From NCBI RefSeq assembly GCF_900114315.1, contig NZ_FOSQ01000003.1:372001-436000 (forward strand): a stretch of DNA of 64,000 bases. Reading direction: 5' to 3'. The position numbers and the translations under genes were made by a program. Under the pieces are notes generated by a model, which was not told the DNA's origin, did not search any database, and saw nothing but the letters and a program-made list of their open reading frames with translations. Shown in pieces: positions 1 to 64,000 of this stretch. This stretch comes from Falsiroseomonas stagni DSM 19981. Its GTDB lineage: Bacteria > Pseudomonadota > Alphaproteobacteria > Acetobacterales > Acetobacteraceae. Numbering within the stretch: position 1 is the first letter of the stretch; each line of letters begins with the position of its first letter.

Positions 1-2
1 AA

Positions 3-113
3 CTCCAGAACGCCGCCCGCCTGATGGAAGCCGAACTCGCGGGCTACAAGGCGCGGGAGGAACAGGCGAGGCGGGATGCCGATCTCGGCCGCCTGCCCGC
101 ACCGACCGCCTGA
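3..113 (+). CDS. 3' end of a gene upstream of pyrF, possibly LapA-like
   Basis: The window opens inside a reading frame that runs to a TGA two bases before the pyrF start. The 36 visible codons give an alanine-, arginine- and glutamate-rich hydrophilic tail ending in LPAPTA, consistent with the cytoplasmic tail of a small membrane protein. In related alphaproteobacteria a short LapA-domain (DUF1049) protein often precedes pyrF, and a charged tail would fit, but the diagnostic part lies outside the window. The close spacing suggests co-transcription with pyrF. Confidence 0.6.
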
Positions 114-115
114 CC

Positions 116-829
116 ATGGCCACGACCCGGAACGCGCCCTGCGGCCTCTGCGTCGCGCTGGATGCGCCTGACCTGGCGACGGCGGAGGCCTGGGCGGCAG
201 CTGTCGCACCTTCCGCCGGGCTGCTGAAGGTCGGGCTGGAGCTGTTCTCGGCCGAGGGCGCGCCCGCGGTGCGGCGGATCGCCGCGCATCGCCCGGTCTT
301 CCTCGACCTCAAGCTGCACGACATCCCCAACACGGTGGCCGGCGCGATCCGGTCGCTGGCACCGCTCGGTGCCGCCTGGATCACAATCCATGCCGCGGGC
401 GGCGCCGCCATGGTGGCGGCGGCGCGGGAGGCGGCGGAGAAGGCCGGCGGCGCCAATCGCCCCCGGATCCTGGCCGTGACGGTGCTGACCAGCATCGATG
501 CCGCGACTCTGTCGGACATCGGCGTCGCCGGCGGCACCATGCAGCAGGTGCTGCGCCTCGGCCGCCTGGCGGTCGCCGCCGGCGCCGATGGCCTGGTGTG
601 CTCGCCGCGGGAGGTCTCGGCCCTGCGGGACGCACTGGGGGAGGGGCCTGCCCTGGTGGTGCCGGGCATCCGCCCCGTCGGCAGCGTCGCCGACGACCAG
701 GCCCGCACCGCGACGCCGGAGGCGATGGCCGCGGCGGGCGCGACCTGGGTGGTGGTCGGCCGCCCCATCACCAAGGCCGCGGACCCCGGCGCCGCGGCGC
801 AGGGCATCGCCACCGCGCTGGGCTGGTAG
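116..829 (+). CDS. pyrF: orotidine 5'-phosphate decarboxylase
   Basis: PyrF decarboxylates orotidine 5'-monophosphate to UMP, the last step of de novo pyrimidine synthesis, in the cytoplasm. The 237-residue length is normal for the family. The protein starts with a typical strand (LCVALDAPD), carries the catalytic Lys-Asp signature [11 protein letters not shown] around residues 63-73, and ends with the phosphate-binding VPGIRP and VVGRPI loops. The ATG lies two bases after the preceding stop, and the next gene, trpF, begins eight bases after its own stop, so it sits in a tight operon with the tryptophan genes. Confidence 0.97.
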
Positions 830-837
830 GCACCCCC

Positions 838-1467
838 ATGCTGGTGAAGATCTGCGGGATCAACGACGAAGCCGCGATGCGCGCGGCGGCGGGGGCCGAC
901 CTGGTCGGCTATGTCTTCTTCCCGCCCTCGCCCCGCGCGGTGACGCCGGCGCGGGCCGCGGCGCTGTCCGCCACCGTCTCCGGCGGGCCGCTGCGCGTCG
1001 GCCTCTTCGTCGATCCCACGGATGACCAGTTGGCGGAGACGCTGGCCGCCGTGCCGCTCGATATCCTGCAATTGCACGGGGAGGAGACGCCCGATCGCTG
1101 CGCCGCGATCCGCGCCCGCTTCGGCCTGCCGGTGATGAAGGCGCTCGGCATCGCCTCGGCCGCCGATCTCGATGCCCTGGCCGCCTACGCCCCGGTGGTG
1201 GATCGCTTCCTGCTGGACGCCAAGGCCCCGCCCGGCGCGCCGCTGCCCGGCGGCAATGCCGCCCCCTTCGACTGGACGCTGACCGCCGGCCGCGCCATCC
1301 CCCGCCCCTGGCTGCTGGCCGGGGGGCTGACCCCGGACAATGTGGCGGAGGCCATCCGCATCTCCGGCGCGCCCGGCGTCGACGTATCCTCGGGCGTCGA
1401 GGCCTCTCGCGGTGTGAAGGACCCGGCGCGGGTCGCCGCCTTCGTGGCGGCCGCCCGGGCGGCGTGA
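838..1467 (+). CDS. trpF: phosphoribosylanthranilate isomerase
   Basis: TrpF converts phosphoribosylanthranilate to CdRP by Amadori rearrangement in tryptophan synthesis. The 209-residue protein begins MLVKICGIND, where the cysteine in the KICG motif is the catalytic base. It has the LQLHGEE strand near residue 80 and ends with LAGGLTPDNV and GVDVSSGVE, the phosphate-binding loops of this TIM barrel. I chose the ATG eight bases after pyrF because KICGI sits at its usual position. The stop overlaps the GTG start of the next gene (GTGA). The pyrF-trpF pairing is common in this lineage. Confidence 0.97.
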   Translation: MLVKICGINDEAAMRAAAGADLVGYVFFPPSPRAVTPARAAALSATVSGGPLRVGLFVDPTDDQLAETLAAVPLDILQLHGEETPDRCAAIRARFGLPVMKALGIASAADLDALAAYAPVVDRFLLDAKAPPGAPLPGGNAAPFDWTLTAGRAIPRPWLLAGGLTPDNVAEAIRISGAPGVDVSSGVEASRGVKDPARVAAFVAAARAA

Positions 1468-2039
1468 TCCGGCCCGCGACCCGCGCCGACGCCCCCGCGA
1501 TCGGGGAGATGCACGCCCGCGCCTGGACGGAAACCTACCCTGGCCTGGTTCCCGCGGCGCTGTTCGAGGAGATGACGAACCCCGCCCGCCGCCGCGCCGC
1601 CTGGGCGCGCAACCTGGCCGAACCGCTGCTGGAAGGCGGCACGTTGGTGGCGGAGGAGGCGGGCGCCATCATCGGCTTCGTCAGCGTCTGCCGGGCGCGG
1701 GACGCCGCCCTGGGCACGGCGGGGGAGGTCTCCGGCCTCTACCTGCTGCGCCAGGCCCAGCGCCGCGGCCTCGGCCGCGCCTTGCTGGCGGCCGGCGCCG
1801 CGCGGTTGATGGCGGCGGGCATCACGGACGCCGCCGCCTGGGTGCTGGATGCCAATCACCAGGCCCGCGCCTTCTATGCCGCCACCGGCGCCGTCCCAGG
1901 CATCAGCCAGACCGGCTACCACCGCGAAACAGCCGTTTCCGAGACCGCCTATCTCTGGCGCGATCTGTCTTGCATCCCACCTCATCACCACACGGGTCCC
2001 GCTTCGGCGTCAGCCGCCGCGAAAGCCCGCGGTATCTGA
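1464..2039 (+). CDS. GNAT-family N-acetyltransferase
   Basis: This 191-residue protein has the GNAT fold: an N-terminal IRPATRADAPAIGEMHARAW segment, then the acetyl-CoA-binding region around residues 97-110 (LYLLRQAQRRGLGRALL, which fits the Q/RxxGxG/A motif) and a C-terminal VLDANHQARAFY helix typical of RimI-like enzymes. It probably acetylates a small molecule or a protein amine; the substrate cannot be told. It starts with GTG overlapping the trpF stop, so it is translationally coupled to trpF and lies between trpF and trpB, where the two are usually adjacent. The last 30 residues look like an unstructured tail. Confidence 0.85.
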   Translation: MIRPATRADAPAIGEMHARAWTETYPGLVPAALFEEMTNPARRRAAWARNLAEPLLEGGTLVAEEAGAIIGFVSVCRARDAALGTAGEVSGLYLLRQAQRRGLGRALLAAGAARLMAAGITDAAAWVLDANHQARAFYAATGAVPGISQTGYHRETAVSETAYLWRDLSCIPPHHHTGPASASAAAKARGI

Positions 2040-2113
2040 CGCCGAAGCGAGACGCCCCGGGCCCGTGACCCTTCCGCCGCCCTGCGCTAAAGACGGCCCG
2101 ACGCCCAGGAATA

Positions 2114-3358
2114 ATGCCCGTGAACAAGCCCCTTCCCAATTCCCTTCGCCAGGGTCCTGACGGCCGCGGCCGCTTCGGTGAATTCGGTGGCCGTTTCGTC
2201 GCCGAGACCCTGATGCCCCTGATCCTCGAGGTCGAGGCCGCCTACGAGGCCTCCAAGAAGGACGCGGCCTTCCAGGCGGAATGGCGCCGGCTGCTCACGC
2301 ATTACGTCGGCCGGCCGAGCCCGCTCTGGTACGCGGAACGCCTCACGACCCATCTCCGCAAGAAGGCGGCGCCCGGCAAGGGTGCCAAGGTGTATTTCAA
2401 GCGGGACGAGCTGAACCACACCGGTGCGCACAAGATCAACGCCGTGCTCGGCCAGATCCTGCTGGCGAAGAAGATGGGCAAGACGCGCATCATCGCGGAG
2501 ACGGGTGCGGGCCAGCACGGCGTCGCGACGGCCACCGCCTGCGCGCTGATGGACCTGCCCTGCGTCGTCTACATGGGCGCCACCGATGTGGAGCGGCAGC
2601 AGCCCAACGTCTTCCGCATGAAGCTGCTGGGCGCGCAAATCGTGCCCGTCACCTCCGGCGCCGCGACGCTGAAGGATGCGATGAACGAAGGCCTTCGCGA
2701 CTGGGTCGCGAATGTCCACGACACCTACTACTGCATCGGCACCGTCGCCGGCCCCCACCCCTATCCCGCCATGGTGCGCGACTTCCAGAGCGTGATCGGC
2801 ACCGAAGCCCGCGCGCAGATGCTGGAAGCCGAAGGCCGCCTGCCGGATGTGCTGGTCGCCGCCGTCGGCGGTGGCTCCAACGCCATGGGACTGTTTTATC
2901 CGTTCCTCGACGACAAGGATGTCGCGATGGTCGGCGTGGAAGCTGCGGGCCGTGGCCTCGACACGCATGAACACGCCGCCGCGCTCTCCCGCGGCCGGCC
3001 CGGTGTGCTGCATGGCAACCGCACCTACCTGCTGCAGGATGGCGACGGCCAGATCACGGAAGCGCACAGCATCTCCGCCGGCCTCGACTATCCCGGCGTC
3101 GGCCCCGAACACTCCTGGCTGCATGAGATCGGCCGCGTGCAATACGTGGGCGCGACGGATGACGAGGCGCTGGAAGCCTTTCAATTGTGCTCCCGCCAGG
3201 AAGGCATCATCCCGGCGCTGGAGCCCGCGCATGCGCTGGCCCATGTCATCAAGGCGGCGCCCGAGATGCCGGCCGACAGCATCATGCTGATGAATCTCTG
3301 CGGCCGCGGGGACAAGGACATCTTCACCGTGGCGAAGCACCTGGGCGAGAACATCTGA
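2114..3358 (+). CDS. trpB: tryptophan synthase beta subunit
   Basis: TrpB joins indole to L-serine using PLP to give tryptophan, as the beta part of the alpha2-beta2 complex. At 414 residues it has normal length. The PLP lysine is in [13 protein letters not shown] (about residues 98-110), the substrate loop is ETGAGQHG, and the phosphate-binding glycine loop is VGGGSNAMG. It begins 74 bases after the acetyltransferase and its stop is one base from the trpA start, so trpB and trpA are coupled. No attenuator or leader peptide with tryptophan codons is evident in the short upstream gap. Confidence 0.98.
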
Positions 3359-3359
3359 G

Positions 3360-4193
3360 ATGAGCCGCATCGCCGCCAAATTCGCCGCCCTCCGCCAGGA
3401 AGGTCGCGGTGCCCTCGTCACCTACCTCCAGGCCTTCGATCCGGACCGGGAGACCTACCGCGCCATCCTGCACGGCCTGCCCGCCGCCGGCGCCGATGTC
3501 ATCGAAGTGGGCGTGCCCTTCACGGATCCCATGGCCGATGGCCCGTCGATCCAGAAGGCCGGGCAGCGCGCGCTGAAGGCCGGCGCCACGGCGGCCGGCG
3601 TGCTCGACCTGGTGCGCAGCCTGCGGACGCTGGATGACACCACCCCGGTGGTGCTGATGGGCTACTACAACCCGATCCTCACCTACGGCGTCGAAGCCTT
3701 CTGCAAGGATGCCGCCACCGCCGGCGCCGACGGCCTCATCATCGTCGATGTCCCGCCGGAGGAAGCGGATGAGGTGGAGCCGCATGCAACGGCCAACGGC
3801 CTCGACCTGATCCGCCTGATCGCCCCAACCACGGACGAGGCGCGGCTGCCCAAGGTTCTCGCGGCCACCACGGGCTTCATCTACTACGTCGCCATCACCG
3901 GCATCACCGGCACGCGCAGCGCGGACTATGCGTCCATGGCGCCGACCATCGCGAACCTCAAGCGCCACACCGACCTGCCCGTCGCGATCGGCTTCGGCAT
4001 CCGCAGCCCCGCGCAGGCGGCGGAAGCGGCGCAGGCGGCGGACGGTGCCGTGGTCGGCACGGCCCTCGTGGACACGCTGGCGGCGAGCCTCGACAGCGAA
4101 GGCCGCGCCGGCCCGGACACCGTGAAGAACGTGCTTGGCCAGGTCAGCGGCCTGGCGCAGGCCGTGCGCGCGGCGCGGAAGGTCGCGGCGTGA
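3360..4193 (+). CDS. trpA: tryptophan synthase alpha subunit
   Basis: TrpA cleaves indole-3-glycerol phosphate to indole and glyceraldehyde 3-phosphate, passing indole to TrpB. The 277-residue TIM barrel has the catalytic glutamate in the [16 protein letters not shown] stretch (about residues 48-63) and the aspartate in [10 protein letters not shown], with the phosphate loops ITGITGTR and GFGIRSP. It follows trpB by one base. In many alphaproteobacteria accD follows trpA directly. Here a hairpin array follows, and accD is about 15 kb away on the other strand. Confidence 0.98.
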
Positions 4194-4201
4194 GGCAAGC
4201 A

Positions 4202-4412
4202 GCAGGGGGACGCTGTCCCCCTGCACCCCCTGCCAGGGTCCAACGGGACCCTGGACCGCGAGGTTTTATCGGCGGGTGAAGGGAGGGGCCTGGAACGCGC
4301 GCTTGTCCGGCGCGGGCTCGGTGCCCCTCCCTCCACCCGCCGATCAATTCATGGGTTCCCAAGGGGCCGCTGCCCCTTGGCATGGGGGTGCGGGGGAACG
4401 GCGTTCCCCCGC
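4202..4412 (+). repeat. array of five hairpins after trpA
   Basis: The gap after trpA is a string of perfect or near-perfect inverted repeats. Arms are at 4202-4210/4216-4224, 4233-4241/4246-4254, 4268-4289/4323-4344, 4359-4367/4372-4380 and 4390-4399/4403-4412. The third is a 22-bp stem with a single A/G mismatch. The first two match elements after addB, oxyR and the MBOAT gene and follow the trpA stop by eight bases, so they may act as a terminator or mRNA-end stabiliser. The rest looks like a pile-up of similar GC-rich palindromes. Confidence 0.85.
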
Positions 4413-4430
4413 GGGCAACCGCAGCCGCCC

Positions 4431-5465
4431 TCAGCCCGCGGCGGGCAGGCCCTTGCTCGTGCTGTACTCGAAGTGCAGCGCCTCGCCCGGGAAGACCCGC
4501 GGGTGGATGGCGTGGGCGGCCATCGCGGCTTCGGAGAAGCCTTGCAGGATCAGTTTCAACTTGCCCGGGTAGGTCGCGATGTCGCCGATGGCGTGGATGC
4601 CGGGGATGGTGGTTTCGCAGGTCGCGGGCGTGACGGCGATGTGGCTGCGTTCCAGCCCGAGCCCCCAATCCGCGATCGGGCCGAGTTCCATGGACAGCCC
4701 GAAGAAGGCCAGCAGGTGGTCCGCCGGCACGGTCTTCACCTCCCCCTTAAGGGTCGCGAGCGACACGCCGGTGAGCTGGCCGCCTTCGCCTTCCAGCCCG
4801 TGCAGCTGGTAGGGAATCGCCAGCTCGATCTCGCCGCGTTCGGCCGCCTGCTTGAGTTGGGCCGCGCTTTCGGGCGCGCAGCGGAACTTGTCGCGGCGAT
4901 GCACCACCGTGACCTTGGCGGCGATCTGCTTGAGGCTGAGTGCCCAATCCACCGCGCTGTCGCCGCCGCCCGCGATCACCACCTGCTTGCCGCGGAAATC
5001 CTCGCGGCGGCTGACCATGTAGCGCACGCCGCCCGTGGCCTCGAACTCGGCCAGGCGGTCGAGGGGCGGGCGGTTGGGGCCGAAGGCGCCGGCGCCGGCG
5101 GCCACCACCACCGCCTTGCAGCGGATGGTGTCGCCCGTGCTGGTGGCGAGGACGAAGCCATCGCCCTCCTGCCGCAGGGCATCGACGCGGCGGCCCATCA
5201 TCAGCAGCGGGTTGAAGGGCGCGCATTGCTTGTGGAGTTGCGCGATGAGGTCGGCGCCCGCGATCTCGGGATGGGCGGGGATGTCGAAGATCGGCTTCTC
5301 CGGATACAGCGCGGCGCATTGGCCGCCGATCTCCTCCAGCGCGTCGATCACCACGGTCTTCATCCGCAGCATCCCGCATTCGAACACCGCGAACAGCCCC
5401 ACGGGCCCGGCGCCGATGATCGCCACATCCGTCTCGACCACTGCGGTCATCCGATCCGTCCCCAT
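4431..5465 (-). CDS. ferredoxin--NADP(+) reductase-like flavoprotein (type 2)
   Basis: This 344-residue FAD enzyme is built like thioredoxin reductase but has no CxxC redox pair, as expected for the type 2 ferredoxin/flavodoxin-NADP reductases (Bacillus YumC-like). The FAD-binding GAGPVG lies near residue 18, and the NADPH-binding GGGDSAVDWAL near residue 160. IHAIGDIATYPGKLKLILQG near the C-terminus is the second FAD motif. It probably moves electrons between NADPH and ferredoxin. An in-frame ATG at 5450 gives MTAVVETDVAIIG and has a GGGGAC-like site upstream; it is an alternative start. It is convergent with trpA and divergent from tsaE. Confidence 0.88.
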   Translation of the reverse strand: MGTDRMTAVVETDVAIIGAGPVGLFAVFECGMLRMKTVVIDALEEIGGQCAALYPEKPIFDIPAHPEIAGADLIAQLHKQCAPFNPLLMMGRRVDALRQEGDGFVLATSTGDTIRCKAVVVAAGAGAFGPNRPPLDRLAEFEATGGVRYMVSRREDFRGKQVVIAGGGDSAVDWALSLKQIAAKVTVVHRRDKFRCAPESAAQLKQAAERGEIELAIPYQLHGLEGEGGQLTGVSLATLKGEVKTVPADHLLAFFGLSMELGPIADWGLGLERSHIAVTPATCETTIPGIHAIGDIATYPGKLKLILQGFSEAAMAAHAIHPRVFPGEALHFEYSTSKGLPAAG

Positions 5466-5580
5466 GCCATCCTCGCGCGCACCCCTTGGCCGAAGCCCTC
5501 GGCCCGATCAAGAGCGCAGGATCAAATTGGGAACGGGTCCGCTTGTGCCAGGGGGGTGCGGGAGGGCAGATTGGCCCCGC

Positions 5581-6033
5581 ATGTCGCGCACGCTGCTCCT
5601 CCCCGATGAAGGCGCCACCGCCGCGCTGGCCGCCCGCCTGGCGCGGCTGGCCCGGCCCGGGGACGCCGTGCTGCTGGAAGGCCCGCTCGGCGCTGGCAAA
5701 TCCGCCTTCGCCCGTGCCTTCCTGCGCGCTGCATCCGGCGATCCGGCGCTGGAGGTGCCATCGCCGACCTTCACCCTGGTGCAGTCCTACGACCTTCCCG
5801 CCGGCCCTGCCTTCCACTTCGACCTCTGGCGCCTCGATGGCCCCGGCGGCCTGGCGGAGCTGGGGTGGGAGGAGGCGCGGGAGGGAATCGTGCTCGTGGA
5901 ATGGCCCGACCGCCTGGGCGATTGGCGGCCCGACAACGCCCTGGTCATCACCCTGGCGCCTGGTGCCACGGAGGATTCGCGCGTGGCGACGTTGGCGGGA
6001 TGGGACGGGCGGCTGCAGGACCTCACGGCATGA
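5581..6033 (+). CDS. tsaE: tRNA threonylcarbamoyladenosine biosynthesis ATPase
   Basis: TsaE is the small ATPase that works with TsaB and TsaD to make the t6A modification of ANN-reading tRNAs. The 150-residue protein has the Walker A loop GPLGAGKS (about residues 39-46), the family signature EVPSPTFTLVQSY and the conserved ELGWEEA segment. I chose the ATG at 5581 because it gives the usual short N-terminus before the P-loop; the frame is open further upstream without homology. Its stop overlaps the start of amgK (ATGA). A tsaE-amgK-murU order is common in Gram-negative bacteria. Confidence 0.93.
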   Translation: MSRTLLLPDEGATAALAARLARLARPGDAVLLEGPLGAGKSAFARAFLRAASGDPALEVPSPTFTLVQSYDLPAGPAFHFDLWRLDGPGGLAELGWEEAREGIVLVEWPDRLGDWRPDNALVITLAPGATEDSRVATLAGWDGRLQDLTA

Positions 6034-7031
6034 TGCGGGCGGCGGAAGCGGCTTCCTTCCTGGCGGAGCATGGCTATGGCGCGGCGGATTATGCGCCGCT
6101 GCCGGCCGATGCCTCCTTCCGCAGCTACGCCAGGCTGCGCGGCGGCCCGCGCCCCGTGCTGCTGATGGACGCGCCGCCGCCGCAGGAGGATCTGCGCCCC
6201 TTCCTCGCCATCGCGGCCCATCTGCGCGATGCCGGGCTCTCGGCGCCGGACATCATCGCGGCCGATGTGACGCGCGGCTTCTGCCTGGTCGAGGATTTCG
6301 GCGCGGCCACGGTGGCGCAGTTGCTGGATGCCGGCGATGACCCGGCGCCCCATTACCTGGCCGCCACCGCCGCGCTGGCCCGCCTGCACGCCGTGCCCCC
6401 GCCGGACGGCCTGCCCGCCTGGGGCATCGACCGCATGACGGAAACCGCCGGCGCCACTTTTCTTCAGTGGTGGTGGCCGGCGACTTTCGGCGCGGCGCCC
6501 ACCGCGGACGTCATCGCGGCGTTCGAGGGCGCGATGCGCGCCATGCTGGCCCCCTTCCAGGGGACCGGCTTCGTCCACCGCGACTATTTCCCCGCCAACC
6601 TCATGCCGCTGCCGAATCGCGAGGCGCCGCTTGATGTCGGCATCCTCGATTTCCAGGACGCCGCCATCGGCCACCCCGCCTATGACCTCGTCTCCTTGAC
6701 CGAGGATGCCCGGCGGGACGTGGACCCGGCGCTGAGGGCGGCCTGCATCGCGCGCTACCTGGCGCTGCGGCCGGACCTCGATGCGGGCGATTTCCGCGCT
6801 GCCATGGCCGCCTGCGCGGCGCAGCGGCATCTGCGTGTCGCGGCGCTCTGGGTGCGGCTGGCGCGGCGGGACGGGAAGCCGCATTACCTGGTGCACGGGC
6901 CGCGCTGCTGGGCGCAGCTCGGCCGCGCGCTCTCCCACCCCGCCACGGCACCGCTGCGCGACTTCCTGGATGCGCATGTGCCGCCTTCCATGCGACAGAA
7001 TCCCCTCGTTCTTCAGGACGCCACGGCATGA
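6030..7031 (+). CDS. amgK: anomeric N-acetylmuramate/N-acetylglucosamine kinase
   Basis: AmgK phosphorylates MurNAc at C1 in the peptidoglycan-recycling route that bypasses de novo UDP-MurNAc synthesis. The 333-residue protein has an APH/choline-kinase fold: a Brenner motif HRDYFPANL and a metal-binding LDFQDAAIGHPAYDL. It overlaps tsaE at its start and murU at its end by four bases each, and pairing with a MurU-type nucleotidyltransferase is what defines this pathway in Pseudomonas and Caulobacter. The function is inferred from family and context. An ATG at 6033 follows the one chosen at 6030. Confidence 0.85.
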   Translation: MMRAAEAASFLAEHGYGAADYAPLPADASFRSYARLRGGPRPVLLMDAPPPQEDLRPFLAIAAHLRDAGLSAPDIIAADVTRGFCLVEDFGAATVAQLLDAGDDPAPHYLAATAALARLHAVPPPDGLPAWGIDRMTETAGATFLQWWWPATFGAAPTADVIAAFEGAMRAMLAPFQGTGFVHRDYFPANLMPLPNREAPLDVGILDFQDAAIGHPAYDLVSLTEDARRDVDPALRAACIARYLALRPDLDAGDFRAAMAACAAQRHLRVAALWVRLARRDGKPHYLVHGPRCWAQLGRALSHPATAPLRDFLDAHVPPSMRQNPLVLQDATA

Positions 7032-7756
7032 TCGCCCTCTCCCACGCCATGGTGCTCGCCGCCGGCCTCGGCACCCGCATGCGGCCGTTGACGGATGACC
7101 GCCCGAAGCCGCTGCTGCCGCTGGAAGGCCGCAGCCTGCTGCACCATGCGCTGGACCGCCTGGCCGCCGCTGGTGTCACGCATCACGTCGTGAACGCGCA
7201 TTACTTCGCCGACCAGGTCGCGGAATCCGTCGCGGCGCATGACGCGCCCGGCCGCCTGGTGCTGCGGGAGGATGTGCTGCTGGAAACCGGCGGCGGCATC
7301 ACCAACGCGCTGCCGCATCTGGGCGAAAGCCCCTTCGCCGTCATCAATGGCGATGCCTTCTGGCTGGATGGCCCGACCCCGGCGCTGGACCGCCTGGCCG
7401 CCGCCTTCGACGGTGCGGAGATGGACGCGCTGCTGCTGCTGGTCCGCACCGCCCAGGTGGATGGAGAGGTCGGGCGCGGCGACTTCCTGCTCGACCCGCT
7501 CGGCCGCGTGCGCCGGCCGAAGGAGCGGGAGATCTCCCCCTACCTCTTCGCCGGCGTGCAGATCCTCTCGCCGCGACTGTTCCGGGAGGCGCCGCCCGGT
7601 CCCTTCTCCCTCAACGTCCTGTTCGACCGCGCGATCGAGGAAGGGCGCATGTTCGGCCTGGTGCATGATGGCGCCTGGTTCCACCTGTCCACACCGCGCG
7701 ACCTGGACCGGGCGGAGACGATGCTGCGCGCGGGCATGCTCACCGCGTTGTTCTGA
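7028..7756 (+). CDS. murU: MurNAc-1-phosphate uridylyltransferase
   Basis: MurU makes UDP-MurNAc from MurNAc-1-phosphate and UTP. The 242-residue protein begins with the nucleotidyltransferase signature AAGLGTRMRPLTDDRPKPLL (about residues 11-30), has ETGGGI and the metal-binding VINGDAFW near residue 105. It lacks the left-handed helix domain of GlmU, as expected for MurU. It overlaps amgK by four bases and its stop shares one base with the addB start, so recycling and DNA-repair genes are in one transcription unit. Confidence 0.87.
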   Translation: MIALSHAMVLAAGLGTRMRPLTDDRPKPLLPLEGRSLLHHALDRLAAAGVTHHVVNAHYFADQVAESVAAHDAPGRLVLREDVLLETGGGITNALPHLGESPFAVINGDAFWLDGPTPALDRLAAAFDGAEMDALLLLVRTAQVDGEVGRGDFLLDPLGRVRRPKEREISPYLFAGVQILSPRLFREAPPGPFSLNVLFDRAIEEGRMFGLVHDGAWFHLSTPRDLDRAETMLRAGMLTALF

Positions 7757-10700
7757 TGCACCTCTACGACATCCCCGCCGAGCTGCCCTTCCTGGACTGC
7801 CTCGCGGCGGGGGTGCTGGATGCGTTGAAGGACCGGCCGCCGGAAGCCCTGGCGCGGGCCACCATCCTGCTGCCCACGCGCCGTTCCGCCCGCGGCCTGC
7901 GCGATGCCTTCCTGGCCGCGGCGGAAGGCCGGGCCCTGCTGCTGCCGCGGATGCGCGCCCTGGCCGGGCTCTCGACCGAGGATGCCGACGAACTCGCCTT
8001 GCCCGCGCTGCTGGACCTCCCCCCCGCCGTCGCGCCGCTGACGCGGCAGGCCGTGCTGACGGGGATGGTGATGCGCCTGCCGCCCCGCCATGGCGGCCCC
8101 GCCACCCCCGAACAGGCCTGGGGCCTGGCGGCCGAGATGGCGCGGCTGTTCGATGAGGTGGCGCTGGAGGAGAAGGACCCCGATCTGCTCAGCCAGGGCA
8201 ACCCGCTGGCCTATGCCGAGGCCTGGTTGGCACGCCTCGAAGCCCTGGTGCCCGGCGAACAGGCGACCCATTGGCAGATCACCACCACCTTCCTCCGCGG
8301 CGTCGCCACCGCCTGGGCCGGGTGGCTGGAGGGCGAGGGGCTGCTGGATATCGGGCTGCGCCGCGTCCTCGCGCTCCGCGCCCAGACGGAAGCCTGGCGC
8401 AGCGCGCCGCCGGAGGAGCCGATCATCGCCGCCGGCATCGGCGTCGGCGGCACCATCCCGGCGGCGGTCGAGTTGCTGAAGGTGGTGGCCGCCCTGCCGC
8501 GCGGCGCCGTGGTGCTGCATGGGCTGGACCGCGCGGCGCTCGGCCAGGTCTGGGATGCGGTGTCGCAGGCGCCGACCCACCCCTTCTGCAGCCAGGCGCG
8601 GCTGCTGGCGGATATGGGCGTGGAGGCGCGGCAGGTCCGCCGCTGGCCCGGCTGCGGCCTGCACCAGCCCCGCGCCGTGCCGGAAGCGCGCCCGACGCTG
8701 CTGGAAATGGCGCTCCGCCCGCCCGCCGGCATGGCGCCCTGGACCGTGCCCGCGCCCGATTCCTGGCGCCCGGGCCTGCAGGGCCTGCAGGTTCTGGCCG
8801 CCCCCGACGCGCAGACGGAAGCCGCCGCCATCGCGCTGCTGCTGCGGGAGGCGCTGGAAAAGCCCGGCGCCCGCGCCGCCCTCATCACCCCCGACCGCGA
8901 CCTGGCGCGGCGCGTCTCAGCCGAGCTGATCCGCCACGGCATCATCGCCGATGACAGCGCCGGCGAACCGCTGGGCCAGACGCCGACCGGCACCTTCCTG
9001 CGGATGCTGGCCCGCGCGGTGGCGGAAGATCTTTCGCCGGTTCCGCTCCTCGCTTTGCTCAAGCACCCGATCTGCGCGGCGGGGATGGCGCGGGCGGATT
9101 TTCTCGATGCCGTGCGGCTGCTGGAACGCCGCGTGCTGCGCGGGCCGCGTCCCCAGGGCGGCCTTTCCGGGCTGCGCGCCGCCATCGAATCCCTGTCGGA
9201 GGGCGCCAGCAAGCCGAAGCTCGTTGCGCTGCACGCCGCGCTCGAAGCGTCGCTCGGCGATTTCGCGTCGCTGCACGGCGCGCCCCGGCCGCCCGCCGAC
9301 CTGCTCGCTGCCCATCTGGCGGCGGCGGAAGCCCTGGCGACCACGCCGGAGGCGCCGGGCGGGCTGCGCCTCTACGCGGCGGAGGAGGGGGAGGTCCTGG
9401 CCTCCCACCTCGCCGACCTCGCTCCCGCCATGGCACGCCTCCCGCCGCTCGACCCCGGCGCCTGGCCGGCGCTGTTCGATGCCGCGATCGAGGGCATCGC
9501 CGCGCGATCCGTCCGCGCCCAGGCCGGCCGCGATGCCGGCGCCCATCCGCGGGTGGAAATCCTCGGCCTGCTGGAAGCCCGGCTGCTGGCCTTCGACCGC
9601 GTGGTGCTGGGCGCGTTGGACGAGACGGTATGGCCGCTGGCGACCGATCCCGGCCCCTGGATGAGCCGCCCCATGCGCGCCCAGTTCGGCCTGCCCGAAC
9701 CCGAGGCCCGCATCGGCCGCGTCTGCATGGATTTTTTCCTGTTCGCCTGCGCCGCGCCGGATGCGGTGCTGTCCCGTGCGGCACGCCGGGGGGGGGCGCC
9801 GACGGTGCCTGCGCGTTGGATCACGCGCCTCGAAACCTTCCTGTCCGGCCAGGACCTCAAGCTGCCGGAAAGCCAGGCCGCCCGCATGGCCGCCGCGCTC
9901 GACCAGCCCGCCGAGATCCTGCCTCTGCGCCGCCCCTCGCCCTGCCCGCCCGCCGCGCTGCGGCCGCGGGAGATCAGCGTGACGGAAGTCGCGACCCTGC
10001 TCGCCGACCCCTACGCCTTCTACGCCAGGCGGGTGCTGGGCTTGAGAAAGCTCGACCCGCTGGATGCCGATGTCGGCGCGCTGGACTACGGCATCATCGT
10101 CCATGCCGCGCTCGCCCGTTTCGTCCGCGATGTCTCCACCGCGCGGGCGGGCTGGCCGGGGGATGACGCCGCCCGCGCGATCTGGGCGGAGGCGGCCGAG
10201 GAAGCCCTTGCCGCACAGGGCCCGCGCCCCGCGCTCGCCGCCTTCTGGCGCCCGCGCCTGGCGCGCATCGGTGCCTTCGTGATCGAGATGGAGCGCGACA
10301 TGCGCCGGGACGGCCATATCCGGCAGAGCTGGGTGGAGCGGGAAGGGCGCCTCGACCTGCCGCGCCCGCGCGGCAAGGTGGTGTTGAAGGCGCGCGCCGA
10401 TCGCGTGGACCAGCTGGGCGACGGGACGCTGGCGGTGCTGGACTACAAGACCGGCACCCTGCCCAGCACCGAGGATCTCGTGGACGGCACCGCGCCGCAA
10501 TTGCCGCTGGAGGCCGCCATGGCCTGGCGCGGCGCCATCCAGGGCGTGCCGGACAGCCCCGTGCGGGCGCTGACCTACTGGAAGCTCTCGGGCGGGGAGA
10601 CCGCCGGCGAGGTCAAGGCGATGATCACGGAGCCGGAGGAGGTCGAATCCGCCGCGGAGGATGCGCTGGATCGCCTCGGCCTGCTGGTGGACCGTTTCCT

Positions 10701-10815
10701 GCTGGGCGACGTCCCTTTCACGGCGCGGCCGCATCCCGCGCGCAGCACCAAGGGCGATGACTACGACCAACTCTCCCGCGTCGCGGAATGGGCGGATGCG
10801 GAGGGGGAGGAATGA
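7756..10815 (+). CDS. addB: double-strand break repair protein AddB
   Basis: AddB is the second subunit of the AddAB helicase-nuclease that resects double-strand ends for RecA loading. At 1019 residues it has the usual alphaproteobacterial length. The N-terminal helicase-like region has PTRRSARGLRDAF where active helicases have a Walker A loop, so it appears inactive, as is typical. The C-terminal RecB-like nuclease has LDYGIIVHAAL, ARADRVDQL and VLDYKTG (about residues 895-901). It starts at an ATG overlapping the murU stop. A hairpin element separates it from addA. Confidence 0.94.
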   Translation: MHLYDIPAELPFLDCLAAGVLDALKDRPPEALARATILLPTRRSARGLRDAFLAAAEGRALLLPRMRALAGLSTEDADELALPALLDLPPAVAPLTRQAVLTGMVMRLPPRHGGPATPEQAWGLAAEMARLFDEVALEEKDPDLLSQGNPLAYAEAWLARLEALVPGEQATHWQITTTFLRGVATAWAGWLEGEGLLDIGLRRVLALRAQTEAWRSAPPEEPIIAAGIGVGGTIPAAVELLKVVAALPRGAVVLHGLDRAALGQVWDAVSQAPTHPFCSQARLLADMGVEARQVRRWPGCGLHQPRAVPEARPTLLEMALRPPAGMAPWTVPAPDSWRPGLQGLQVLAAPDAQTEAAAIALLLREALEKPGARAALITPDRDLARRVSAELIRHGIIADDSAGEPLGQTPTGTFLRMLARAVAEDLSPVPLLALLKHPICAAGMARADFLDAVRLLERRVLRGPRPQGGLSGLRAAIESLSEGASKPKLVALHAALEASLGDFASLHGAPRPPADLLAAHLAAAEALATTPEAPGGLRLYAAEEGEVLASHLADLAPAMARLPPLDPGAWPALFDAAIEGIAARSVRAQAGRDAGAHPRVEILGLLEARLLAFDRVVLGALDETVWPLATDPGPWMSRPMRAQFGLPEPEARIGRVCMDFFLFACAAPDAVLSRAARRGGAPTVPARWITRLETFLSGQDLKLPESQAARMAAALDQPAEILPLRRPSPCPPAALRPREISVTEVATLLADPYAFYARRVLGLRKLDPLDADVGALDYGIIVHAALARFVRDVSTARAGWPGDDAARAIWAEAAEEALAAQGPRPALAAFWRPRLARIGAFVIEMERDMRRDGHIRQSWVEREGRLDLPRPRGKVVLKARADRVDQLGDGTLAVLDYKTGTLPSTEDLVDGTAPQLPLEAAMAWRGAIQGVPDSPVRALTYWKLSGGETAGEVKAMITEPEEVESAAEDALDRLGLLVDRFLLGDVPFTARPHPARSTKGDDYDQLSRVAEWADAEGEE

Positions 10816-10834
10816 GGGGGCGCCGAGGTTGCCC

Positions 10835-10930
10835 GGGGGGAGCGCTGCTCCCCCCGATATGCCCATTGACGACGGTCCAGGGCCGGTTCGGCCCTGGCGG
10901 ATGGGGTGTGGGGAAGGCAGCGCCTTCCCC
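10835..10930 (+). repeat. triple hairpin element between addB and addA
   Basis: Three inverted repeats stand in the 130-bp gap between addB and addA: arms 10835-10843/10847-10855, 10077-like second arms at 10877-10884/10890-10897, and 10910-10918/10922-10930. The first begins about 20 bases after the addB stop and resembles the elements after trpA, oxyR and the MBOAT gene. It interrupts an otherwise overlapping operon, so it may lower addA expression relative to addB. Confidence 0.8.
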
Positions 10931-10945
10931 ACGACTGTCCCGCCC

Positions 10946-13900
10946 ATGAACCTCCCCCTTACCCCCCGCCAGGAAGCCGAGTTCGAGCAGGGCCGCGCTT
11001 CCGACCCCGCCTCCTCCGCCTGGGTCGGCGCCTCCGCCGGTTCCGGCAAGACCAAGGTGCTGACCGACCGCGTGCTGCGCCTGCTGCTCGCCCCCGGCAC
11101 GCGCCCCGCCAGCATCCTTTGCCTCACCTTCACCAAGGCCGCGGCGGCGGAGATGGCGACGCGGCTGGCCCGCGAGCTCGGCCGCTGGGCGGTGGAACCG
11201 GAATCCCGCCTGGCGGATCGCCTGGCGCGCCTGCTGGGCCGCGCGCCAACGCGCGACGATTTGGATACGGCCCGCGCCCTGTTCTGCCGCGTGCTGGAAT
11301 TGCCGGGCGGCATGCGCATCAGCACCATCCACGCCTTCTGCCAGTCCCTGCTGCGCGCCTTCCCGCTGGAGGCCGGCCTCGCCCCGCAATTCGGCGTGGT
11401 GGAGGACGCCGATGCCCGCACCCTGCTGGCCGAGGCGCGGGAGGCCGTGCTCGCCGGGCCGATGACGCCGCGTGAGGCGCTGGAGGCCCTGGCCAGCCTG
11501 GTGCCGCCCGAATCCTTCGCCCGCCTGGTGCAGGCGCTGGACGGGGACCGCGAACGCCTCTCCGCCGCTTTGCGCGGCACCGGGTCGCTGGAGGGCCTCT
11601 GCGCCGCCATCGCCACGCATCTCGGCCTGCCCGAGGGCGCGCATGAGGCGACGCTCGTCTCCGACGCGGCGGAGCAGGCGGACCGCGATGCGGTCATGGC
11701 CGCGCGCCTGCTCCAGTCCAGCCGGAACGAGAATGACCAGGCGCGGGGCTTGCGCATCCTCACCTGGCTGGAACTCCACCCCGCGCATCGCGTGGCGCGC
11801 TGGGCGGAATGGGTGGAGATCTTCCTGACGAAGGAGGGCACGCCCCGCAAATCCATGGCGACCAAGCAGGTCGGCCCCCGCCAGGGCGAATGCGCCGCGA
11901 TCCTGGCGCGGGAGGGTGAGCGGGTGGCGGCGGTGGAGGGCAGTCGCCGCGCCTGCCGCCTGCTGGCCGCCACGCGCGCGCTGCTCGCGCTCGGCGCGCC
12001 GGTCCTGGCCGGCTACGCCGCCCGCAAGCAGGCGCGCGGGCTGATGGATTACGACGATCTGATCCTGTCCGCCCAGCGCGTGCTGCAGGACCCCGGCAGT
12101 GCCTGGGTGCTGTTCAAGCTGGATGGCGGCCTGGACCACGTACTGCTGGACGAGGCGCAGGACAGCAACCCCGCGCAATGGGGCATCGCCGCCGCGCTGA
12201 CGGAGGAGTTCTTCGCCGGCGCCGGGCGGGAGAAGCCGCGCGACGAACCGGCGGTGCCGCGCACGGTCTTCGCGGTGGGCGACATCAAGCAGTCCATCTA
12301 CGGCTTCCAGGGCGCGGATGCCGCGGGCTTCGCGCGGTGGAAGGGGCATTTCGGGCGGCGCATCGCCGCCCTCGGTGATGCGCTGCGCGACGTGCAGCTC
12401 AAGGTCTCCTTCCGCTCCACCGCGCCGGTGCTGGCCCTGGTGGACGCCGTCTTCGCGGATGGCGAGGCGCGCGACGGCGTGGTGAACCCAGGCGAGGACT
12501 TGCTGCACCGGCCCGACCGCGCCGGCCATGCCGGGCGGGTCGAGCTCTGGCCCATGCTGGAAGCGGCCCCCACCGAACCGCCGCCGCCCTGGGAAGTGCC
12601 CGAGGCCCCCGCCCAGGCCACCGGCGCCGATGCCCTGCTGGCGGAGGCGATCGCCGCGCGCATCGCGCATTGGATCCGCAGCCGCGCGCCGCTGGAAAGC
12701 CGCGGCCGCCCGATCCGCGCGGGCGACATCCTGGTGCTGCTGCGCAAGCGCTCCGGCGGGCTGCTGCCGCGCCTGGTCCGCGCGCTGAAGGAACGCGGCG
12801 TGCCCGTCGGCGGCGCCGACCGCATCCGGCTGATCGAGCAGATCGCGGTGCAGGACCTGCTGGCGCTGGCCGATGTCCTGCTGCTGCCGGATGACGACCT
12901 TCAGCTCGCCGCGCTGCTGAAATCGCCGCTCATCGGGCTCGATGAGGACCAGCTCTTTGCCCTCGCCCATGGCCGCACCACCAGCCTCTGGGCCGTGCTG
13001 CAGAAGGCGCGCGGCGCCGCGACGCCGGAAGGCAAGGCCGCCGACTGGATCGCGGGGCTGATGGCGCGCGCCGACCTGGTCACGCCGCACGCCCTCTTCG
13101 CCGAAGTGCTGGGCGAGCATCGGGGGCGGGAGAGGCTGCTGAAGCGCCTCGGCCCCGATGCCGCCGACCCCGTGGATGAATTCCTCAACGCCGCGCTGGA
13201 CCATGGCAGCCGCCACCCGCCCAGCCTCCAGCATTTCGTGGGCTGGCTGCGGCGCGGCGGCGCGGAGGTGAAGCGCGAACAGGAAGGCGCGGGCGATGCC
13301 GTCCGCATCATGACCGTCCACGGCGCCAAGGGGTTGCAGGCGCCCGTGGTGATCCTGCCGGACACGATGGGCGGCGGCCGGGACAATGCCGATGTCCGCT
13401 GGCATGAGCCGGCGGAGGGCGTGCCCCTGCCGCTCTGGGCGCCAAACCGCGACCACCACGCCCCCGCCTATACCGCCCTGCTGGCCGCGGAGAAGCAGGC
13501 GCGGGCGGAGGAGGAGCACCGCCTTCTCTATGTCGCGCTGACCCGGGCGGAGGACCGGCTGCTGGTCTGCGGCTGGCAGAAGAAGCGACCCAAGGACGCG
13601 CCCTGGAAGGAAGGCACCTGGTACGACCTGGTCGCCCGCGGGTTCTCCCGGCTCGACGCCGCGGTGGCGGAGCCCTTCGACCCCGAGGCCTTCGGCGCCC
13701 CCGCCGGATGCCGCTTCGCGGCGGGGGAGGCCCTGGCCCTCTCCGCGCCGCAGGAAACCGCCGCCGTGCCCGATGGGCGCGACGCCCCGCCCCCCGCCGC
13801 GGCCGACCTGCCCGCCTGGGCCCGCACCCCGGCGCCGCCGGAGGGGGTGGTGGATGCCCTCGCGCCCTCCGCCGTGCCAGGGGAGAATGAGGGGGAGAAT

Positions 13901-14449
13901 GAGGGTGGCCCCGCCGCCGCCCCGCATGGCGCCGCGGACCCCACCGGGCGTCGCTTCCGCCGCGGCCGCATCGTGCACGCCCTGCTGCAGCATCTGCCCG
14001 AGCAGGACCCCGCCCTGCGCGAAGCCGCCGGCCGCGCCTTCCTGGCCCGGCCCGGCCACGGGCTGGACGCCGCGGAGCAGGCGGAGACGCTGGCGGAGGT
14101 GATGGCCCTGCTGGAAGCCCCCGGCATCGCCGCCGCCTTCGGCCCCGGCAGCCTGGCGGAGGCGCCCATCGCCGGCCAGGTGGGCGATCTGCTGGTCAGC
14201 GGCCAGGTGGACCGGCTGCTGGTCACGCCCGGCCGGGTGCTGGTGCTGGACTACAAGACCAACCGCCCCCCGCCGGTCACGGTCGACTCGGTGCCGCGCC
14301 TCTACCTCCGCCAGATGGCGGCCTACCGCGCCGTCCTGGCCCGCGCCTTCCCCGGGCGGGCGGTGGATTGCGTGCTGGTCTGGACCTATGGCGCGCGACT
14401 CATGCCGCTGCCGAACGAGTTGCTGGATCGGCATGCGCCGGGCGCATGA
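10946..14449 (+). CDS. addA: double-strand break repair helicase AddA
   Basis: AddA is the UvrD-type helicase and nuclease subunit of AddAB. The 1167-residue protein has Walker A in ASAGSGKTKVL (about residues 29-39), Walker B in DEAQDSNP, the GDIKQSIYGFQGAD motif, MTVHGAKGLQAP and LLYVALTRAEDRLL. A RecB-like nuclease with VLDYKTNRPP closes the protein. The start at 10946 (MNLPLTPRQ) puts the Q-motif in place; upstream in-frame codons lie inside the hairpin repeat. A low-complexity linker rich in proline and alanine sits near residues 940-1000. Confidence 0.95.
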   Translation: MNLPLTPRQEAEFEQGRASDPASSAWVGASAGSGKTKVLTDRVLRLLLAPGTRPASILCLTFTKAAAAEMATRLARELGRWAVEPESRLADRLARLLGRAPTRDDLDTARALFCRVLELPGGMRISTIHAFCQSLLRAFPLEAGLAPQFGVVEDADARTLLAEAREAVLAGPMTPREALEALASLVPPESFARLVQALDGDRERLSAALRGTGSLEGLCAAIATHLGLPEGAHEATLVSDAAEQADRDAVMAARLLQSSRNENDQARGLRILTWLELHPAHRVARWAEWVEIFLTKEGTPRKSMATKQVGPRQGECAAILAREGERVAAVEGSRRACRLLAATRALLALGAPVLAGYAARKQARGLMDYDDLILSAQRVLQDPGSAWVLFKLDGGLDHVLLDEAQDSNPAQWGIAAALTEEFFAGAGREKPRDEPAVPRTVFAVGDIKQSIYGFQGADAAGFARWKGHFGRRIAALGDALRDVQLKVSFRSTAPVLALVDAVFADGEARDGVVNPGEDLLHRPDRAGHAGRVELWPMLEAAPTEPPPPWEVPEAPAQATGADALLAEAIAARIAHWIRSRAPLESRGRPIRAGDILVLLRKRSGGLLPRLVRALKERGVPVGGADRIRLIEQIAVQDLLALADVLLLPDDDLQLAALLKSPLIGLDEDQLFALAHGRTTSLWAVLQKARGAATPEGKAADWIAGLMARADLVTPHALFAEVLGEHRGRERLLKRLGPDAADPVDEFLNAALDHGSRHPPSLQHFVGWLRRGGAEVKREQEGAGDAVRIMTVHGAKGLQAPVVILPDTMGGGRDNADVRWHEPAEGVPLPLWAPNRDHHAPAYTALLAAEKQARAEEEHRLLYVALTRAEDRLLVCGWQKKRPKDAPWKEGTWYDLVARGFSRLDAAVAEPFDPEAFGAPAGCRFAAGEALALSAPQETAAVPDGRDAPPPAAADLPAWARTPAPPEGVVDALAPSAVPGENEGENEGGPAAAPHGAADPTGRRFRRGRIVHALLQHLPEQDPALREAAGRAFLARPGHGLDAAEQAETLAEVMALLEAPGIAAAFGPGSLAEAPIAGQVGDLLVSGQVDRLLVTPGRVLVLDYKTNRPPPVTVDSVPRLYLRQMAAYRAVLARAFPGRAVDCVLVWTYGARLMPLPNELLDRHAPGA

Positions 14450-14554
14450 CGCCACGCATGCGCCTCACGCGGCGCTTGCTTGACCGCGGCCGACCCCGCC
14501 ACGATCTTGCCATATAACAGCCGGGCCCCCGCCCGGCGCTGGAGACGACCCCCG

Positions 14555-14884
14555 ATGAGCGAACTCACCAAGGCCGTGACCGACGACAGCTTCCGGCAGG
14601 ACGTGCTGGAAGCCCCCGGCCCCGTGCTGGTGGATTTCTGGGCCGAGTGGTGCGGCCCCTGCCGCATGGTCGCGCCGATCCTGGACGAGATCGCCAAGGA
14701 ATACGAAGGCAAGCTGACCATCGCGAAGGTCAACATCGACGACAACCCGATGACGCCGAACGACTACGCGGTGCGCGGCATCCCGACCATGATCCTGTTC
14801 AAGGACGGCAAGCCGGTGGACACCAAGGTCGGCGCGCTGCCCAAGGGGGCGATGAAGGAATGGGTCGCCAGCAAGCTGGGATGA
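14555..14884 (+). CDS. trxA: thioredoxin
   Basis: TrxA is the general cytoplasmic protein disulfide reductase. The 109-residue protein has the active site [10 protein letters not shown] (cysteines about residues 33 and 36) and the cis-proline in RGIPTMILF. It follows addA by 105 bases, a gap containing an AT-rich TATAAC stretch at 14513-14518 in otherwise GC-rich DNA that could be its -10 box, so it may have its own promoter. The addA-trxA neighbourhood is conserved in alphaproteobacteria. Its last codons are imperfectly repeated twice just downstream. Confidence 0.97.
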
Positions 14885-14928
14885 AGTATCCCAGCGAGCT
14901 GGGATGACATCCGAGCAAGCTGGGATGG
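14870..14928 (+). repeat. three imperfect copies of the trxA 3' end
   Basis: The last codons and stop of trxA (AGCAAGCTGGGATGA at 14870-14884) recur as AGCGAGCTGGGATGA near 14893-14907 and AGCAAGCTGGGATGG at 14914-14928, spaced about 21-23 bp. This looks like local slippage duplication of the gene end. No function is evident. Confidence 0.7.
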
Positions 14929-14937
14929 CTTGATTCC

Positions 14938-14969
14938 AGCCGCGGGGCGCTTTCCGGCGCCCCGCGGCT
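14938..14969 (+). terminator. strong hairpin between trxA and the sugar dehydrogenase gene
   Basis: A perfect 13-bp stem (14938-14950 with 14957-14969) has a six-base loop TTTCCG. It lies 53 bases after trxA and ends six bases before the first ATG of the next gene. It lacks a U-tract, so intrinsic termination is likely but not certain; it would also mask a ribosome site for that ATG. Confidence 0.6.
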
Positions 14970-14975
14970 GACTAC

Positions 14976-16115
14976 ATGCGGGCGATGATCGATCGCCGCA
15001 CGCTGCTCGCCTCCACCCTCCTGCCCCTGCCGGCACTCGCGCAGGCCGGCGATCTCGTGCGGTCGGACCGCGCCGCCTTCCGGCTGACCACCCTCGCCAC
15101 CGGCCTGGAACACCCCTGGGGCGCCGCGCTGCTGCCGGATGGGCGATTGCTGGTGACAGAACGGCCCGGGCGGCTCCGCGTGGTGACGCCGGGCGGCCAG
15201 GTTTCCAATCCGCTGGCTGGCGTGCCGGAGGTCGAGGCGCGCAGCCAGGGCGGGCTGCTGGACGTTGCCCTTGCCCCGGATTTCGCGCGGACGCGGGAGG
15301 TCTACCTCTCCCACGCCATGCTGGTGCAGGGCGGCGCGCTGACGCGCCTGACCCGCGCGCGACTCTCCGCCGACGCCTCGGCGCTGGAGGGCGCGACGCC
15401 GATCCTGGATGCGACCCCCGCCCAGCCCAGCGGCCGCAACCACTATGGCAGCCGCATCGCCTTCGGCCCCGATGGTCGCCTGTATCTCTCCACCGGGGAC
15501 CGCCAGAACGACAAGATGCGGTCCCAGCGCCTGGACGATCTGGCGGGCAAGGTGCTGCGGCTGGAACGGGATGGCAGCCCGGCCGCCGGCAACCCCTTCC
15601 TCGGCCGGGCCGAGGCGCGGGCGGAGATTTTTTCCTATGGCCACCGCAACCCCCAGGGGCTCGCCTTCAACCCCTGGACCGGCAGCCTGTGGCAGGCGGA
15701 ATTCGGCGCCCGCGGCGGGGATGAGGTGAACATCGTCCGCCCCGGCCTCAACTACGGCTGGCCCGTCGTCAGCCATGGCGTGGACTACAATGGCAGCCCC
15801 ATCGGCACCGGCCAGAAACTCGCGGAGGGGATCGAGGCGCCGCTGCATTTCTGGACGCCCTCGGTCAGCCCCTCCGGCATCGGCTTCTACACCGGCGGCG
15901 CCTTCCCGGGCTGGTCCCGCAGCCTCTTCGTCGCGGCCCTCAACCCGCCCGGCCTGGTGCGGCTGCAGACGGAGGGCGACCGCGTGGTGGCGGAGGAACG
16001 CCTGCTGTTCGATCGCCGCATCCGCATGCGCCAGGTCGTGGTCGCCGCCGATGGCGCGCTGCTGGTGCTGACGGATGAGGCGCGCGGGCGGATCCTGCGC
16101 CTCAGCCCGGCCTGA
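14976..16115 (+). CDS. periplasmic PQQ-dependent sugar (aldose) dehydrogenase family protein
   Basis: The 379-residue protein is a soluble glucose/aldose dehydrogenase-type beta-propeller (YliI/Asd family), which oxidises aldoses with PQQ in the periplasm. Diagnostic stretches are GLEHPWGAALLPDGRLLVTE near residue 40, the GRNHYGSRIAFGPDG block with its catalytic histidine, STGDRQN, and YGHRNPQGLAFNPWTG. The N-terminus has an RR pair and hydrophobic stretch ending PALAQAGD, a likely export signal. The second ATG (14985, MIDRRTLLAS) is an alternative start because the hairpin abuts the first. PQQ synthesis genes are not in the window. Confidence 0.87.
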   Translation: MRAMIDRRTLLASTLLPLPALAQAGDLVRSDRAAFRLTTLATGLEHPWGAALLPDGRLLVTERPGRLRVVTPGGQVSNPLAGVPEVEARSQGGLLDVALAPDFARTREVYLSHAMLVQGGALTRLTRARLSADASALEGATPILDATPAQPSGRNHYGSRIAFGPDGRLYLSTGDRQNDKMRSQRLDDLAGKVLRLERDGSPAAGNPFLGRAEARAEIFSYGHRNPQGLAFNPWTGSLWQAEFGARGGDEVNIVRPGLNYGWPVVSHGVDYNGSPIGTGQKLAEGIEAPLHFWTPSVSPSGIGFYTGGAFPGWSRSLFVAALNPPGLVRLQTEGDRVVAEERLLFDRRIRMRQVVVAADGALLVLTDEARGRILRLSPA

Positions 16116-16130
16116 GGTCAGCGGTCGTCT

Positions 16131-17855
16131 TCAGTGGTCGTAATGCAGGCGGAGTTCGCGGCGCCCATCGGGCAAGCGCGATTCCGCCACGCGGTCGGCG
16201 GCATGCCAGAGCAGCAGCGCGGCAAGGCGCGTCGCCACTTCCTCCCCGTCCGCCTCTGCCGACAACAGCGGCGCGGCGTCCTCCCGCAACGACCGCCCAT
16301 GCCAGCGGAGCGTCACATCCAGGTTGAACTCGTCGAAGCGCCCCGTGAGCGCGACCACCGTGCCGGGATCGGCCTGGCGGGTCAGCAGCCCGGCCGCCTC
16401 CTCCATAGCTCCTCGTAGCCGGGCCACCACCTCCGCCCGCGCACCCCAGGCGCTGCCGGCATCGGTGGCGAAATCCTCCATCGCCTCATGGCCCTCCGTC
16501 GGCCTCCACACCGCCTCCCGCTGTCGTGTCGCGCCGGCGCGGAAGGCGGCGTTCAGCACCAGGCCGACGATCAGCCCCAGCACGAGGGAGGAGGTCAGCA
16601 GCATGCGCGCGCTATCGGGCAGCGAGACGAAGAGTTGCGGCGTGGCGTCATAGGACACGCCGACCACAAAGGCCGCACCCACCACCAGGCTGCGCCGCGC
16701 ATCCAGCGCCCGCTGCACCACGATCCCCATGCCGGTGACGACGATGAAGGCGGCCGCGAAGAACAGCGCCGCCCCCAGCACACCCCGCGGCACCGCCAGC
16801 ACCAGCGCCGGCGCCCCCGGCACCAGGCCGAGCGTGATCCACAGCACGCCGACCGCGATCGCGACCCGCCGCGCCATGACGCCGCTGGCGATGGCAAGGC
16901 CGACGCTGGCCGTATAGGTGTTGGTCCCCGGCACGCCGATGACGCCGGCCATGACGGTGCCGAGCCCATCGGCCAGCACGCCCGCACGGATGGACCCGAA
17001 ATCCGGCCGCTTCCAGCCCGGGTCGTTCGCGCGCTGGCAGGCCACGATGTCGCCGGAAGCGCGCACCAGGCAGGCCAGCGCCCCAACCAGCACCCCCGGC
17101 AGCAGCGCCAAGGGCAAGGACGGCATGGCGATGGGCCAGTGCGGCCACTGCACGGCCTGCGCCACGTCTGGCACGTGATGCTGAACCAGCGCGATGTCGA
17201 GGAGATGCGCCACCACCCCCGCGCCCAGCCCCGCCAGCACCGCCACCGGCCGCCACCGCGCCCCGCCCCAGACCGTCAGCACGATGATGACCAGGATGGT
17301 GATGGCCGGTGCCACCAGATCATGCGCGGGGTTGCGGGCGCCCGGCCCGAACCCCGTCATCAGCCGCAGCCCGAGCAGCCCCAGCACCAGGCCGATCATC
17401 AGCACGACCAGCCCCGCGAGCTCCGTCGGCAGATAGGGCCGCAACCGCTGCACCAGGAACGACAGCCCGACCTGCGTGATCCCCGCCGCCAGCGTCAGCC
17501 CGGCGACGGCGCCAAGGCCGCCCATCTGGGCCGCCACCAGCGATGGCGGCAGGTACACCGCGGTGAAGACAGCCGGCAGCAGGAAGCCGGACCCGATGCC
17601 CCGCTGCCCCCAGGCCTGCAGCAGCGTCGAAACGCCAAGCGCGATCATGGCCAGCGCGATGTAGTTGGTGAGCGTGGCGTCATCCGCCCCCGCCGCTTCC
17701 GCCACCACCCGAGGGAAGACCAGCGTGACCGCGCCAAGCCCGACATGCTGCAACGCGGCGGGCCAGATGACCGAGGCCGGCGGCGCGGAGGCGAGCGTCC
17801 AGGACGGCCTGCTACCCGTGGTCATCCCCCGCCCGCTCCCCGTTGGTGTCGGCAC
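16131..17855 (-). CDS. NCS2-family nucleobase permease with C-terminal soluble domain
   Basis: Residues 1 to about 430 form a 12-14 helix uracil/xanthine permease: LQHVGLGAVTLVFPR in the first helix carries the conserved QH pair, and GVPGTNTYTASVGLAIASG corresponds to the TM10 signature, although the usual N in the NVG position is S. It likely moves a purine or pyrimidine with protons. The last 140 residues are unusual for the family: a soluble region with FATDAGSAWGARAEVVARLR and RFDEFNLDVTLRWHG that reads like a GHKL/anti-sigma-type ATPase fold. The fusion suggests regulation or sensing. It lies 59 bases downstream of folC on the same strand. Confidence 0.85.
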   Translation of the reverse strand: MPTPTGSGRGMTTGSRPSWTLASAPPASVIWPAALQHVGLGAVTLVFPRVVAEAAGADDATLTNYIALAMIALGVSTLLQAWGQRGIGSGFLLPAVFTAVYLPPSLVAAQMGGLGAVAGLTLAAGITQVGLSFLVQRLRPYLPTELAGLVVLMIGLVLGLLGLRLMTGFGPGARNPAHDLVAPAITILVIIVLTVWGGARWRPVAVLAGLGAGVVAHLLDIALVQHHVPDVAQAVQWPHWPIAMPSLPLALLPGVLVGALACLVRASGDIVACQRANDPGWKRPDFGSIRAGVLADGLGTVMAGVIGVPGTNTYTASVGLAIASGVMARRVAIAVGVLWITLGLVPGAPALVLAVPRGVLGAALFFAAAFIVVTGMGIVVQRALDARRSLVVGAAFVVGVSYDATPQLFVSLPDSARMLLTSSLVLGLIVGLVLNAAFRAGATRQREAVWRPTEGHEAMEDFATDAGSAWGARAEVVARLRGAMEEAAGLLTRQADPGTVVALTGRFDEFNLDVTLRWHGRSLREDAAPLLSAEADGEEVATRLAALLLWHAADRVAESRLPDGRRELRLHYDH

Positions 17856-17914
17856 ATCGCACCCTTGCCGGGTGGCGTCAAACGGTCCGTGCCAGGATCA
17901 AGGTCAGCGGAAAA

Positions 17915-19228
17915 TCAGCTCTGCTCGAGCTTCAGCACCTCGCCCGCGAGGTAGAGGCTGCCGCAGATCAGCACGCGGGCCGGCGGGCCATCCTGTGGCA
18001 GCCGGGCCAGCGCCTGTTCCACCGTGCCGCCGGCGGTCGCGGTGCCGCCGCTGGCGGCAATGATGGCCTCGATCGGCATGGCCAAATGCTGGCCGGGTTC
18101 CGCGATGGCCTGGATGGAGGTGGCGGCGGGGATCAGCGGCGCCAGGAACTCCGCCGCCTGCTTCGACCCCTTCATACCCACCAGCAGATGGCAGGGCCGG
18201 TCCGCGAAGGCGGTGCGGAGGTGTTCGCCGATCACCACGCCGGCGCCGGCATTATGCCCGCCATCCAGCCACAACTCCCAGCCATCCGGCAGCAGCGCCG
18301 CGAGCCGCCCGGTCAGCCGCTGCATCCGCGCGGGCCAGGTGGCGGTGGCGAGGCCGCGGGCGATCGCCGCTTCCGTCAGCCAGGCGGGGTTCCAGGCCCG
18401 CAGGGTTGCGATGGCGATGCCGGCATTGTCCGCCTGGTGCGGCCCGGCCAGCGCCGGCGGCGGCAGGTCCAGCACGCCTGCCGCATCCCGCCAGCGCAGC
18501 CGCCCATCCGGCTGCCGCGCCACGTCCCAGGCATCGCCACGAGCGAACAGGGATGCGCCCTGGTCGGCAGCGACCTGGCGCAGCACTGCAAGTGCGCCCG
18601 GCGCCTGCGCGCCGGTGGCGCAGGGCACACCGGGCTTGATGATCCCAGCCTTCTCGAAGGCGATTTTTTCGAGCGTGTCGCCGAGGAAATCCATGTGGTC
18701 CATCGAGATGGACGTGATCGCGGTGGCGACGGGGTCGATGACGTTGGTGGCGTCGAACCGCCCGCCGAGGCCGACTTCCAGCACCAGCAGGTCGGCCTCC
18801 ACCGTCGCGAACAGGTGCAGCGCGACGGCGGTCGTCACCTCGAACACCGTGATGGGGGCGCCGGCATTGACGCGCTCCACATGCTCCAGCGCCTGGGTCA
18901 GCGCCTCCTCGCTCACGAGTTCCCCGGCGAGGCGGATGCGCTCATGGAACCGCACCAGGTGGGGGGAGGTGTAGACATGCACGCGCAGCCCAGCGGCCTC
19001 GGCAATCGCGCGCAGGAAGGCGCTCGTGCTGCCCTTGCCGTTGGTGCCGGCGACATGGATGACCGGCGGCAGGCGTCGTTCGGGATGGCCGAGCTTCGCC
19101 AGGCAGTCGCGCATCCGACCCAGGCTGAGGTCGATCAGCACGGGGTGCAGCTTGTGCAGGCGGTCGATGATCGTTTCGCTGCGCGAGGCTGGGATGGCCT
19201 CGCTTCGCGACGGGGGAAGGGTGCTCAC
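17915..19228 (-). CDS. folC: bifunctional dihydrofolate synthase/folylpolyglutamate synthase
   Basis: FolC adds glutamate to dihydropteroate and then to tetrahydrofolate. The 437-residue Mur-ligase-like protein has the P-loop HVAGTNGKGST (about residues 58-68), YTSPHLVRFHERI, EVGLGGRFDATNV and SMDHMDFLG, followed by LDGGHNAGAG of the C-terminal domain. It starts with GTG overlapping the accD stop (GTGA), so accD-folC is a coupled pair, the usual alphaproteobacterial arrangement. Confidence 0.95.
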   Translation of the reverse strand: MSTLPPSRSEAIPASRSETIIDRLHKLHPVLIDLSLGRMRDCLAKLGHPERRLPPVIHVAGTNGKGSTSAFLRAIAEAAGLRVHVYTSPHLVRFHERIRLAGELVSEEALTQALEHVERVNAGAPITVFEVTTAVALHLFATVEADLLVLEVGLGGRFDATNVIDPVATAITSISMDHMDFLGDTLEKIAFEKAGIIKPGVPCATGAQAPGALAVLRQVAADQGASLFARGDAWDVARQPDGRLRWRDAAGVLDLPPPALAGPHQADNAGIAIATLRAWNPAWLTEAAIARGLATATWPARMQRLTGRLAALLPDGWELWLDGGHNAGAGVVIGEHLRTAFADRPCHLLVGMKGSKQAAEFLAPLIPAATSIQAIAEPGQHLAMPIEAIIAASGGTATAGGTVEQALARLPQDGPPARVLICGSLYLAGEVLKLEQS

Positions 19229-20160
19229 GCCGGCCTGGCGGCCTCGGCCGGGGCATCGGGCGCGGGCAGTGCGGGCAGGTCGGGCGTCGGTGTCACCAGG
19301 GGCATCGGCTCCCGCAGCAGGGAGATCACGCGGGCGAGGGTCGCGCGCATGTCATGCCGCTTCACCACCATGTCGAGGATGCCGTGCTGCAGCAGGTATT
19401 CGGCGCGCTGGAAGCCCTCCGGCAGCTTCTCCCGCACCGTCTGCTCGATCACGCGCGCGCCGGCGAAGCCGATCAGCGCGCCTGGCTCGGCGATGTGGAT
19501 GTCGCCCAGCATGGCGAAGCTGGCGGTGACGCCGCCCGTCGTCGGGTCGCACATCACGACGATGAAGGGCAGGCCCGCTTCCTTCACCATGCGCGTCGCG
19601 ATCACGGTGCGCGGCATCTGCATCAGGCTGACCGTGCCTTCCTGCATGCGCGCGCCGCCGGAGGCGGTGAAGACGATCAGCGGCGCGTCCTGCAGCACGG
19701 CCAGCTTGGCGGCCGTGACCAGCGCCTCGCCCACTCCGGCGCCCATCGACCCGCCCATGAAGGCGAATTCGAAGGCGGCGACCACGGCCTTGCGGCCCTC
19801 GATGCTGCCCTGGGCGACCAGCACTGCGTCATCCATCGCGTTCTTCTGCTGGGCTTCCTTCAGCCGGTCGCCATAGCGCCGCTGGTCGCGGAAGCGCAGC
19901 GGGTCCGCCGGCGCCTTCGGCAGCTCGATCCGGGACCAGCCCTCATCCAGCGTGGCCTTCACCCGGGCATTGGCGGAGATCCGCATGTGGTGCCCGCAAT
20001 GGGTGCAGACATGCAGGTTCCGCTCGAGGTCGCGGTGGAAGATCATCTGCTCGCAGGACGGGCATTTGTGCCAGAGGTTGTCCGGCACTTCCCGGGTTCC
20101 CCCGAAGATCGCCTTCACCTTGGGCAGGGCCCAGTCGCTGATCCAGTTCACTCTGTTCAC
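19225..20160 (-). CDS. accD: acetyl-CoA carboxylase carboxyltransferase beta subunit
   Basis: AccD forms, with AccA, the carboxyltransferase that makes malonyl-CoA for fatty acid synthesis. The 311-residue protein has the N-terminal zinc ribbon with C33, C36, C52 and C55 (KCPSCEQ and VCTHCGHH) and the crotonase-fold segments FMGGSMGAGVGE and FTASGGARMQEG. In relatives it follows trpA on the same strand. Here it is far away and opposite, which supports a local inversion. Confidence 0.97.
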   Translation of the reverse strand: MNRVNWISDWALPKVKAIFGGTREVPDNLWHKCPSCEQMIFHRDLERNLHVCTHCGHHMRISANARVKATLDEGWSRIELPKAPADPLRFRDQRRYGDRLKEAQQKNAMDDAVLVAQGSIEGRKAVVAAFEFAFMGGSMGAGVGEALVTAAKLAVLQDAPLIVFTASGGARMQEGTVSLMQMPRTVIATRMVKEAGLPFIVVMCDPTTGGVTASFAMLGDIHIAEPGALIGFAGARVIEQTVREKLPEGFQRAEYLLQHGILDMVVKRHDMRATLARVISLLREPMPLVTPTPDLPALPAPDAPAEAARPA

Positions 20161-20318
20161 GCCCTCAAGCGCCGGGCGCGCGGGTCAGTCCCCTTGCCGC
20201 GCGCAGGCTCGCCGGACTGCCGGCGGCGCCCGTCCGGGCGCTCGGCGCGCCAAGCAGCGCGCCGCCAGTCCACGACGGGGAGGTAGGGGCAGAAGGGGGG
20301 CGGGTGCAAGCCCCGTGG

Positions 20319-20738
20319 CTACCCGCCCGGTCTGCGGAACCGCACCAGGATGTCCACCTCCCCCGGCCGGTCCTTGAGGGCCTGGCGGAGGATGGCGATC
20401 AGCGTCTCCGCCGAGACGTCGAGGTCCACGACCTGGGACGTCTCCTCATACAGCAAATGCGAATGGGGCGCGGGCACCGTGTCGAAGACCGGCTCCGCCG
20501 CCGTGCTGGGCAGGCGGCCGAGCAGCCCGTGCTCCACCAGCATGTCGAGGTGGCGGGCGATGTCGGGTTCCTTGGCGGCCAGGCCCTCCGCCGCGGCCAG
20601 GCGGGTGATCTCGCCGAGCGTCAGATGCGTCTCCGGCGTCGCCCGCAGCAGCGCCAGCAGCCGCGCCAGCGGCCCCTGGGCCGGCAGGCCGGCATGGCGC
20701 AGCGCATCCCGCAGCACGGCGTCCACCGCGCGCCCCAT
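20319..20738 (-). CDS. Fur-family transcriptional regulator downstream of katG
   Basis: The 139-residue protein has a Fur-type winged helix (THLTLGEITRLAAAEG, then DIARHLDMLVEHGLL) and a metal-binding hinge APHSHLLYEE in the place of HxHLxC. The CxxC structural zinc pairs of Fur/PerR are absent, as in Irr-like and some peroxide-sensing members. It is 99 bases downstream of katG on the same strand, so it may control peroxide or iron genes, katG included. Whether it senses peroxide, heme or metal cannot be told from sequence. Confidence 0.8.
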   Translation of the reverse strand: MGRAVDAVLRDALRHAGLPAQGPLARLLALLRATPETHLTLGEITRLAAAEGLAAKEPDIARHLDMLVEHGLLGRLPSTAAEPVFDTVPAPHSHLLYEETSQVVDLDVSAETLIAILRQALKDRPGEVDILVRFRRPGG

Positions 20739-20837
20739 GGCGGTCCTCCTCCCCGGTATCGTCGCCTTGATGGCTTGCAGGCACGTCGTGAAAAGGGGGG
20801 CGGCCCGCCTGCCGGCGCGCCGCCCCCCGCCTCGACC

Positions 20838-23129
<2,292 letters not shown>

Positions 23130-23166
23130 CTAGGCTGTCAGGGAGATAGACGGAAGCGAATTGGTT

Positions 23167-23192
23167 CTACCGGTTCGATAGATCATGACTAT
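23167..23192 (+). promoter_or_regulatory. OxyR-type operator between katG and oxyR
   Basis: ATAGATCATGACTAT at 23178-23192 matches the ATAG-N7-CTAT OxyR palindrome exactly at its arms. A further half-site, CTAC at 23167-23170, lies 11 bp upstream in phase, so three half-sites sit on one DNA face. It is in the 182-bp gap between divergent katG and oxyR, closer to oxyR. OxyR probably activates katG and represses its own gene from here; that is inference from the motif and layout. Confidence 0.65.
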
Positions 23193-23242
23193 AATGTCAG
23201 CCCGCCTGACGCGATGAACGCCCATCCCCTGATCCCGAGCCG

Positions 23243-24148
23243 ATGAACCTCCGCGACCTCCGCTACCTCCTCGCCGTCGCCGAGCACGGCCATTTCGGCC
23301 GCGCCGCGGAGGCCTGCGGCATCAGCCAGCCCACCCTCTCCGTCCAGCTCCGCAAGCTGGAGGAGCTGCTCGGCGTCACGCTGTTCGAGCGGGCGAGCAA
23401 ATCCGTGGTACCGACCGCGGCCTGCGAACGCCTGATCGGCCATGTCCGTACCGCGGTGGCGGAGGCCGACACCATCCTCGATGTCGCGCGCAGCCTGCGG
23501 GACCCGCTGGCCGGCCGCTTCCGCCTCGGCATCATACCGACGCTGGCGCCCTACCTGCTGCCCCTGGTCTTCGGCCCGCTGCGCGATGCGCTGCCGGCGC
23601 TGGCGGTGGAGCCGTGGGAGGACCAGACCGCCGCGCTGCTTGATCGCCTGCGCGCGCATGACCTGGACGCGGCGCTGCTGGCGACGGAAGCGGATGGCCC
23701 GGACCTGGCCGGCCTGGCGCTGTTCACGGAGCCCTTCCTGGCCGCCCTGCCCCCCGACCACCGCCTGGCCGGGCGCGATACGGTGTCGGAGGCGGAACTG
23801 GCCGGGGACATGCTGGTTCTGTCGGATGGCCATTGCCTGCGGGACCAGGTGCTGGCGGCCTGCGGCGCGCCGGGCGGGGGCAGCCAGGGGGGACCGCTGG
23901 GCGGCACGCTGCGGGCGGCGAGCCTCTCAACCCTGCTGAACATGGTGGCGGCGGGCTATGGGACCACGCTGATCCCGGGCCTCGCCGCCGGGGTGGCGCA
24001 GGATGCGGGGCTGGTTCTGCGACCGCTGTCCACGCCCGCCGGCCGCACCATCCGGATCGTCCACCGCGCCAGCTACCCGCGCCGCGTGGCGGCGGAGGCC
24101 GTGGGCGGCGTCATCGCCGGGCGACTGCGGCACTTCGCGGCGCCGTGA
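23243..24148 (+). CDS. oxyR: hydrogen peroxide-sensing LysR regulator OxyR
   Basis: The 301-residue LysR protein has an N-terminal helix-turn-helix (GHFGRAAEACGISQPTLSVQ) and the OxyR redox loop LSDGHCLRDQVLAACG. C198 and C207 correspond to the E. coli C199-C208 pair that forms a disulfide on oxidation. It faces katG across a short gap with an OxyR-like site. The stop is followed after five bases by a hairpin element shared with trpA and the MBOAT gene. Confidence 0.92.
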   Translation: MNLRDLRYLLAVAEHGHFGRAAEACGISQPTLSVQLRKLEELLGVTLFERASKSVVPTAACERLIGHVRTAVAEADTILDVARSLRDPLAGRFRLGIIPTLAPYLLPLVFGPLRDALPALAVEPWEDQTAALLDRLRAHDLDAALLATEADGPDLAGLALFTEPFLAALPPDHRLAGRDTVSEAELAGDMLVLSDGHCLRDQVLAACGAPGGGSQGGPLGGTLRAASLSTLLNMVAAGYGTTLIPGLAAGVAQDAGLVLRPLSTPAGRTIRIVHRASYPRRVAAEAVGGVIAGRLRHFAAP

Positions 24149-24153
24149 CGTCG

Positions 24154-24205
24154 CAGGGGGGCGCTGCCCCCCTGAACCCCCCGCCAGGGTCGAGGGCGAC
24201 CCTGG
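24154..24205 (+). repeat. post-stop double hairpin element after oxyR
   Basis: Arms 24154-24162/24166-24174 (CAGGGGGGC with its complement) are followed by arms 24184-24192/24197-24205 (CCAGGGTCG with its complement), with a C-rich spacer AACCCCCCG. It begins five bases after the oxyR stop and is almost the same as the elements after trpA and, inverted, the MBOAT gene. A terminator-like or mRNA-stabilising role is plausible. Confidence 0.8.
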
Positions 24206-24241
24206 ACCGCCGGGGTTCTGGTTCCGCTCCTCCAAAGGCCG

Positions 24242-25228
24242 TCATGCGAGGGCGCCGAAGGCCACGCCCGGCGGGGGCAGCGCCGTGGGGTCCGCCGCCA
24301 GGGCCATGCTGGCCGCGGTGAAATAGCGGCAGAAGCGGTCCAGATGCCGGCCCGTGCCGATGGGATACTGGCAGAGCTTCCAGCGATTGCCGGCCGAACC
24401 CTCGAACCGCAGCGACCCCGCATTATAGGCGGCCGCCACCAGGGGCGGGTCGAAGCGGGTCCGCGCCGCCTGGCGCCAGATGAACGCCATCCCCGCCCGG
24501 ATGGAGAGGGAAGGGTTCTCCAGCGCCGCCAGCGAGATCGCCTCATCCCCCAGCACCTCCCGCGCCGTGGAGAGCAGGGTCTGCATCAGCCCGACCGAGA
24601 CGCGCCGCGGCGTCAGCGCGGGGTCCACCGGGTCGCAGCCCGGCTCCAGCCGTCGCGCGGCAGGCAGGCCGCCGGATTCCGTGCAGATGGTCGCCACCAC
24701 CAGCTCCACCGGCACGGGGAAGCGGGCGGCGGCGGTGGCGATGGCATCGGCGCGGTCGCGCAGCACCCGCGCCGCCAGCGCCGCCTCCGCCGGGGATGGC
24801 TTCGCCAGTTCCCCATCCACCTCGATCCCCCCCGGCACCAGGCGCCACAGGACGCCGCCGGGAAAGCGGGTATGGGGGGTGCGGAGCGCCGCCAGCGTCG
24901 CGGGGTCCAGCACGGCGCCGAGGCCCGTCGGCAGCGCCAGCCGCCGGTCCCCCTGCAGCGCCGCCCAGGTGACGGGGCCGAGCACCCCATCCTCCGCCAG
25001 GCCGCGGCGGCGCTGGAAGGCCATCACGGCATCGCGCGTCGCCGCGCCGAACAGCCCGTCCGGCTTCAGCCCCGCCCCGGCGCGGTCATTCAGCAGGCGC
25101 TGCGCGCGGAACACGTCGTCACCCCGCATCATCGGCTGGGTGAACCAGTAGCTCCGCGCCAAGGGCGGCGCCGAGGTGGGCGCCAAGGCGGAGACGGGCG
25201 AGTCGATTGTCTGGGACATCAGGGGCAC
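24242..25228 (-). CDS. lytic transglycosylase with N-terminal peptidoglycan-binding domain
   Basis: The 328-residue protein has a PG_binding_1 domain at about residues 31-92 (DDVFRAQRLLNDR, LKPDGLFGAATRDAVMAFQ) and an SLT-type muramidase domain: catalytic E184 in ICTESGG, SVGLMQTLLSTAREVLG, a NPSLSIRAGMAFIW helix and VAAAYNAGS. It would cleave glycan strands between MurNAc and GlcNAc. There is no signal peptide, which is odd for a periplasmic enzyme and typical of a holin-dependent lysin. It overlaps the upstream lipoprotein gene by ten bases. An alternative start is M4 (MSQTIDSP). Confidence 0.85.
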   Translation of the reverse strand: MPLMSQTIDSPVSALAPTSAPPLARSYWFTQPMMRGDDVFRAQRLLNDRAGAGLKPDGLFGAATRDAVMAFQRRRGLAEDGVLGPVTWAALQGDRRLALPTGLGAVLDPATLAALRTPHTRFPGGVLWRLVPGGIEVDGELAKPSPAEAALAARVLRDRADAIATAAARFPVPVELVVATICTESGGLPAARRLEPGCDPVDPALTPRRVSVGLMQTLLSTAREVLGDEAISLAALENPSLSIRAGMAFIWRQAARTRFDPPLVAAAYNAGSLRFEGSAGNRWKLCQYPIGTGRHLDRFCRYFTAASMALAADPTALPPPGVAFGALA

Positions 25229-25830
25229 CCCGGGTTCTGGGCGGCACGGGCCATGGCAAGGGCCGCGCGGCGCTGGGCGACGCGGTCATCGAGGGACGGC
25301 AGGCCGGGGGCGGAGGAGGCGGCGGCGATCTCGGCCGCCACCGCCGCCAGCGCGCCGCAGCGCCCCGCCGGCGGGACATCCCCGGCCAGCACCCGGTTCA
25401 GCCCGACCCCGGCGCGGTAATGCGCCGCCGGCCCGGCGGGCAGCGGCGCCAGCGCTGCCAGGATCGCGTCATTGTCGGCGCGCCGCGCGGCCGCCACCGC
25501 GCGATCCCGCCGGCGTTCCAGCGCATCGGCCAGGCGCAGGGCGGCTTCCGCCCGCTCCGCCGCCGGGGCGTCGGCGGGGGTCAGCGCATCGGCCTCCCGG
25601 AAGGCCGCGATGGCGCAATCCATCCGCTCCTGCCGCGCGCAGGCGGCGCCGCGGGCCAGCCAGAGCGTGGCGCAGGCGCGGTCCCGCACCGCGCAATCGA
25701 AGGGCCGGTCGGCCATGGCCTGGGCCACCGCGGGGTCCCGCCGCACCGCGCCGGCCAGCGTCACGGCCTCCCGCGCCACCTCCGGCGCGCAGGCGGTGAG
25801 GAGGAGGACAGGAAGGATGATCGCGCGCAT
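25219..25830 (-). CDS. small predicted lipoprotein of unknown function
   Basis: The 203-residue product starts MRAIILPVLLLTAC with a lipobox cysteine at residue 14. The rest is alanine- and arginine-rich and helical, with a block (ACARQERMDCAIAAFREADAL) that looks TPR- or Sel1-like. Several paired cysteines (DCAVRDRACATL) would suit the periplasm. It is one base downstream of the large membrane protein gene and overlaps the transglycosylase gene, so the three are one operon. I do not recognise the family. Confidence 0.75.
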   Translation of the reverse strand: MRAIILPVLLLTACAPEVAREAVTLAGAVRRDPAVAQAMADRPFDCAVRDRACATLWLARGAACARQERMDCAIAAFREADALTPADAPAAERAEAALRLADALERRRDRAVAAARRADNDAILAALAPLPAGPAAHYRAGVGLNRVLAGDVPPAGRCGALAAVAAEIAAASSAPGLPSLDDRVAQRRAALAMARAAQNPGCP

Positions 25831-25831
25831 C

Positions 25832-27436
25832 TCAGCCGCTCCCCCCTTCCAGGCCGGCGGGGGGCGGCGGGGTCCGCGCCGCCGCGTCCCGGGCCGCGCC
25901 CTCCACGAAGGCGGGGTCGGCGAGCCGGGCTGAGACCCGCGCCAGGGTGGCCGGATCGGCGCGGCCCAGCGCCTCCGTCATATAGACCAGGCGCTCGATC
26001 TCGGCGGCCACGCGGCCATCCTGGCGTGCTTCGCGCACGGCCGAGGCCAGGGCCGCGGTCGGGATGCTGGCGCCGGCCACCGTCACGCGGGGCAGGTCCA
26101 GCCCGGCCAGCGCGGCCGCGCCGGTCATGGCGGCGCGCAGATCCTCGATCGCATCGGCCAGCGCCTCCGCATGGCCCTCGAAGGCGGCCCGCAGCGCGGC
26201 GGCGCCGTCCCCGCCCACCCCGCCCGCCAGGATGCGCGCCGCCAGGGCATCCGGGGCTTCCGGCGGCGTGCCGGCCACGGCCTCCCACACCGCCAGCGCC
26301 AGCGCCGGCTCCACCGCGCCCTGCCGCGCCAGCGGCGCCATGGGCGGGCAGCGCAGCAGCGCCGCGGCCGCCAGGCCGGCATCCACCACGGGCGGCAGCA
26401 GGCCGAGGTCGAGCGGCGTGTCCAGCATGGCGGCCTTCCAGCGCGCGAACCTCTCCCGGTCCCGCACCAGGCCGATGCCACCCACCACCACGGCGGCGAC
26501 AAGCCCGGCCGGCCCGGCACCGCCCATCAGCCCGCCCAGCATGCCCGCCAGCTTCGTGCTCTCCGCCGCCGCGCGGCCGACCGTCGCCATGGCATCCGCC
26601 ACGGCCGTGCCGACCGGGCCGAGGTCGCCGACCTCCCGCAGCACCGTGCCCGCTTCCTCGGCCAGCCTGCCGAGGCTCTCCGCATCCGCCCGGCCGCCCA
26701 GCACCGGCGCGATGCGGTCGAGCAGCCCGTCCACCCGCGCCAGCGCGCGATCCGCCCCCGCCAGCGCCCCGCTGCCGACGCCCAGCGTGCCGACCGCCGA
26801 GACCACGGCGCGGAGCGACTGGAGATGCCCCTGCACCTCCCTCAGTCGGCTGTCCCCGCCCGGCTCCGGGGGTGAGGGGGGTGCGGCGGGCGCCTCGGCC
26901 GCCGCACCGGTCACGCGCTCCGCCGCCCCGGCCGCCACGCGCGCCGCATCCGCCGCCGTCTCCGCCGCCTGCCGCGCCTGCTCCCCGCTGCGGGCCGCGA
27001 AGTAGAAGGAGATGACGGCGCCGATGAAGCCCGTCACGGCCTCCCCCGCATCCAGGCCGAGCGGGCCCTTGAGGGCCAGCATCAGGAAGCCGAGCACGAT
27101 GATGAAGATCGACAGCAGGGCGCGGATCGACCCCTCCGGCACGCCAAGCGGCAGGTCCATCAGGCGTCCGGTCAGGCGCGGGCGCTCCGCCTCCGCCACG
27201 CTGCCCGCCCGCGCCTGCATCTCCCGCGCCAGGCGGCGCAGCATCACCCAGGACCCCGCCAGGAACAGGACCAGGACGAGCACCACCCCGGCCGCCGCGA
27301 CGGGTGCCGGCGCCAGGCTCCCGCCATGAGGCGCGGCCTGCGCCAGCGCGCTGCCGGGCGCGGCGAGCAGGGCCAGCGCCACCGGGACCGCGCCCGGGCG
27401 CGGGATGCTTGCCGGATCGGATTGAGACAGGACCAT
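25832..27436 (-). CDS. multi-helix membrane protein of unknown function
   Basis: The 534-residue product has a hydrophobic N-terminus ending ALAQAAPH that may be a cleaved signal, helices at about 46-65, 105-123 and 131-147, the last two a tight pair around GSIRALLSIFIIVLGFLML and GFIGAVISFYFAARSG, then a long alanine-rich helical region with a glycine-rich hydrophobic stretch near residue 305. It is the first gene of the operon; its ATG follows AGGAGG (27444-27449) at a good distance. The family is unknown to me. With a lipoprotein and a signal-less muramidase it could form an envelope-remodelling or lysis-like module. Confidence 0.75.
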   Translation of the reverse strand: MVLSQSDPASIPRPGAVPVALALLAAPGSALAQAAPHGGSLAPAPVAAAGVVLVLVLFLAGSWVMLRRLAREMQARAGSVAEAERPRLTGRLMDLPLGVPEGSIRALLSIFIIVLGFLMLALKGPLGLDAGEAVTGFIGAVISFYFAARSGEQARQAAETAADAARVAAGAAERVTGAAAEAPAAPPSPPEPGGDSRLREVQGHLQSLRAVVSAVGTLGVGSGALAGADRALARVDGLLDRIAPVLGGRADAESLGRLAEEAGTVLREVGDLGPVGTAVADAMATVGRAAAESTKLAGMLGGLMGGAGPAGLVAAVVVGGIGLVRDRERFARWKAAMLDTPLDLGLLPPVVDAGLAAAALLRCPPMAPLARQGAVEPALALAVWEAVAGTPPEAPDALAARILAGGVGGDGAAALRAAFEGHAEALADAIEDLRAAMTGAAALAGLDLPRVTVAGASIPTAALASAVREARQDGRVAAEIERLVYMTEALGRADPATLARVSARLADPAFVEGAARDAAARTPPPPAGLEGGSG

Positions 27437-27439
27437 GCC

Positions 27440-27500
27440 GCCACCTCCTGAGAAGCTGACGCGGACTTAAGTCCTATCAATCGAACAAATCAAGAACAAA
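27440..27500 (-). promoter_or_regulatory. AT-rich promoter region and strong RBS of the envelope operon
   Basis: The 101-bp gap upstream of the membrane protein gene is the only AT-rich stretch nearby (for example TTGATTTGTTCGATTGATAG read on the minus strand), followed by AGGAGG at 27444-27449, eight bases before the ATG. No exact -35/-10 pair stands out, so the promoter is inferred from composition and position. Confidence 0.45.
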
Positions 27501-27537
27501 ATCCGCGCGCATCGAAACGCGGGGCGAATGCCTTGTC

Positions 27538-27867
27538 TCAGGCCTTGGCGGTGGCGGGGCGGATCTTGCGGGGGGGTTCCTGCAGCGGGCCGCCATTCAC
27601 GCGTTCCCGCAACTCCTTGCCCGGCTTGAAGTAGGGCACGGCCTTGCCGTCCACCGCCACGGCGGTGCCGGTGCGGGGGTTGCGGCCGGTACGGGGGTCT
27701 CGGCGCTTGGTGGAGAAGGCGCCGAAGCCGCGCAGTTCCACGCGATCGCCGCGCGCGAGCGCGGTGATGATCTCGTCGAAGATCGTGGTGACGATCAGCT
27801 CGACGTCGGGCTGGCGGAGATGCGGGTTCGCCGCCGCCAGGTGGGTGATCAGTTCGGACCGGGTCAT
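27538..27867 (-). CDS. ihfB: integration host factor beta subunit
   Basis: The 109-residue DNA-bending protein has an N-terminal [15 protein letters not shown] and the HU/IHF signature [28 protein letters not shown], where the proline-tipped arm intercalates into the minor groove. The start at 27867 gives the conserved N-terminus; the frame extends upstream without similarity. It is the last gene of the aroA-cmk-rpsA-sppA series, as in other alphaproteobacteria, 31 bases after sppA. The C-terminal [12 protein letters not shown] tail is an extension. Confidence 0.93.
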
Positions 27868-27898
27868 GGCAACCCTGCAGCCTTCTCCCTCGTTGCGC

Positions 27899-28816
27899 TC
27901 AAGGCTGCCAAAGCGCGCGCACGCGGTCAACGCCAAGCCATTCATTCACAAGGCCTTTCGTGAAGGCCCCGAAGACGGCGCCGAAGGTGCGTTCGGTGAA
28001 GGACCGCGTCTCGACGTCCCGGACGGGCAGGGTGGCGGGAATCGCGTGGGTCGCGGCCAGCCATTCGCGGGCCTCGGGCTCCCCCCCGATCGCGTCGATG
28101 AGGCCGAGGGAGAGCGCCTGGCGGCCGGTGAAGATGCGGCCATCGGCCAGGGCGCGGACCTGCGCGACCTCCATCCGCCGCCCCGTCGCGACCATGTCGA
28201 CGAACTGGTCGTAGAGGTCCATCACCACGCGGTTGAGCTCGGCGCGGCCTTCCTCCGTCAGCGGGCGGAAGGGGCTCGGCTGGTCCTTGAAGACGCCGGA
28301 GGCCACCGTCTCCGCCCGCACGCCGAGGCGCGCCATCAGCTCCGTCGCCTCGAAGTTCTGCAGGATGACGCCGATGGAGCCGGTGACGGTCGCCTCCCGC
28401 GCGAAGATTCGGCCGGCGGGCATCGCGACCATGTAGCCGGCGGAGGCCGCGGTGCCGCCCAGGACGGCGACCACCGGCTTGTCGGCGGCGAAGCGGGTCA
28501 GGGCGCGGTGCAGGCCCTCTCCCCCGGCCACGCTGCCGCCTGGGCTGTCGACCGCCAGGATCACGCCGCGGACGGAGGCATCGCGCCGCGCGCGTTCCAG
28601 CGCCTCCAGCAGCTTGCGGTCGTCGCCGATGAAGCCCTGGAGGCTCAGGCGGGCGAGGTGCGGGCCGCTGCTGCCGGTGATCGCGGCGCGGACATCCGGC
28701 TGCCAGGTGAGGAACACCGCCGCCGCCGCGACGGCCATCACCGCGAGGGCGCGCCAGAGGGAGAGGCGGCGCTTCAGGCGCCGGCGGTCGAGGAGAAGGT
28801 CGGCATCGAGGGGCAT
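27899..28816 (-). CDS. sppA: signal peptide peptidase SppA
   Basis: SppA is a membrane-anchored serine protease of the S49 family that degrades signal peptide remnants. The 305-residue short form has a basic N-terminus and one helix at about 22-38. The catalytic pair is probably S125 in [10 protein letters not shown] and K177 in [10 protein letters not shown], spaced 52 residues as in Bacillus SppA. VDSPGGSV near residue 90 is also typical. The start at 28816 (MPLDADLL) is five bases after the preceding stop. Confidence 0.93.
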
Positions 28817-28821
28817 GGCTG

Positions 28822-29406
28822 TCAGATAGGGCCGGCGGGCAGCGACGGCCACTCCGCAATGTGGCCTGCCGCCAGGTATCGCGGGACTTTCGCGACCTCC
28901 CCCAGCACACGGTCGCACGCGCGGGCATCGAGGTGCCAGGCGCCGCGGCGGACGGGGCCGTACTCCACGGCGCGGCAGCGCTTCTCCGGCGCCGGCCAGT
29001 GGCGGTGCAGCGTCATGGCGTAGCGGCGGCCGGTGCAGAACAGGCCGATGCAGAAGACGCGCCGCGCGGAGAGCAGGCCGGCGGCGGCGATCAGGGGGAG
29101 GGAAAGGGTGACGTTCTCCCCGGTATGGGTCGCCCGGTGTTCGAGGATCAGCGCGTCGCTCGGCACGCCGAAGGCCACGATGGCGTCCGCGATCACCGTG
29201 GCTTCCGTGTCAGGGCCGCCGGGTGTGGCGCCGCCTGTGACGAGGATGCGAGGGGCGTGGCACTTGAGAAAAAGCGAAGCGGCCGCCTGGGCCATCCCGG
29301 CAACCGCGATGCGGTTGCCGAAGACGATGGCCAGGTCGGCCGCTTCTGCCGGATGGTCCAGGCAGTGGTCACGCTCGATGCGGGCGATCTCGCCCGCATC
29401 GGGCAT
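28822..29406 (-). CDS. DUF218 (YdcF/ElyC-like) protein
   Basis: The 194-residue protein has the DUF218 core: ADLAIVFGNRIAVAG, ILVTGGATPGGPDTEA near residue 55, LEHRATHTGENVTLS with the conserved ENxxxS element, and a C-terminal region with FCIGLFCTGRRYAMTL. Members bind small ligands or nucleotide-like molecules and some affect envelope polymers, but the reaction here is unknown. No signal or membrane helix is seen. It is seven bases after rpsA and five before sppA, an unusual insertion into the rpsA-sppA-ihfB order. Confidence 0.8.
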   Translation of the reverse strand: MPDAGEIARIERDHCLDHPAEAADLAIVFGNRIAVAGMAQAAASLFLKCHAPRILVTGGATPGGPDTEATVIADAIVAFGVPSDALILEHRATHTGENVTLSLPLIAAAGLLSARRVFCIGLFCTGRRYAMTLHRHWPAPEKRCRAVEYGPVRRGAWHLDARACDRVLGEVAKVPRYLAAGHIAEWPSLPAGPI

Positions 29407-29413
29407 GGGCTGG

Positions 29414-31129
29414 TTACTCGTCGGTCGAGCTCTGGTTGCGGCGGCGGATGGCCGCGCCCAGGATGTCGCCCAGCGAGGCGCCGCTGTCGGTGGAGCCGAA
29501 CTCCTTCATGGCCTCGCGCTCCTCCTCCACTTCCTTGCCCTTGATGGTCAGGGCCAGGCGGCGGCCGGCGCGGTCCACGGCGGTGATCTTCGCATCGACC
29601 TTCTCGCCCACGGCGAAACGGTCGGGGCGCTGGTCGCCACGGTCGCGGGCCAGTTCGGCGCGGCGGATGAAGCCCGTCAGGACCTCGTCGACCTTCACCT
29701 CGATGCCGTTCGGCTCGATCTTCGTCACGATGCAGGTGACGACATCGCCCTTGCGGATCCGGTCCAGCACTTCCGCGGCCGGGTCGGCCTGGAGCTGCTT
29801 GACGCCGAGGGAGATGCGCTCCTTCTCCACGTCAACGTCCAGCACCTTCGCCTTGACGTTGTCGCCCTTGCGGAAGGCGGTCATCGCCTGCTCGCCAGGG
29901 ACATCCCAGCTCAGGTCGGACATGTGCACCATGCCGTCCAGATCCGGGCCGAGGCCGACGAAGAGGCCGAACTCGGTGATGTTGCGGATCTCGCCCTCGA
30001 TCACCGTGCCGGGCGGGTTGGCCTCGGCGAACAGCTCCCACGGGTTGCCCTGGGCCTGCTTGAGGCCGAGCGAGATGCGGCGCTTCGGGCCGTCCACGTC
30101 CAGGATCATGACGTCCACTTCCTGCGAAGTGGCGACGATCTTGCCGGGGTGCACGTTCTTCTTGGTCCAGGACATCTCGCTGACATGCACGAGACCCTCG
30201 ACACCAGGCTCCAGCTCCACGAAGGCGCCGTAGTCCGTGATGTTGGTCACGCGGCCGGAGAACTTGCCGTTGACCGGGTACTTGATCGCCACGCCATCCC
30301 AGGGATCGGCCATCAGCTGCTTCATGCCGAGGCTGATGCGCTGCGTCTCCGGGTTGAAGCGGATGACCTGCACCTTCACGGCCTGGCCGATGGTCAGGGC
30401 CTCGCTCGGGTGGTTGATGCGGCGCCAGGCGATGTCGGTGACATGCAGCAGGCCGTCCACGCCGCCGAGGTCCACGAACGCACCGTAATCGGTGATGTTC
30501 TTGACCACGCCGTCGAGCACCATGCCTTCCTTGAGGCCCTGGATGAGCTCGCTGCGCTGCTCGGCGCGCGTCTCCTCCAGCACCGCACGGCGGCTGACGA
30601 CGATGTTGCCGCGGGCGCGGTCCATCTTGAGAATCTGGAACGGCTGCGGGCTGCCCATCAGGGGCGTCACGTCGCGCACCGGACGGATGTCGACCTGGCT
30701 GCCGGGGAGGAAGGCGACCGCGCCGCCGAGATCGACGGTGAAGCCACCCTTCACGCGGCCGAAGATCACGCCGTTCACGCGCTGCTGCGCGGTGAAGGAC
30801 TTCTCCAGGTTCGTCCAGGCTTCCTCGCGCCGCGCCTTCTCACGCGACAGGATGATGGAGCCGTCGCGGTCCTCGTAGCGCTCCACGAAGAGCTCGATGA
30901 CGTCGCCGACCTTGACCTCGGGCTTCGCACCCTGGGGGGCGAACTCCTTGAGGGGGACGCGGCCTTCCGACTTCAGGCCGACATCGACCACGGCGAAGTC
31001 ATCGTCGACGCGGATGACCTTCCCGGTGATGACGGAGCCGTGGAAGGAAGAGTTCTCGCCCAGCGTCGCGTCGAGGAGGGCGGCGAAGTCCTCGCCGGGA
31101 TCGGTGGCGAGGGTGTTGGCGGTTGCCAT
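29414..31129 (-). CDS. rpsA: 30S ribosomal protein S1
   Basis: S1 holds mRNA on the 30S subunit for initiation. The 571-residue protein has six S1 OB-fold repeats, each with the GxVxxITDYGAFVxL-type signature (for example NITDYGAFVDLGGVDGLLHV and NITEFGLFVGLGPDLDGMVH). The start is MATANTLATDPGEDFAALL at 31129; the upstream codons belong to the leader. Its 318-bp leader, after cmk, contains a 9-bp hairpin, and S1 is known to regulate its own mRNA in other bacteria. Confidence 0.97.
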   Translation of the reverse strand: MATANTLATDPGEDFAALLDATLGENSSFHGSVITGKVIRVDDDFAVVDVGLKSEGRVPLKEFAPQGAKPEVKVGDVIELFVERYEDRDGSIILSREKARREEAWTNLEKSFTAQQRVNGVIFGRVKGGFTVDLGGAVAFLPGSQVDIRPVRDVTPLMGSPQPFQILKMDRARGNIVVSRRAVLEETRAEQRSELIQGLKEGMVLDGVVKNITDYGAFVDLGGVDGLLHVTDIAWRRINHPSEALTIGQAVKVQVIRFNPETQRISLGMKQLMADPWDGVAIKYPVNGKFSGRVTNITDYGAFVELEPGVEGLVHVSEMSWTKKNVHPGKIVATSQEVDVMILDVDGPKRRISLGLKQAQGNPWELFAEANPPGTVIEGEIRNITEFGLFVGLGPDLDGMVHMSDLSWDVPGEQAMTAFRKGDNVKAKVLDVDVEKERISLGVKQLQADPAAEVLDRIRKGDVVTCIVTKIEPNGIEVKVDEVLTGFIRRAELARDRGDQRPDRFAVGEKVDAKITAVDRAGRRLALTIKGKEVEEEREAMKEFGSTDSGASLGDILGAAIRRRNQSSTDE

Positions 31130-31150
31130 GTAGCAGATGTTTCCCGGTCG

Positions 31151-31171
31151 ATGCCCCGCGAGGCGGGGCAT
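31151..31171 (-). promoter_or_regulatory. hairpin in the rpsA leader
   Basis: Arms ATGCCCCGC (31151-31159) and GCGGGGCAT (31163-31171) make a perfect 9-bp stem with a three-base loop, 21 bases upstream of the rpsA start. The 318-bp cmk-rpsA gap holds no other gene. The hairpin could take part in S1 autoregulation, but that is inference. Confidence 0.5.
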
Positions 31172-31447
31172 GGGGTGTGCGCCCCCGCGGCTAGCCGCCA
31201 CGGGCACGACCTGGCCGGCATCGGTCCCCTGGATCCGCGCGGCCCACAGTCTGATGACGGGATGACGGTCCGCCGATGCCGGCCCCGGCCAATGCGGTGA
31301 ACAGCGGGCGCGACTGGCGCTCCCCCTGGCTCCCCTTCCGCGATGGCATGGGCACCGCGGTGTCCCCGAGAGGGCGGCGCGGTTCAGGCATCGCCTACGC
31401 CCCGGGGCTTAGGCGAGTCAAGGGTGAATCCCTTGTGCAGCGCGGTA

Positions 31448-32089
31448 TCAGGCCGTCGCCATCCGGGCGCGGACCAGGCGGAGCGCGGCGGCGTAGGCGG
31501 CCTCCGCGTCCAGCGCGGTGGTGTCGAGCACGGTGGCGTCCTCGGCCGGCTTCATGGGGGCGACGCTGCGGCCGGCATCCTGGGCGTCGCGGGCGCGGAG
31601 CTCGGCCTCCACCTGGTCGAGGTCCGCGGCGACGCCGCGGGCCTGCAGCTCCGCCCATCGGCGGCGGGCACGTTCCTTGGCGCCAGCGGTGACGAAGAGC
31701 TTGATGGGGGCGTCGGGGAAGACGACGGTGCCGATGTCCCGGCCATCCATCACGGCGCCATGGCGGCGGCCGAACTCCCGCTGCCAGTCCAGCAGCGCGG
31801 CGCGGACGGCGGGGATGGCGGCGACGGCGCTGGCGGCCATGTCGGCGGCGGGGCCGCGGAGATCGGTGCGGGCCAGGTCCTCGGCCGTCATGGCCCTGGC
31901 CTCGGCCTCCGCCACCACGACGTCACGCGGGTCCAGCCCGCGGTCCAGCACGCGGCGGCCGACCGCGCGGTAGAGCAGGCCGGTGTCGAGGTAGGGAAGG
32001 TCGAGCGCCGCCGCCAGGCGCCGCGCGAGGGTGCCCTTGCCGGCAGCGGCGGGGCCATCGACGGCGATGACGAGCGGGCGGGCATTCAT
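31448..32089 (-). CDS. cmk: cytidylate kinase
   Basis: Cmk phosphorylates CMP and dCMP. The 213-residue protein has the P-loop GPAAAGKGT at residues 12-20, the [17 protein letters not shown] substrate region, [13 protein letters not shown] and the [15 protein letters not shown] lid. It overlaps aroA by four bases (ATGA), so the two are coupled, and lies upstream of rpsA, which is the classical order. Confidence 0.96.
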
Positions 32090-33456
32090 GGCGCGGCGAT
32101 GGGTTCCGCGCCCGCCAAGCCATTGATCAGGCTGGCGAAACCGGGGAAGGAGGTCTCGATGAAGGCGGCGTCGTCCGCCGTCACGCCGCGCTTCGAGGCC
32201 AGGCCCATGACCAGCGCCGACATGGCGATGCGGTGGTCCATGTGGGTTTCCACCAGGCCGCCGCCCTCGATCGGGCCGCCGGCGCCATGGACGATGAGGT
32301 CATCGCCATCCACCTCCACCCGCGCGCCATTGGCCACCAGCATCGCGGCGGTGGCGGCCAGGCGGTCGCTTTCCTTCACGCGCAGCTCCTTCAGCCCGCG
32401 CATGCGGGTGGTGCCGGAGGCGATGGCGGCGGCGACGGAGAGGACCGGGTATTCGTCGATCATCGAGGGTGCGCGGAGTGCGGGCACATCGACGCCGCGC
32501 AGCGCGGAGGCGCGGATGACGAGGTCGGCGACGGGCTCGCCACCCTCGATCCGGCGGTTGGTTTCCGTGATGTCGGCGCCCATTTCCTGGAGCGTCAGGA
32601 AGATGCCGGCGCGGAGCGGGTTCATGCCGACGCCCTGGATCGTCACCTCCGACCCCGGGACCAGCAGGGCGGCGATGGCGGGGAAGGCGGCGGAGGAGGG
32701 ATCGCCGGGGACGACCACGGGGGCGGCGAAGAGTTCGGGCTGGCCGAGCAGTTCGATCACGCGGCCATGGCCTTCGACCTGGACGTCCACGACGGCGCCG
32801 AAGTGGCGGAGCATGTTTTCCGTGTGGTCGCGGGTGGCCTCGGCCTCCACGACGCGGGTCACGCCGCGGGCGCAGAGGCCGGCGAGGAGGCAGGCGGACT
32901 TCACCTGGGCGGAGGGGACGGGGACCACATAGTCAAGGGAGAGCGGATCGGCCGCGCCTTCGACGGCGAGCGGCAGGCGGCCGCCGGCGCGGGTGGTGAA
33001 GCGGGCGCCGGTGGCGGAGAGGGGGTCCGTCACCCTCTTCATGGGGCGCTTCCGGAGCGACGCATCGCCCGTCATCACCGCGAAGATGGGATGGCCGGCG
33101 AGCAGGCCGCAGAGCAGGCGGGCGGCGGTGCCGCTGTTGCCCATGTCCAGCACATCGGCGGGCTCCACCAGGCCGCCGATGCCGCGGCCGGCGACGCGCC
33201 AGTGACCCTGGCCGAGATTGTCGACCGTGGCGCCCAGCGCCCGCATGGCGGCGGCGGTGCGGAGGACGTCCTCACCCTCCAGCAGTCCCGTGATGTCGGT
33301 GGTGCCGACGGCCAGGGCGCCGAACATCAGGGCGCGGTGGCTGATCGACTTGTCGCCGGGCACGGTGACGGTGCCGCGCAGCGGGGATGAGGGCGCGGCA
33401 GCCCTCAAGGGCCGGGCGATGGGGGCCTGGTGGGCGCTGGGCGCGAGTTCCTGCAT
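32086..33456 (-). CDS. aroA: 3-phosphoshikimate 1-carboxyvinyltransferase (EPSP synthase)
   Basis: AroA makes EPSP from shikimate-3-phosphate and PEP in the shikimate pathway. The 456-residue protein has [20 protein letters not shown] near the N-terminus, [17 protein letters not shown] and [16 protein letters not shown], in the alphaproteobacterial, slightly longer form. The [16 protein letters not shown] sequence with alanine after GNSGT resembles class II enzymes, which tolerate glyphosate; this is only suggestive. The ATG at 33456 is divergent from the zinc-ribbon gene across 126 bp, where the promoters of both must lie. Confidence 0.96.
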
Positions 33457-33582
33457 GGCAAGGCGTTTGACATGCAGGGCGCGAAGTGGCAATCGCGCGC
33501 ACCGTTTCCGCCCACCCCTCCGCCCCGGCCGCGCCCTGTTGAAGGTGCGAGGCCCGGGCCTGACACGAGGCTGATGTTCCCC

Positions 33583-33906
33583 ATGGCGAAGCCTGAACTC
33601 GGATTGAAGCGCGTCTGCGTCGCCTGCGGCACGAAGTTCTACGACCTGACCCGGGCGCCGGCGGTGTGCCCGAAGTGCGGGACGGAACAGCCGGCGGAGC
33701 AGCCGCGGCTGAAGCGTGCCTCCCAGGTTGCGGATGAGCGGCTGAAGAAGCGGGCCGTGGTGGCGGAGGTTGACGCCGAAGAGGGTGTCGAGGTCGAGGC
33801 GGATGACGACGCCGAGGCGATCGAGGACGCGGACGAGCTGGAAGACGACGCCGAGGCGATCGGCGAGGAGCTTGAGGTCGAGACGGACCGCGAAGAGGAG
33901 ACCTGA
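33583..33906 (+). CDS. TIGR02300-family zinc-ribbon protein
   Basis: The 107-residue protein begins [21 protein letters not shown] and has a four-cysteine zinc ribbon (C12, C15, C29, C32). The C-terminal half is a low-complexity acidic stretch of repeated DDAEAIEDA-like units. This is a small conserved alphaproteobacterial family of unknown function (TIGR02300/FYDLN acid domain). An ATG at 33574 would add MFP; I chose 33583 because it gives the family's usual MAKPELG start. It often sits beside aroA, as here. Confidence 0.9.
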
Positions 33907-33987
33907 GCTTTTTAGGTCCTTTAGTGGTTTTAGGGGATTGAGGGCGCCATCCGCGGCCCTTTTGGACAAATTCCCCGGGTTGAGCAT

Positions 33988-34617
33988 CTACCGAACCCCC
34001 GGCGCCGCGAGGCCCGGGGGTTCTGTCGTTCTGAACAGTTTCGGCCTTCCGGCGATGAGGCGGTGGAAGCGGGAGAGCCAGTCCAGCTGCGAATGGCTCG
34101 GCCGGGGGCGATCCGGGCTTCTGAATAAATTCCTGACGACCCGGAGGAGCAGGGGCTCCAGCTCCGGATAGGGGAGGCACCAGGAGGGGGCCGGCATGGC
34201 GGAGACCATCCCGAGGCGGCGCACCAGCGCCATGCTGGCGGCGGGCAGGAGGCGGGCAGCGCGCCGCCAGGCTCGGACGATCCTCCATTCCAGGCTTTTG
34301 ACGGATGCGAAGGCCATGGGGTGGCGGGAGGCGGCGAGCAGCAGGCGATCCAGCGCGCCGCTATGCGCCAGGCGGGCGAGCAGGCGATGGGCGGAATTGG
34401 CGGGGCCGTATTCGGCGGGGAGAGCGCGCCAGGGGCCGGCGGAACAGGCGACCCAGAAGATGGCGTCCATGGTGCGGCGGGTGCGTTGCGCCGGGCGGCC
34501 GCGGGGGTCCGTGCGGGCGATGAGGGGGGCGAGGGCGGCCCATTCGGCGTCGGTGAGGGGGGAGAAGGGACGGGGGGTGGTGCGGTGGAGGGGGAAGGTG
34601 AGGGGTGGGGTGGGCAT
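33988..34617 (-). CDS. IS402-like transposase-domain protein (IS5-family relic)
   Basis: Residues about 18-75 (PLTDAEWAALAPLI, RGRPAQRTRRTMDAIFW, GPWRALPAEYGP) match the N-terminal DUF4096/IS402-type domain of IS5-family transposases. The remaining 130 residues show no DDE catalytic motif, and I find no flanking inverted repeats, so it is either a domesticated helix-turn-helix protein or a decayed transposase. Its codon use matches the host. It lies at the edge of a low-GC segment, as transposase relics often do at insertion hotspots. Confidence 0.55.
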   Translation of the reverse strand: MPTPPLTFPLHRTTPRPFSPLTDAEWAALAPLIARTDPRGRPAQRTRRTMDAIFWVACSAGPWRALPAEYGPANSAHRLLARLAHSGALDRLLLAASRHPMAFASVKSLEWRIVRAWRRAARLLPAASMALVRRLGMVSAMPAPSWCLPYPELEPLLLRVVRNLFRSPDRPRPSHSQLDWLSRFHRLIAGRPKLFRTTEPPGLAAPGVR

Positions 34618-34729
34618 GGGGGGAGGGCCTCGCCGGGGGAGGGGAGGCGGGGGAGGATATAGGAATATTTACCGAAACACAAGCGATTTTCGCTTGCCGC
34701 TGCACTACCGCGGTCGCTCCGGTTTTCAG

Positions 34730-35560
34730 CTATTGATCAACTTTTTGAGCGTTGAGCACGATATAGCGTTTCGGGGTCTCGTCCATCGCTAATATTCGTG
34801 TGTATTGAATGTTTATTCGCCTATTCGTTCTGTTGGCATACTGGTCAAGACCCCAGCTGAATACTCCACCGTAATCGGCGAGAGCACGAGAGCTCATGCT
34901 AAACGCTACCGTCCTCCCTAGATCGAAATCAAACACCGATCCGTAGCCCGAGTTGGCGTTAAATGATGCGACGCTAAAATCTTTCTGCTTTATAGCATTG
35001 TCCTGATAATTGCTGTTTACATAGTCTTTGGTGGCTCTGTCCAAATTCGCAATCATGTTATAGCCGCCAAGCACGCTGATCTTGGCTGCGCCATTATCAA
35101 TCACTCTGTGCGTCTGTTTTATTGCTGGCTCAACCTTTGCTGTTAGCGCCTCAACGTCCCCCTCTCTCTTTTCTATAAGTGCCTGCAAGAGAGGCGTTGT
35201 TGGCGTGCTTGTGCGTCCAAGATTACGGTCAAACAACCGCTTGACCAAGTCTGTCAAGAAAACAGAACTGCTGACGCCTGCAAGCGCCGTCCCATAGTTG
35301 AAGGTTGCGATTGGGTCGTTAAGCAAAACGACGCTGAAGTCGGCGATAATGCTTCCTGGTTTCGGAATATTCGCGCGAACCGCTTGTCGGCCTGTAAAAT
35401 CGCCTCGCTGCCTAACAGTGCCGGTGTCAGCGAAATGAGCCGCAAGGGCGAGCGCCCACGCAAAGCCGGCTAGGGCGGTGTAGCCGTCGTATCCCTGAAA
35501 CTCGTGCCTATCTGAAGTGTCGCCACTAAGCTTTAGCTGAAAATCTGCTACTTCAACCAC
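34730..35560 (-). CDS. protein of unknown function in a low-GC two-gene operon
   Basis: The 276-residue soluble protein does not match a family I can name. It begins MVEVADFQLKLSGDTSDRHE and has FQGYDGYTALAGFAWALALAAHF, a predicted central helical segment with LIEKREGDVEALTAKVEPA, and a beta-rich C-terminal half with SVFDFDLGRTVAF. No catalytic motif stands out. It overlaps the upstream membrane-protein gene by eight bases. Codons ending in A/T are common, unlike neighbours, so the pair was probably acquired. A role as sensor or effector in a small defence cassette is possible but unproven. Confidence 0.75.
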   Translation of the reverse strand: MVEVADFQLKLSGDTSDRHEFQGYDGYTALAGFAWALALAAHFADTGTVRQRGDFTGRQAVRANIPKPGSIIADFSVVLLNDPIATFNYGTALAGVSSSVFLTDLVKRLFDRNLGRTSTPTTPLLQALIEKREGDVEALTAKVEPAIKQTHRVIDNGAAKISVLGGYNMIANLDRATKDYVNSNYQDNAIKQKDFSVASFNANSGYGSVFDFDLGRTVAFSMSSRALADYGGVFSWGLDQYANRTNRRINIQYTRILAMDETPKRYIVLNAQKVDQ

Positions 35561-36224
35561 TGCTCTTCGCGCTCCACTGAAGATGCTGGTATCTTCCAGA
35601 CGCTACAGTATCGATATAGCAACAGTCTGTCGACTGTAAAGTTAGTGCCTCCCTGGGGCGGGCAGCCGGGCGTTCGCCTTTCGATGTGCTTGCGGCGTAG
35701 ACTGCGAGAATGGCGGACCCCAGGATTAGAATTGCTGCGGCAATTTTTGCTGCGCGAAATGTCGTCTCGCCTGCTTTCACGCGCGCCCACTCTGCGCCGA
35801 GCAGTTCATGACACGCGGAAAGTAGCTGGGCTTCGAAATGTCTGATATTCTGAACGGTAAACAAATTCTCATCCCGCGCTATGAGATTGAAGCCTTCCAT
35901 GACCGACAATAAGTTGCGCGAGAGGCGATCTTTTGGAGCGATGCGCAGAAGAATATTAAAATTAGCTGTGTTTAATGCGACGTAAAGCGACCTCAGTGTC
36001 TCGATTTTTTTGGAATCATCAGAATATTTGGCATTCATTGCGTCATGGATAGCGTTTATGTGAGTCAGAAATATTGCCATATCGGCTCGTAGGGCGTCAA
36101 TCCAAGTCTGTCGAAAATCGGATATTTTCTGCTCTTTGCTGATAATTAGACCAATAAAAGTTATAGTCCCGGCGATAGCCGCTGCTCCGATTGCTCCCAA
36201 AGCTGCATCAGGTAGATTAATCAT
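35553..36224 (-). CDS. two-helix membrane protein of unknown function
   Basis: The 223-residue protein has a transmembrane helix at about 7-28 and another at 157-177, with a 130-residue helical cytoplasmic or periplasmic domain between (ISDFRQTWIDALRADMAIFLTHINA and the following helices). This two-helix design recalls pore-forming effectors of SLATT/2TM type in prokaryotic defence loci. It is the first gene of the low-GC operon and overlaps the second. I do not recognise a named family, and the effector idea rests on topology and context. Confidence 0.75.
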   Translation of the reverse strand: MINLPDAALGAIGAAAIAGTITFIGLIISKEQKISDFRQTWIDALRADMAIFLTHINAIHDAMNAKYSDDSKKIETLRSLYVALNTANFNILLRIAPKDRLSRNLLSVMEGFNLIARDENLFTVQNIRHFEAQLLSACHELLGAEWARVKAGETTFRAAKIAAAILILGSAILAVYAASTSKGERPAARPREALTLQSTDCCYIDTVASGRYQHLQWSAKSSG

Positions 36225-36436
36225 ATTCCTCGTTGTTATCCGAAGGCTGCTACGCTCAACTCAGTTCCGACTTTGCCATAGTGGAAAAGCATGAGCAACA
36301 TGATTTAGAGCACACAGCCGGTCGTCTTGCCGCCAGCGGTAGGGTATGCTTGCGGCGACGACTACATAGCTATGATTAGCTTGTATATCGTGATTTATTT
36401 GAGCGTGCCTGCGCATATGCACATCAAGCGAGACCG
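36225..36436. other. intergenic region upstream of the low-GC operon
   Basis: This stretch of about 210 bases is lower in GC than the flanks and holds no convincing reading frame. It must contain the promoter for the leftward two-gene operon. It ends at the first of the two 68-bp direct repeats. I see no tRNA or integrase site in it. Confidence 0.6.
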
Positions 36437-36504
36437 ATACCTGTGTTGCAAGGGCCCGCTGGCCCTTGCTGGGGGAGTTTGAGGGGGCGAAGCCCTCTCA
36501 AGGC
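36437..36504 (+). repeat. 68-bp direct repeat, left copy
   Basis: This copy differs from that at 37549-37616 only at one base (T36444 against G37556). It contains two hairpins: GCAAGGGCC/GGCCCTTGC and a TTGAGGGGGC/GCCCTCTCAA pair with one mismatch. The two copies bracket the RelE-like and Shedu-like genes. The sequence resembles the other GC-rich post-stop hairpin elements, but this copy has no gene ending before it on the plus strand. Confidence 0.9.
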
Positions 36505-36603
36505 GACTCGCAGCGGGCTCCGTCCCCGCGTTCATCGCTGGCAAAGTGGCCTTGCCGCACCCTACTATCTTCCAGGACCCGACCCCGCAGGAGCCGTCGT
36601 GCC

Positions 36604-36900
36604 ATGCCGGTTGAATGGAGTTTCACCGCCGAATCCTACCTCGACCAGTTGCCCCATGCGGCGCGGGCGCAGGTGTTGCATGCGCTGGAGGGGTTGCCGG
36701 GTGCGTGGGATGGGCTGCTCGGCGGGCGGCTGGCGCCGGTAAAGGGGGAGCGGCCGGACCTGTTCCAGTTGCGGGTGGGTGGTGATCTGCGCGTGTTGTT
36801 GCGGCGGCGTGGCGCGGTGATCACGGTGGTGGATGTGGTCCGGCGCAGTCAGATCGATGGGTTGCGGCGGGCGGCGATGCCGCAGACCGCGGCGGGGTGA
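36604..36900 (+). CDS. RelE/ParE-superfamily toxin-like protein
   Basis: The 98-residue protein has the compact RelE/ParE fold pattern: SYLDQLPHAARAQVLHALEGL helices, then a sheet with LFQLRVGGDLRVLLRRRGAVITVVDVVRRSQI, where the arginine-rich strand is typical of mRNA-interferase toxins. No antitoxin gene with a DNA-binding domain is next to it. Instead it overlaps by four bases (GTGA) a gene for a Shedu-like protein. It may be a solitary toxin domain or part of a two-gene defence cassette. Confidence 0.75.
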   Translation: MPVEWSFTAESYLDQLPHAARAQVLHALEGLPGAWDGLLGGRLAPVKGERPDLFQLRVGGDLRVLLRRRGAVITVVDVVRRSQIDGLRRAAMPQTAAG

Positions 36901-37535
36901 AGACCTTCGCGCCGTTGCGGCTGGACCCGGCCGTGCTGGCCGGGGACCTGGATGCGTTGGAGGCGCTGCTGGCGGCGGAGGCTCGGCTGAAGGAGCGGGA
37001 CATGGTGATCCCCTTCTTCAAGGCCCGGCCGAATCTGTCGGCCGCGCTCGGCTTTGCCAACAATGATGTGGAGTTGCCGGACCGGGTGGCGCAGGAGCTC
37101 GACCTGTTCGGCGATTTCGCCTGCGATGTCGCGGCGGGGGACAGCGAGGCGAATGCGTATACGCTGGTGGAGTTCGAGGATGCGCAGGAGCGCAGCATCT
37201 TCGGCGCCCTGCCCGTGGGCAAGACCGTGAAGCGCTGGTCGCCGCGGTTCGAGCATGGGTTCTCCCAGTTGGTGGACTGGGCCTGGCGGATTTCGGCCGA
37301 GGGGCAGGGCAGCGATGCGTTCCGGCGGGTGTTCGGGGATGCCAATCCGTCGATCAAGCTGTTGCTGGTGATCGGGCGGGATGCCGATCTGACGCGGGAT
37401 GATCTGGCGCGGTTGCGGTGGCGGGCGAAGCACACGTCGCTCGGCGCTTTCAGTTTTTCCTGCTTCACCTTCGACGGTTTCCTGCAATCGGTGCGGCGTC
37501 GGCTGCTGTTGGCGTCGCAGCCTGGCGCGGATTGA
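36897..37535 (+). CDS. Shedu-like (DUF4263-like) predicted nuclease
   Basis: The 212-residue protein has a PD-(D/E)xK-like core that matches the pattern of DUF4263/Shedu nucleases: D73 in FGDFACDVAAGD, E92 and E94 in TLVEFEDAQ, then a glutamine (about Q124) in FEHGFSQLVDWAWRI. An N-terminal helical part precedes it. Shedu proteins are single-gene antiphage nucleases, usually larger, so this is a short version. It starts at GTG inside the stop of the RelE-like gene. Assignment is from motif spacing by eye and is not certain. Confidence 0.6.
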   Translation: MKTFAPLRLDPAVLAGDLDALEALLAAEARLKERDMVIPFFKARPNLSAALGFANNDVELPDRVAQELDLFGDFACDVAAGDSEANAYTLVEFEDAQERSIFGALPVGKTVKRWSPRFEHGFSQLVDWAWRISAEGQGSDAFRRVFGDANPSIKLLLVIGRDADLTRDDLARLRWRAKHTSLGAFSFSCFTFDGFLQSVRRRLLLASQPGAD

Positions 37536-37548
37536 GGGGCGGGCTCCC

Positions 37549-37616
37549 ATACCTGGGTTGCAAGGGCCCGCTGGCCCTTGCTGGGGGAGTTTGAGGGGGC
37601 GAAGCCCTCTCAAGGC
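37549..37616 (+). repeat. 68-bp direct repeat, right copy
   Basis: This is the right partner of 36437-36504, 67 of 68 bases identical. It begins 14 bases after the Shedu-like stop, as do the post-stop hairpin elements elsewhere in the window. The pair encloses a segment of about 1.1 kb with the two-gene cassette, so recombination between copies would delete it. Confidence 0.9.
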
Positions 37617-37690
37617 TGATGGTGGCTGGGGTTGGCGGAGGTTGCGCGATCCCCCACCCCGACCCTCCCCCGTAAGCACGGGGGAGGGAG

Positions 37691-38923
37691 TTAAGGCGCG
37701 GCGAGGAGGAGGCGGTTGAGGGGTTCGAGGGCGGCGACGAGGGCGGCGCGGTCGCGGGTGATCTGGTCGGCGGGGGCGGGGATACTCGAGACAATCTCGG
37801 ACCAGGGGGTGCGGCCGTCGATGCGGGTGAGGAGGGCTGCGGCCAGGCGGGGGAGGGGGATCTGGACGCGGAGGCTGTCGAAGGTGACGGGGAGGAGGCC
37901 GTCCGGGCGCAGGGCGCGGGCCATGGCGGGGCCGTCGAGTTCGCGGAGCACGGGGATGGCGGCGTCGTCGGCCCAGTCGGCTTTCGGGGCTTCGTCGCGG
38001 GTGAGGTAGGCGATGTGGATGCCCATGTTGCCGCAGAGCGCCTCGGCCAGGGCGGCGCGGGCGATGGGGTCCAGCCCCGCGGTGCGGGCGCGGAGCTTCG
38101 GGTCGGTCAGCCAGGTGTCGGGGTTGTAGCGCAGCGGCTCCACCAGGCAGGCGATGCGGAGGCCGGCGCCGGCGACCAGGGCCGCGAGCTGGGGGATGGT
38201 GTAGGCGCGGTCGCGGGGGTTCAGCAGCAGGTCGTAGAAGCCGGAATCGCCGCCCTTCAGGTGGTCGTCGATCCAGGGGTTGCGTTTCAGCCAGGCGGTC
38301 TCGGGCAGTTGCTTCCAGACGCGCTTGCCGGTCTCGACGCGGGTGGCCGGGGGTTCGTCGGTGGGGGCGAGGAGGCGGAGTGCCTCCTGCAGCATGTAGA
38401 CGCCGGTGCGGCCGTGGGGGGCGTAGACCATGATGCCGATGCCGCCGCCGGGGGCGAGGACGGAGGCGAGTGCGGCCAGGCCTTCGTCGGGGTTCGGGAG
38501 ATGGTGCAGGACGCCGCAGCAATCGATGTAGTCGAAGGGGCCGAGGCCGGAGCGGGGCAGGTCGAGGAGGGAGCCTTCCTCGAAGGTGATGTTGGTCAGG
38601 CCGCGGGTCCTGGCGCGGGCTTCGGCGATTCGGCGGGCTTCGGTGGAGCGGTCGAGCCAGGTGACGCGGCCGGGGCGGTTCAGCGTCGTCATCTGCTGGG
38701 CGAGCATGATGGTGCCGTCGCCGGAGCCGCCGCCGGCCATGAGGGCGTTGAGTGGCTGGGAGGCCGGGCGGCGGGCGCCGAAGATCCAGTGATCGATCTC
38801 GCGCAGGTGTGAGGGGCTGCCGATGATGAGGCGCTTCGCTTCCTCCCGCGGGTCTCGCGCGGGGTAGGGAAAGGCCTCGTATTGGGCGGCGAGCTGGGCG
38901 TCGGTGGTGTCGCGAGGGGGCAT
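37691..38923 (-). CDS. class I SAM-dependent methyltransferase
   Basis: The 410-residue protein has a glycine-rich SAM motif, MAGGGSGDGTIMLA (about residues 59-72), and FDYIDCCGVLHHLPNPDEGLAAL, in the methyltransferase core of residues 50-200. The C-terminal 200 residues are an extra domain with LRYNPDTWLTDPKLRA. The N-terminus reads YEAFPYPARDPREEAKRL. This family occurs as stand-alone enzymes of unknown substrate. The start at 38923 gives MPPRDTTD; longer frames upstream lack similarity. Confidence 0.8.
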   Translation of the reverse strand: MPPRDTTDAQLAAQYEAFPYPARDPREEAKRLIIGSPSHLREIDHWIFGARRPASQPLNALMAGGGSGDGTIMLAQQMTTLNRPGRVTWLDRSTEARRIAEARARTRGLTNITFEEGSLLDLPRSGLGPFDYIDCCGVLHHLPNPDEGLAALASVLAPGGGIGIMVYAPHGRTGVYMLQEALRLLAPTDEPPATRVETGKRVWKQLPETAWLKRNPWIDDHLKGGDSGFYDLLLNPRDRAYTIPQLAALVAGAGLRIACLVEPLRYNPDTWLTDPKLRARTAGLDPIARAALAEALCGNMGIHIAYLTRDEAPKADWADDAAIPVLRELDGPAMARALRPDGLLPVTFDSLRVQIPLPRLAAALLTRIDGRTPWSEIVSSIPAPADQITRDRAALVAALEPLNRLLLAAP

Positions 38924-39011
38924 GGGGACTGCATAGGGAAGTTGGGGCGGGGGCGGAAGAAGCGGGGGTTGCGCGGTTGCCCGGGGGCGGGGGTGGACGT
39001 ATCTAGGCTGC

Positions 39012-39539
39012 ATGCTCCGCACAGCCCTGATCCTTGCCGCACTGGCCGTGCCGCTGGCTGCCGTCGCGCAGCAGCGGGCCACGCCGGCCCAGCCCCAGCG
39101 CCTCGGTACCCATCAATCCTGGATCGCGGCGACGCATCAGGAGAACGGGCAGAAGGTCTGCTATGCCTTTGCCCGGGCGTCCCGGAGCGAGAACGGGCCG
39201 GCGAACCGGCAGACGGTGACGCTGACGATCACGCATCGGCCGGGGGGGCGGGACCAGGTCGCGATCTCGGTCGGGTATCCCTATCCGCGGCAGGGGGAGG
39301 CGGTGCTGAGCGTGGGGACGACGGAGTTCCGCAGCTACGGCGTGGTGCAGTCCAGCGCCTTCTTCCAGAACGGGCAGAGCCTGGTGAGCGCGTTCCGCGG
39401 TGGGCGGGAGGCGGTGGTGCGGAGTCCGGGGCCTCCGGGCCGGCCGACGGTGACGGATACGTTTCCGCTGGCGGGGTTTTCGGCGGCGTATGACGCGATC
39501 AACCGGGAATGCCCGGCGAATCCGGCGGCGCGCAGGTGA
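39012..39539 (+). CDS. IalB-family exported protein
   Basis: The 175-residue protein has a signal peptide ([20 protein letters not shown], likely cleaved after AVA) and then the invasion-associated locus B fold: [43 protein letters not shown], ending DAINRECP. IalB proteins are periplasmic and in many alphaproteobacteria have no known reaction. It overlaps the alternative rlmN start by four bases. Confidence 0.78.
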
Positions 39540-40717
39540 GCGCGGAACTCAGCAGCGCGGAGCGGGATCGGATCCTGGCGAAGGCGGCGCTGTTCTCGCC
39601 GCCGCCGGCGACGCTGGCGGATGGGCGGCGGGATCTGGTGGGGCTGAGCCGGGAGGAGCTGGCGGCGGAGATGGTCGCGATCGGCGAGAAGCCGTTCCGG
39701 GCGAAGCAGCTGTGGCACTGGATGTATCACCAGGGGGTCACGGATTTCAGCCGCATGCCGACGATCGCGAAGCCGATGCAGGCCAGGCTGGCGGAGCGGT
39801 TCGTGGTGGGGCGGCCGGATGTGGCCACCGAGCAGACGAGCACGGACGGGACCCGCAAATGGCTGTTCCGGTGGCGGGACGGGCAGGAGGTGGAGACCGT
39901 CTACATCCCCTCGCCGGATGAGGATCGGGGGGCGGTCTGCATCTCGACGCAGGTGGGGTGCACGCTGTCCTGCACCTTCTGCCATACGGGGACGCAGAAG
40001 CTGGTGCGGAACCTGGGGGCTGCCGAGATCGTGGGGCAGTTCATGGCGGCGCGGGACAGCTATGGCGAATGGCCGAGCCCGAAGGACGGGACGGCAAGGC
40101 ACCTGTCGAACATCGTCGTGATGGGGATGGGGGAGCCACTCTACAATTACGAGAACACCGCCAAGGCGCTGCGGATCGTGATGGACCATGAGGGGATCGC
40201 GCTGTCGCGCCGGCGGATCACGCTGAGCACGTCAGGCGTGGTGCCGATGATGGACCGGTGCGGGGCAGAGCTGAATGTGAACCTCGCCGTGTCGCTGCAT
40301 GCGGTGACGAATGAGCTGCGGAACGAGATCGTGCCGCTCAATCGGAAGTATCCGATCGAGGAGCTGATGGCGGCGTGCCGGCGGTATCCGGGGGCGTCGA
40401 ATGCCCGGCGCATCACCTTCGAATACGTGATGCTGCGGGGGGTGAATGACAGCCCGGCGGAGGCGCGGGAATTCGTGCGGCTGCTGAAGGGGTTGCCGGC
40501 GAAGGTGAACCTCATTCCGTTCAATCCCTGGCCGGGGTCGCCGTACAAGACGTCTACGCCGGAAGCGGTGCGGGCCTTTGCGGCGGTGATGGAGGAGGGG
40601 GGGTATTCCAGCCCGGTGCGGCGGCCGCGCGGGCGGGATATCCTGGCGGCCTGCGGGCAGCTGAAGACGGCGAGCGAGCGGGCGCGCAAGGCATCGGCCA
40701 AGGTGGACGCTGCGTGA
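39509..40717 (+). CDS. rlmN: dual-specificity 23S rRNA/tRNA (adenine-C2) methyltransferase
   Basis: RlmN methylates A2503 of 23S rRNA and A37 of some tRNAs by radical SAM chemistry. The 402-residue protein has the CX3CX2C cluster CTLSCTFC (C151, C155, C158), [12 protein letters not shown] and [15 protein letters not shown]. The conserved catalytic cysteine lies near residue 380 in DILAACGQL. An alternative GTG start at 39536 overlaps the preceding gene's stop (GTGA) and would remove the overlap; both precede conserved sequence, so the start is unsure. Confidence 0.95.
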
Positions 40718-40739
40718 CAGTGCCGGGGGGCGGGCGGCG

Positions 40740-41897
40740 GTGAATCCGCCCGTCTGGCTGATGGCGACCGCGGCCTTCACGGTGGGCTGCGGGATGCGGA
40801 TGATCGAGCCGCTGCTGCCCATGATGGCGCAGGATTTCGGCACGGGGCTCGGCGGTGTCGCGCCGCTGATCGGGGGCTTCGCGCTGGCCTATGGGGTCGG
40901 GCAGTTCGCGATCGGGCCACTCGGCGACCGGTTCGGGAAGATCCGGGTCGTGGCCATTTCGCTCGCCATCTATGCGGGGATGCTGGTGGGGGCGGGGCTG
41001 GCGGAGGGGCTGTCCACGCTGCTGCTGTTCCGGGTGCTGATGGGGCTGGCGGCGGCGGCGATCGTGCCGCTGTTCATGGCGCATATCGGGGACAGCGTGC
41101 CCTATGGCCAGCGCCAGGCGGTGCTGGGGAAATTCCTCAACGGGATGGTGCTGTCGCAGCTGCTGGCGGGGCCGCTTTCGGGCATCGTGGGCGAGTATGC
41201 GGGGTGGCGGTGGTCGTTCCTCGGGCTTGGGATCGTTGCCGTCCTCATCACGGCTTTCTTCATCGCCCGGCTGGGCGCGCCGCTGTGGCGGGCGCCGGCG
41301 GAGGGCGGGCGCGGGGCGGGGCTTTCGGGGTTTCTCAAGCTGCTGCGGAAGAAGGCGGGGCGGCGGCTGATGATCGGCACGGCGCTGGATGGGCTGCTGA
41401 TGTTCGGCGGCGCGTTTCCGTTCCTCGCCTCGCTGCTCATCGAGCGGTTCGGGATGAGTGCCGCGGAGGCGGGGCTGGTGGTGGCGAGCTTCGGGATCGG
41501 ATCGCTCGTCTACACGCAATCCGCGGGGCGGCTGCTGGGGTGGCTCGGCGAGCGGGGGATGGTGATGGTGGGGGGGATGGGGGTTGCCGTCGCGCTCGCC
41601 ATCTTCGCGCTGTCGCCGTGGTGGTGGGCGGTGGCGGTGGCGCAGGCCTTCGTCGGCCTGCTGTTCTTCATGCTGCACGGGTCGCTGCAGGCGCGGGCGA
41701 CGGAGGCTCTGCCCGAGGCGCGCGGCACGGCGGTGGCGGGGTTCGCGATGGCGCTGTTCCTCGGCCAGTCCGTGGGGGCCGTGATCTTCGGGACGCTGAT
41801 CGTCTGGGCGGGCTTCACCGTGAGCCTGCTGGTGGCCTCGGCGGGGCTGGTGGCGCTGACCTTGTGGCTGCGGGGCGTGGTGCTGCGGCCGGCGTGA
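40740..41897 (+). CDS. MFS transporter
   Basis: The 385-residue protein has about 12 hydrophobic helices and the MFS loop 2-3 signature GPLGDRFGKIRVV near residue 60. FGIGSLVYTQSAGRLLGWLGERGMV in the second half is the corresponding repeat. It starts at GTG 22 bases after rlmN. The substrate is not evident; drug efflux or sugar and organic acid export are equally possible. Confidence 0.85.
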   Translation: MNPPVWLMATAAFTVGCGMRMIEPLLPMMAQDFGTGLGGVAPLIGGFALAYGVGQFAIGPLGDRFGKIRVVAISLAIYAGMLVGAGLAEGLSTLLLFRVLMGLAAAAIVPLFMAHIGDSVPYGQRQAVLGKFLNGMVLSQLLAGPLSGIVGEYAGWRWSFLGLGIVAVLITAFFIARLGAPLWRAPAEGGRGAGLSGFLKLLRKKAGRRLMIGTALDGLLMFGGAFPFLASLLIERFGMSAAEAGLVVASFGIGSLVYTQSAGRLLGWLGERGMVMVGGMGVAVALAIFALSPWWWAVAVAQAFVGLLFFMLHGSLQARATEALPEARGTAVAGFAMALFLGQSVGAVIFGTLIVWAGFTVSLLVASAGLVALTLWLRGVVLRPA

Positions 41898-41959
41898 TGG
41901 TGCTGGCCTTTTCGCGGTTCCTTTTGGCAGGCTGGGGGCCTCGACCAGGAGGATGAGCC

Positions 41960-42778
41960 ATGTGCGATGCCTGCGTGATGGGCGTTGTGTCCCGGCGGCT
42001 CGGCCGGCGGGGCGTGATGGCGGCGGTGGCGGCGGGGGTGGCGGCGATGGGGCTGTCCGCCAACCCGGCGGGGGCGCAGGCGGTGCGGAGCGCGCCGGTG
42101 ACGCGGGTGGTCGATCTGACCCACACGCTGCATCCGGCTTTTCCGACCTTCGGCGGGACGCCGGCGATCGAGATCGAGAAGGTGCTGTCCTTCGCGCGCG
42201 ATGGCTACAACATCAACAAGCTGACCTACACGGAGCATGTCGGCACGCATTTCGACGCGCCGATCCATTTCACCGCGGCGGGGGCGACGGTGGATGCGCT
42301 GCCGGTGGCGTCGCTGGTGTGCCCGCTATTCGTGCTGGACGTGACGGCCAAGGCCGCCGCCGACCCGGACTACCAGGCGACTCCGGAGGATCTTTTTGCC
42401 CTCGAGGCCTCGGCCGGGCGGCTGCCGGCGGGGGCGTGCCTGGCGCTGCGGTCCGGCTGGGACGCGCATGTGGCGGGGCCGATGTTCCGCAACGCGGGCG
42501 CGGGCGGCGCGATGCGGTTCCCGGGGTTCCGGCCGGATTTGGTGCCGCTGCTGCTGGAACGCGGGGTGGCGGGGGTGGCGGTGGATACGCTGTCCCTGGA
42601 CCATGGCGGGTCCTCGACCTTTGCGTTCCACACGGGATGGCTCGGCGCGGGGCGCTGGGGGGTGGAGTGCGTGGCGGGGCTTCGCGACCTGCCCGTATCG
42701 GGGGCGACGCTGGTGGCGGGGGCGCCGAAGATCGCGGGGGGGACCGGGGGGCCGGGACGGGTGGTGGCGTTGGTGTGA
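41960..42778 (+). CDS. cyclase-family metal-dependent hydrolase (kynurenine formamidase-like)
   Basis: The 272-residue protein carries the cyclase/arylformamidase motif HVGTHFDAPIHF (about residues 93-104), metal-binding in this fold, and VDTLSLDHGGSS near residue 210. The N-terminus (SRRLGRRGVMAAVAAGVAAMGLSA, ending GAQA) looks like a twin-arginine-type export signal, so it probably acts in the periplasm. The substrate is unknown. It is the last ordinary gene before the low-GC reverse-transcriptase segment. Confidence 0.85.
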   Translation: MCDACVMGVVSRRLGRRGVMAAVAAGVAAMGLSANPAGAQAVRSAPVTRVVDLTHTLHPAFPTFGGTPAIEIEKVLSFARDGYNINKLTYTEHVGTHFDAPIHFTAAGATVDALPVASLVCPLFVLDVTAKAAADPDYQATPEDLFALEASAGRLPAGACLALRSGWDAHVAGPMFRNAGAGGAMRFPGFRPDLVPLLLERGVAGVAVDTLSLDHGGSSTFAFHTGWLGAGRWGVECVAGLRDLPVSGATLVAGAPKIAGGTGGPGRVVALV

Positions 42779-42992
42779 GGGGGTGCGGTGGGGTAGTTGT
42801 ATTCTATTTTTCGCCGAGATGCTTGCTGCCCGGTCATTGATGGCCACAAATCTGGTCGCCGTAGGGCGTATGTTACAGCCTATCGTCAGCTGTCGTTAGC
42901 CATTGCACTGCTGGCCGGGAGGTTGATGAGCTTTTTTTGCTTTCGGACTTAATGGCGGGGTAAAGATCTTAAATTTTTGTGAGGCGATAAGC
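42779..42992 (+). other. low-GC leader upstream of the reverse transcriptase
   Basis: This stretch of about 215 bases becomes AT-richer than its surroundings and holds no convincing gene. In several antiphage reverse-transcriptase systems (for example DRT2 and DRT9) a structured non-coding RNA sits in this position and serves as template, so this is where such an RNA would be expected. I see no strong hairpin by eye; RNA folding and covariance would be needed. Confidence 0.4.
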
Positions 42993-43127
42993 ATGGAGTT
43001 GGCGAGCATTATTTTCACGGCGGGTTCGTTGGAACGCGAGGCGTTGGTTCTTCGGCAATTCGAGTGGCGCGTTGAGATATCCAGCTTTTTTGGCAGGGCG
43101 ATTTGGCGCGGTGATTGCCGTGGATGA
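42993..43127 (+). CDS. possible 44-residue ORF overlapping the reverse-transcriptase start
   Basis: An ATG at 42993 is preceded by GAGG (42981-42984), a good ribosome site, and opens a 44-codon frame (MELASIIFTAGSLEREALVL then FEWRVEISSFFGRAIWRG) ending TGA at 43125-43127, five bases after the likely GTG start of the reverse transcriptase. It could be a small partner protein or a leader coupling translation of the enzyme. It could equally be chance. Confidence 0.3.
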   Translation: MELASIIFTAGSLEREALVLRQFEWRVEISSFFGRAIWRGDCRG

Positions 43128-44754
43128 GAAGGAAGATAAATCTCTTTGCCCATCAGCGGCTAGAATAATTAGCCTGATCGGGCGGGGCTACTTCCCAACC
43201 GAGTTGCCGCCACCGTTCACAAGTGCACGCTACGCAAAGCACGCCATAGCATTCACTGAACGATGGGATGGTCAAAAAATAAGAAAATTCTGGACGCGTC
43301 CGGAAAATTACAGTGTGCCTCGATATGGCCATGCTCGCCGCATGCTTTCTATTGTCAATCCAATTAATCAGCTTCATGTTTCTGATTTAATTGGAAAAAA
43401 TTGGCTCGAAATAAAAAAGAGAATTGCGCGGTCAACGATAAGCGAATTTGATCCGCAGATAGTTCTGGTGGGCAATACGCGCGCAGTGACGGGAGTTAAT
43501 TTTGATGGCGTGGCGCGTCGGCGCGCTGAAATCCTCGGCGCCTACGGTCGCTATGTAAGAACTGACGTTGCTCGATTCTATCCATCAATTTATACTCACG
43601 CGATCCCTTGGGCGATTTTGGGCAAAGAGTACGTTAAGGCGAATCAAAACAATAGCGATTTTAAAACCTCTTTCGGCAACCTTCTCGATAAAGCCGTCGC
43701 GGCTGGTCAGCAAGGGCAAACGGTCGGTATACCCATAGGTCCTGACACTTCGCGCATTGTCTCTGAGCTAATTGCATCAGAAGTCGAGGCAATCGCGCAT
43801 ACGCAAATTCGCAACCTAGAGCACCGCGCGGTGCGTTATGTTGATGATATGCTTATAGGGCTGCATGAGACCGAAACCCCTTCGGCTGTTTTGTCGGCGT
43901 TGTCCAATGCACTTTATGAGTTCGAGTTAGAACTGAACGCCGACAAAACTTCTACCCATGGAATAGGGGCCAGCCACTCACCAGAATGGATACATTACAT
44001 AAGAACATTTGATTTAAATCAGAAAAAATCACGCCAGCGAGACGATCTCGACTCTTATTTCGAACAAATATTCCATCTCGCTGATTCACACCCGAAGGAC
44101 AATGTTGTCCTATTCGCTGCGAAGCGCGCGGCTAGCTTTACCGTCGACCAAACTAACATGTCTCATCTTGTCCGATGGCTGCTTTACGCAGCGCGTCGAG
44201 CGCCTAGTTGTCTGAGCTTCATAGTTGAGCATTTGTCTGCCATTAGTGTGGAAGATTTTATGTCTGATAATGAGATTAAAGCTTATATCTTGCAACAGCT
44301 TCCCCGTAAGGCTGAAGCTGTACATACTCATGAGGTTGCGTGGCTTCTCTTTTGGGCTCGGGAGATGCGTTTGAGTTTGCCAAGTACTGTTATGGGGAAA
44401 ATTACGGATCTGCGTAGTTCGGTAGTTGCAATGCTCACTCTCGATCTAATGCAAAATAATCTCATTGCTGGCGAGATAGATATTTCTGCTTGGAGGGCGT
44501 CAGCCACTGCCGAAGGATTGCGTTCAGGGTTATGGCTCGTGGCCTATGAAGCTACAAAAAGGGAGTGGTGGCCCATGCGCCAAGCCTCTGGCTTCGTGTC
44601 CGGGCACCAATTTTTCGGAGATATTTGGGAAAGAAATATTTATTTCTACGATCCCGCCAAGAAAATTCGCAGCAAATCCAATTCAAGTTTTTCGCTAAAC
44701 ATAGATTCAGGGAGTGGCTTCAGCTTCGGTAGTTATCCAGATGTCAGATTGTGA
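43120..44754 (+). CDS. stand-alone reverse transcriptase of the antiphage unknown-group (DRT/Abi-like) type
   Basis: From GTG 43120 the protein has 544 residues. GRGYFPTELPPPF (about 21-33) and LSIVNPINQ (77-84) match the N-terminus of 'unknown group' and Abi-type reverse transcriptases. The polymerase motifs follow: D149 in YVRTDVARFYPSIYTHAIPW, TVGIPIGPDTSRIVSEL (201-217), RYVDDMLIG (239-247) with the active-site aspartates, and ELNADKTST. The last 260 residues are helical and could be HEAT-like. There is no maturase or endonuclease domain, no retron-type partner and no diversity-generating repeat. Many A/T-ending codons mark it as foreign. GTG at 43111 or TTG at 43072 are alternative starts; none has a clear ribosome site. 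Confidence 0.88.
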   Translation: MDEKEDKSLCPSAARIISLIGRGYFPTELPPPFTSARYAKHAIAFTERWDGQKIRKFWTRPENYSVPRYGHARRMLSIVNPINQLHVSDLIGKNWLEIKKRIARSTISEFDPQIVLVGNTRAVTGVNFDGVARRRAEILGAYGRYVRTDVARFYPSIYTHAIPWAILGKEYVKANQNNSDFKTSFGNLLDKAVAAGQQGQTVGIPIGPDTSRIVSELIASEVEAIAHTQIRNLEHRAVRYVDDMLIGLHETETPSAVLSALSNALYEFELELNADKTSTHGIGASHSPEWIHYIRTFDLNQKKSRQRDDLDSYFEQIFHLADSHPKDNVVLFAAKRAASFTVDQTNMSHLVRWLLYAARRAPSCLSFIVEHLSAISVEDFMSDNEIKAYILQQLPRKAEAVHTHEVAWLLFWAREMRLSLPSTVMGKITDLRSSVVAMLTLDLMQNNLIAGEIDISAWRASATAEGLRSGLWLVAYEATKREWWPMRQASGFVSGHQFFGDIWERNIYFYDPAKKIRSKSNSSFSLNIDSGSGFSFGSYPDVRL

Positions 44755-44808
44755 CCGAAGGGCAGCGAAACATTTATTTTTTGCGCGACTTCGAAGTCTT
44801 TCGCTAAA

Positions 44809-45111
44809 TCACCCTCGCCCCGCCGACAGCACCCCCCGCACCGTCTCCACTACCATCGGCACGCCGATGGCCTGCATCGCGCCGTCCCACACTTCCGCCA
44901 CAGCGATGACGGTTTCCGTCCCCGCCACCACGGGCAGCCCGTAGGCGGCGTCCAGTATTTCGGGGGATCGGCCCGCCGCCATTACCACCAGCGCGATGCC
45001 AACTGCCAAGGTGACGCCGCCCGCGCTTCGGGTGGCACTGTGGGGGGAGAAGTCGTCCGGCACGCCGCGGGGGGCGGGGGTGTCGGCGGTGTGGAGCCAG
45101 GGTTGGCGCAT
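44809..45111 (-). CDS. small hypothetical protein, possibly membrane-anchored
   Basis: The 100-residue frame has host-like high-GC third positions. Residues about 32-46 (GVTLAVGIALVVMAAG) could be a membrane helix; the rest (DAAYGLPVVAGTETVIAVAEVWDG) is of no family I know. It lies downstream of the MBOAT gene on the same strand, beyond the hairpin element. Coding status is supported by codon use only. Confidence 0.5.
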   Translation of the reverse strand: MRQPWLHTADTPAPRGVPDDFSPHSATRSAGGVTLAVGIALVVMAAGRSPEILDAAYGLPVVAGTETVIAVAEVWDGAMQAIGVPMVVETVRGVLSAGRG

Positions 45112-45143
45112 CGTTTCCTCGCTCGGTCCTTCAATCTCGCGGT

Positions 45144-45195
45144 CCAGGGTCCCGTTGGACCCTGGCGGGGGGTTCAGGGGGGCGGCGCCCCCCTG
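45144..45195 (-). repeat. post-stop double hairpin element after the MBOAT gene
   Basis: Read on the minus strand this is the element seen after oxyR and trpA: CAGGGGGGC/GCCCCCCTG (45187-45195 with 45175-45183), a C-rich spacer, then CCAGGGTCC/GGACCCTGG (45057-like arms at 45157-45165 with 45144-45152). It begins 12 bases after the stop of the MBOAT gene and has the same orientation relative to that gene as the other copies have to theirs. Confidence 0.8.
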
Positions 45196-45207
45196 CGCTG
45201 AGCAAAG

Positions 45208-46596
45208 TCAGAACTGGAAGTAGATGAACGGCGCCACGCCTTCCGGCGCCGCCAGCAGGATGCCCAGCAGCAGCGCGCCGAAGACCAGGCCGAGCAGCGC
45301 CGGGTGGAGTGGTGCCAATACCGCTTCGCTGCGCTGGCGGAGGTCGGCGGGCAGGAAGTGGAGCGCGAGGCCCAGCGCCACGAAGGCGAGCAGGCGCCAG
45401 GTCCAGGCCTCGCTCGGCATTTCCACGTCGACCAGGCCGGCGGCCATGGTGCCGACGGTGGCGAGGTCCGGGGCGCGGAACAGCACGAAGGCGGCGACGA
45501 CGATGTGGAAGGTGATGGCCCAGCGCAGGATGCGCCCTACCCAGCCGGACGGCACGGCGCGGAGGCCGAGGGCGCGTTCGATGACGAGGGCGGCGCCGTG
45601 CAGGGCGCCCCAGGCGACGAAGGTCCAGGCGGCGCCGTGCCAGATGCCGCCGAGCACCATGGTGAGCATCAGGTTGCGGGCGGTGCGGCCCTCGGTCCCG
45701 CGGCTGCCACCGAGCGGCTTGTAGAGGTAGTCGCGCAGCCAGGTGGAGAGGGAGATGTGCCAGCGGCGCCAGAACTCGGAGAGGGAGAGGGCGCGGAAGG
45801 GCTGGTCGAAATTCTTCGGGAAATGGTAGCCGAGCAGCGCGGCCAGGCCGATCGCGATGTCGGAATAGCCGGAGAAGTCGCACCAGATCTGGATGGTGTA
45901 GCCATAGGCCGCGAGCGCGATGTCGAACGGGCCGTAGGAGGCGGGGTCGCGGAAGACGGGGTCGACGATGCCCGTCGCGATCTCATTCGCCAGGACCATC
46001 TTCTTGAAGAGGCCGCCGAGGATGAGGAGGCCGCCCATGGCGAGGGGCACGCGCCAGCGGTCTGGCAGGGCGGCGACCTGGGGCAGGAAGTGGGCGGCGC
46101 GGACGATGGGCCCGGCGGCGAGGTGCGGGAAGAAGGTGAGGTAGACGAGGACGTTCAGCGGCGATCGCTCGGCCGCGACGTCGCCGCGGCGGACATCGAC
46201 CATGTAGGAGATGGCCTGGAAGCAGTAGAAGCTGATGCCGACGGGCAGCAGGATCTCCGGCGCCGGCAGGGGCGGGAAGCCGAGTGAGACGGCGAGGGGC
46301 GTTGCCTCCCGCAGCAGGAAGCCCGTGTATTTGAAGTAGGCGAGCCAGCCGAGCGTGCCGCCGACGCCGAGGATGAGCCAGTTCTCGTCATCGCGGACCT
46401 TGAGGCCGATGGCCCAGGCGAAGAGGCCGATGGCGAGGAGGGCGGCGCAGAAGGGGATGCTCCAGAAGCCGTAGAAGGCCAGGCTGGCGACCAGCAGGAA
46501 GGGCCGCACCAGCGCGGGCGCGGCGCGGACCAGCAGCCAGTGGGTGGCGAAGACCACGGCGAAGAACAGGGCGAAGATGCCTGTCGGGAAGAGCAT
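45208..46596 (-). CDS. MBOAT-family O-acyltransferase (AlgI-like)
   Basis: The 462-residue protein has about 11 membrane helices and the family signatures LLPVGISFYCFQAISYMVDV (about residue 112), SEFWRRWHISLSTWLRDY and LGGIWHGAAWTF, whose histidine is catalytic. AlgI/DltB-type enzymes transfer acetyl groups across the membrane to a partner that O-acetylates a polysaccharide. The gene lies nine bases downstream of an SGNH lipoprotein gene, and such SGNH partners are known for AlgI (AlgX/AlgJ). The glycan is unknown. Confidence 0.92.
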   Translation of the reverse strand: MLFPTGIFALFFAVVFATHWLLVRAAPALVRPFLLVASLAFYGFWSIPFCAALLAIGLFAWAIGLKVRDDENWLILGVGGTLGWLAYFKYTGFLLREATPLAVSLGFPPLPAPEILLPVGISFYCFQAISYMVDVRRGDVAAERSPLNVLVYLTFFPHLAAGPIVRAAHFLPQVAALPDRWRVPLAMGGLLILGGLFKKMVLANEIATGIVDPVFRDPASYGPFDIALAAYGYTIQIWCDFSGYSDIAIGLAALLGYHFPKNFDQPFRALSLSEFWRRWHISLSTWLRDYLYKPLGGSRGTEGRTARNLMLTMVLGGIWHGAAWTFVAWGALHGAALVIERALGLRAVPSGWVGRILRWAITFHIVVAAFVLFRAPDLATVGTMAAGLVDVEMPSEAWTWRLLAFVALGLALHFLPADLRQRSEAVLAPLHPALLGLVFGALLLGILLAAPEGVAPFIYFQF

Positions 46597-46605
46597 GGCG
46601 GGTGG

Positions 46606-47937
46606 TCAGGCTCCGGTGGCGCGGGGGGCGATGCCGGCGCCGTGCAGGATGGCGGCGTGGAGTTTCTCGGCCGTCAGGCGGTAGCCGTCGGGCGTGAAGT
46701 GCACGAGGTCCCGCTGCATCAGGGGGGGCGAGGCGGCGGCGAGGGCGGGGAGGCGGCAGGCATCGCGGGTGACTTCCGCCGACCAGTCGAAGAAGCCGGC
46801 GCGGGTCTGTTCCACGGCGCGGCGCTGCGCGGCCTTGACGGTGGCGAGCGAGACGAGGGGGGTGACGCCGCCGCAGCCGGTCGCGGGGCGCGCGGGCTGG
46901 CCGGGGCGGCGCGGGGCTGGGCGGGCGGGGCGGCCGGCATCGGGGGCGCCCATCAGCATGATGCCGCTCCGCGGCAGGGCGGTGCGCAGGGCGCGGATGC
47001 GGCGCGCCAGGGCGGCGGCATAGGCATCGGCGTCGAGGTCGCGGTCCGTCGCCTCGTTGGTCCCGTATTCCAGGATCACCAGGGCGGGGGGCGTGAGGGC
47101 GAGTTCGCGGGCGAGGATGGAGGGGTCGCGGTTGTCGAGGGTGGAGAGGGTGGCGCCGTTGATGCCGAAGGCCTCCACCAGCACGCCGCGGCCGCGGCGG
47201 TCGATGCCCCAGCCCAGCAGCTCCACCGGCCCGTCGCCGAGGAGTTCCAGCGCCATCTCCTTGGTGCCGGGGGAGACGTCGTAGCGCATCTGGCGCAGGT
47301 CGGGCGCGGGGGTGGCGGTGGCGTGGGGGGCATCGGGCGTGCCGGCGGCGCGCAGGCGGAAACTGCCGGAGGAAGGGCCGGTGGCGAGCGTCAGGCTGAT
47401 GCGGTCGAAGCCGCGGGGGTCGGTGGTGCGGAGCGTCAGCGTATCGCCGGCCCGCGCGCCGGTCAGGCGGTAGCCGGTCAGGCCGAAGGGGCCGGGGCTG
47501 GTGGAGCGCAGCGCGTTGCGTGCCTCCCATTCGCCGTTCTGGGCGATGAAGAGGCCGGCGGGGTTCCAGAATCGCTGCGCGCGGGCGGGGGGCAGGCGGC
47601 CATGGCCGATGGCGCCGTAGCGGGACTGGAACAAGTCGCGCAGGCGTTCGGAGAGGATGGGGCCGGCGGCGTGGCTGTCGCCGAGGATGAGGACCAGGGC
47701 GCGGCCCTCCGCCCCGGCTTCGAGGGCGCGGAGCGCATGGCCCAGGGGGGCGAAGGGATCGGGGCCGGCGGCGGGGGGGAGAAGGCCCTCGAAGGCCGGG
47801 TCGGGGGGCAGGGCGAGGCCCTCCGCCCAGCGGGCGGCCTCGGCCGGGCTGGCCGGGCGGTCGCCCGTCTCCCGCCCGCAGGCGGCCAGCAGCGCACCGA
47901 GGCCGAACGTCGTCATCAGGCGCCGTCGGGCGAACAT
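46606..47937 (-). CDS. SGNH/GDSL-type lipoprotein, likely MBOAT partner
   Basis: The 443-residue protein begins MFARRRLMTTFGLGALLAACG with a lipobox cysteine at about residue 20, so it is a lipoprotein. SGNH blocks are LILGDSHAAG (Ser), EYGTNEATDR (Asn) and DLVHFTPDGY (Asp-His). Members cooperate with MBOAT acyltransferases to acetylate exported polysaccharides such as alginate. It is nine bases upstream of the MBOAT gene. A start at 47916 (MTTFGLG) is possible. Confidence 0.85.
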   Translation of the reverse strand: MFARRRLMTTFGLGALLAACGRETGDRPASPAEAARWAEGLALPPDPAFEGLLPPAAGPDPFAPLGHALRALEAGAEGRALVLILGDSHAAGPILSERLRDLFQSRYGAIGHGRLPPARAQRFWNPAGLFIAQNGEWEARNALRSTSPGPFGLTGYRLTGARAGDTLTLRTTDPRGFDRISLTLATGPSSGSFRLRAAGTPDAPHATATPAPDLRQMRYDVSPGTKEMALELLGDGPVELLGWGIDRRGRGVLVEAFGINGATLSTLDNRDPSILARELALTPPALVILEYGTNEATDRDLDADAYAAALARRIRALRTALPRSGIMLMGAPDAGRPARPAPRRPGQPARPATGCGGVTPLVSLATVKAAQRRAVEQTRAGFFDWSAEVTRDACRLPALAAASPPLMQRDLVHFTPDGYRLTAEKLHAAILHGAGIAPRATGA

Positions 47938-48016
47938 TGAGGCTGGCTGGTCCTTACCGATTAACCCTCTGCATGATATAGCCGATTCACGCCACACGCG
48001 AAGTCGGAGTGCCTGC

Positions 48017-48841
48017 ATGCGGGCTGAATGGTGCCGAAACGGCCAGACGCGGCGAAACAGCCTGCTGGGCGCCGCCGCTGGCCTGTTCTCACTTTCCGTT
48101 CCGCGTCTCACGCAGGCGGCAACGCCCCCCGCGCCGGGGGCGACAGCACCGGCCGGCGGGGTGGTGGAGCGCAATACGCCGCCGCGGGTGGATTTGCTGT
48201 TCTGCGGGGACAGCCTGGCGCAGGGGATGTTCCTGTCGCTCCAGCCCGCGATGCGGCGGCGTGAGACGCTGCGCATCATCAACGGCACGCTGCACGCCAC
48301 CGGGGTGACGCGCGGCGACGAATATGACTGGACCGCGGTGTCGCGGGACCTGGTGCAGCGGCACCGGCCGCACCTGGTGGTGTTCTGGATCGGCGCCAAC
48401 GACTTCCGCCCGATGGTGCTGCGGTCCATGCGGGCGCGCTATCCCTTCGGCACGGCCGCCTTCGCGGAGCTCTATGGCCAGCGCGTGGCGGAGATGGTGG
48501 GCAATGCCGTGCAGGGCGGCGCGCGGGCCGTGTGGCTCGGCCTGCCCAACATGCGGGAGAGCCAGTTCGCCGGCGCGGCGCGGCAGTTGAACGCGATCCA
48601 GCAGGCGGCGGCGGAAGGGGCGGGGGCGGTGTTCCTGCCGACCTGGGAGGCCACCAGCGACGCGCAGGGCCGCTACATGCCGGCGGTGGCGCTGGAACGG
48701 TCCGTGCAGACGATGCGGGCGGAGGATGGGGTGCATTTCACCCATTTCGGCTACCGCCGCATCGCCAGCCTGCTGTTCGACGCCGCCGGCCAGCGCTTCC
48801 CCGAACTGGCCCCCTGCCTCGGGCGGGTCAGCGAGGCCTGA
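48017..48841 (+). CDS. DUF459 SGNH-hydrolase-like protein
   Basis: The 274-residue protein has a signal-like N-terminus (RRNSLLGAAAGLFSLSVPRLTQA) and the SGNH blocks LLFCGDSLAQGM, FWIGANDFRPM and DGVHFTHFGYRR, typical of the DUF459 family. It is divergent from the SGNH-MBOAT pair, which suggests a shared role in glycan O-acetylation. It is probably exported; no lipobox is present. Confidence 0.85.
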   Translation: MRAEWCRNGQTRRNSLLGAAAGLFSLSVPRLTQAATPPAPGATAPAGGVVERNTPPRVDLLFCGDSLAQGMFLSLQPAMRRRETLRIINGTLHATGVTRGDEYDWTAVSRDLVQRHRPHLVVFWIGANDFRPMVLRSMRARYPFGTAAFAELYGQRVAEMVGNAVQGGARAVWLGLPNMRESQFAGAARQLNAIQQAAAEGAGAVFLPTWEATSDAQGRYMPAVALERSVQTMRAEDGVHFTHFGYRRIASLLFDAAGQRFPELAPCLGRVSEA

Positions 48842-48908
48842 AGCACGCGCTTGCCGACCCGAGGCGCCGCTTCCATCATTGCGCCGATGGGATGAGGGGG
48901 CGCGGGCG

Positions 48909-49880
48909 ATGATCGGGCGGCGAAGCCTCGGCATGATGGCGGCAAGCCTGCCGATGGGGGGCCTGTCCATGGCGGCCCTGGCGCAGGGCAGCGCCCGACC
49001 GGTGCGCATCCTGGTGCCCTTCCCCGGCGGCGGCACCATGGACCTGGTCGCGCGGCTCTTCGCGCCGACCATCGGGCCGATGCTCGGCGCGCCCATCGTC
49101 ATCGACAACCGGCCGGGCGGCGGCACCGTGATCGCGACCCAGGAAGCCGCGCGGGCGGCGCCGGATGGCACGACGCTGCTGATGGCCTCCAACTCCTTCA
49201 CCATCAACCCCTTCATCCAGCGCAGCCTGCCCTATGACGGGGAACGCGACTTCGCGCCGCTGGCGCATGTGGCGGTGCTGCCGCACATGCTGGTGGTGCA
49301 TCCCTCCCTCGGCGTGCGGGACCTGGCGGGGCTGGTGGCGCTGTCGCGCAGCCGGCCGGGGGGGCTGAGCTACGCCACCTATGGCACCGGCACGTCGAAC
49401 CACCTCAGCACCGAATTGCTGAAGGCGCGCACGGGGGGCGACTTCACCCATGTGCCCTATCGCGGGTCGGGCCAGTGGCTGCCGGACCTGCTGGAGGGGC
49501 GGGTGCACATGGTGCTCGGCATCCTGGCGGAGGTGGTGCCCCCGGTGCGGGAGGGGCGGCTGGTGCCGATCGCGCTGGCGCATGGGCAGCGCCTGGCGGC
49601 GGCGCCCGATGTGGCCACCTTCGCGGAACTCGGGATGGCGGATTTCTCCTCCAATTCCTGGTTCGGCTTCTTCACCAATGCGGCGGTGCCGGAGGCGCAG
49701 CGGGCGCGGCTGGAGGAGGCGGTGCGCGCGCCCCTGGCGCAGCCCGCCGTCAGGACCCGCTTCGGCGAATTGTGGATCGAGCCGACCGGCCAGGGCGCCG
49801 CCGACTTCGCCGCCTTCCTGCGCGCCGAACGCGCGCAATACGCGGAAGCGGTGCGCCTGGCCGGGCTGCAGCCGCAATAG
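48909..49880 (+). CDS. Bug-family tripartite tricarboxylate transporter substrate-binding protein (first copy)
   Basis: The 323-residue periplasmic binding protein has an N-terminal RR export signal (MIGRRSLGMMAASLPMGGLS) and the family motifs ILVPFPGGGTMDLVARLF and FTHVPYRGSGQWLPDLLEGRV. Bug proteins bind carboxylates for TctABC-type transport or sensing. No TctA or TctB membrane gene is in the window, so it is an orphan that may use a shared permease. The ATG at 48909 follows the DUF459 gene by 67 bases. Confidence 0.92.
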   Translation: MIGRRSLGMMAASLPMGGLSMAALAQGSARPVRILVPFPGGGTMDLVARLFAPTIGPMLGAPIVIDNRPGGGTVIATQEAARAAPDGTTLLMASNSFTINPFIQRSLPYDGERDFAPLAHVAVLPHMLVVHPSLGVRDLAGLVALSRSRPGGLSYATYGTGTSNHLSTELLKARTGGDFTHVPYRGSGQWLPDLLEGRVHMVLGILAEVVPPVREGRLVPIALAHGQRLAAAPDVATFAELGMADFSSNSWFGFFTNAAVPEAQRARLEEAVRAPLAQPAVRTRFGELWIEPTGQGAADFAAFLRAERAQYAEAVRLAGLQPQ

Positions 49881-49912
49881 GGCGCGCGGGGACGGGGCTG
49901 GACAGGGGCTTG

Positions 49913-50548
49913 ATGACCATGCGGTCACTGATCGGGGCGGCCTTCCTGTGGGGCCTGGCGGCCATGCCCGCCGCCGGCCAGCCCCGCCCCGAACCGCCGC
50001 CGCCGGAGGCGCTGGCAGCCCCCGGCCGGCCCGGCTGGATGGTCGATGCCCGGCAGGGCTGCTGGCTGTGGAACGCCGCGCCGCGGGCGGGGGAGACGGC
50101 CAGCTGGTTCGGCGACTGCCCCGCCGGCCCGGCGGAGGGCCGGGGCAGCGCCGAGTTCCGCGCGCCGGCCGACGGCGCCGGCCCGGCGATCCGCTACATC
50201 GGTGCGATGCGGAACGGAAGGCCGGACGGCATGGGCCAGGCCCGCGGCGCGGCCGGCGATGGCTATGCCGGCGAATGGCGCGCCGGGCTGCCGCATGGCT
50301 TCGGCATCCTGATCGCGGCGAATGGGGACCATTTCGAGGGCGCCTGGCAGGATGGCCGCCGCGCCGGCCCCGGCGCCCAGGTCTTCGCCAATGGCGACCG
50401 CTTCGAAGGCGCCTGGCAGGACGACCGGCCGCATGGCTATGGCCGCGCCGTGCTGGGGGGCGTCGAGCATAGCGGCCTCTGGACCGAGGGCTGCCTGCGC
50501 GATCCGGCCGGCGGCACCGTCGCGCTGGGGCGGGCGGCGTGTCCGTAG
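49913..50548 (+). CDS. exported MORN-repeat protein
   Basis: The 211-residue protein has a signal peptide (SLIGAAFLWGLAAMPAAGQ) and at least four MORN-like repeats with the YxGxWxxGxxHGxG pattern: YIGAMRNGRPDGMGQAR, YAGEWRAGLPHGFGIL, FEGAWQDGRRAGPG and FEGAWQDDRPHGYGRAV. MORN repeats mediate lipid or protein contact; its function is unknown. It overlaps the start of the next gene (GTG at 50539) by ten bases. Confidence 0.85.
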   Translation: MTMRSLIGAAFLWGLAAMPAAGQPRPEPPPPEALAAPGRPGWMVDARQGCWLWNAAPRAGETASWFGDCPAGPAEGRGSAEFRAPADGAGPAIRYIGAMRNGRPDGMGQARGAAGDGYAGEWRAGLPHGFGILIAANGDHFEGAWQDGRRAGPGAQVFANGDRFEGAWQDDRPHGYGRAVLGGVEHSGLWTEGCLRDPAGGTVALGRAACP

Positions 50549-51789
50549 CGGCGGGCGGGCAGGACGAGACCTTCTGGGCGGAACTGCGCGCCTGGCGCCG
50601 CGACTTCCACGCGCATCCCGAAATGGGGTTCGAGGAGCACCGCACCAGCCGCCTGGTGGCGGAACGTCTGCGCGGCTTCGGCATCGCCGATGTGGTGGAG
50701 GGCGTGGGCGGCACCGGCGTGGTCGCGACGATCACGCGCGGCAGCGGCAATCGCTGCATCGCGCTGCGCGCCGACATGGACGCGCTGCGCATCACGGAGG
50801 ATTCCGCGCTGCCCTACCGGTCGCGCAACCCCGGCGTGATGCATGCCTGCGGCCATGACGGGCACACCACCATGCTGCTGGGCGCGGCGCGCATCCTGGC
50901 GGCGGAAGGCGGCTTCGACGGCACGGTGCGCTTCATCTTCCAGCCCGCGGAGGAATGGGGGAAGGGCGCGCTGGCCATGCTGGCCGACGGGCTGATGGCG
51001 CGCTTCCCCTTCGACGAGATCCACGGGCTGCACAACCAGCCCGGCCTGCCCCTCGGCGCCTTCCGCACCCGCGCCGGCGCGGTGATGTCGGCGGAGGACA
51101 ATTTCGAGATCCTGCTGCGCGGCCTGGGTGGCCATGCCTCCCGCCCGCAGGAGGGGCGGGAGGTGCTGGTGGCGGCCTGCGCGCTGGTGCTGAACCTGCA
51201 GGCCATCGTCGCCCGCCGCGTGGCGCCGACCGAGACGGCGGTGGTGTCCGTCACCGAACTCCTCACCGATGGCACGCGCAACGCGCTGCCCGGCACGGCG
51301 CGCATCCTGGGCGATGCGCGCAGCTTCGACCCGGCGGTGAGCGCCACGATCGAGGCGGAGATGCGAAGGATCGCCGCCGGGACCGCCGCCGCGCATGGCG
51401 TCGATCACGCCGTGACCTACACGCGCGAATTCATCCCCACGATCAACGATGCCGAGGCGACGGCGGCGGCGCTGGCGGCGGCGCGCCAGGTGTTCGGGGA
51501 TGCGCAGGTGGCGGAGGCCGCGGCGCCGCATACGGCATCCGAGGATTTCGCGCGCTTCCTGGCGCAGGTGCCGGGCTGCTTCGCCTTCATCGGCAATGGC
51601 GAAGCCTCCCGCCCCCTGCACAATCCCGGCTACGACTTCAACGACGACGCGCTGCCGGATGGCACGCGCTTCCTGGTGCGGATCGCGCGGAACCGGCTGC
51701 CGGGCGCGGATGTCGGCGCGGCGGACCAGGGCCTGGAGGCGCGCCGCCCCCGATCGCAGGAAGGCGTCGAATTCCGCCGGCGTGGGTGA
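50539..51789 (+). CDS. M20-family amidohydrolase (hippurate hydrolase-like)
   Basis: The 416-residue protein has the M20D metallopeptidase motifs: FHAHPEMGFEEH, HACGHDGHTTMLLGAA with dinuclear metal ligands, FQPAEEWGKGA with the catalytic glutamate, and GLHNQPGLPLG. Such enzymes hydrolyse N-acyl amino acids. It starts at GTG overlapping the MORN gene. There is no signal peptide. Its place beside Bug proteins suggests catabolism of an imported amide. Confidence 0.92.
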   Translation: MSVAAGGQDETFWAELRAWRRDFHAHPEMGFEEHRTSRLVAERLRGFGIADVVEGVGGTGVVATITRGSGNRCIALRADMDALRITEDSALPYRSRNPGVMHACGHDGHTTMLLGAARILAAEGGFDGTVRFIFQPAEEWGKGALAMLADGLMARFPFDEIHGLHNQPGLPLGAFRTRAGAVMSAEDNFEILLRGLGGHASRPQEGREVLVAACALVLNLQAIVARRVAPTETAVVSVTELLTDGTRNALPGTARILGDARSFDPAVSATIEAEMRRIAAGTAAAHGVDHAVTYTREFIPTINDAEATAAALAAARQVFGDAQVAEAAAPHTASEDFARFLAQVPGCFAFIGNGEASRPLHNPGYDFNDDALPDGTRFLVRIARNRLPGADVGAADQGLEARRPRSQEGVEFRRRG

Positions 51790-51813
51790 TCCGTGCAGGG
51801 AGCCGGGAACGAT

Positions 51814-51863
51814 CTGCGTTCAGATGGAATCGTCTGAACGCATTTCCTGCGCTGGATTCGAAT
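51814..51863 (+). repeat. palindromic repeat, copy 1
   Basis: CTGCGTTCAGATGGAATCGT leads into a palindrome with arms GCGTTCAGA (51816-51824) and TCTGAACGC (51833-51841), followed by CATTTCCTGCGCTGGATTC. Nearly the same block occurs at 62985-63034. It lies in the 385-bp gap after the amidohydrolase gene, where I see no convincing gene; part of the gap may be a decayed coding remnant on the minus strand. Confidence 0.8.
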
Positions 51864-52174
51864 GCTTCCGCAGCCTGCCAGGGTCGAAGCGCGTGCCGAC
51901 ACGCTCGATCACTGCCTGCACGTCGTCGCGCGGATGATGCGCGCGGGAGCATATCGGCCAGGCCCTGAGGCGCGGTCCCATGCCGAGGATCGACCCGTCC
52001 CGCCCCGCATGGAGCGGCCTGTCGCGGTCGATCTCCGTCATGGCGCGCGGTTGGTAGGGAAGGCTACCCATCGGCTTGACAAGCGTCGAGCGGGGCAAAC
52101 AACAATACCCCCGCGCCGATCCTGATGATGGACCGGGTGCCGCCGGTGGCGGCCAATCAAGGGGAGGGCGCGGC

Positions 52175-53158
52175 ATGAAGCGCGGATGCTTGCTGATCGG
52201 ATCGCTGATCGGCTGTCTTGGATGGCTGGCGGCGACGCTGCCGGCCGCCGCGCAGACCGCGCCCTGGCCCACGCGGCCGCTGCGCCTCATCGTTCCCTTC
52301 GCGCCGGGCGCCACGGCGGACCTGCTGGGGCGCATGGTCGGGCAGCGGCTCAACGAGGAACTCGGCCAGCCCGTGGTGGTGGAGAACCGCGCCGGCGCGG
52401 GTGCCACGCTGGGCAGCCAGGTCGTCGCGCAGGCGGCGCCGGATGGCTACACGCTGCTGCTGTCCAACGCCGCATCGCAGGGCACGGCGCCGGCGATGGG
52501 GCGCGTGCCCTACGACCCCGTCGCGGATTTCGCGCATGTCGCGCTGGTCGGCACCATCGCGCAGTACCTGGTCGTCAATCCCGCGGTGCCGGCGCGGGAC
52601 CTGGCATCCTTCATCGCCCTCGTCCGCGCCCATCCCGGCCGCTACAACCTTGGCACCGCCGGCAACGGATCCATCGGCCATTTCGCCGGCGCGCTGTTCA
52701 TGTCCCGCGCGCAGCTCGACATGGTGATCGTCCCCTATGGCGGCACCGCGCCGGCCACGCGGGACCTGCTGGCGGGCAATGTCCATGCCGTGTTTCAGAA
52801 CGCGCCGGAGGCAGGCCCGCATGTCCGCGACAACCGCCTGCGCCTGCTGGCCGTGACGGGAGAGGCGCGGGAGGAGGATTTCCCGCAGGTGCCGACCTTC
52901 GTCGAAGGCGGCTTTCCCGGTTTCGTGAACTACACCTGGTACGGCCTGTCCGCGCCGCGCGGCACGCCGGATGCGGTGGTGCAGCGGCTGAACGCCGCGA
53001 TGCTGCGGGCGCTTGCGACACCCGCCATGCGCGACACGCTGCGCAACATCGGCGTCATGGCGGGCCACACCACCCCCGCGCAATACACCGCATTCGTGGC
53101 GGCGGAGGTGGCCAAGTTCACGCGCCTGGCGCAATCCACCGGCATCAGGGCTGAATGA
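52175..53158 (+). CDS. Bug-family tripartite tricarboxylate transporter substrate-binding protein (second copy)
   Basis: The 327-residue protein has a signal peptide (LLIGSLIGCLGWLAATLPAAAQ), LIVPFAPGATADLLGRMVGQ and the binding loops IVPYGGTAPATRDLLAGNV. It is the first gene of a rightward set with two acyl-CoA dehydrogenases and an HMG-CoA-lyase-like enzyme, so it probably captures the carboxylic acid these enzymes degrade, with a permease encoded elsewhere. GGGGAGGG at 52160-52167 is a likely ribosome site. Confidence 0.93.
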   Translation: MKRGCLLIGSLIGCLGWLAATLPAAAQTAPWPTRPLRLIVPFAPGATADLLGRMVGQRLNEELGQPVVVENRAGAGATLGSQVVAQAAPDGYTLLLSNAASQGTAPAMGRVPYDPVADFAHVALVGTIAQYLVVNPAVPARDLASFIALVRAHPGRYNLGTAGNGSIGHFAGALFMSRAQLDMVIVPYGGTAPATRDLLAGNVHAVFQNAPEAGPHVRDNRLRLLAVTGEAREEDFPQVPTFVEGGFPGFVNYTWYGLSAPRGTPDAVVQRLNAAMLRALATPAMRDTLRNIGVMAGHTTPAQYTAFVAAEVAKFTRLAQSTGIRAE

Positions 53159-53170
53159 GGAAGCGGCAGC

Positions 53171-54397
53171 ATGGAATTCGCCTTCGACGCCCGGGAAGAT
53201 TCGCTGCGGCGTGAGGTGCAGGCCTTCATCGCGGAGGAGCTGACGGCAGCGATCCGCGAGGATATCGATGCCGGTGAACTCGGCGTGCAGTTCGGCCCCA
53301 TCGCCACCGCCTTCTTCGACAAGGTGCGCGCCCGCGGCTGGACCGGTGTTTCGTGGCCGGTGGAATATGGCGGCCAGGGCCGCACCGCGATGGACCAGTT
53401 CATCATCGAGGAGGAGTTCGGCCGCGCGGGCCTGCGCATCGGTGGCGCCGGCACCGGCGCGCCCGCCATCCTGGCCAGCGGGACGGAGGAGCAGAAGCGC
53501 GCCTTCGTGCCGGGCTGCATCCGCGGCGACATCATCTTCGCGCAGGGCTACAGCGAACCGGGATGCGGCACCGACCTGGCCGGCATCCAGTGCCGCGCCA
53601 CGCGCGTCGGCGACACCTATGTGATCCGCGGCCAGAAGACCTTCATGACCTCGGCCCATGTGGCGACGCATATCTTCCTGATGGTGCGCACCGACCCGGC
53701 CTCCAGGCGCCATGCGGGGCTGTCGATCCTGCTGGTGCCGATCGATGCCGCGGGCATCACCATCCGCCCGCTCTGGACCATCCAGAACGACCCGGTCGCG
53801 CCCCGCGGCACCACCTATGGCGAGAACCGCACCAACGAGGTGTTCTTCGACGATGTCGTCGTCCCCGCCTCCTGCCTGCTGGGGGAGGAGGGGGATGGCT
53901 GGAACGTCGCGCAGCGCGGGCTCAGCATCGATCGCGTCGGCGCGCGCCGCTACCTCATGTCCGTCCTGCGGGACGAGGATATCGTCAACTGGCTGAAGAA
54001 GGACGAGGCGCCGAACCGGGCGCTGCGCGCGGACCCCGTGGTGCGCGACAAGGTGGCGGAGCTGTGGATCGAGGGGCAGGTCTGCCGCCTGTTGACCATG
54101 CGCAGCATGACCATCGCGCGGCGCGGCGGCGACTTCGTGCACGAGGCCTCCGCCGAGAAGGTCTTCGCGCCGGAACATGGCGTGCGCGCGACGGAGGCGA
54201 TCGGCCAGATCCTGGGCCCGCATGCGCAGCTGCTGAGTTCGTCGCCGGAAGCGGTGGAGGAGGGCGTCTTCGCGCACAACCTGCTCGGCGCCTTCCAGTC
54301 CACCATCAACCACGGCAGCGTGCAGGTCATGCGCGACCAGATCGCGCGCAAGGGACTCGGCCTGCCACGGCCGGGCAAGCGCGGAGAGACCGTTTGA
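53171..54397 (+). CDS. acyl-CoA dehydrogenase (first)
   Basis: The 408-residue flavoprotein has the acyl-CoA dehydrogenase pattern: GWTGVSWPVEYGG near residue 57, the FAD-contacting FAQGYSEPGCGTDLAGIQCRA and KTFMTSAHVATH, and a C-terminal GQILGPHAQLL. It oxidises an acyl-CoA to the enoyl-CoA and passes electrons to ETF. It begins 12 bases after the Bug gene. Its last four codons lie in the left arm of the inverted repeat that follows. Confidence 0.92.
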   Translation: MEFAFDAREDSLRREVQAFIAEELTAAIREDIDAGELGVQFGPIATAFFDKVRARGWTGVSWPVEYGGQGRTAMDQFIIEEEFGRAGLRIGGAGTGAPAILASGTEEQKRAFVPGCIRGDIIFAQGYSEPGCGTDLAGIQCRATRVGDTYVIRGQKTFMTSAHVATHIFLMVRTDPASRRHAGLSILLVPIDAAGITIRPLWTIQNDPVAPRGTTYGENRTNEVFFDDVVVPASCLLGEEGDGWNVAQRGLSIDRVGARRYLMSVLRDEDIVNWLKKDEAPNRALRADPVVRDKVAELWIEGQVCRLLTMRSMTIARRGGDFVHEASAEKVFAPEHGVRATEAIGQILGPHAQLLSSSPEAVEEGVFAHNLLGAFQSTINHGSVQVMRDQIARKGLGLPRPGKRGETV

Positions 54398-54547
54398 GAA
54401 CGCTGGCGGCTGAGGGTTCGCGAGGGATTTTTCGGCCCTGGCAGGAGCCGGGCGCGGCCGATGCTGGTTGCATCGGCAAGCCGGGCGACGAACCAGGGGC
54501 GGAAAAGCCCAGCGAAACCGACCCGCCAGTCTTCTCAAACGGTCTCT
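54385..54547. mobile_element. MITE-like inverted-repeat element between two acyl-CoA dehydrogenase genes
   Basis: About 25-bp arms (54385-54409 and 54523-54547, AGAGACCGTTTGAGAA then CTGGCGG, two mismatches) enclose about 113 bases. Inner sequence pairs further but imperfectly (GGGATTTTTCGGCCCTGG with CCAGGGGCGGAAAAGCCC). No gene is encoded. The element abuts and forms the end of the first dehydrogenase gene, so the stop may have been supplied by it. No obvious target-site duplication is visible. Confidence 0.65.
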
Positions 54548-54564
54548 GAGGCAGGGGAACCACC

Positions 54565-55704
54565 ATGGACGTCCTGCCCGATGAGGATGAGGCCGCCATC
54601 CAGGCGACCGCGGAAGACTTCCTTGCCGCCGAATGCACGCCCGCGCTGGTGCGCGCTGCCGAACGGGATGCGGCGCGCTGGTCGCCCGCGCTGTTCGCAC
54701 GCATCGCGGAACTCGGCTGGCTGCGGCTCTGCCTGCCGGAGGAGGATGGCGGGGACGGGCTGCCGCTGACGCATCTGGCGGTGCTGTTCGACGTGCTGGG
54801 CCGCCACCTGGCCCCCGTGCCGATGCATGGCACGATGGTCGGCGCCATCACGCTGGCGCGCTGCGGCACGCCGGCGCAGCGCGCCATCCTGCCGGCGGTC
54901 GGGCGGGGGGAGGCGCGGATCGCACTCGCCATCCAGGAAGCCGATGGAAGCTGGTCCGCCGATGCGCTGGCCCTGCGCGGGCGGCGGGAGGGGGATGGCA
55001 TCATCCTCGATGGTGCGAAATCCTTCGTCGATGGTTTCCGCGAAAGCACCCACGCCATCGCGGCCTTCCTGCTGGATGGCGCGCCGGCGCTGGCGCTGCT
55101 GGAGAGCGATGCGCCGGGCCTGTCGGCGACGGATCTGGTGACGACGGCGAAGGACAGCAGCGCATCGCTGGTCTTCGATGGCGTCCGCGTGCCGGCATCC
55201 CGCATCATCGCGGGCGCGGCGCCGCTGCGGCTGTTGATGGACCTGGCCGCCGCCTTCCTGGCCGCGCAGATGGCGGGCGCGGCGCGGCGGGCGACGGAAC
55301 GCGCGGCGGATTACGCGAAGGACCGCGTGGCCTTCGGCCAGCCCATCGGCGCCTTCCAGGCCATCCAGCACATGGCGGCGGACATGCTGATCGGCGCGGA
55401 GGGCGCGCAGCTTCTGGCGCGGGAGGCGATCTGGCGGCTGGGGGAGGGCCTGCCCGCGACGGTGGAGGCCGCGCAGGCCAAGGCCTTCGCGAACGAGAAA
55501 TGCCTGGCCGCCTGCCGGTCCGCGCAGCAGATCCATGGCGGCATCGGCTTCATCGAGGTGCATGACCAGCAGCTCTGGTACCGCCGCGTCGCGGCCTGGG
55601 CGCATCGCTGCGGCACCGCGCGCGAACACCGCCGCACCGTCGCCGCCGCGCTGCTGGACCAGCAGGGGCCCGTGCGGCTCGACGTTCCTCTCGTGGCGGA
55701 ATGA
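54565..55704 (+). CDS. acyl-CoA dehydrogenase (second)
   Basis: The 379-residue protein has DAVRA-less but recognisable ACD features: GWLRLCLPEEDGGDG, the C-terminal helical domain with DRVAFGQPIGAFQAIQHMAADM, and QIHGGIGFIEVHDQQLWYRR, the usual closing motif. Paired dehydrogenases often form a hetero-oligomer or act on one pathway. It starts after the inverted-repeat element and overlaps the lyase gene by four bases (ATGA). Confidence 0.9.
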   Translation: MDVLPDEDEAAIQATAEDFLAAECTPALVRAAERDAARWSPALFARIAELGWLRLCLPEEDGGDGLPLTHLAVLFDVLGRHLAPVPMHGTMVGAITLARCGTPAQRAILPAVGRGEARIALAIQEADGSWSADALALRGRREGDGIILDGAKSFVDGFRESTHAIAAFLLDGAPALALLESDAPGLSATDLVTTAKDSSASLVFDGVRVPASRIIAGAAPLRLLMDLAAAFLAAQMAGAARRATERAADYAKDRVAFGQPIGAFQAIQHMAADMLIGAEGAQLLAREAIWRLGEGLPATVEAAQAKAFANEKCLAACRSAQQIHGGIGFIEVHDQQLWYRRVAAWAHRCGTAREHRRTVAAALLDQQGPVRLDVPLVAE

Positions 55705-56678
55705 CCATGCTCCCGACATCCATCCAGATCGTCGAAGTCGGCCCGCGGGAGGGCTGCCAGTTCGAGGGCATCGGCCAGCCCGACAAGATCAGCACCGCCG
55801 ACAAGATCCGGCTGATCGAGGCGCTGGCCGAGACGGGGCTGACATCCATCCAATGCGTCAGCTTCGTCCATCCGAAGCAGGTGCCGCAGATGGCGGATGC
55901 GGAAGCGGTGGTCGCCGGGCTGACGCCGCGCGACGGCGTGCGCTATTCCGGCATCTACCTGAACGATGTCGGCATCCGCCGCGCCATCGCGACGGGCAGG
56001 CTCGCCATTTCCGGCAAGATCACGCTGACGGCCTCCGCCAGCTTCGCGCAGCGCAACCAGAAGCGCAGCCTGGAGGAGGACCTGGCGATGCAGCGCCGCA
56101 TCGCCGCGATCTACCGGGAGAACGGGATCGCCGTGACGTCGGCCAGCGTGATGGCGGCCTTCGGCTGCAACGACGAGGGCGCCATCCCGCCCGCGCGCAT
56201 CGTGGCGCTGGTCGCGCAGCTGCATGAGGTGGCGGAGGAGGCGGGTTCCTCCCTGAAGCTGCTGAGCCTGGCGGATACGATGGGCTGGGCGGACCCCGAG
56301 CTGGTGCGCCGGCTGGCCGGCATGGTGCGGGAACGCTGGCCCGCGCTGCGCCTGCGGCTGCACCTGCACGACACGCGCGGCCTCGCCATCGCCAACACCT
56401 ATGCCGCGCTGCTGGAAGGCGTGGACAGCTTCGATACCGCGGTGGGCGGGCTCGGCGGCTGCCCCTTCGCGGGGCACAAGGGCGCGGCCGGGAATGTGTG
56501 CACGGAGGAGGTGGTCTTCCTGTGCCAGCAGCTCGGCATCGAGACCGGCATCGACCTGCCCGCGCTGATCGACTGCGCGGCGCTGGCGGAATCCATCGTC
56601 GGCCATGAATTGCCGAGCACGCTGGTGCGGTCCTGCCGGGGCGGCGGGTCGCGCCTCAGGGCGCCAGGCGCTTCCTGA
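55701..56678 (+). CDS. HMG-CoA lyase-family enzyme
   Basis: The 325-residue TIM-barrel has IVEVGPREGCQFEG, ASASFAQRN, LADTMGWADPELV, HLHDTRGLAIANTY with the metal-binding histidines, and GLGGCPFAGHKGAAGN with the catalytic cysteine. In classic HMG-CoA lyase the first motif is GPRDGLQNE; here it reads GPREGCQFE, a conservative change at a metal ligand shared by a paralogous subgroup. It cleaves a 3-hydroxy-3-methyl- or related acyl-CoA. Its 3' end overlaps the convergent acetyltransferase by 23 bases. An alternative ATG is at 55707. Confidence 0.88.
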   Translation: MTMLPTSIQIVEVGPREGCQFEGIGQPDKISTADKIRLIEALAETGLTSIQCVSFVHPKQVPQMADAEAVVAGLTPRDGVRYSGIYLNDVGIRRAIATGRLAISGKITLTASASFAQRNQKRSLEEDLAMQRRIAAIYRENGIAVTSASVMAAFGCNDEGAIPPARIVALVAQLHEVAEEAGSSLKLLSLADTMGWADPELVRRLAGMVRERWPALRLRLHLHDTRGLAIANTYAALLEGVDSFDTAVGGLGGCPFAGHKGAAGNVCTEEVVFLCQQLGIETGIDLPALIDCAALAESIVGHELPSTLVRSCRGGGSRLRAPGAS

Positions 56679-57081
56679 AGAAGCGGCGCGCCTGGCCGGG
56701 CGGGTAGTCCTCCAGCGCGCCGAATTCCTCATAGCCCCGGGCGTGGTAGAAGCCGGCGGCCTGGAAGGTGTCGAGCCAGGCGCCGATGGCGCCTTCCTCC
56801 CGCGCCGCATCTTCCGCCTGGGCCAGCAGCCGGGCGCCGAGCCCCTGGCCGCGGCGCGCCTCCTCCACCCACAGCGCCTCGACGAACAGCCAGCGCCAGG
56901 ACAGCACGCCGATGAGGCCGGCGGCGATGGCGCCGGCCTCGTCGCGCAGCAGCCAGGCGATGCGCCGCTGGTCGGGCGGCACGGTCCGGGCGTGATGGGC
57001 GTTGATCGCCTGCGCCAGCGCGCCGCGGGTCTCCGCCCCCGGCGCTTCCTCGACCACGAGGGTCAGCCCCTGTTCCGCCAT
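56656..57081 (-). CDS. GNAT-family N-acetyltransferase
   Basis: The 141-residue protein has the GNAT core: LFVEALWVEEARRGQGLGARLLAQAEDAAREE with the QxxGxG acetyl-CoA loop at about residues 78-88, and the C-terminal GFYHARGYEEFGAL helix-turn. The substrate is unknown. It is convergent with the HMG-CoA-lyase-like gene and divergent from the polysaccharide deacetylase gene. Confidence 0.85.
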   Translation of the reverse strand: MAEQGLTLVVEEAPGAETRGALAQAINAHHARTVPPDQRRIAWLLRDEAGAIAAGLIGVLSWRWLFVEALWVEEARRGQGLGARLLAQAEDAAREEGAIGAWLDTFQAAGFYHARGYEEFGALEDYPPGQARRFFRKRLAP

Positions 57082-57162
57082 GTCAGCCCCGTGTTTCCGA
57101 CGCCATCATGCGGCATAACCCGCCCGGGCGCCGCATGCGCGCGCGCCGGAGAACGCCGCCCG

Positions 57163-57945
57163 ATGTGCCTGGCCTGCCCCGTGACGCGGCGCGGCGTCGC
57201 CACCGCCCTCGCCTGCATCCCCGCCCTGCCGGCAATGGCCGGGGAGGGGACGGCGCTGGTGGAGCCGCGCATGCGGCTGGCGCAGCCCGAGGGCATCGCG
57301 CTGACGCTGGATTGCTGCGGCGGCGGCTTCGATGACCGCATCGCCGGGCTGCTGGTGGAAGCCCGCATCCCCGCGACTCTCTTCGTCACGGCGCTGTGGC
57401 TGCGGCGGAACGGCGCGGCCATGGACCGGCTGCGCCAGCACCCCGACCTCTTCGGCTTCGGCAATCATGGCGGCCGCCACCTGGCGGCGGTGCTGGGCGG
57501 CGGGCGGGTCTTCGGCCAGCCGGGGGTGGGGGATCTGGCGGGGCTGCGGCAGGAGATGGCGGAGGGCGCGGCGGCGATCGCGCAGGCCGGCGGCGGCGCG
57601 CCGCGCTGGTTCCGCGGCGCCACGGCGCGCTACAGCCGCGATGCCCTGCCCGCGATCCGGGACGCCGGCTTCGCCATCGCGGGCTATTCGCTGAACGCCG
57701 ATGGCGGCGCGTCCCTGCCGGCCGCCACCGTCGCGGCGCGGGTCGGGCGCGCGGTGCCGGGCGATGTCATCCTCGGCCACCTGAACCACCCCGAACGCCC
57801 GGCCGGCGCCGGCATCGCCGCCGGGATCGCCGCGCTGCACCGGCGCGGCGCGCGCTTCATCCGGCTGGACCAGCGGGGGCCGGCGGAGGTGGCCTATGCC
57901 ACCGAACCGGCGGACCGCAGCGCCGCGATCCGCGCGGCATCGTAG
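57163..57945 (+). CDS. polysaccharide deacetylase (NodB-like) family protein
   Basis: The 260-residue protein has a signal-like N-terminus (ATALACIPALPAMAGE) and NodB-homology features: IALTLDCCGGGFDDRIAGLL, which carries the metal-site aspartate, FGNHGGRHLAA, WFRGATARYS and a C-terminal GDVILGHLNHPERPAG. It probably deacetylates a glycan in the envelope. Its end overlaps the convergent CoA-transferase gene by 52 bases, an unusually long overlap. I chose the ATG at 57163, giving MCLACPVTRR. Confidence 0.8.
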   Translation: MCLACPVTRRGVATALACIPALPAMAGEGTALVEPRMRLAQPEGIALTLDCCGGGFDDRIAGLLVEARIPATLFVTALWLRRNGAAMDRLRQHPDLFGFGNHGGRHLAAVLGGGRVFGQPGVGDLAGLRQEMAEGAAAIAQAGGGAPRWFRGATARYSRDALPAIRDAGFAIAGYSLNADGGASLPAATVAARVGRAVPGDVILGHLNHPERPAGAGIAAGIAALHRRGARFIRLDQRGPAEVAYATEPADRSAAIRAAS

Positions 57946-59075
57946 CCGATCTCCGCCAGCACATCGTCGGTATGCTCCCCGACCGCGGGGGGCTGCAGGC
58001 GCAGGCCCATCGTCTGCCCGTCGATGGCCAGCGGCAGCGGCGGCAGCTTCGCCACCGCCCCCGTGCCCATCCGGATCGGCAGCATGCGGCCTTCCGCATT
58101 GGCCTGCGGATCCTCGAACAGGTCGGACGGTGTCCGGACCGGGGAGAAGGGGATGCCCGCGGCCTCCAGCGCCTGGCAGAGCGCGTCATGCTCCATCGCG
58201 CGCAGCGCGGCGATGATCGGGGGCATCACCTCCTCCCGCAGCCGGATGCGGTCCGCGTTCTTCTGCAGGCGGGGATCGGTGCCGAGAGGGCCGAGGCCGA
58301 GCAGCCCGCAGAGCGCCTGCCAGTTCCGCTCCGACAGCACGGCGATGAAGACCTGGCGGCCATCGGCGGTGTCGAAGGGTTCGTAGATGCTCCAGGTCTT
58401 GGCGCGTGCCGGCATGGGCACGGGCGGCCTGCCCGTGACCGCCTGCTGCGCCATGTGCGGGGCGACGAAGAAGGAGGCGGTTTCGAACAGCGTGCCCGTC
58501 ACGCGTCGGCCGATGCCATCGGCATCCCGCTGCCGCAGCGCCGCGAAGATGCCGAGCGCGCCCATCAGCCCGCCGGTGATGTCCACCACCGACGCCCCGG
58601 CCCGCATCGGCGTGCCGGGCGGCCCCGTCATGTAGGCGAGGCCCGTCATGTACTGCACCACCTCATCCATCGCCGGGCGGCTTTCATAGGGGCCGGGCAG
58701 GAAGCCCTTCAGCTCGCAGTAGATGAGGCGCGGGTTCAGCGCATGCACCGCATCCCAGCCGAGGCCGAGGCGGTCCATCGTGCCCGGGCCGTAATTCTCG
58801 ATCAGCACATCCGCGCTGGCCAGCAGGTCCTGCGCCGCGCGCAGGCCGTCGGGGGATTTCAGGTCGATGCAGATGCAGCGCTTGTTGCGGTTGAAGTAGG
58901 AGAAGAAGCCGGTCGCGAAGCCGAGCAGCCCGCGCGTCGGATCGCCGAGCGGGGCGGGTTCCACGCGGATCACCGCCGCCCCGAGATCCGCCAGCGCCAC
59001 GCCGCAGGCCGGACCCATCACGGTGTGCCCGAATTCGATGACCTTCAGCCCATCCAGCGGAAGCATGGCGTTCAA
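57894..59075 (-). CDS. CaiB/BaiF-family CoA-transferase (first)
   Basis: The 393-residue protein has the class III CoA-transferase core: LKVIEFGHTVMGPACGVALADLGAAVIRVEP, RNKRCICIDLKSPDG, and RAGASVVDITGGLMGALG, whose aspartate is the likely catalytic residue. It moves CoA between carboxylates. It is the last of four leftward genes, overlapping the upstream MaoC-type gene by four bases (ATGA). The pairing with MaoC hydratase genes and another CaiB gene suggests activation and hydration of an unsaturated or hydroxy acid. Confidence 0.92.
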   Translation of the reverse strand: MNAMLPLDGLKVIEFGHTVMGPACGVALADLGAAVIRVEPAPLGDPTRGLLGFATGFFSYFNRNKRCICIDLKSPDGLRAAQDLLASADVLIENYGPGTMDRLGLGWDAVHALNPRLIYCELKGFLPGPYESRPAMDEVVQYMTGLAYMTGPPGTPMRAGASVVDITGGLMGALGIFAALRQRDADGIGRRVTGTLFETASFFVAPHMAQQAVTGRPPVPMPARAKTWSIYEPFDTADGRQVFIAVLSERNWQALCGLLGLGPLGTDPRLQKNADRIRLREEVMPPIIAALRAMEHDALCQALEAAGIPFSPVRTPSDLFEDPQANAEGRMLPIRMGTGAVAKLPPLPLAIDGQTMGLRLQPPAVGEHTDDVLAEIGYDAARIAALRSAGSVA

Positions 59076-59554
59076 TCCCGCGGCGGCACGAAGGGATAGG
59101 GCACGGCGGGACCGCCGCGATAGGGCAGGGCGATGGTGGCGCGGCCCGGGGTGTTGTCCTTGCCGGCGCGGTTGAGGATGCCGAATTCGACCTCGACCAG
59201 GCCGTAATCCGCCGCCCTTCGCGTCGCGGCGACGTGGCCCTGCACGGTCAGCACCTCATCCACCACATCCATGCCGCGGAACTGGTAGCTGACCTTCCAC
59301 AGCCAGCCGCGCGGGCCGGCCCAGTCCTTCAGGCACTGCACGATGAATTGCTGCTTGAAGGACCCGTTCACCAGGATGTCCGGCAGCCTGTCATGCCCGA
59401 TGGCGAAGTCCCGGTCGTAGTGGATGCGGTGCCAGTTCTCCATCGCCGCCGACCAGCGCATCAGATGCGCGGTGCGCAGCGGTCCCTTCACCAGCGGCGG
59501 CAGCGCATCGCCCGGTGCCACATCCTCGAAGCAGGGGGTTGTCGTCGCGGGCAT
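59072..59554 (-). CDS. MaoC-type (hotdog) hydratase subunit
   Basis: The 160-residue protein has a single hotdog domain: FEDVAPGDALPPLVKGPL, TAHLMRWSAAMENWHRIHYDRDFA with the hydratase-2-like Asp-His dyad, and VRFRGMD-like YQFRGMDVVDEVLTVQG. It likely forms a two-subunit hydratase with the protein encoded immediately upstream. The two genes share one base. Confidence 0.83.
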   Translation of the reverse strand: MPATTTPCFEDVAPGDALPPLVKGPLRTAHLMRWSAAMENWHRIHYDRDFAIGHDRLPDILVNGSFKQQFIVQCLKDWAGPRGWLWKVSYQFRGMDVVDEVLTVQGHVAATRRAADYGLVEVEFGILNRAGKDNTPGRATIALPYRGGPAVPYPFVPPRD

Positions 59555-60084
59555 CAGACGGGCCTCCGCAAGGAGGTGCGGCGCACGCGCATCAGCAGCT
59601 CCCCCTCCGCCGTGGTGAATTCGCTGAGGATGTGGATGAGGAAGAGCGGCCCCTTGCTGGTCTGCTTCGCCTCGATATCCGCGTAGCTCGACCGCACGCG
59701 GACCTTCTCGCCCCAGCGGGCGTAGCGCAGGAACTCCACCTCCGACCCGCCGGCGAGGACGTTGTAGCCGCGGAAGGGCAGGATCTCCGGCAGGCCGAGG
59801 GTCGCCACGGTGCCCGCGCCATCATGGTCCGGATCCTCCGCGAAGGCGGCGAAGGGGTCGGGCGTGCCGAAGGGGCGGCGGAACATCGCCGTCGGGAACA
59901 GCGGGGGCGCCACGGGGCCGCCATGCCGGGCGCTGGCCTCGTCATCCCGCCAATAGGCGGGGTCGTCATCCATGATGGCCTGGGCGAAGCGGCGGACCGC
60001 GCCGGGCTCCACCGCTTCCGGCGCGAATTCATGGTCGGTCGACACGCCGATATAGGCGGCGACCCCCTCGGGCAGCATCGACAT
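59554..60084 (-). CDS. FAS1-like/MaoC N-terminal hotdog dehydratase subunit
   Basis: The 176-residue protein matches the N-terminal (FAS1-like) half of two-domain MaoC hydratases: DHEFAPEAVEPGAVRRFAQAIMDDDP, GPVAPPLFPTAMFR and RGYNVLAGGSEVEFLRYARWGEKV. In many bacteria the two hotdog halves are fused; here they are adjacent genes, consistent with an alpha-beta dimer. It is 86 bases downstream of the second CoA-transferase gene. Confidence 0.83.
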   Translation of the reverse strand: MSMLPEGVAAYIGVSTDHEFAPEAVEPGAVRRFAQAIMDDDPAYWRDDEASARHGGPVAPPLFPTAMFRRPFGTPDPFAAFAEDPDHDGAGTVATLGLPEILPFRGYNVLAGGSEVEFLRYARWGEKVRVRSSYADIEAKQTSKGPLFLIHILSEFTTAEGELLMRVRRTSLRRPV

Positions 60085-60170
60085 GCGCTTGGTGTTTCCC
60101 CCGTATTCCCGCGGAGGATTGGAGGCGCGGCGCCGGGCGAAGGCAACCCCGCCCGGGCCCGAACACCGCC

Positions 60171-61403
60171 TCAGATCACCTTCGCCCGTCGCAGCGCGGC
60201 CAGGCCATCCGAATCGTAGCCGAGTTCGCCGAGGATGACGGCGGTGTCCTGCCCGAGTCCGGGCGGCGGCGAGGGCGGCGGCTCGACCTCGCCCTTCATG
60301 GTCAGGCCGATGCCGCCGACCTTCACGTCAGAGCCTTCGCAGTGGCGCTGGAAGCCGCGATCCCGCAGCTGCGGCAGGGCCAGTGCCTCGGGGATGCCGA
60401 GGATGGGGCCGCAGGGCACGCCGTGGCGCGCCAGGATCGCTTCCCACTCCGCGGTGGTGCGGCCGGCCAGCGCTCCATTCACCAGGGCCTTCACCGCCGC
60501 GCCGCGGCGGAAGCGGGCCTGGCGGTCCGCGAGTTGCGGATCCGTCTTCCAGCCCGGCTGTCCCACGGCGTCGCACAGCGCGTGGAACTGGTGATCCTCG
60601 TTGCAGACGATGTTGATGTGGCCGTCCTGCGTGCGGAAGGTGCCGGAGGGGACGGAGGAGCGGCTGTCATTGCCGAGGCGCGTCGGCACCGTGCCGGCAT
60701 TGACGAAGTCGGAGACGATCCAGGCCGCCATGACCAGGGTGGATTCCAGCATGGAGACATCGACCATCCCGCCGATGCCCGTCTGCCGCGCGCGGAAGAG
60801 GGCGGCGACGGTGCCGAGCGCGGCGATGGCGGCGGCGAAGCTGTCGGAGACGACGAAGCCGGCGCGGCTCGGCGTGCCGTCTTCCGGGCCCGTCAGGCTC
60901 ATCAGCCCCGACATGCCCTGGATGATCTGGTCATAGGCGGCGCGCTGCGCCAGCGGCCCGTCCTGCCCGAAGCCGGAGACGGCGCAATAGACCAGGCCGG
61001 GCCTGATGTCCTTCAGCTGCGCGTAGCCGAGGCCGAGCTTGTCCATCGTGCCGGGGCGGAAATTCTCGAACACCGCATCCGCCGTGGCGACCAGGCGGCG
61101 GAAGATGGCGGCGCCCTCCGGCGACTTCAGGTCCAGCGTGATGGATCGCTTGCCGGCATTGGTGCCGAGGAAGGAGGCGCCCATCAGCGCCGCGTTGCGC
61201 GCGGGATCGGTGCCGATCCGGCGGGCCAGGTCGCCGGTGCCGGGGCGCTCCACCTTGATGACCTCCGCGCCGAGGCTGGCGAGGAGATAGGTGCCGAGCG
61301 GGCCCGCGATGACGGTGGAGACATCGATGATGCGCACGCCTTCCAGCGGGCGCGGCGTGCGAGCGGGGAGGGCGGTGTCCGTGGCGGCGGTGTCGGGCGG
61401 CAC
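60171..61403 (-). CDS. CaiB/BaiF-family CoA-transferase (second)
   Basis: The 410-residue protein has GVRIIDVSTVIAGPLGTYLLASLGAEVIKVE, RSITLDLKSPEG, and SRAGFVVSDSFAAAIAALG with the probable catalytic aspartate. It is the first gene of the leftward four-gene set. It is divergent from the third Bug gene across 392 bp that hold an operator-like palindrome. The N-terminal 20 residues are an extra tail of alanines and threonines. Confidence 0.92.
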   Translation of the reverse strand: MPPDTAATDTALPARTPRPLEGVRIIDVSTVIAGPLGTYLLASLGAEVIKVERPGTGDLARRIGTDPARNAALMGASFLGTNAGKRSITLDLKSPEGAAIFRRLVATADAVFENFRPGTMDKLGLGYAQLKDIRPGLVYCAVSGFGQDGPLAQRAAYDQIIQGMSGLMSLTGPEDGTPSRAGFVVSDSFAAAIAALGTVAALFRARQTGIGGMVDVSMLESTLVMAAWIVSDFVNAGTVPTRLGNDSRSSVPSGTFRTQDGHINIVCNEDHQFHALCDAVGQPGWKTDPQLADRQARFRRGAAVKALVNGALAGRTTAEWEAILARHGVPCGPILGIPEALALPQLRDRGFQRHCEGSDVKVGGIGLTMKGEVEPPPSPPPGLGQDTAVILGELGYDSDGLAALRRAKVI

Positions 61404-61660
61404 GCTGCGTCTCCTGGGTGGTCGAGAGGAGGCCTGGATGCGCGGCCCGCACGGGCACGGCCCGTCGCCGCCCCCACGCCCCCGGTTTCACGGAGGGCGG
61501 CCCCGGGATCAAGATGGGCCGCGGCGCCGCGGTGCGGTGGCGGGGCGATGGTGACCTGCTGCGCGATCGGGCGCCCGGGGCCTGATCAGTGGCCATCGGT
61601 ATCGCGAGGCAGCGGAGCGCTTGCGAGGCCCTGCGTCCGGCGAAGGAGGTGGGGCGACTC

Positions 61661-61690
61661 ATATTCGAAGACGGTTGAATTTTCGAATAT
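61661..61690. promoter_or_regulatory. palindromic operator candidate between CoA-transferase and Bug genes
   Basis: Arms ATATTCGAA (61661-61669) and TTCGAATAT (61682-61690) are perfect complements separated by 12 bases, so their centres are 21 bp apart, two helical turns. They stand in an AT-rich island within the 392-bp divergent gap, which holds no gene. A dimeric regulator of the LysR, TetR or GntR type is a plausible user; none is encoded beside it. Confidence 0.5.
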
Positions 61691-61795
61691 GCTGTGAGAG
61701 GTTGGACCCCAACGGAAGGTGGAGCCCCGATGCAGGGCGGCCGCACCGTGGCAGGCAGCCAAGGCCGGCCATCGGTTCAGGGAGGGAGTTTCTGG

Positions 61796-62809
61796 GTGAC
61801 AGATCGGATCAATGTCCGCCGGCTTGTGCCCGGCGCCCTCATCGACACGCCGCCCTTGTCGCGTCGGCTCCTGCTCGGCAGCCTTGGTGCCCTTGCCGCC
61901 GGCCCGGCCCTGGCGGCCTATCCGGAACGTCCGATCACCATGCTGCACGGTTTCGCGCCGGGCGGTTCGGCGGATGCGCTGGCGCGGGTGCTCGCCCCCT
62001 CGCTGGGCAGCCTGCTCGGCCAGACCGTCCTGGTTGAGCCGCGCCCGGGCGCTGGCGGGATGGTTGCTTCGTCGGTGATCAGCCGGGCCCCGGCGGATGG
62101 CTACACGATCGGCCTGATCACCGGCGGCCATGCCGTGGCGGCTGCCTTCGGCCGCAATATCACCTTCGATCCGGTCGGCGGCTTCTCCTGGATTTCCCGC
62201 GTGGTCGAATTCGGCTTTGTGATCGCCGTGCGGGCCGAAAACCAGGCGCGCGACCTGGCTGCGCTGCTGCGCTCGGCCACCGCGGCCAATGGGCTTACAT
62301 TCGGGTCGGCCGGCACGGGATCGACCCACCATTTGGCTGGCGAGATGCTGGGGGTGATGTCCGGCGCGCAACTGGTCCACGTTCCCTACCGCGGGGAGTC
62401 GGATGCGATCGTCGGCCTGATGGCGGGAAATCTGGACTTCGCGGTCATCACCACCGTCACCGCGGGCCCTCATATCCAGGGCGGCAGGCTGCGGGCGCTG
62501 GCGGTGACGGCACCCGAGCCCTTGCCGGCCTTCCCCAACGTGCCGCCCGTGGGCGAGACGGTGCCGGGCTACGCGGTCACGACATGGGCCGGCCTGGCCG
62601 CCCCCGCCGGCCTGCCCGAACCGGTCCTGCAAAGACTCCATCAGGCGGTGATCGCCTTGTCGGGGCAGCCGGAGCACCGGACCAGGCTGGCGGCGTTGGT
62701 GGATGGTCGGGTCCACACCAGTTCCCCGTCGGAACTGCGCAACCTCGTGGCGAGCGAGATCGCACGGTGGCGCGAGCTGATCGCCGCCAGGCAGCTGACG
62801 CCCGGATGA
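61796..62809 (+). CDS. Bug-family tripartite tricarboxylate transporter substrate-binding protein (third copy)
   Basis: The 337-residue protein starts at GTG 61796, chosen because AGGGAGGGAG (61779-61788) precedes it at the right distance. A twin-arginine-like signal (PLSRRLLLGSLGALAAGPALA) follows, then ITMLHGFAPGGSADALARVL and LVHVPYRGESDAIVGLMAGN, the family motifs. It probably binds a carboxylate. It is divergent from the CoA-transferase operon and may feed it. Confidence 0.9.
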   Translation: MTDRINVRRLVPGALIDTPPLSRRLLLGSLGALAAGPALAAYPERPITMLHGFAPGGSADALARVLAPSLGSLLGQTVLVEPRPGAGGMVASSVISRAPADGYTIGLITGGHAVAAAFGRNITFDPVGGFSWISRVVEFGFVIAVRAENQARDLAALLRSATAANGLTFGSAGTGSTHHLAGEMLGVMSGAQLVHVPYRGESDAIVGLMAGNLDFAVITTVTAGPHIQGGRLRALAVTAPEPLPAFPNVPPVGETVPGYAVTTWAGLAAPAGLPEPVLQRLHQAVIALSGQPEHRTRLAALVDGRVHTSSPSELRNLVASEIARWRELIAARQLTPG

Positions 62810-62824
62810 GGCTGGACCCCTGGA

Positions 62825-62960
62825 TGTCGTTGCTATGGAGGTTGTCCCTCCGGGGCTGAGTTGGTTGGCTGTGGTTGCGAGGCCAACACCCAGCAACTCG
62901 GAGCCCCGGATGGACAGCCATGAGAATGCCCGAACCACGCCGAGCGCGCCCGCAGGCTGA
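62825..62960 (+). mobile_element. IS481-like insertion-sequence remnant
   Basis: A start ATG at 62910 opens MDSHENARTTPSAPAG and then stops at 62958. The MDSHENARTTP opening resembles the N-terminus of IS481-family transposases (usually MNxHKNARTTP). About 85 bases upstream, beginning TGTCGTTGCTATGG, could be the left end of the element. The transposase body is gone. No second end was found in the window. Confidence 0.5.
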
Positions 62961-63465
62961 CTGCCCATAGGCACTGGGAGCACGCTGCGTTCAGATGGGC
63001 TCATCTGAACGCATTGCCTGCGCTGGATTCAATGATTTCCAGAGCACGAGCCGTGTTGAAGCGAACGCAGCGCCCCCTGGCGTGCCAAGGCAGGCGGCAT
63101 CGCCATTCCCAGGGCCGCCGCGGCGCTGGCGAGGCATTCGATCATCAACGACAACCCCGCCCCGTCCGGCCCGGCCATCGGCAGCAGGGTGGCGACGGCG
63201 GCCGGGTCCGTGGCGTGCCGGCGTGGCGATTGGCTTGGCGGAGACCGCCGCGCCCGCGCTGCCCGGCCATGCCCTGTTCCGCAGCGCGCGGGGCGGGATG
63301 CCCCATCGCGCGGTTCACCGCCACGGGGCCGGGCCGACTTCCGGCAGGCCGATGGCGCCCGCCGCCATCCGCAGCGCCATCCGCATCTCCATCCCTGGGC
63401 GCGGGTTGATCGCCCCGGCGCCGATCAGTTCGCGGTAGCCGGGATGCGCGGAGCGCATCGGGCGC
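62961..63465. other. gene-poor, possibly degenerate stretch
   Basis: This region of about 500 bases starts with the second copy of the palindromic repeat and then has high-GC sequence with no long reading frame that resembles a family. On the minus strand a short segment (ELIGAGAINPRPGMEMRMAL) looks protein-like but frames break, so it may be a decayed gene. I see no RNA gene here. Confidence 0.4.
62985..63034 (+). repeat. palindromic repeat, copy 2
   Basis: Arms GCGTTCAGATG (62987-62997) and CATCTGAACGC (63002-63012) form a perfect 11-bp palindrome, followed by ATTGCCTGCGCTGGATTC as in the first copy at 51814-51863. The conserved tail outside the palindrome shows this is a dispersed repeat, not just a chance hairpin. 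Confidence 0.8.
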
Positions 63466-64000
63466 TCATGCCGCGGCCAGCGGGAAGTAGCGGTCGAGCC
63501 AGCCCTTGAGGATGTCGCGGCCGCGATTGTCGTTGCCGAAGATCGGGAAGTGGTCGGTGCCGGTGATCAGCACGAGGTCCTTGGGCTGCGACGCGCGCTC
63601 CCACAGGCGGATCGATTGTTCCACCGGGGTCACGGTGTCGTCCGCGCCATGCATGAACAGCACGGGGCGCGGGCCGAGCTGGCCGATCACCTCCTCGGCC
63701 TTGAAGTCGAACATGCTCTGCGCGGTGTCCGCGGCGACGACGGTCTGCGCGAGGTGCGAGAGGTTCTTGCGCAGATGCTCGGCCATCGGCACCACGTCCC
63801 AGCGGCTGACCATCAGCGCCTCGCCGGTGCGCTGCTTGTGGGCGCGGCCTTCCGCGAGAAGGCCGGTGAACTTCTCCCAGGCCTCGGGCGTGGGGTGCTG
63901 GCCGCGGAACTTGCGCTCGCCATTGCCCCAGCCGCAGGAGATGATGGCGGCGGCGAAGCGGGTATCGGTGCTGGCGGTGTAGGCGGCGATGGCGGCGCCG
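63466..64000 (-). CDS. alpha/beta hydrolase, 5' end beyond the window
   Basis: The frame is open to the window edge and ends with a stop at 63466-63468. The visible 177 residues are the C-terminal part of an alpha/beta hydrolase: AAAIISCGWGNGERKFRG after the nucleophile strand, then VLFMHGADDTVTPVEQSIRLWERA with the acidic residue, and ITGTDHFPIFG with the catalytic histidine. The nucleophile elbow lies outside the window. A peptidase- or esterase-like enzyme is likely, substrate unknown. Confidence 0.8.
   Translation of the reverse strand, partial: GAAIAAYTASTDTRFAAAIISCGWGNGERKFRGQHPTPEAWEKFTGLLAEGRAHKQRTGEALMVSRWDVVPMAEHLRKNLSHLAQTVVAADTAQSMFDFKAEEVIGQLGPRPVLFMHGADDTVTPVEQSIRLWERASQPKDLVLITGTDHFPIFGNDNRGRDILKGWLDRYFPLAAA

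Follow-up and report, generated by a model that had tools for sequence, protein, structure and literature searches.

A DRT6 (UG12) reverse transcriptase gene in a single-gene, low-GC islet of Falsiroseomonas stagni DSM 19981

The 64,000-nucleotide stretch of DNA analysed here (the window) carries a gene for a reverse transcriptase (RT) that belongs to the DRT6 (UG12) family, as judged by profile, sequence, fold and tree. We consider it probable that this single-gene islet encodes a defence RT that acts as a hexamer and synthesizes DNA without a template, primed from one of its own tyrosines, which probably lies near the C-terminus. A previous description of the window, made from the letters and their reading frames (the sequence-only reading), had pointed to a stand-alone, antiphage-type RT of the unknown-group (UG)/Abi kind in DNA atypical of the host; this was borne out, and horizontal acquisition is supported. 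Since the observation holds, the subtype is a known one and the proposed RNA leader is unsupported, the find is mostly ordinary.

The gene and its genomic site

The RT is encoded by a plus-strand open reading frame (ORF) of 560 codons that runs from TTG 43072 to TGA 44754. The candidate start codons are GTG and TTG, neither of them ATG. Judged by eye, the distance at which the nearest homologues start speaks for the GTG at 43120, and it is from this codon that the 544 residues of the sequence-only reading are counted. The frame is full-length and all motifs quoted in that reading were found in it (Table 1). D165, D258 and D259 were invariant among 83 aligned sequences, including the window's own. 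The RT is complete: no catalytic residue has been lost, and the fold is modelled with confidence over the full length.

Table 1. Features of the RT gene and its insert (positions in the window; residues numbered in the 560-codon frame unless stated otherwise)
Feature	Position	Strand	Remarks
drt6 (UG12 reverse transcriptase)	43120..44754	+	544 aa if started at GTG 43120, 560 aa if started at TTG 43072; PADLOC Drt6 518 bits, PDB 9wy8 phmmer 1.2e-72, Foldseek TM 0.92 on target
GYFPTELPPPF	residues 39-49 of 560		present in RT
FYPSIYTHAIPW	residues 169-180 of 560		present in RT
GIPIGPDTS	residues 219-227 of 560		present in RT
Motif A catalytic Asp, D165 of 560	43564..43566	+	invariant in 83/83 aligned sequences
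YVDD catalytic motif	43837..43848, residues 256-259 of 560	+	both Asp invariant, 83/83 aligned sequences
Helical C-terminal domain, about residues 305-535	43984..44676	+	model helices, pLDDT mostly >90
Tyr 555 of 560 (539 of 544), low-confidence C-terminal tail	44734..44736	+	candidate (putative) priming residue
Leader, 333 nt	42787..43119	+	conserved/structured RNA: no evidence (blastn, folding, Rfam)
Low-GC insert, about 2.03 kb	42787..44815		between cyclase-family gene and small ORF beside MBOAT gene; RT is the only large ORF

Judged by the homology of the flanks, the insert begins at about 42779/42787 and ends at about 44815/44818, position 42779 being the base after the stop codon of the cyclase-family gene. 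The gene has a GC content of 0.473, its leader one of 0.517 and the insert one of 0.480, versus 0.708 for the window, which agrees with the earlier view that the DNA is low in GC and atypical of the host. The largest other ORF wholly inside the insert has 85 codons for amino acids and lies on the minus strand (42896-43153); the insert holds no large mobility ORF, and no terminal repeats were evident at its ends. The host genome is high in GC, and the RT gene forms a single-gene islet within it.

At the same site, a genome of the same genus (G005) has a different low-GC cargo of 2.9 kb (L132:4888-7785). In this genome the left flank matches up to 42778 (838 bases at 92.1%), and on the right the match begins again at 44819 (4912 bases at 90.4%). 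The adjacent genes of its cargo, all on one strand, encode an adenine methyltransferase of the D12 class, a protein of 175 aa that by eye looks hydrophobic and has no family match, and a protein resembling DndB/DpdB. In two further genomes, G012 and G013, the left-flank matches end at 42782 and 42786 and the right-flank matches begin at 44857 and 44816, respectively; their flanks are on separate contigs and hence uninformative on any cargo, so that the variability of the site is drawn from G005. The RT gene was acquired as an insert at a site of variable content, as shown by this one other genome. The same chromosomal site thus holds different small low-GC cargoes in two genomes of one genus, one with a defence-type gene and the other bearing a methyltransferase.

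A second low-GC islet (GC about 0.49-0.50) is located at 34730-36224 on the minus strand of the window. It encodes a 276-aa protein with a DUF7946 match and a sub-threshold DUF7947 match, and a 223-aa protein whose N-terminus is hydrophobic by eye; PADLOC matched neither protein.

Family assignment and structure model

Drt6 was the best of the 69 PADLOC families matched by the RT, with 518.5 bits over profile positions 3-489 of 511. A phmmer search of the PDB placed 9wy8, entitled 'Cryo-EM structure of the hexameric DRT6', first with 248 bits, followed by UG15/DRT4 chains (1.7e-20, 76 bits). The NCBIfam scan of the RT returned no DRT6 match, and its Drt4 model (NF041749) reached 190 bits against a cut-off of 450. 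The sequence-only reading had considered that a place among the group II intron, retron or DGR enzymes would speak against its view. On the curated NCBIfam models the RT remained far under the cut-offs (30 of 300 bits for group_II_RT_mat and 27 of 235 bits for retron_St85) and no DGR family was listed, which speaks against such a place at the level of scores; the tree rows held no RTs of these three kinds.

An AlphaFold2 model built on 83 sequences had a mean pLDDT of 90.9 and a pTM of 0.90, with pLDDT values below 50 at residues 1-19 and 536-560 (of 560). Residues 305 to 520 were mostly helix, in line with the helical C-terminal half that had been noticed before; by its position and fold match this domain may be called alphaRep-like, a name taken from the literature. 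Foldseek ranked 9wy8 first (E 8.5e-33, TM 0.82 by query, 30% identity), then DRT4/UG15, and then AbiK and Abi-P2. The fold matches to DRT6, DRT4 and AbiK span nearly the whole chain, and those to group II intron, DRT9, DGR, DRT2 and retron RTs were far weaker.

The first scan of genome contigs gave no closer homologues of this RT, the scan of relatives matched 1 of 59 genomes, namely the window's own, and 7 of 398 genomes of the phylum were matched by the Drt6 profile at 1e-40. Some of these profile matches best fit other families: L005 fits Drt4, L006 and L007 fit AbiP2, and L008 fits Drt3b. A second scan of genome contigs, with the first alignment (A1), from which the best 80 of 376 relatives were kept, contributed to the sample; no homologue more than 60% identical to the window's RT was found in these scans. 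Five of 92 relatives (L048, L053, L075, L077, L089) were excluded for having no full-length frame from the start of the match, L104-L110 were left out as partial matches, and L021, L027, L037, L095 and L100 were left out of the second alignment (A2), being 94.6-100% identical to a row that was kept.

A quick tree of 97 rows was then consulted, in which Drt4 and AbiK are represented by one row each and the program flagged long outgroup branches. As the sequence-only reading had proposed, this phylogeny could be used to place the protein: the window's RT falls together with 9wy8 on a side of 88 rows, which a branch with 96% SH-aLRT support separates from the Drt4, Drt3b, AbiP2 and AbiK rows. Within this side it forms a five-row clade (support 100, long stem) with L012-L015, which are Sphingomonadales proteins and, at 57-60% identity, its nearest homologues among the best 80 of 376 relatives. 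With 30% identity to 9wy8, this clade is a deep and little sampled one within DRT6. The earlier suggestion that the RT may be of a new subtype therefore gives way to DRT6, on which PADLOC profile, PDB sequence, fold and tree concur.

In the literature, as far as the cited texts go, DRT6 is described as a single-gene system that is related to DRT4 and activated by ORF55, which is reported to activate DRT4 as well (PMC13213688, PMC13314766). UG RTs are divided into classes: template independence is described for those alphaRep-bearing Class 1 enzymes that have been studied, and the use of a non-coding RNA (ncRNA) for the Class 2 enzymes, DRT2 and DRT9 belonging to another class than the former (PMC13174585, PMC12632851). 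Fold and tree suggest that the window's RT is a Class 1 enzyme; in the sections available, neither paper on the classes names UG12, and PMC13174585 does not name DRT6 either.

Two other readings of the gene have to be weighed. It would be improbable for the RT to represent DRT4 (UG15), or a separate and unnamed Class 1 group, rather than DRT6. Two PADLOC models named Drt4 come next after the top-ranking Drt6 model, with 445 and 407 bits, and the long stem of the clade and its distance from the solved DRT6 fit a separate group. It should be kept in mind that PADLOC labels are imperfect: even for the 9wy8 stretch, a model named Drt4 gives a higher score (728 bits) than Drt6 does (604). Against this reading stand the more than threefold bit score of 9wy8 over the UG15/DRT4 chains, the first rank of DRT6 in Foldseek, and the position of the sole Drt4 row (L005, on a long branch) outside the 88-row side that holds the window's RT and 9wy8. 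That the gene is an inactive remnant of a defence island is quite improbable. The absence of a large mobility ORF from the insert, a start codon other than ATG, and a simple scan that found 0 sigma-70-like promoters versus a shuffle mean of 2.3 would all suit a remnant, but its full-length frame, its complete set of catalytic residues and its confident fold argue for an intact gene, and the frames of the four closest homologues, in which about 40% of the residues differ, are intact too. We therefore retain the reading as a complete DRT6 enzyme.

The labels of PADLOC call for care in other cases as well: PDLC02177 and PDLC02179, both named Drt4, outscore the Drt6 model on some DRT6 relatives, and PDLC02179 does so on the stretch of the solved DRT6 (9wy8).

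The leader and the neighbouring genes

The sequence-only reading had raised the possibility that the leader of the gene encodes an ncRNA, which in DRT2 and DRT9 provides the template. Such an RNA might serve the enzyme as a template or as a scaffold. The leader indeed lies inside the insert and has no large ORF on the plus strand, and Class 2 RNAs are described as residing in sequence that neighbours the gene (PMC13213688, PMC13174585). Nevertheless, we regard this proposal as very improbable. The leader had no blastn match at E 0.05 in 108 loci, and none in the 600 nt upstream of the gene in the four nearest homologues, although the RT genes align with 63-67% DNA identity in long pieces. An alignment of the five leader sequences gave no support for a conserved RNA, folding yielded a z-score of +0.94, the shuffled sequence being no less stable in 82 of 100 cases, and the Rfam search found no family at E values up to 1. 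Fold and tree neighbours of the RT are, moreover, Class 1 enzymes. Lack of conservation among close homologues had been named beforehand as the outcome that would count against the RNA, and this is what was seen among the closest homologues found.

The same was apparent when upstream sequences were compared by blastn across 166 pairs of homologues with more than 55% protein identity. Upstream sequence is shared by every one of the 6 pairs above 95%, but function and recent ancestry are indistinguishable at this distance. Among the 30 pairs at 80-95% identity, an upstream match is lacking in 18, confined to the 112 nt next to the first aligned residue in 7, and found further upstream in 5, two of these by one extra piece of 34 nt. 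A match is absent from 13 of 15 pairs at 70-80% and from 113 of 115 pairs at 55-70%. The sole internal control of this search is L059 and L078, where it did detect ORF-containing upstream DNA that is about 69% identical. A fast-evolving RNA may still lie in the window's leader, given that the nearest homologues found are 57-60% identical. The preferred reading is a DRT6 enzyme that works without a leader RNA.

Two observations were made alongside this comparison. L059, L078 and L093, which belong to one subclade, share upstream sequence, and directly upstream of DRT6 in each of them, at a distance of 7-40 nt, is a related membrane-protein-like ORF of 221-231 aa (L059:4283-4972, L078:4284-4979, L093:4281-4946). 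DRT2-like matches numbered 2 in 398 genomes, neither of them above the cut-off, plus 3 plasmid records with 51-52% identity.

The neighbourhoods of homologues, which the sequence-only reading had wished to see inspected for defence genes, agree with its view of a stand-alone RT. No family among 668 neighbour ORFs of 87 homologue loci occurs in more than 4 loci, and a partner gene was rejected on this ground. In three of the four nearest homologues (L012, L013, L014) a gene for a phage major head protein adjoins the RT gene on its downstream side; a DNA primase is encoded nearby in L012 and L014, HNH and small terminase (TerS) genes are found in L013, and in L015 the RT gene lies beside an integrase. 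These gene contents suggest that DRT6 of the window's clade may be carried by prophages or by capsid-bearing phage satellites.

On two rhizobial plasmids (L009:2099-7680 and L010:2099-7680), an RT gene of the DRT6 family lies downstream of a GajA-GajB (Gabija) pair and on the same strand, with 16 nt between the pair and its start. The Gabija families were scanned in L009, and L010 has the same gene order. This suggests a possible joint operon of the Gabija pair and the RT. The Gabija genes of L009 matched none of the neighbour ORFs of the 87 loci at 1e-10, and at 1e-3 there were two weak GajA matches of 100 residues.

A candidate priming tyrosine and comparison with known systems

By homology, the RT would form a hexamer of RT-like and helical-repeat domains. 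Its relatives suggest that it would synthesize DNA without a nucleic-acid template, starting from a tyrosine of its own, and that this synthesis would turn toxic upon phage infection, both the trigger and the abortive outcome being modelled on these relatives. In the available text of PMC13174585, the Class 1 alphaRep enzymes studied so far are template-independent and in some cases protein-primed. Priming tyrosines have been reported or implicated at Y44 of AbiK and Y61 of Abi-P2 and at Y666 of Drt3b (PMC13174585), as well as mainly at Y298 of AbiA and in the C-terminal tail of DRT9.

Conservation points to the C-terminal tail of the window's RT, where Tyr 555 is the candidate priming residue. 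Its alignment column, in a gappy region, holds Tyr in 76 of 83 rows. Tail counts were made on the 83 rows of A2 or on the 77 rows that remained after thinning. A tyrosine is present within the last 8 residues of 56 of 83 sequences, compared with 21.8 on average and at most 35 when the tails were shuffled 2000 times, and in 52 of 77 sequences of the thinned set, where 20.8 are expected. After the position of residue 526, a tyrosine occurs in 78 of 83 sequences, and 5 of 83 have no tail tyrosine. Other conserved tyrosines are Y174 (83/83) and Y492 (81/83), both in confidently folded parts of the model. Tyr40 (of 560) would make a poor universal primer, being phenylalanine in 20 of 83 sequences.

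The tails differ in composition: the fraction of Asp plus Glu is 0.03-0.12 in the five rows of the window's clade versus a mean of 0.26 in the 78 others, 20 of which are also below 0.2. A tentative and rather doubtful extension of our proposal is that the window's RT and the four Sphingomonadales RTs represent a branch of DRT6 in which DNA synthesis is primed by a C-terminal tyrosine carried on a short, acid-poor tail (GS..EYP-like). The free tail tyrosine would then serve as a swinging primer throughout DRT6, and the differing tail of this clade might give a DNA product or a trigger unlike that of the solved DRT6. According to the text available (PMC13213688), the product chemistry is less well resolved for DRT6 than for DRT4, and the conservation of the tail tyrosine offers a handle on how the DRT6 family primes; tail-tyrosine priming in DRT6 may already be in print.

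Compared with the solved DRT6/UG12 (9wy8), the window's RT is alike in its whole-length profile, sequence and fold match, in being a single gene, and in its motifs and helical half. A C-terminal tail with a tyrosine is likewise seen in L036, a tree row identical to 9wy8 over its aligned part. It differs in its 30% identity and own clade, and in the tail, which in this clade is short, has few acidic residues and mostly ends EYP-like. With DRT4/UG15 (9vdo, 9l9s) it shares the fold (TM 0.83 on 9vdo) and the stand-alone arrangement, and the untemplated synthesis of single-stranded DNA that the accessible text reports for DRT4 (PMC13213688) is what we propose for the window's RT; identity is 18-19%, sequence scores are lower, and the one Drt4 row lies on the other side of the tree. 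AbiK and Abi-P2 also combine an RT-like and a helical domain, and their protein-primed, untemplated synthesis, as described in PMC9508834, is again proposed here, whereas identity is 14-17% and their primers are N-terminal (Y44, Y61), that of the window's RT being probably C-terminal. The Class 2 systems DRT2 and DRT9 have the UG RT core in common with it, and C-terminal tyrosines are likewise the presumed primers of DRT9; unlike the window's RT, for which no conserved leader RNA was found, they need an ncRNA, and their fold similarity to it is low (query TM about 0.3).
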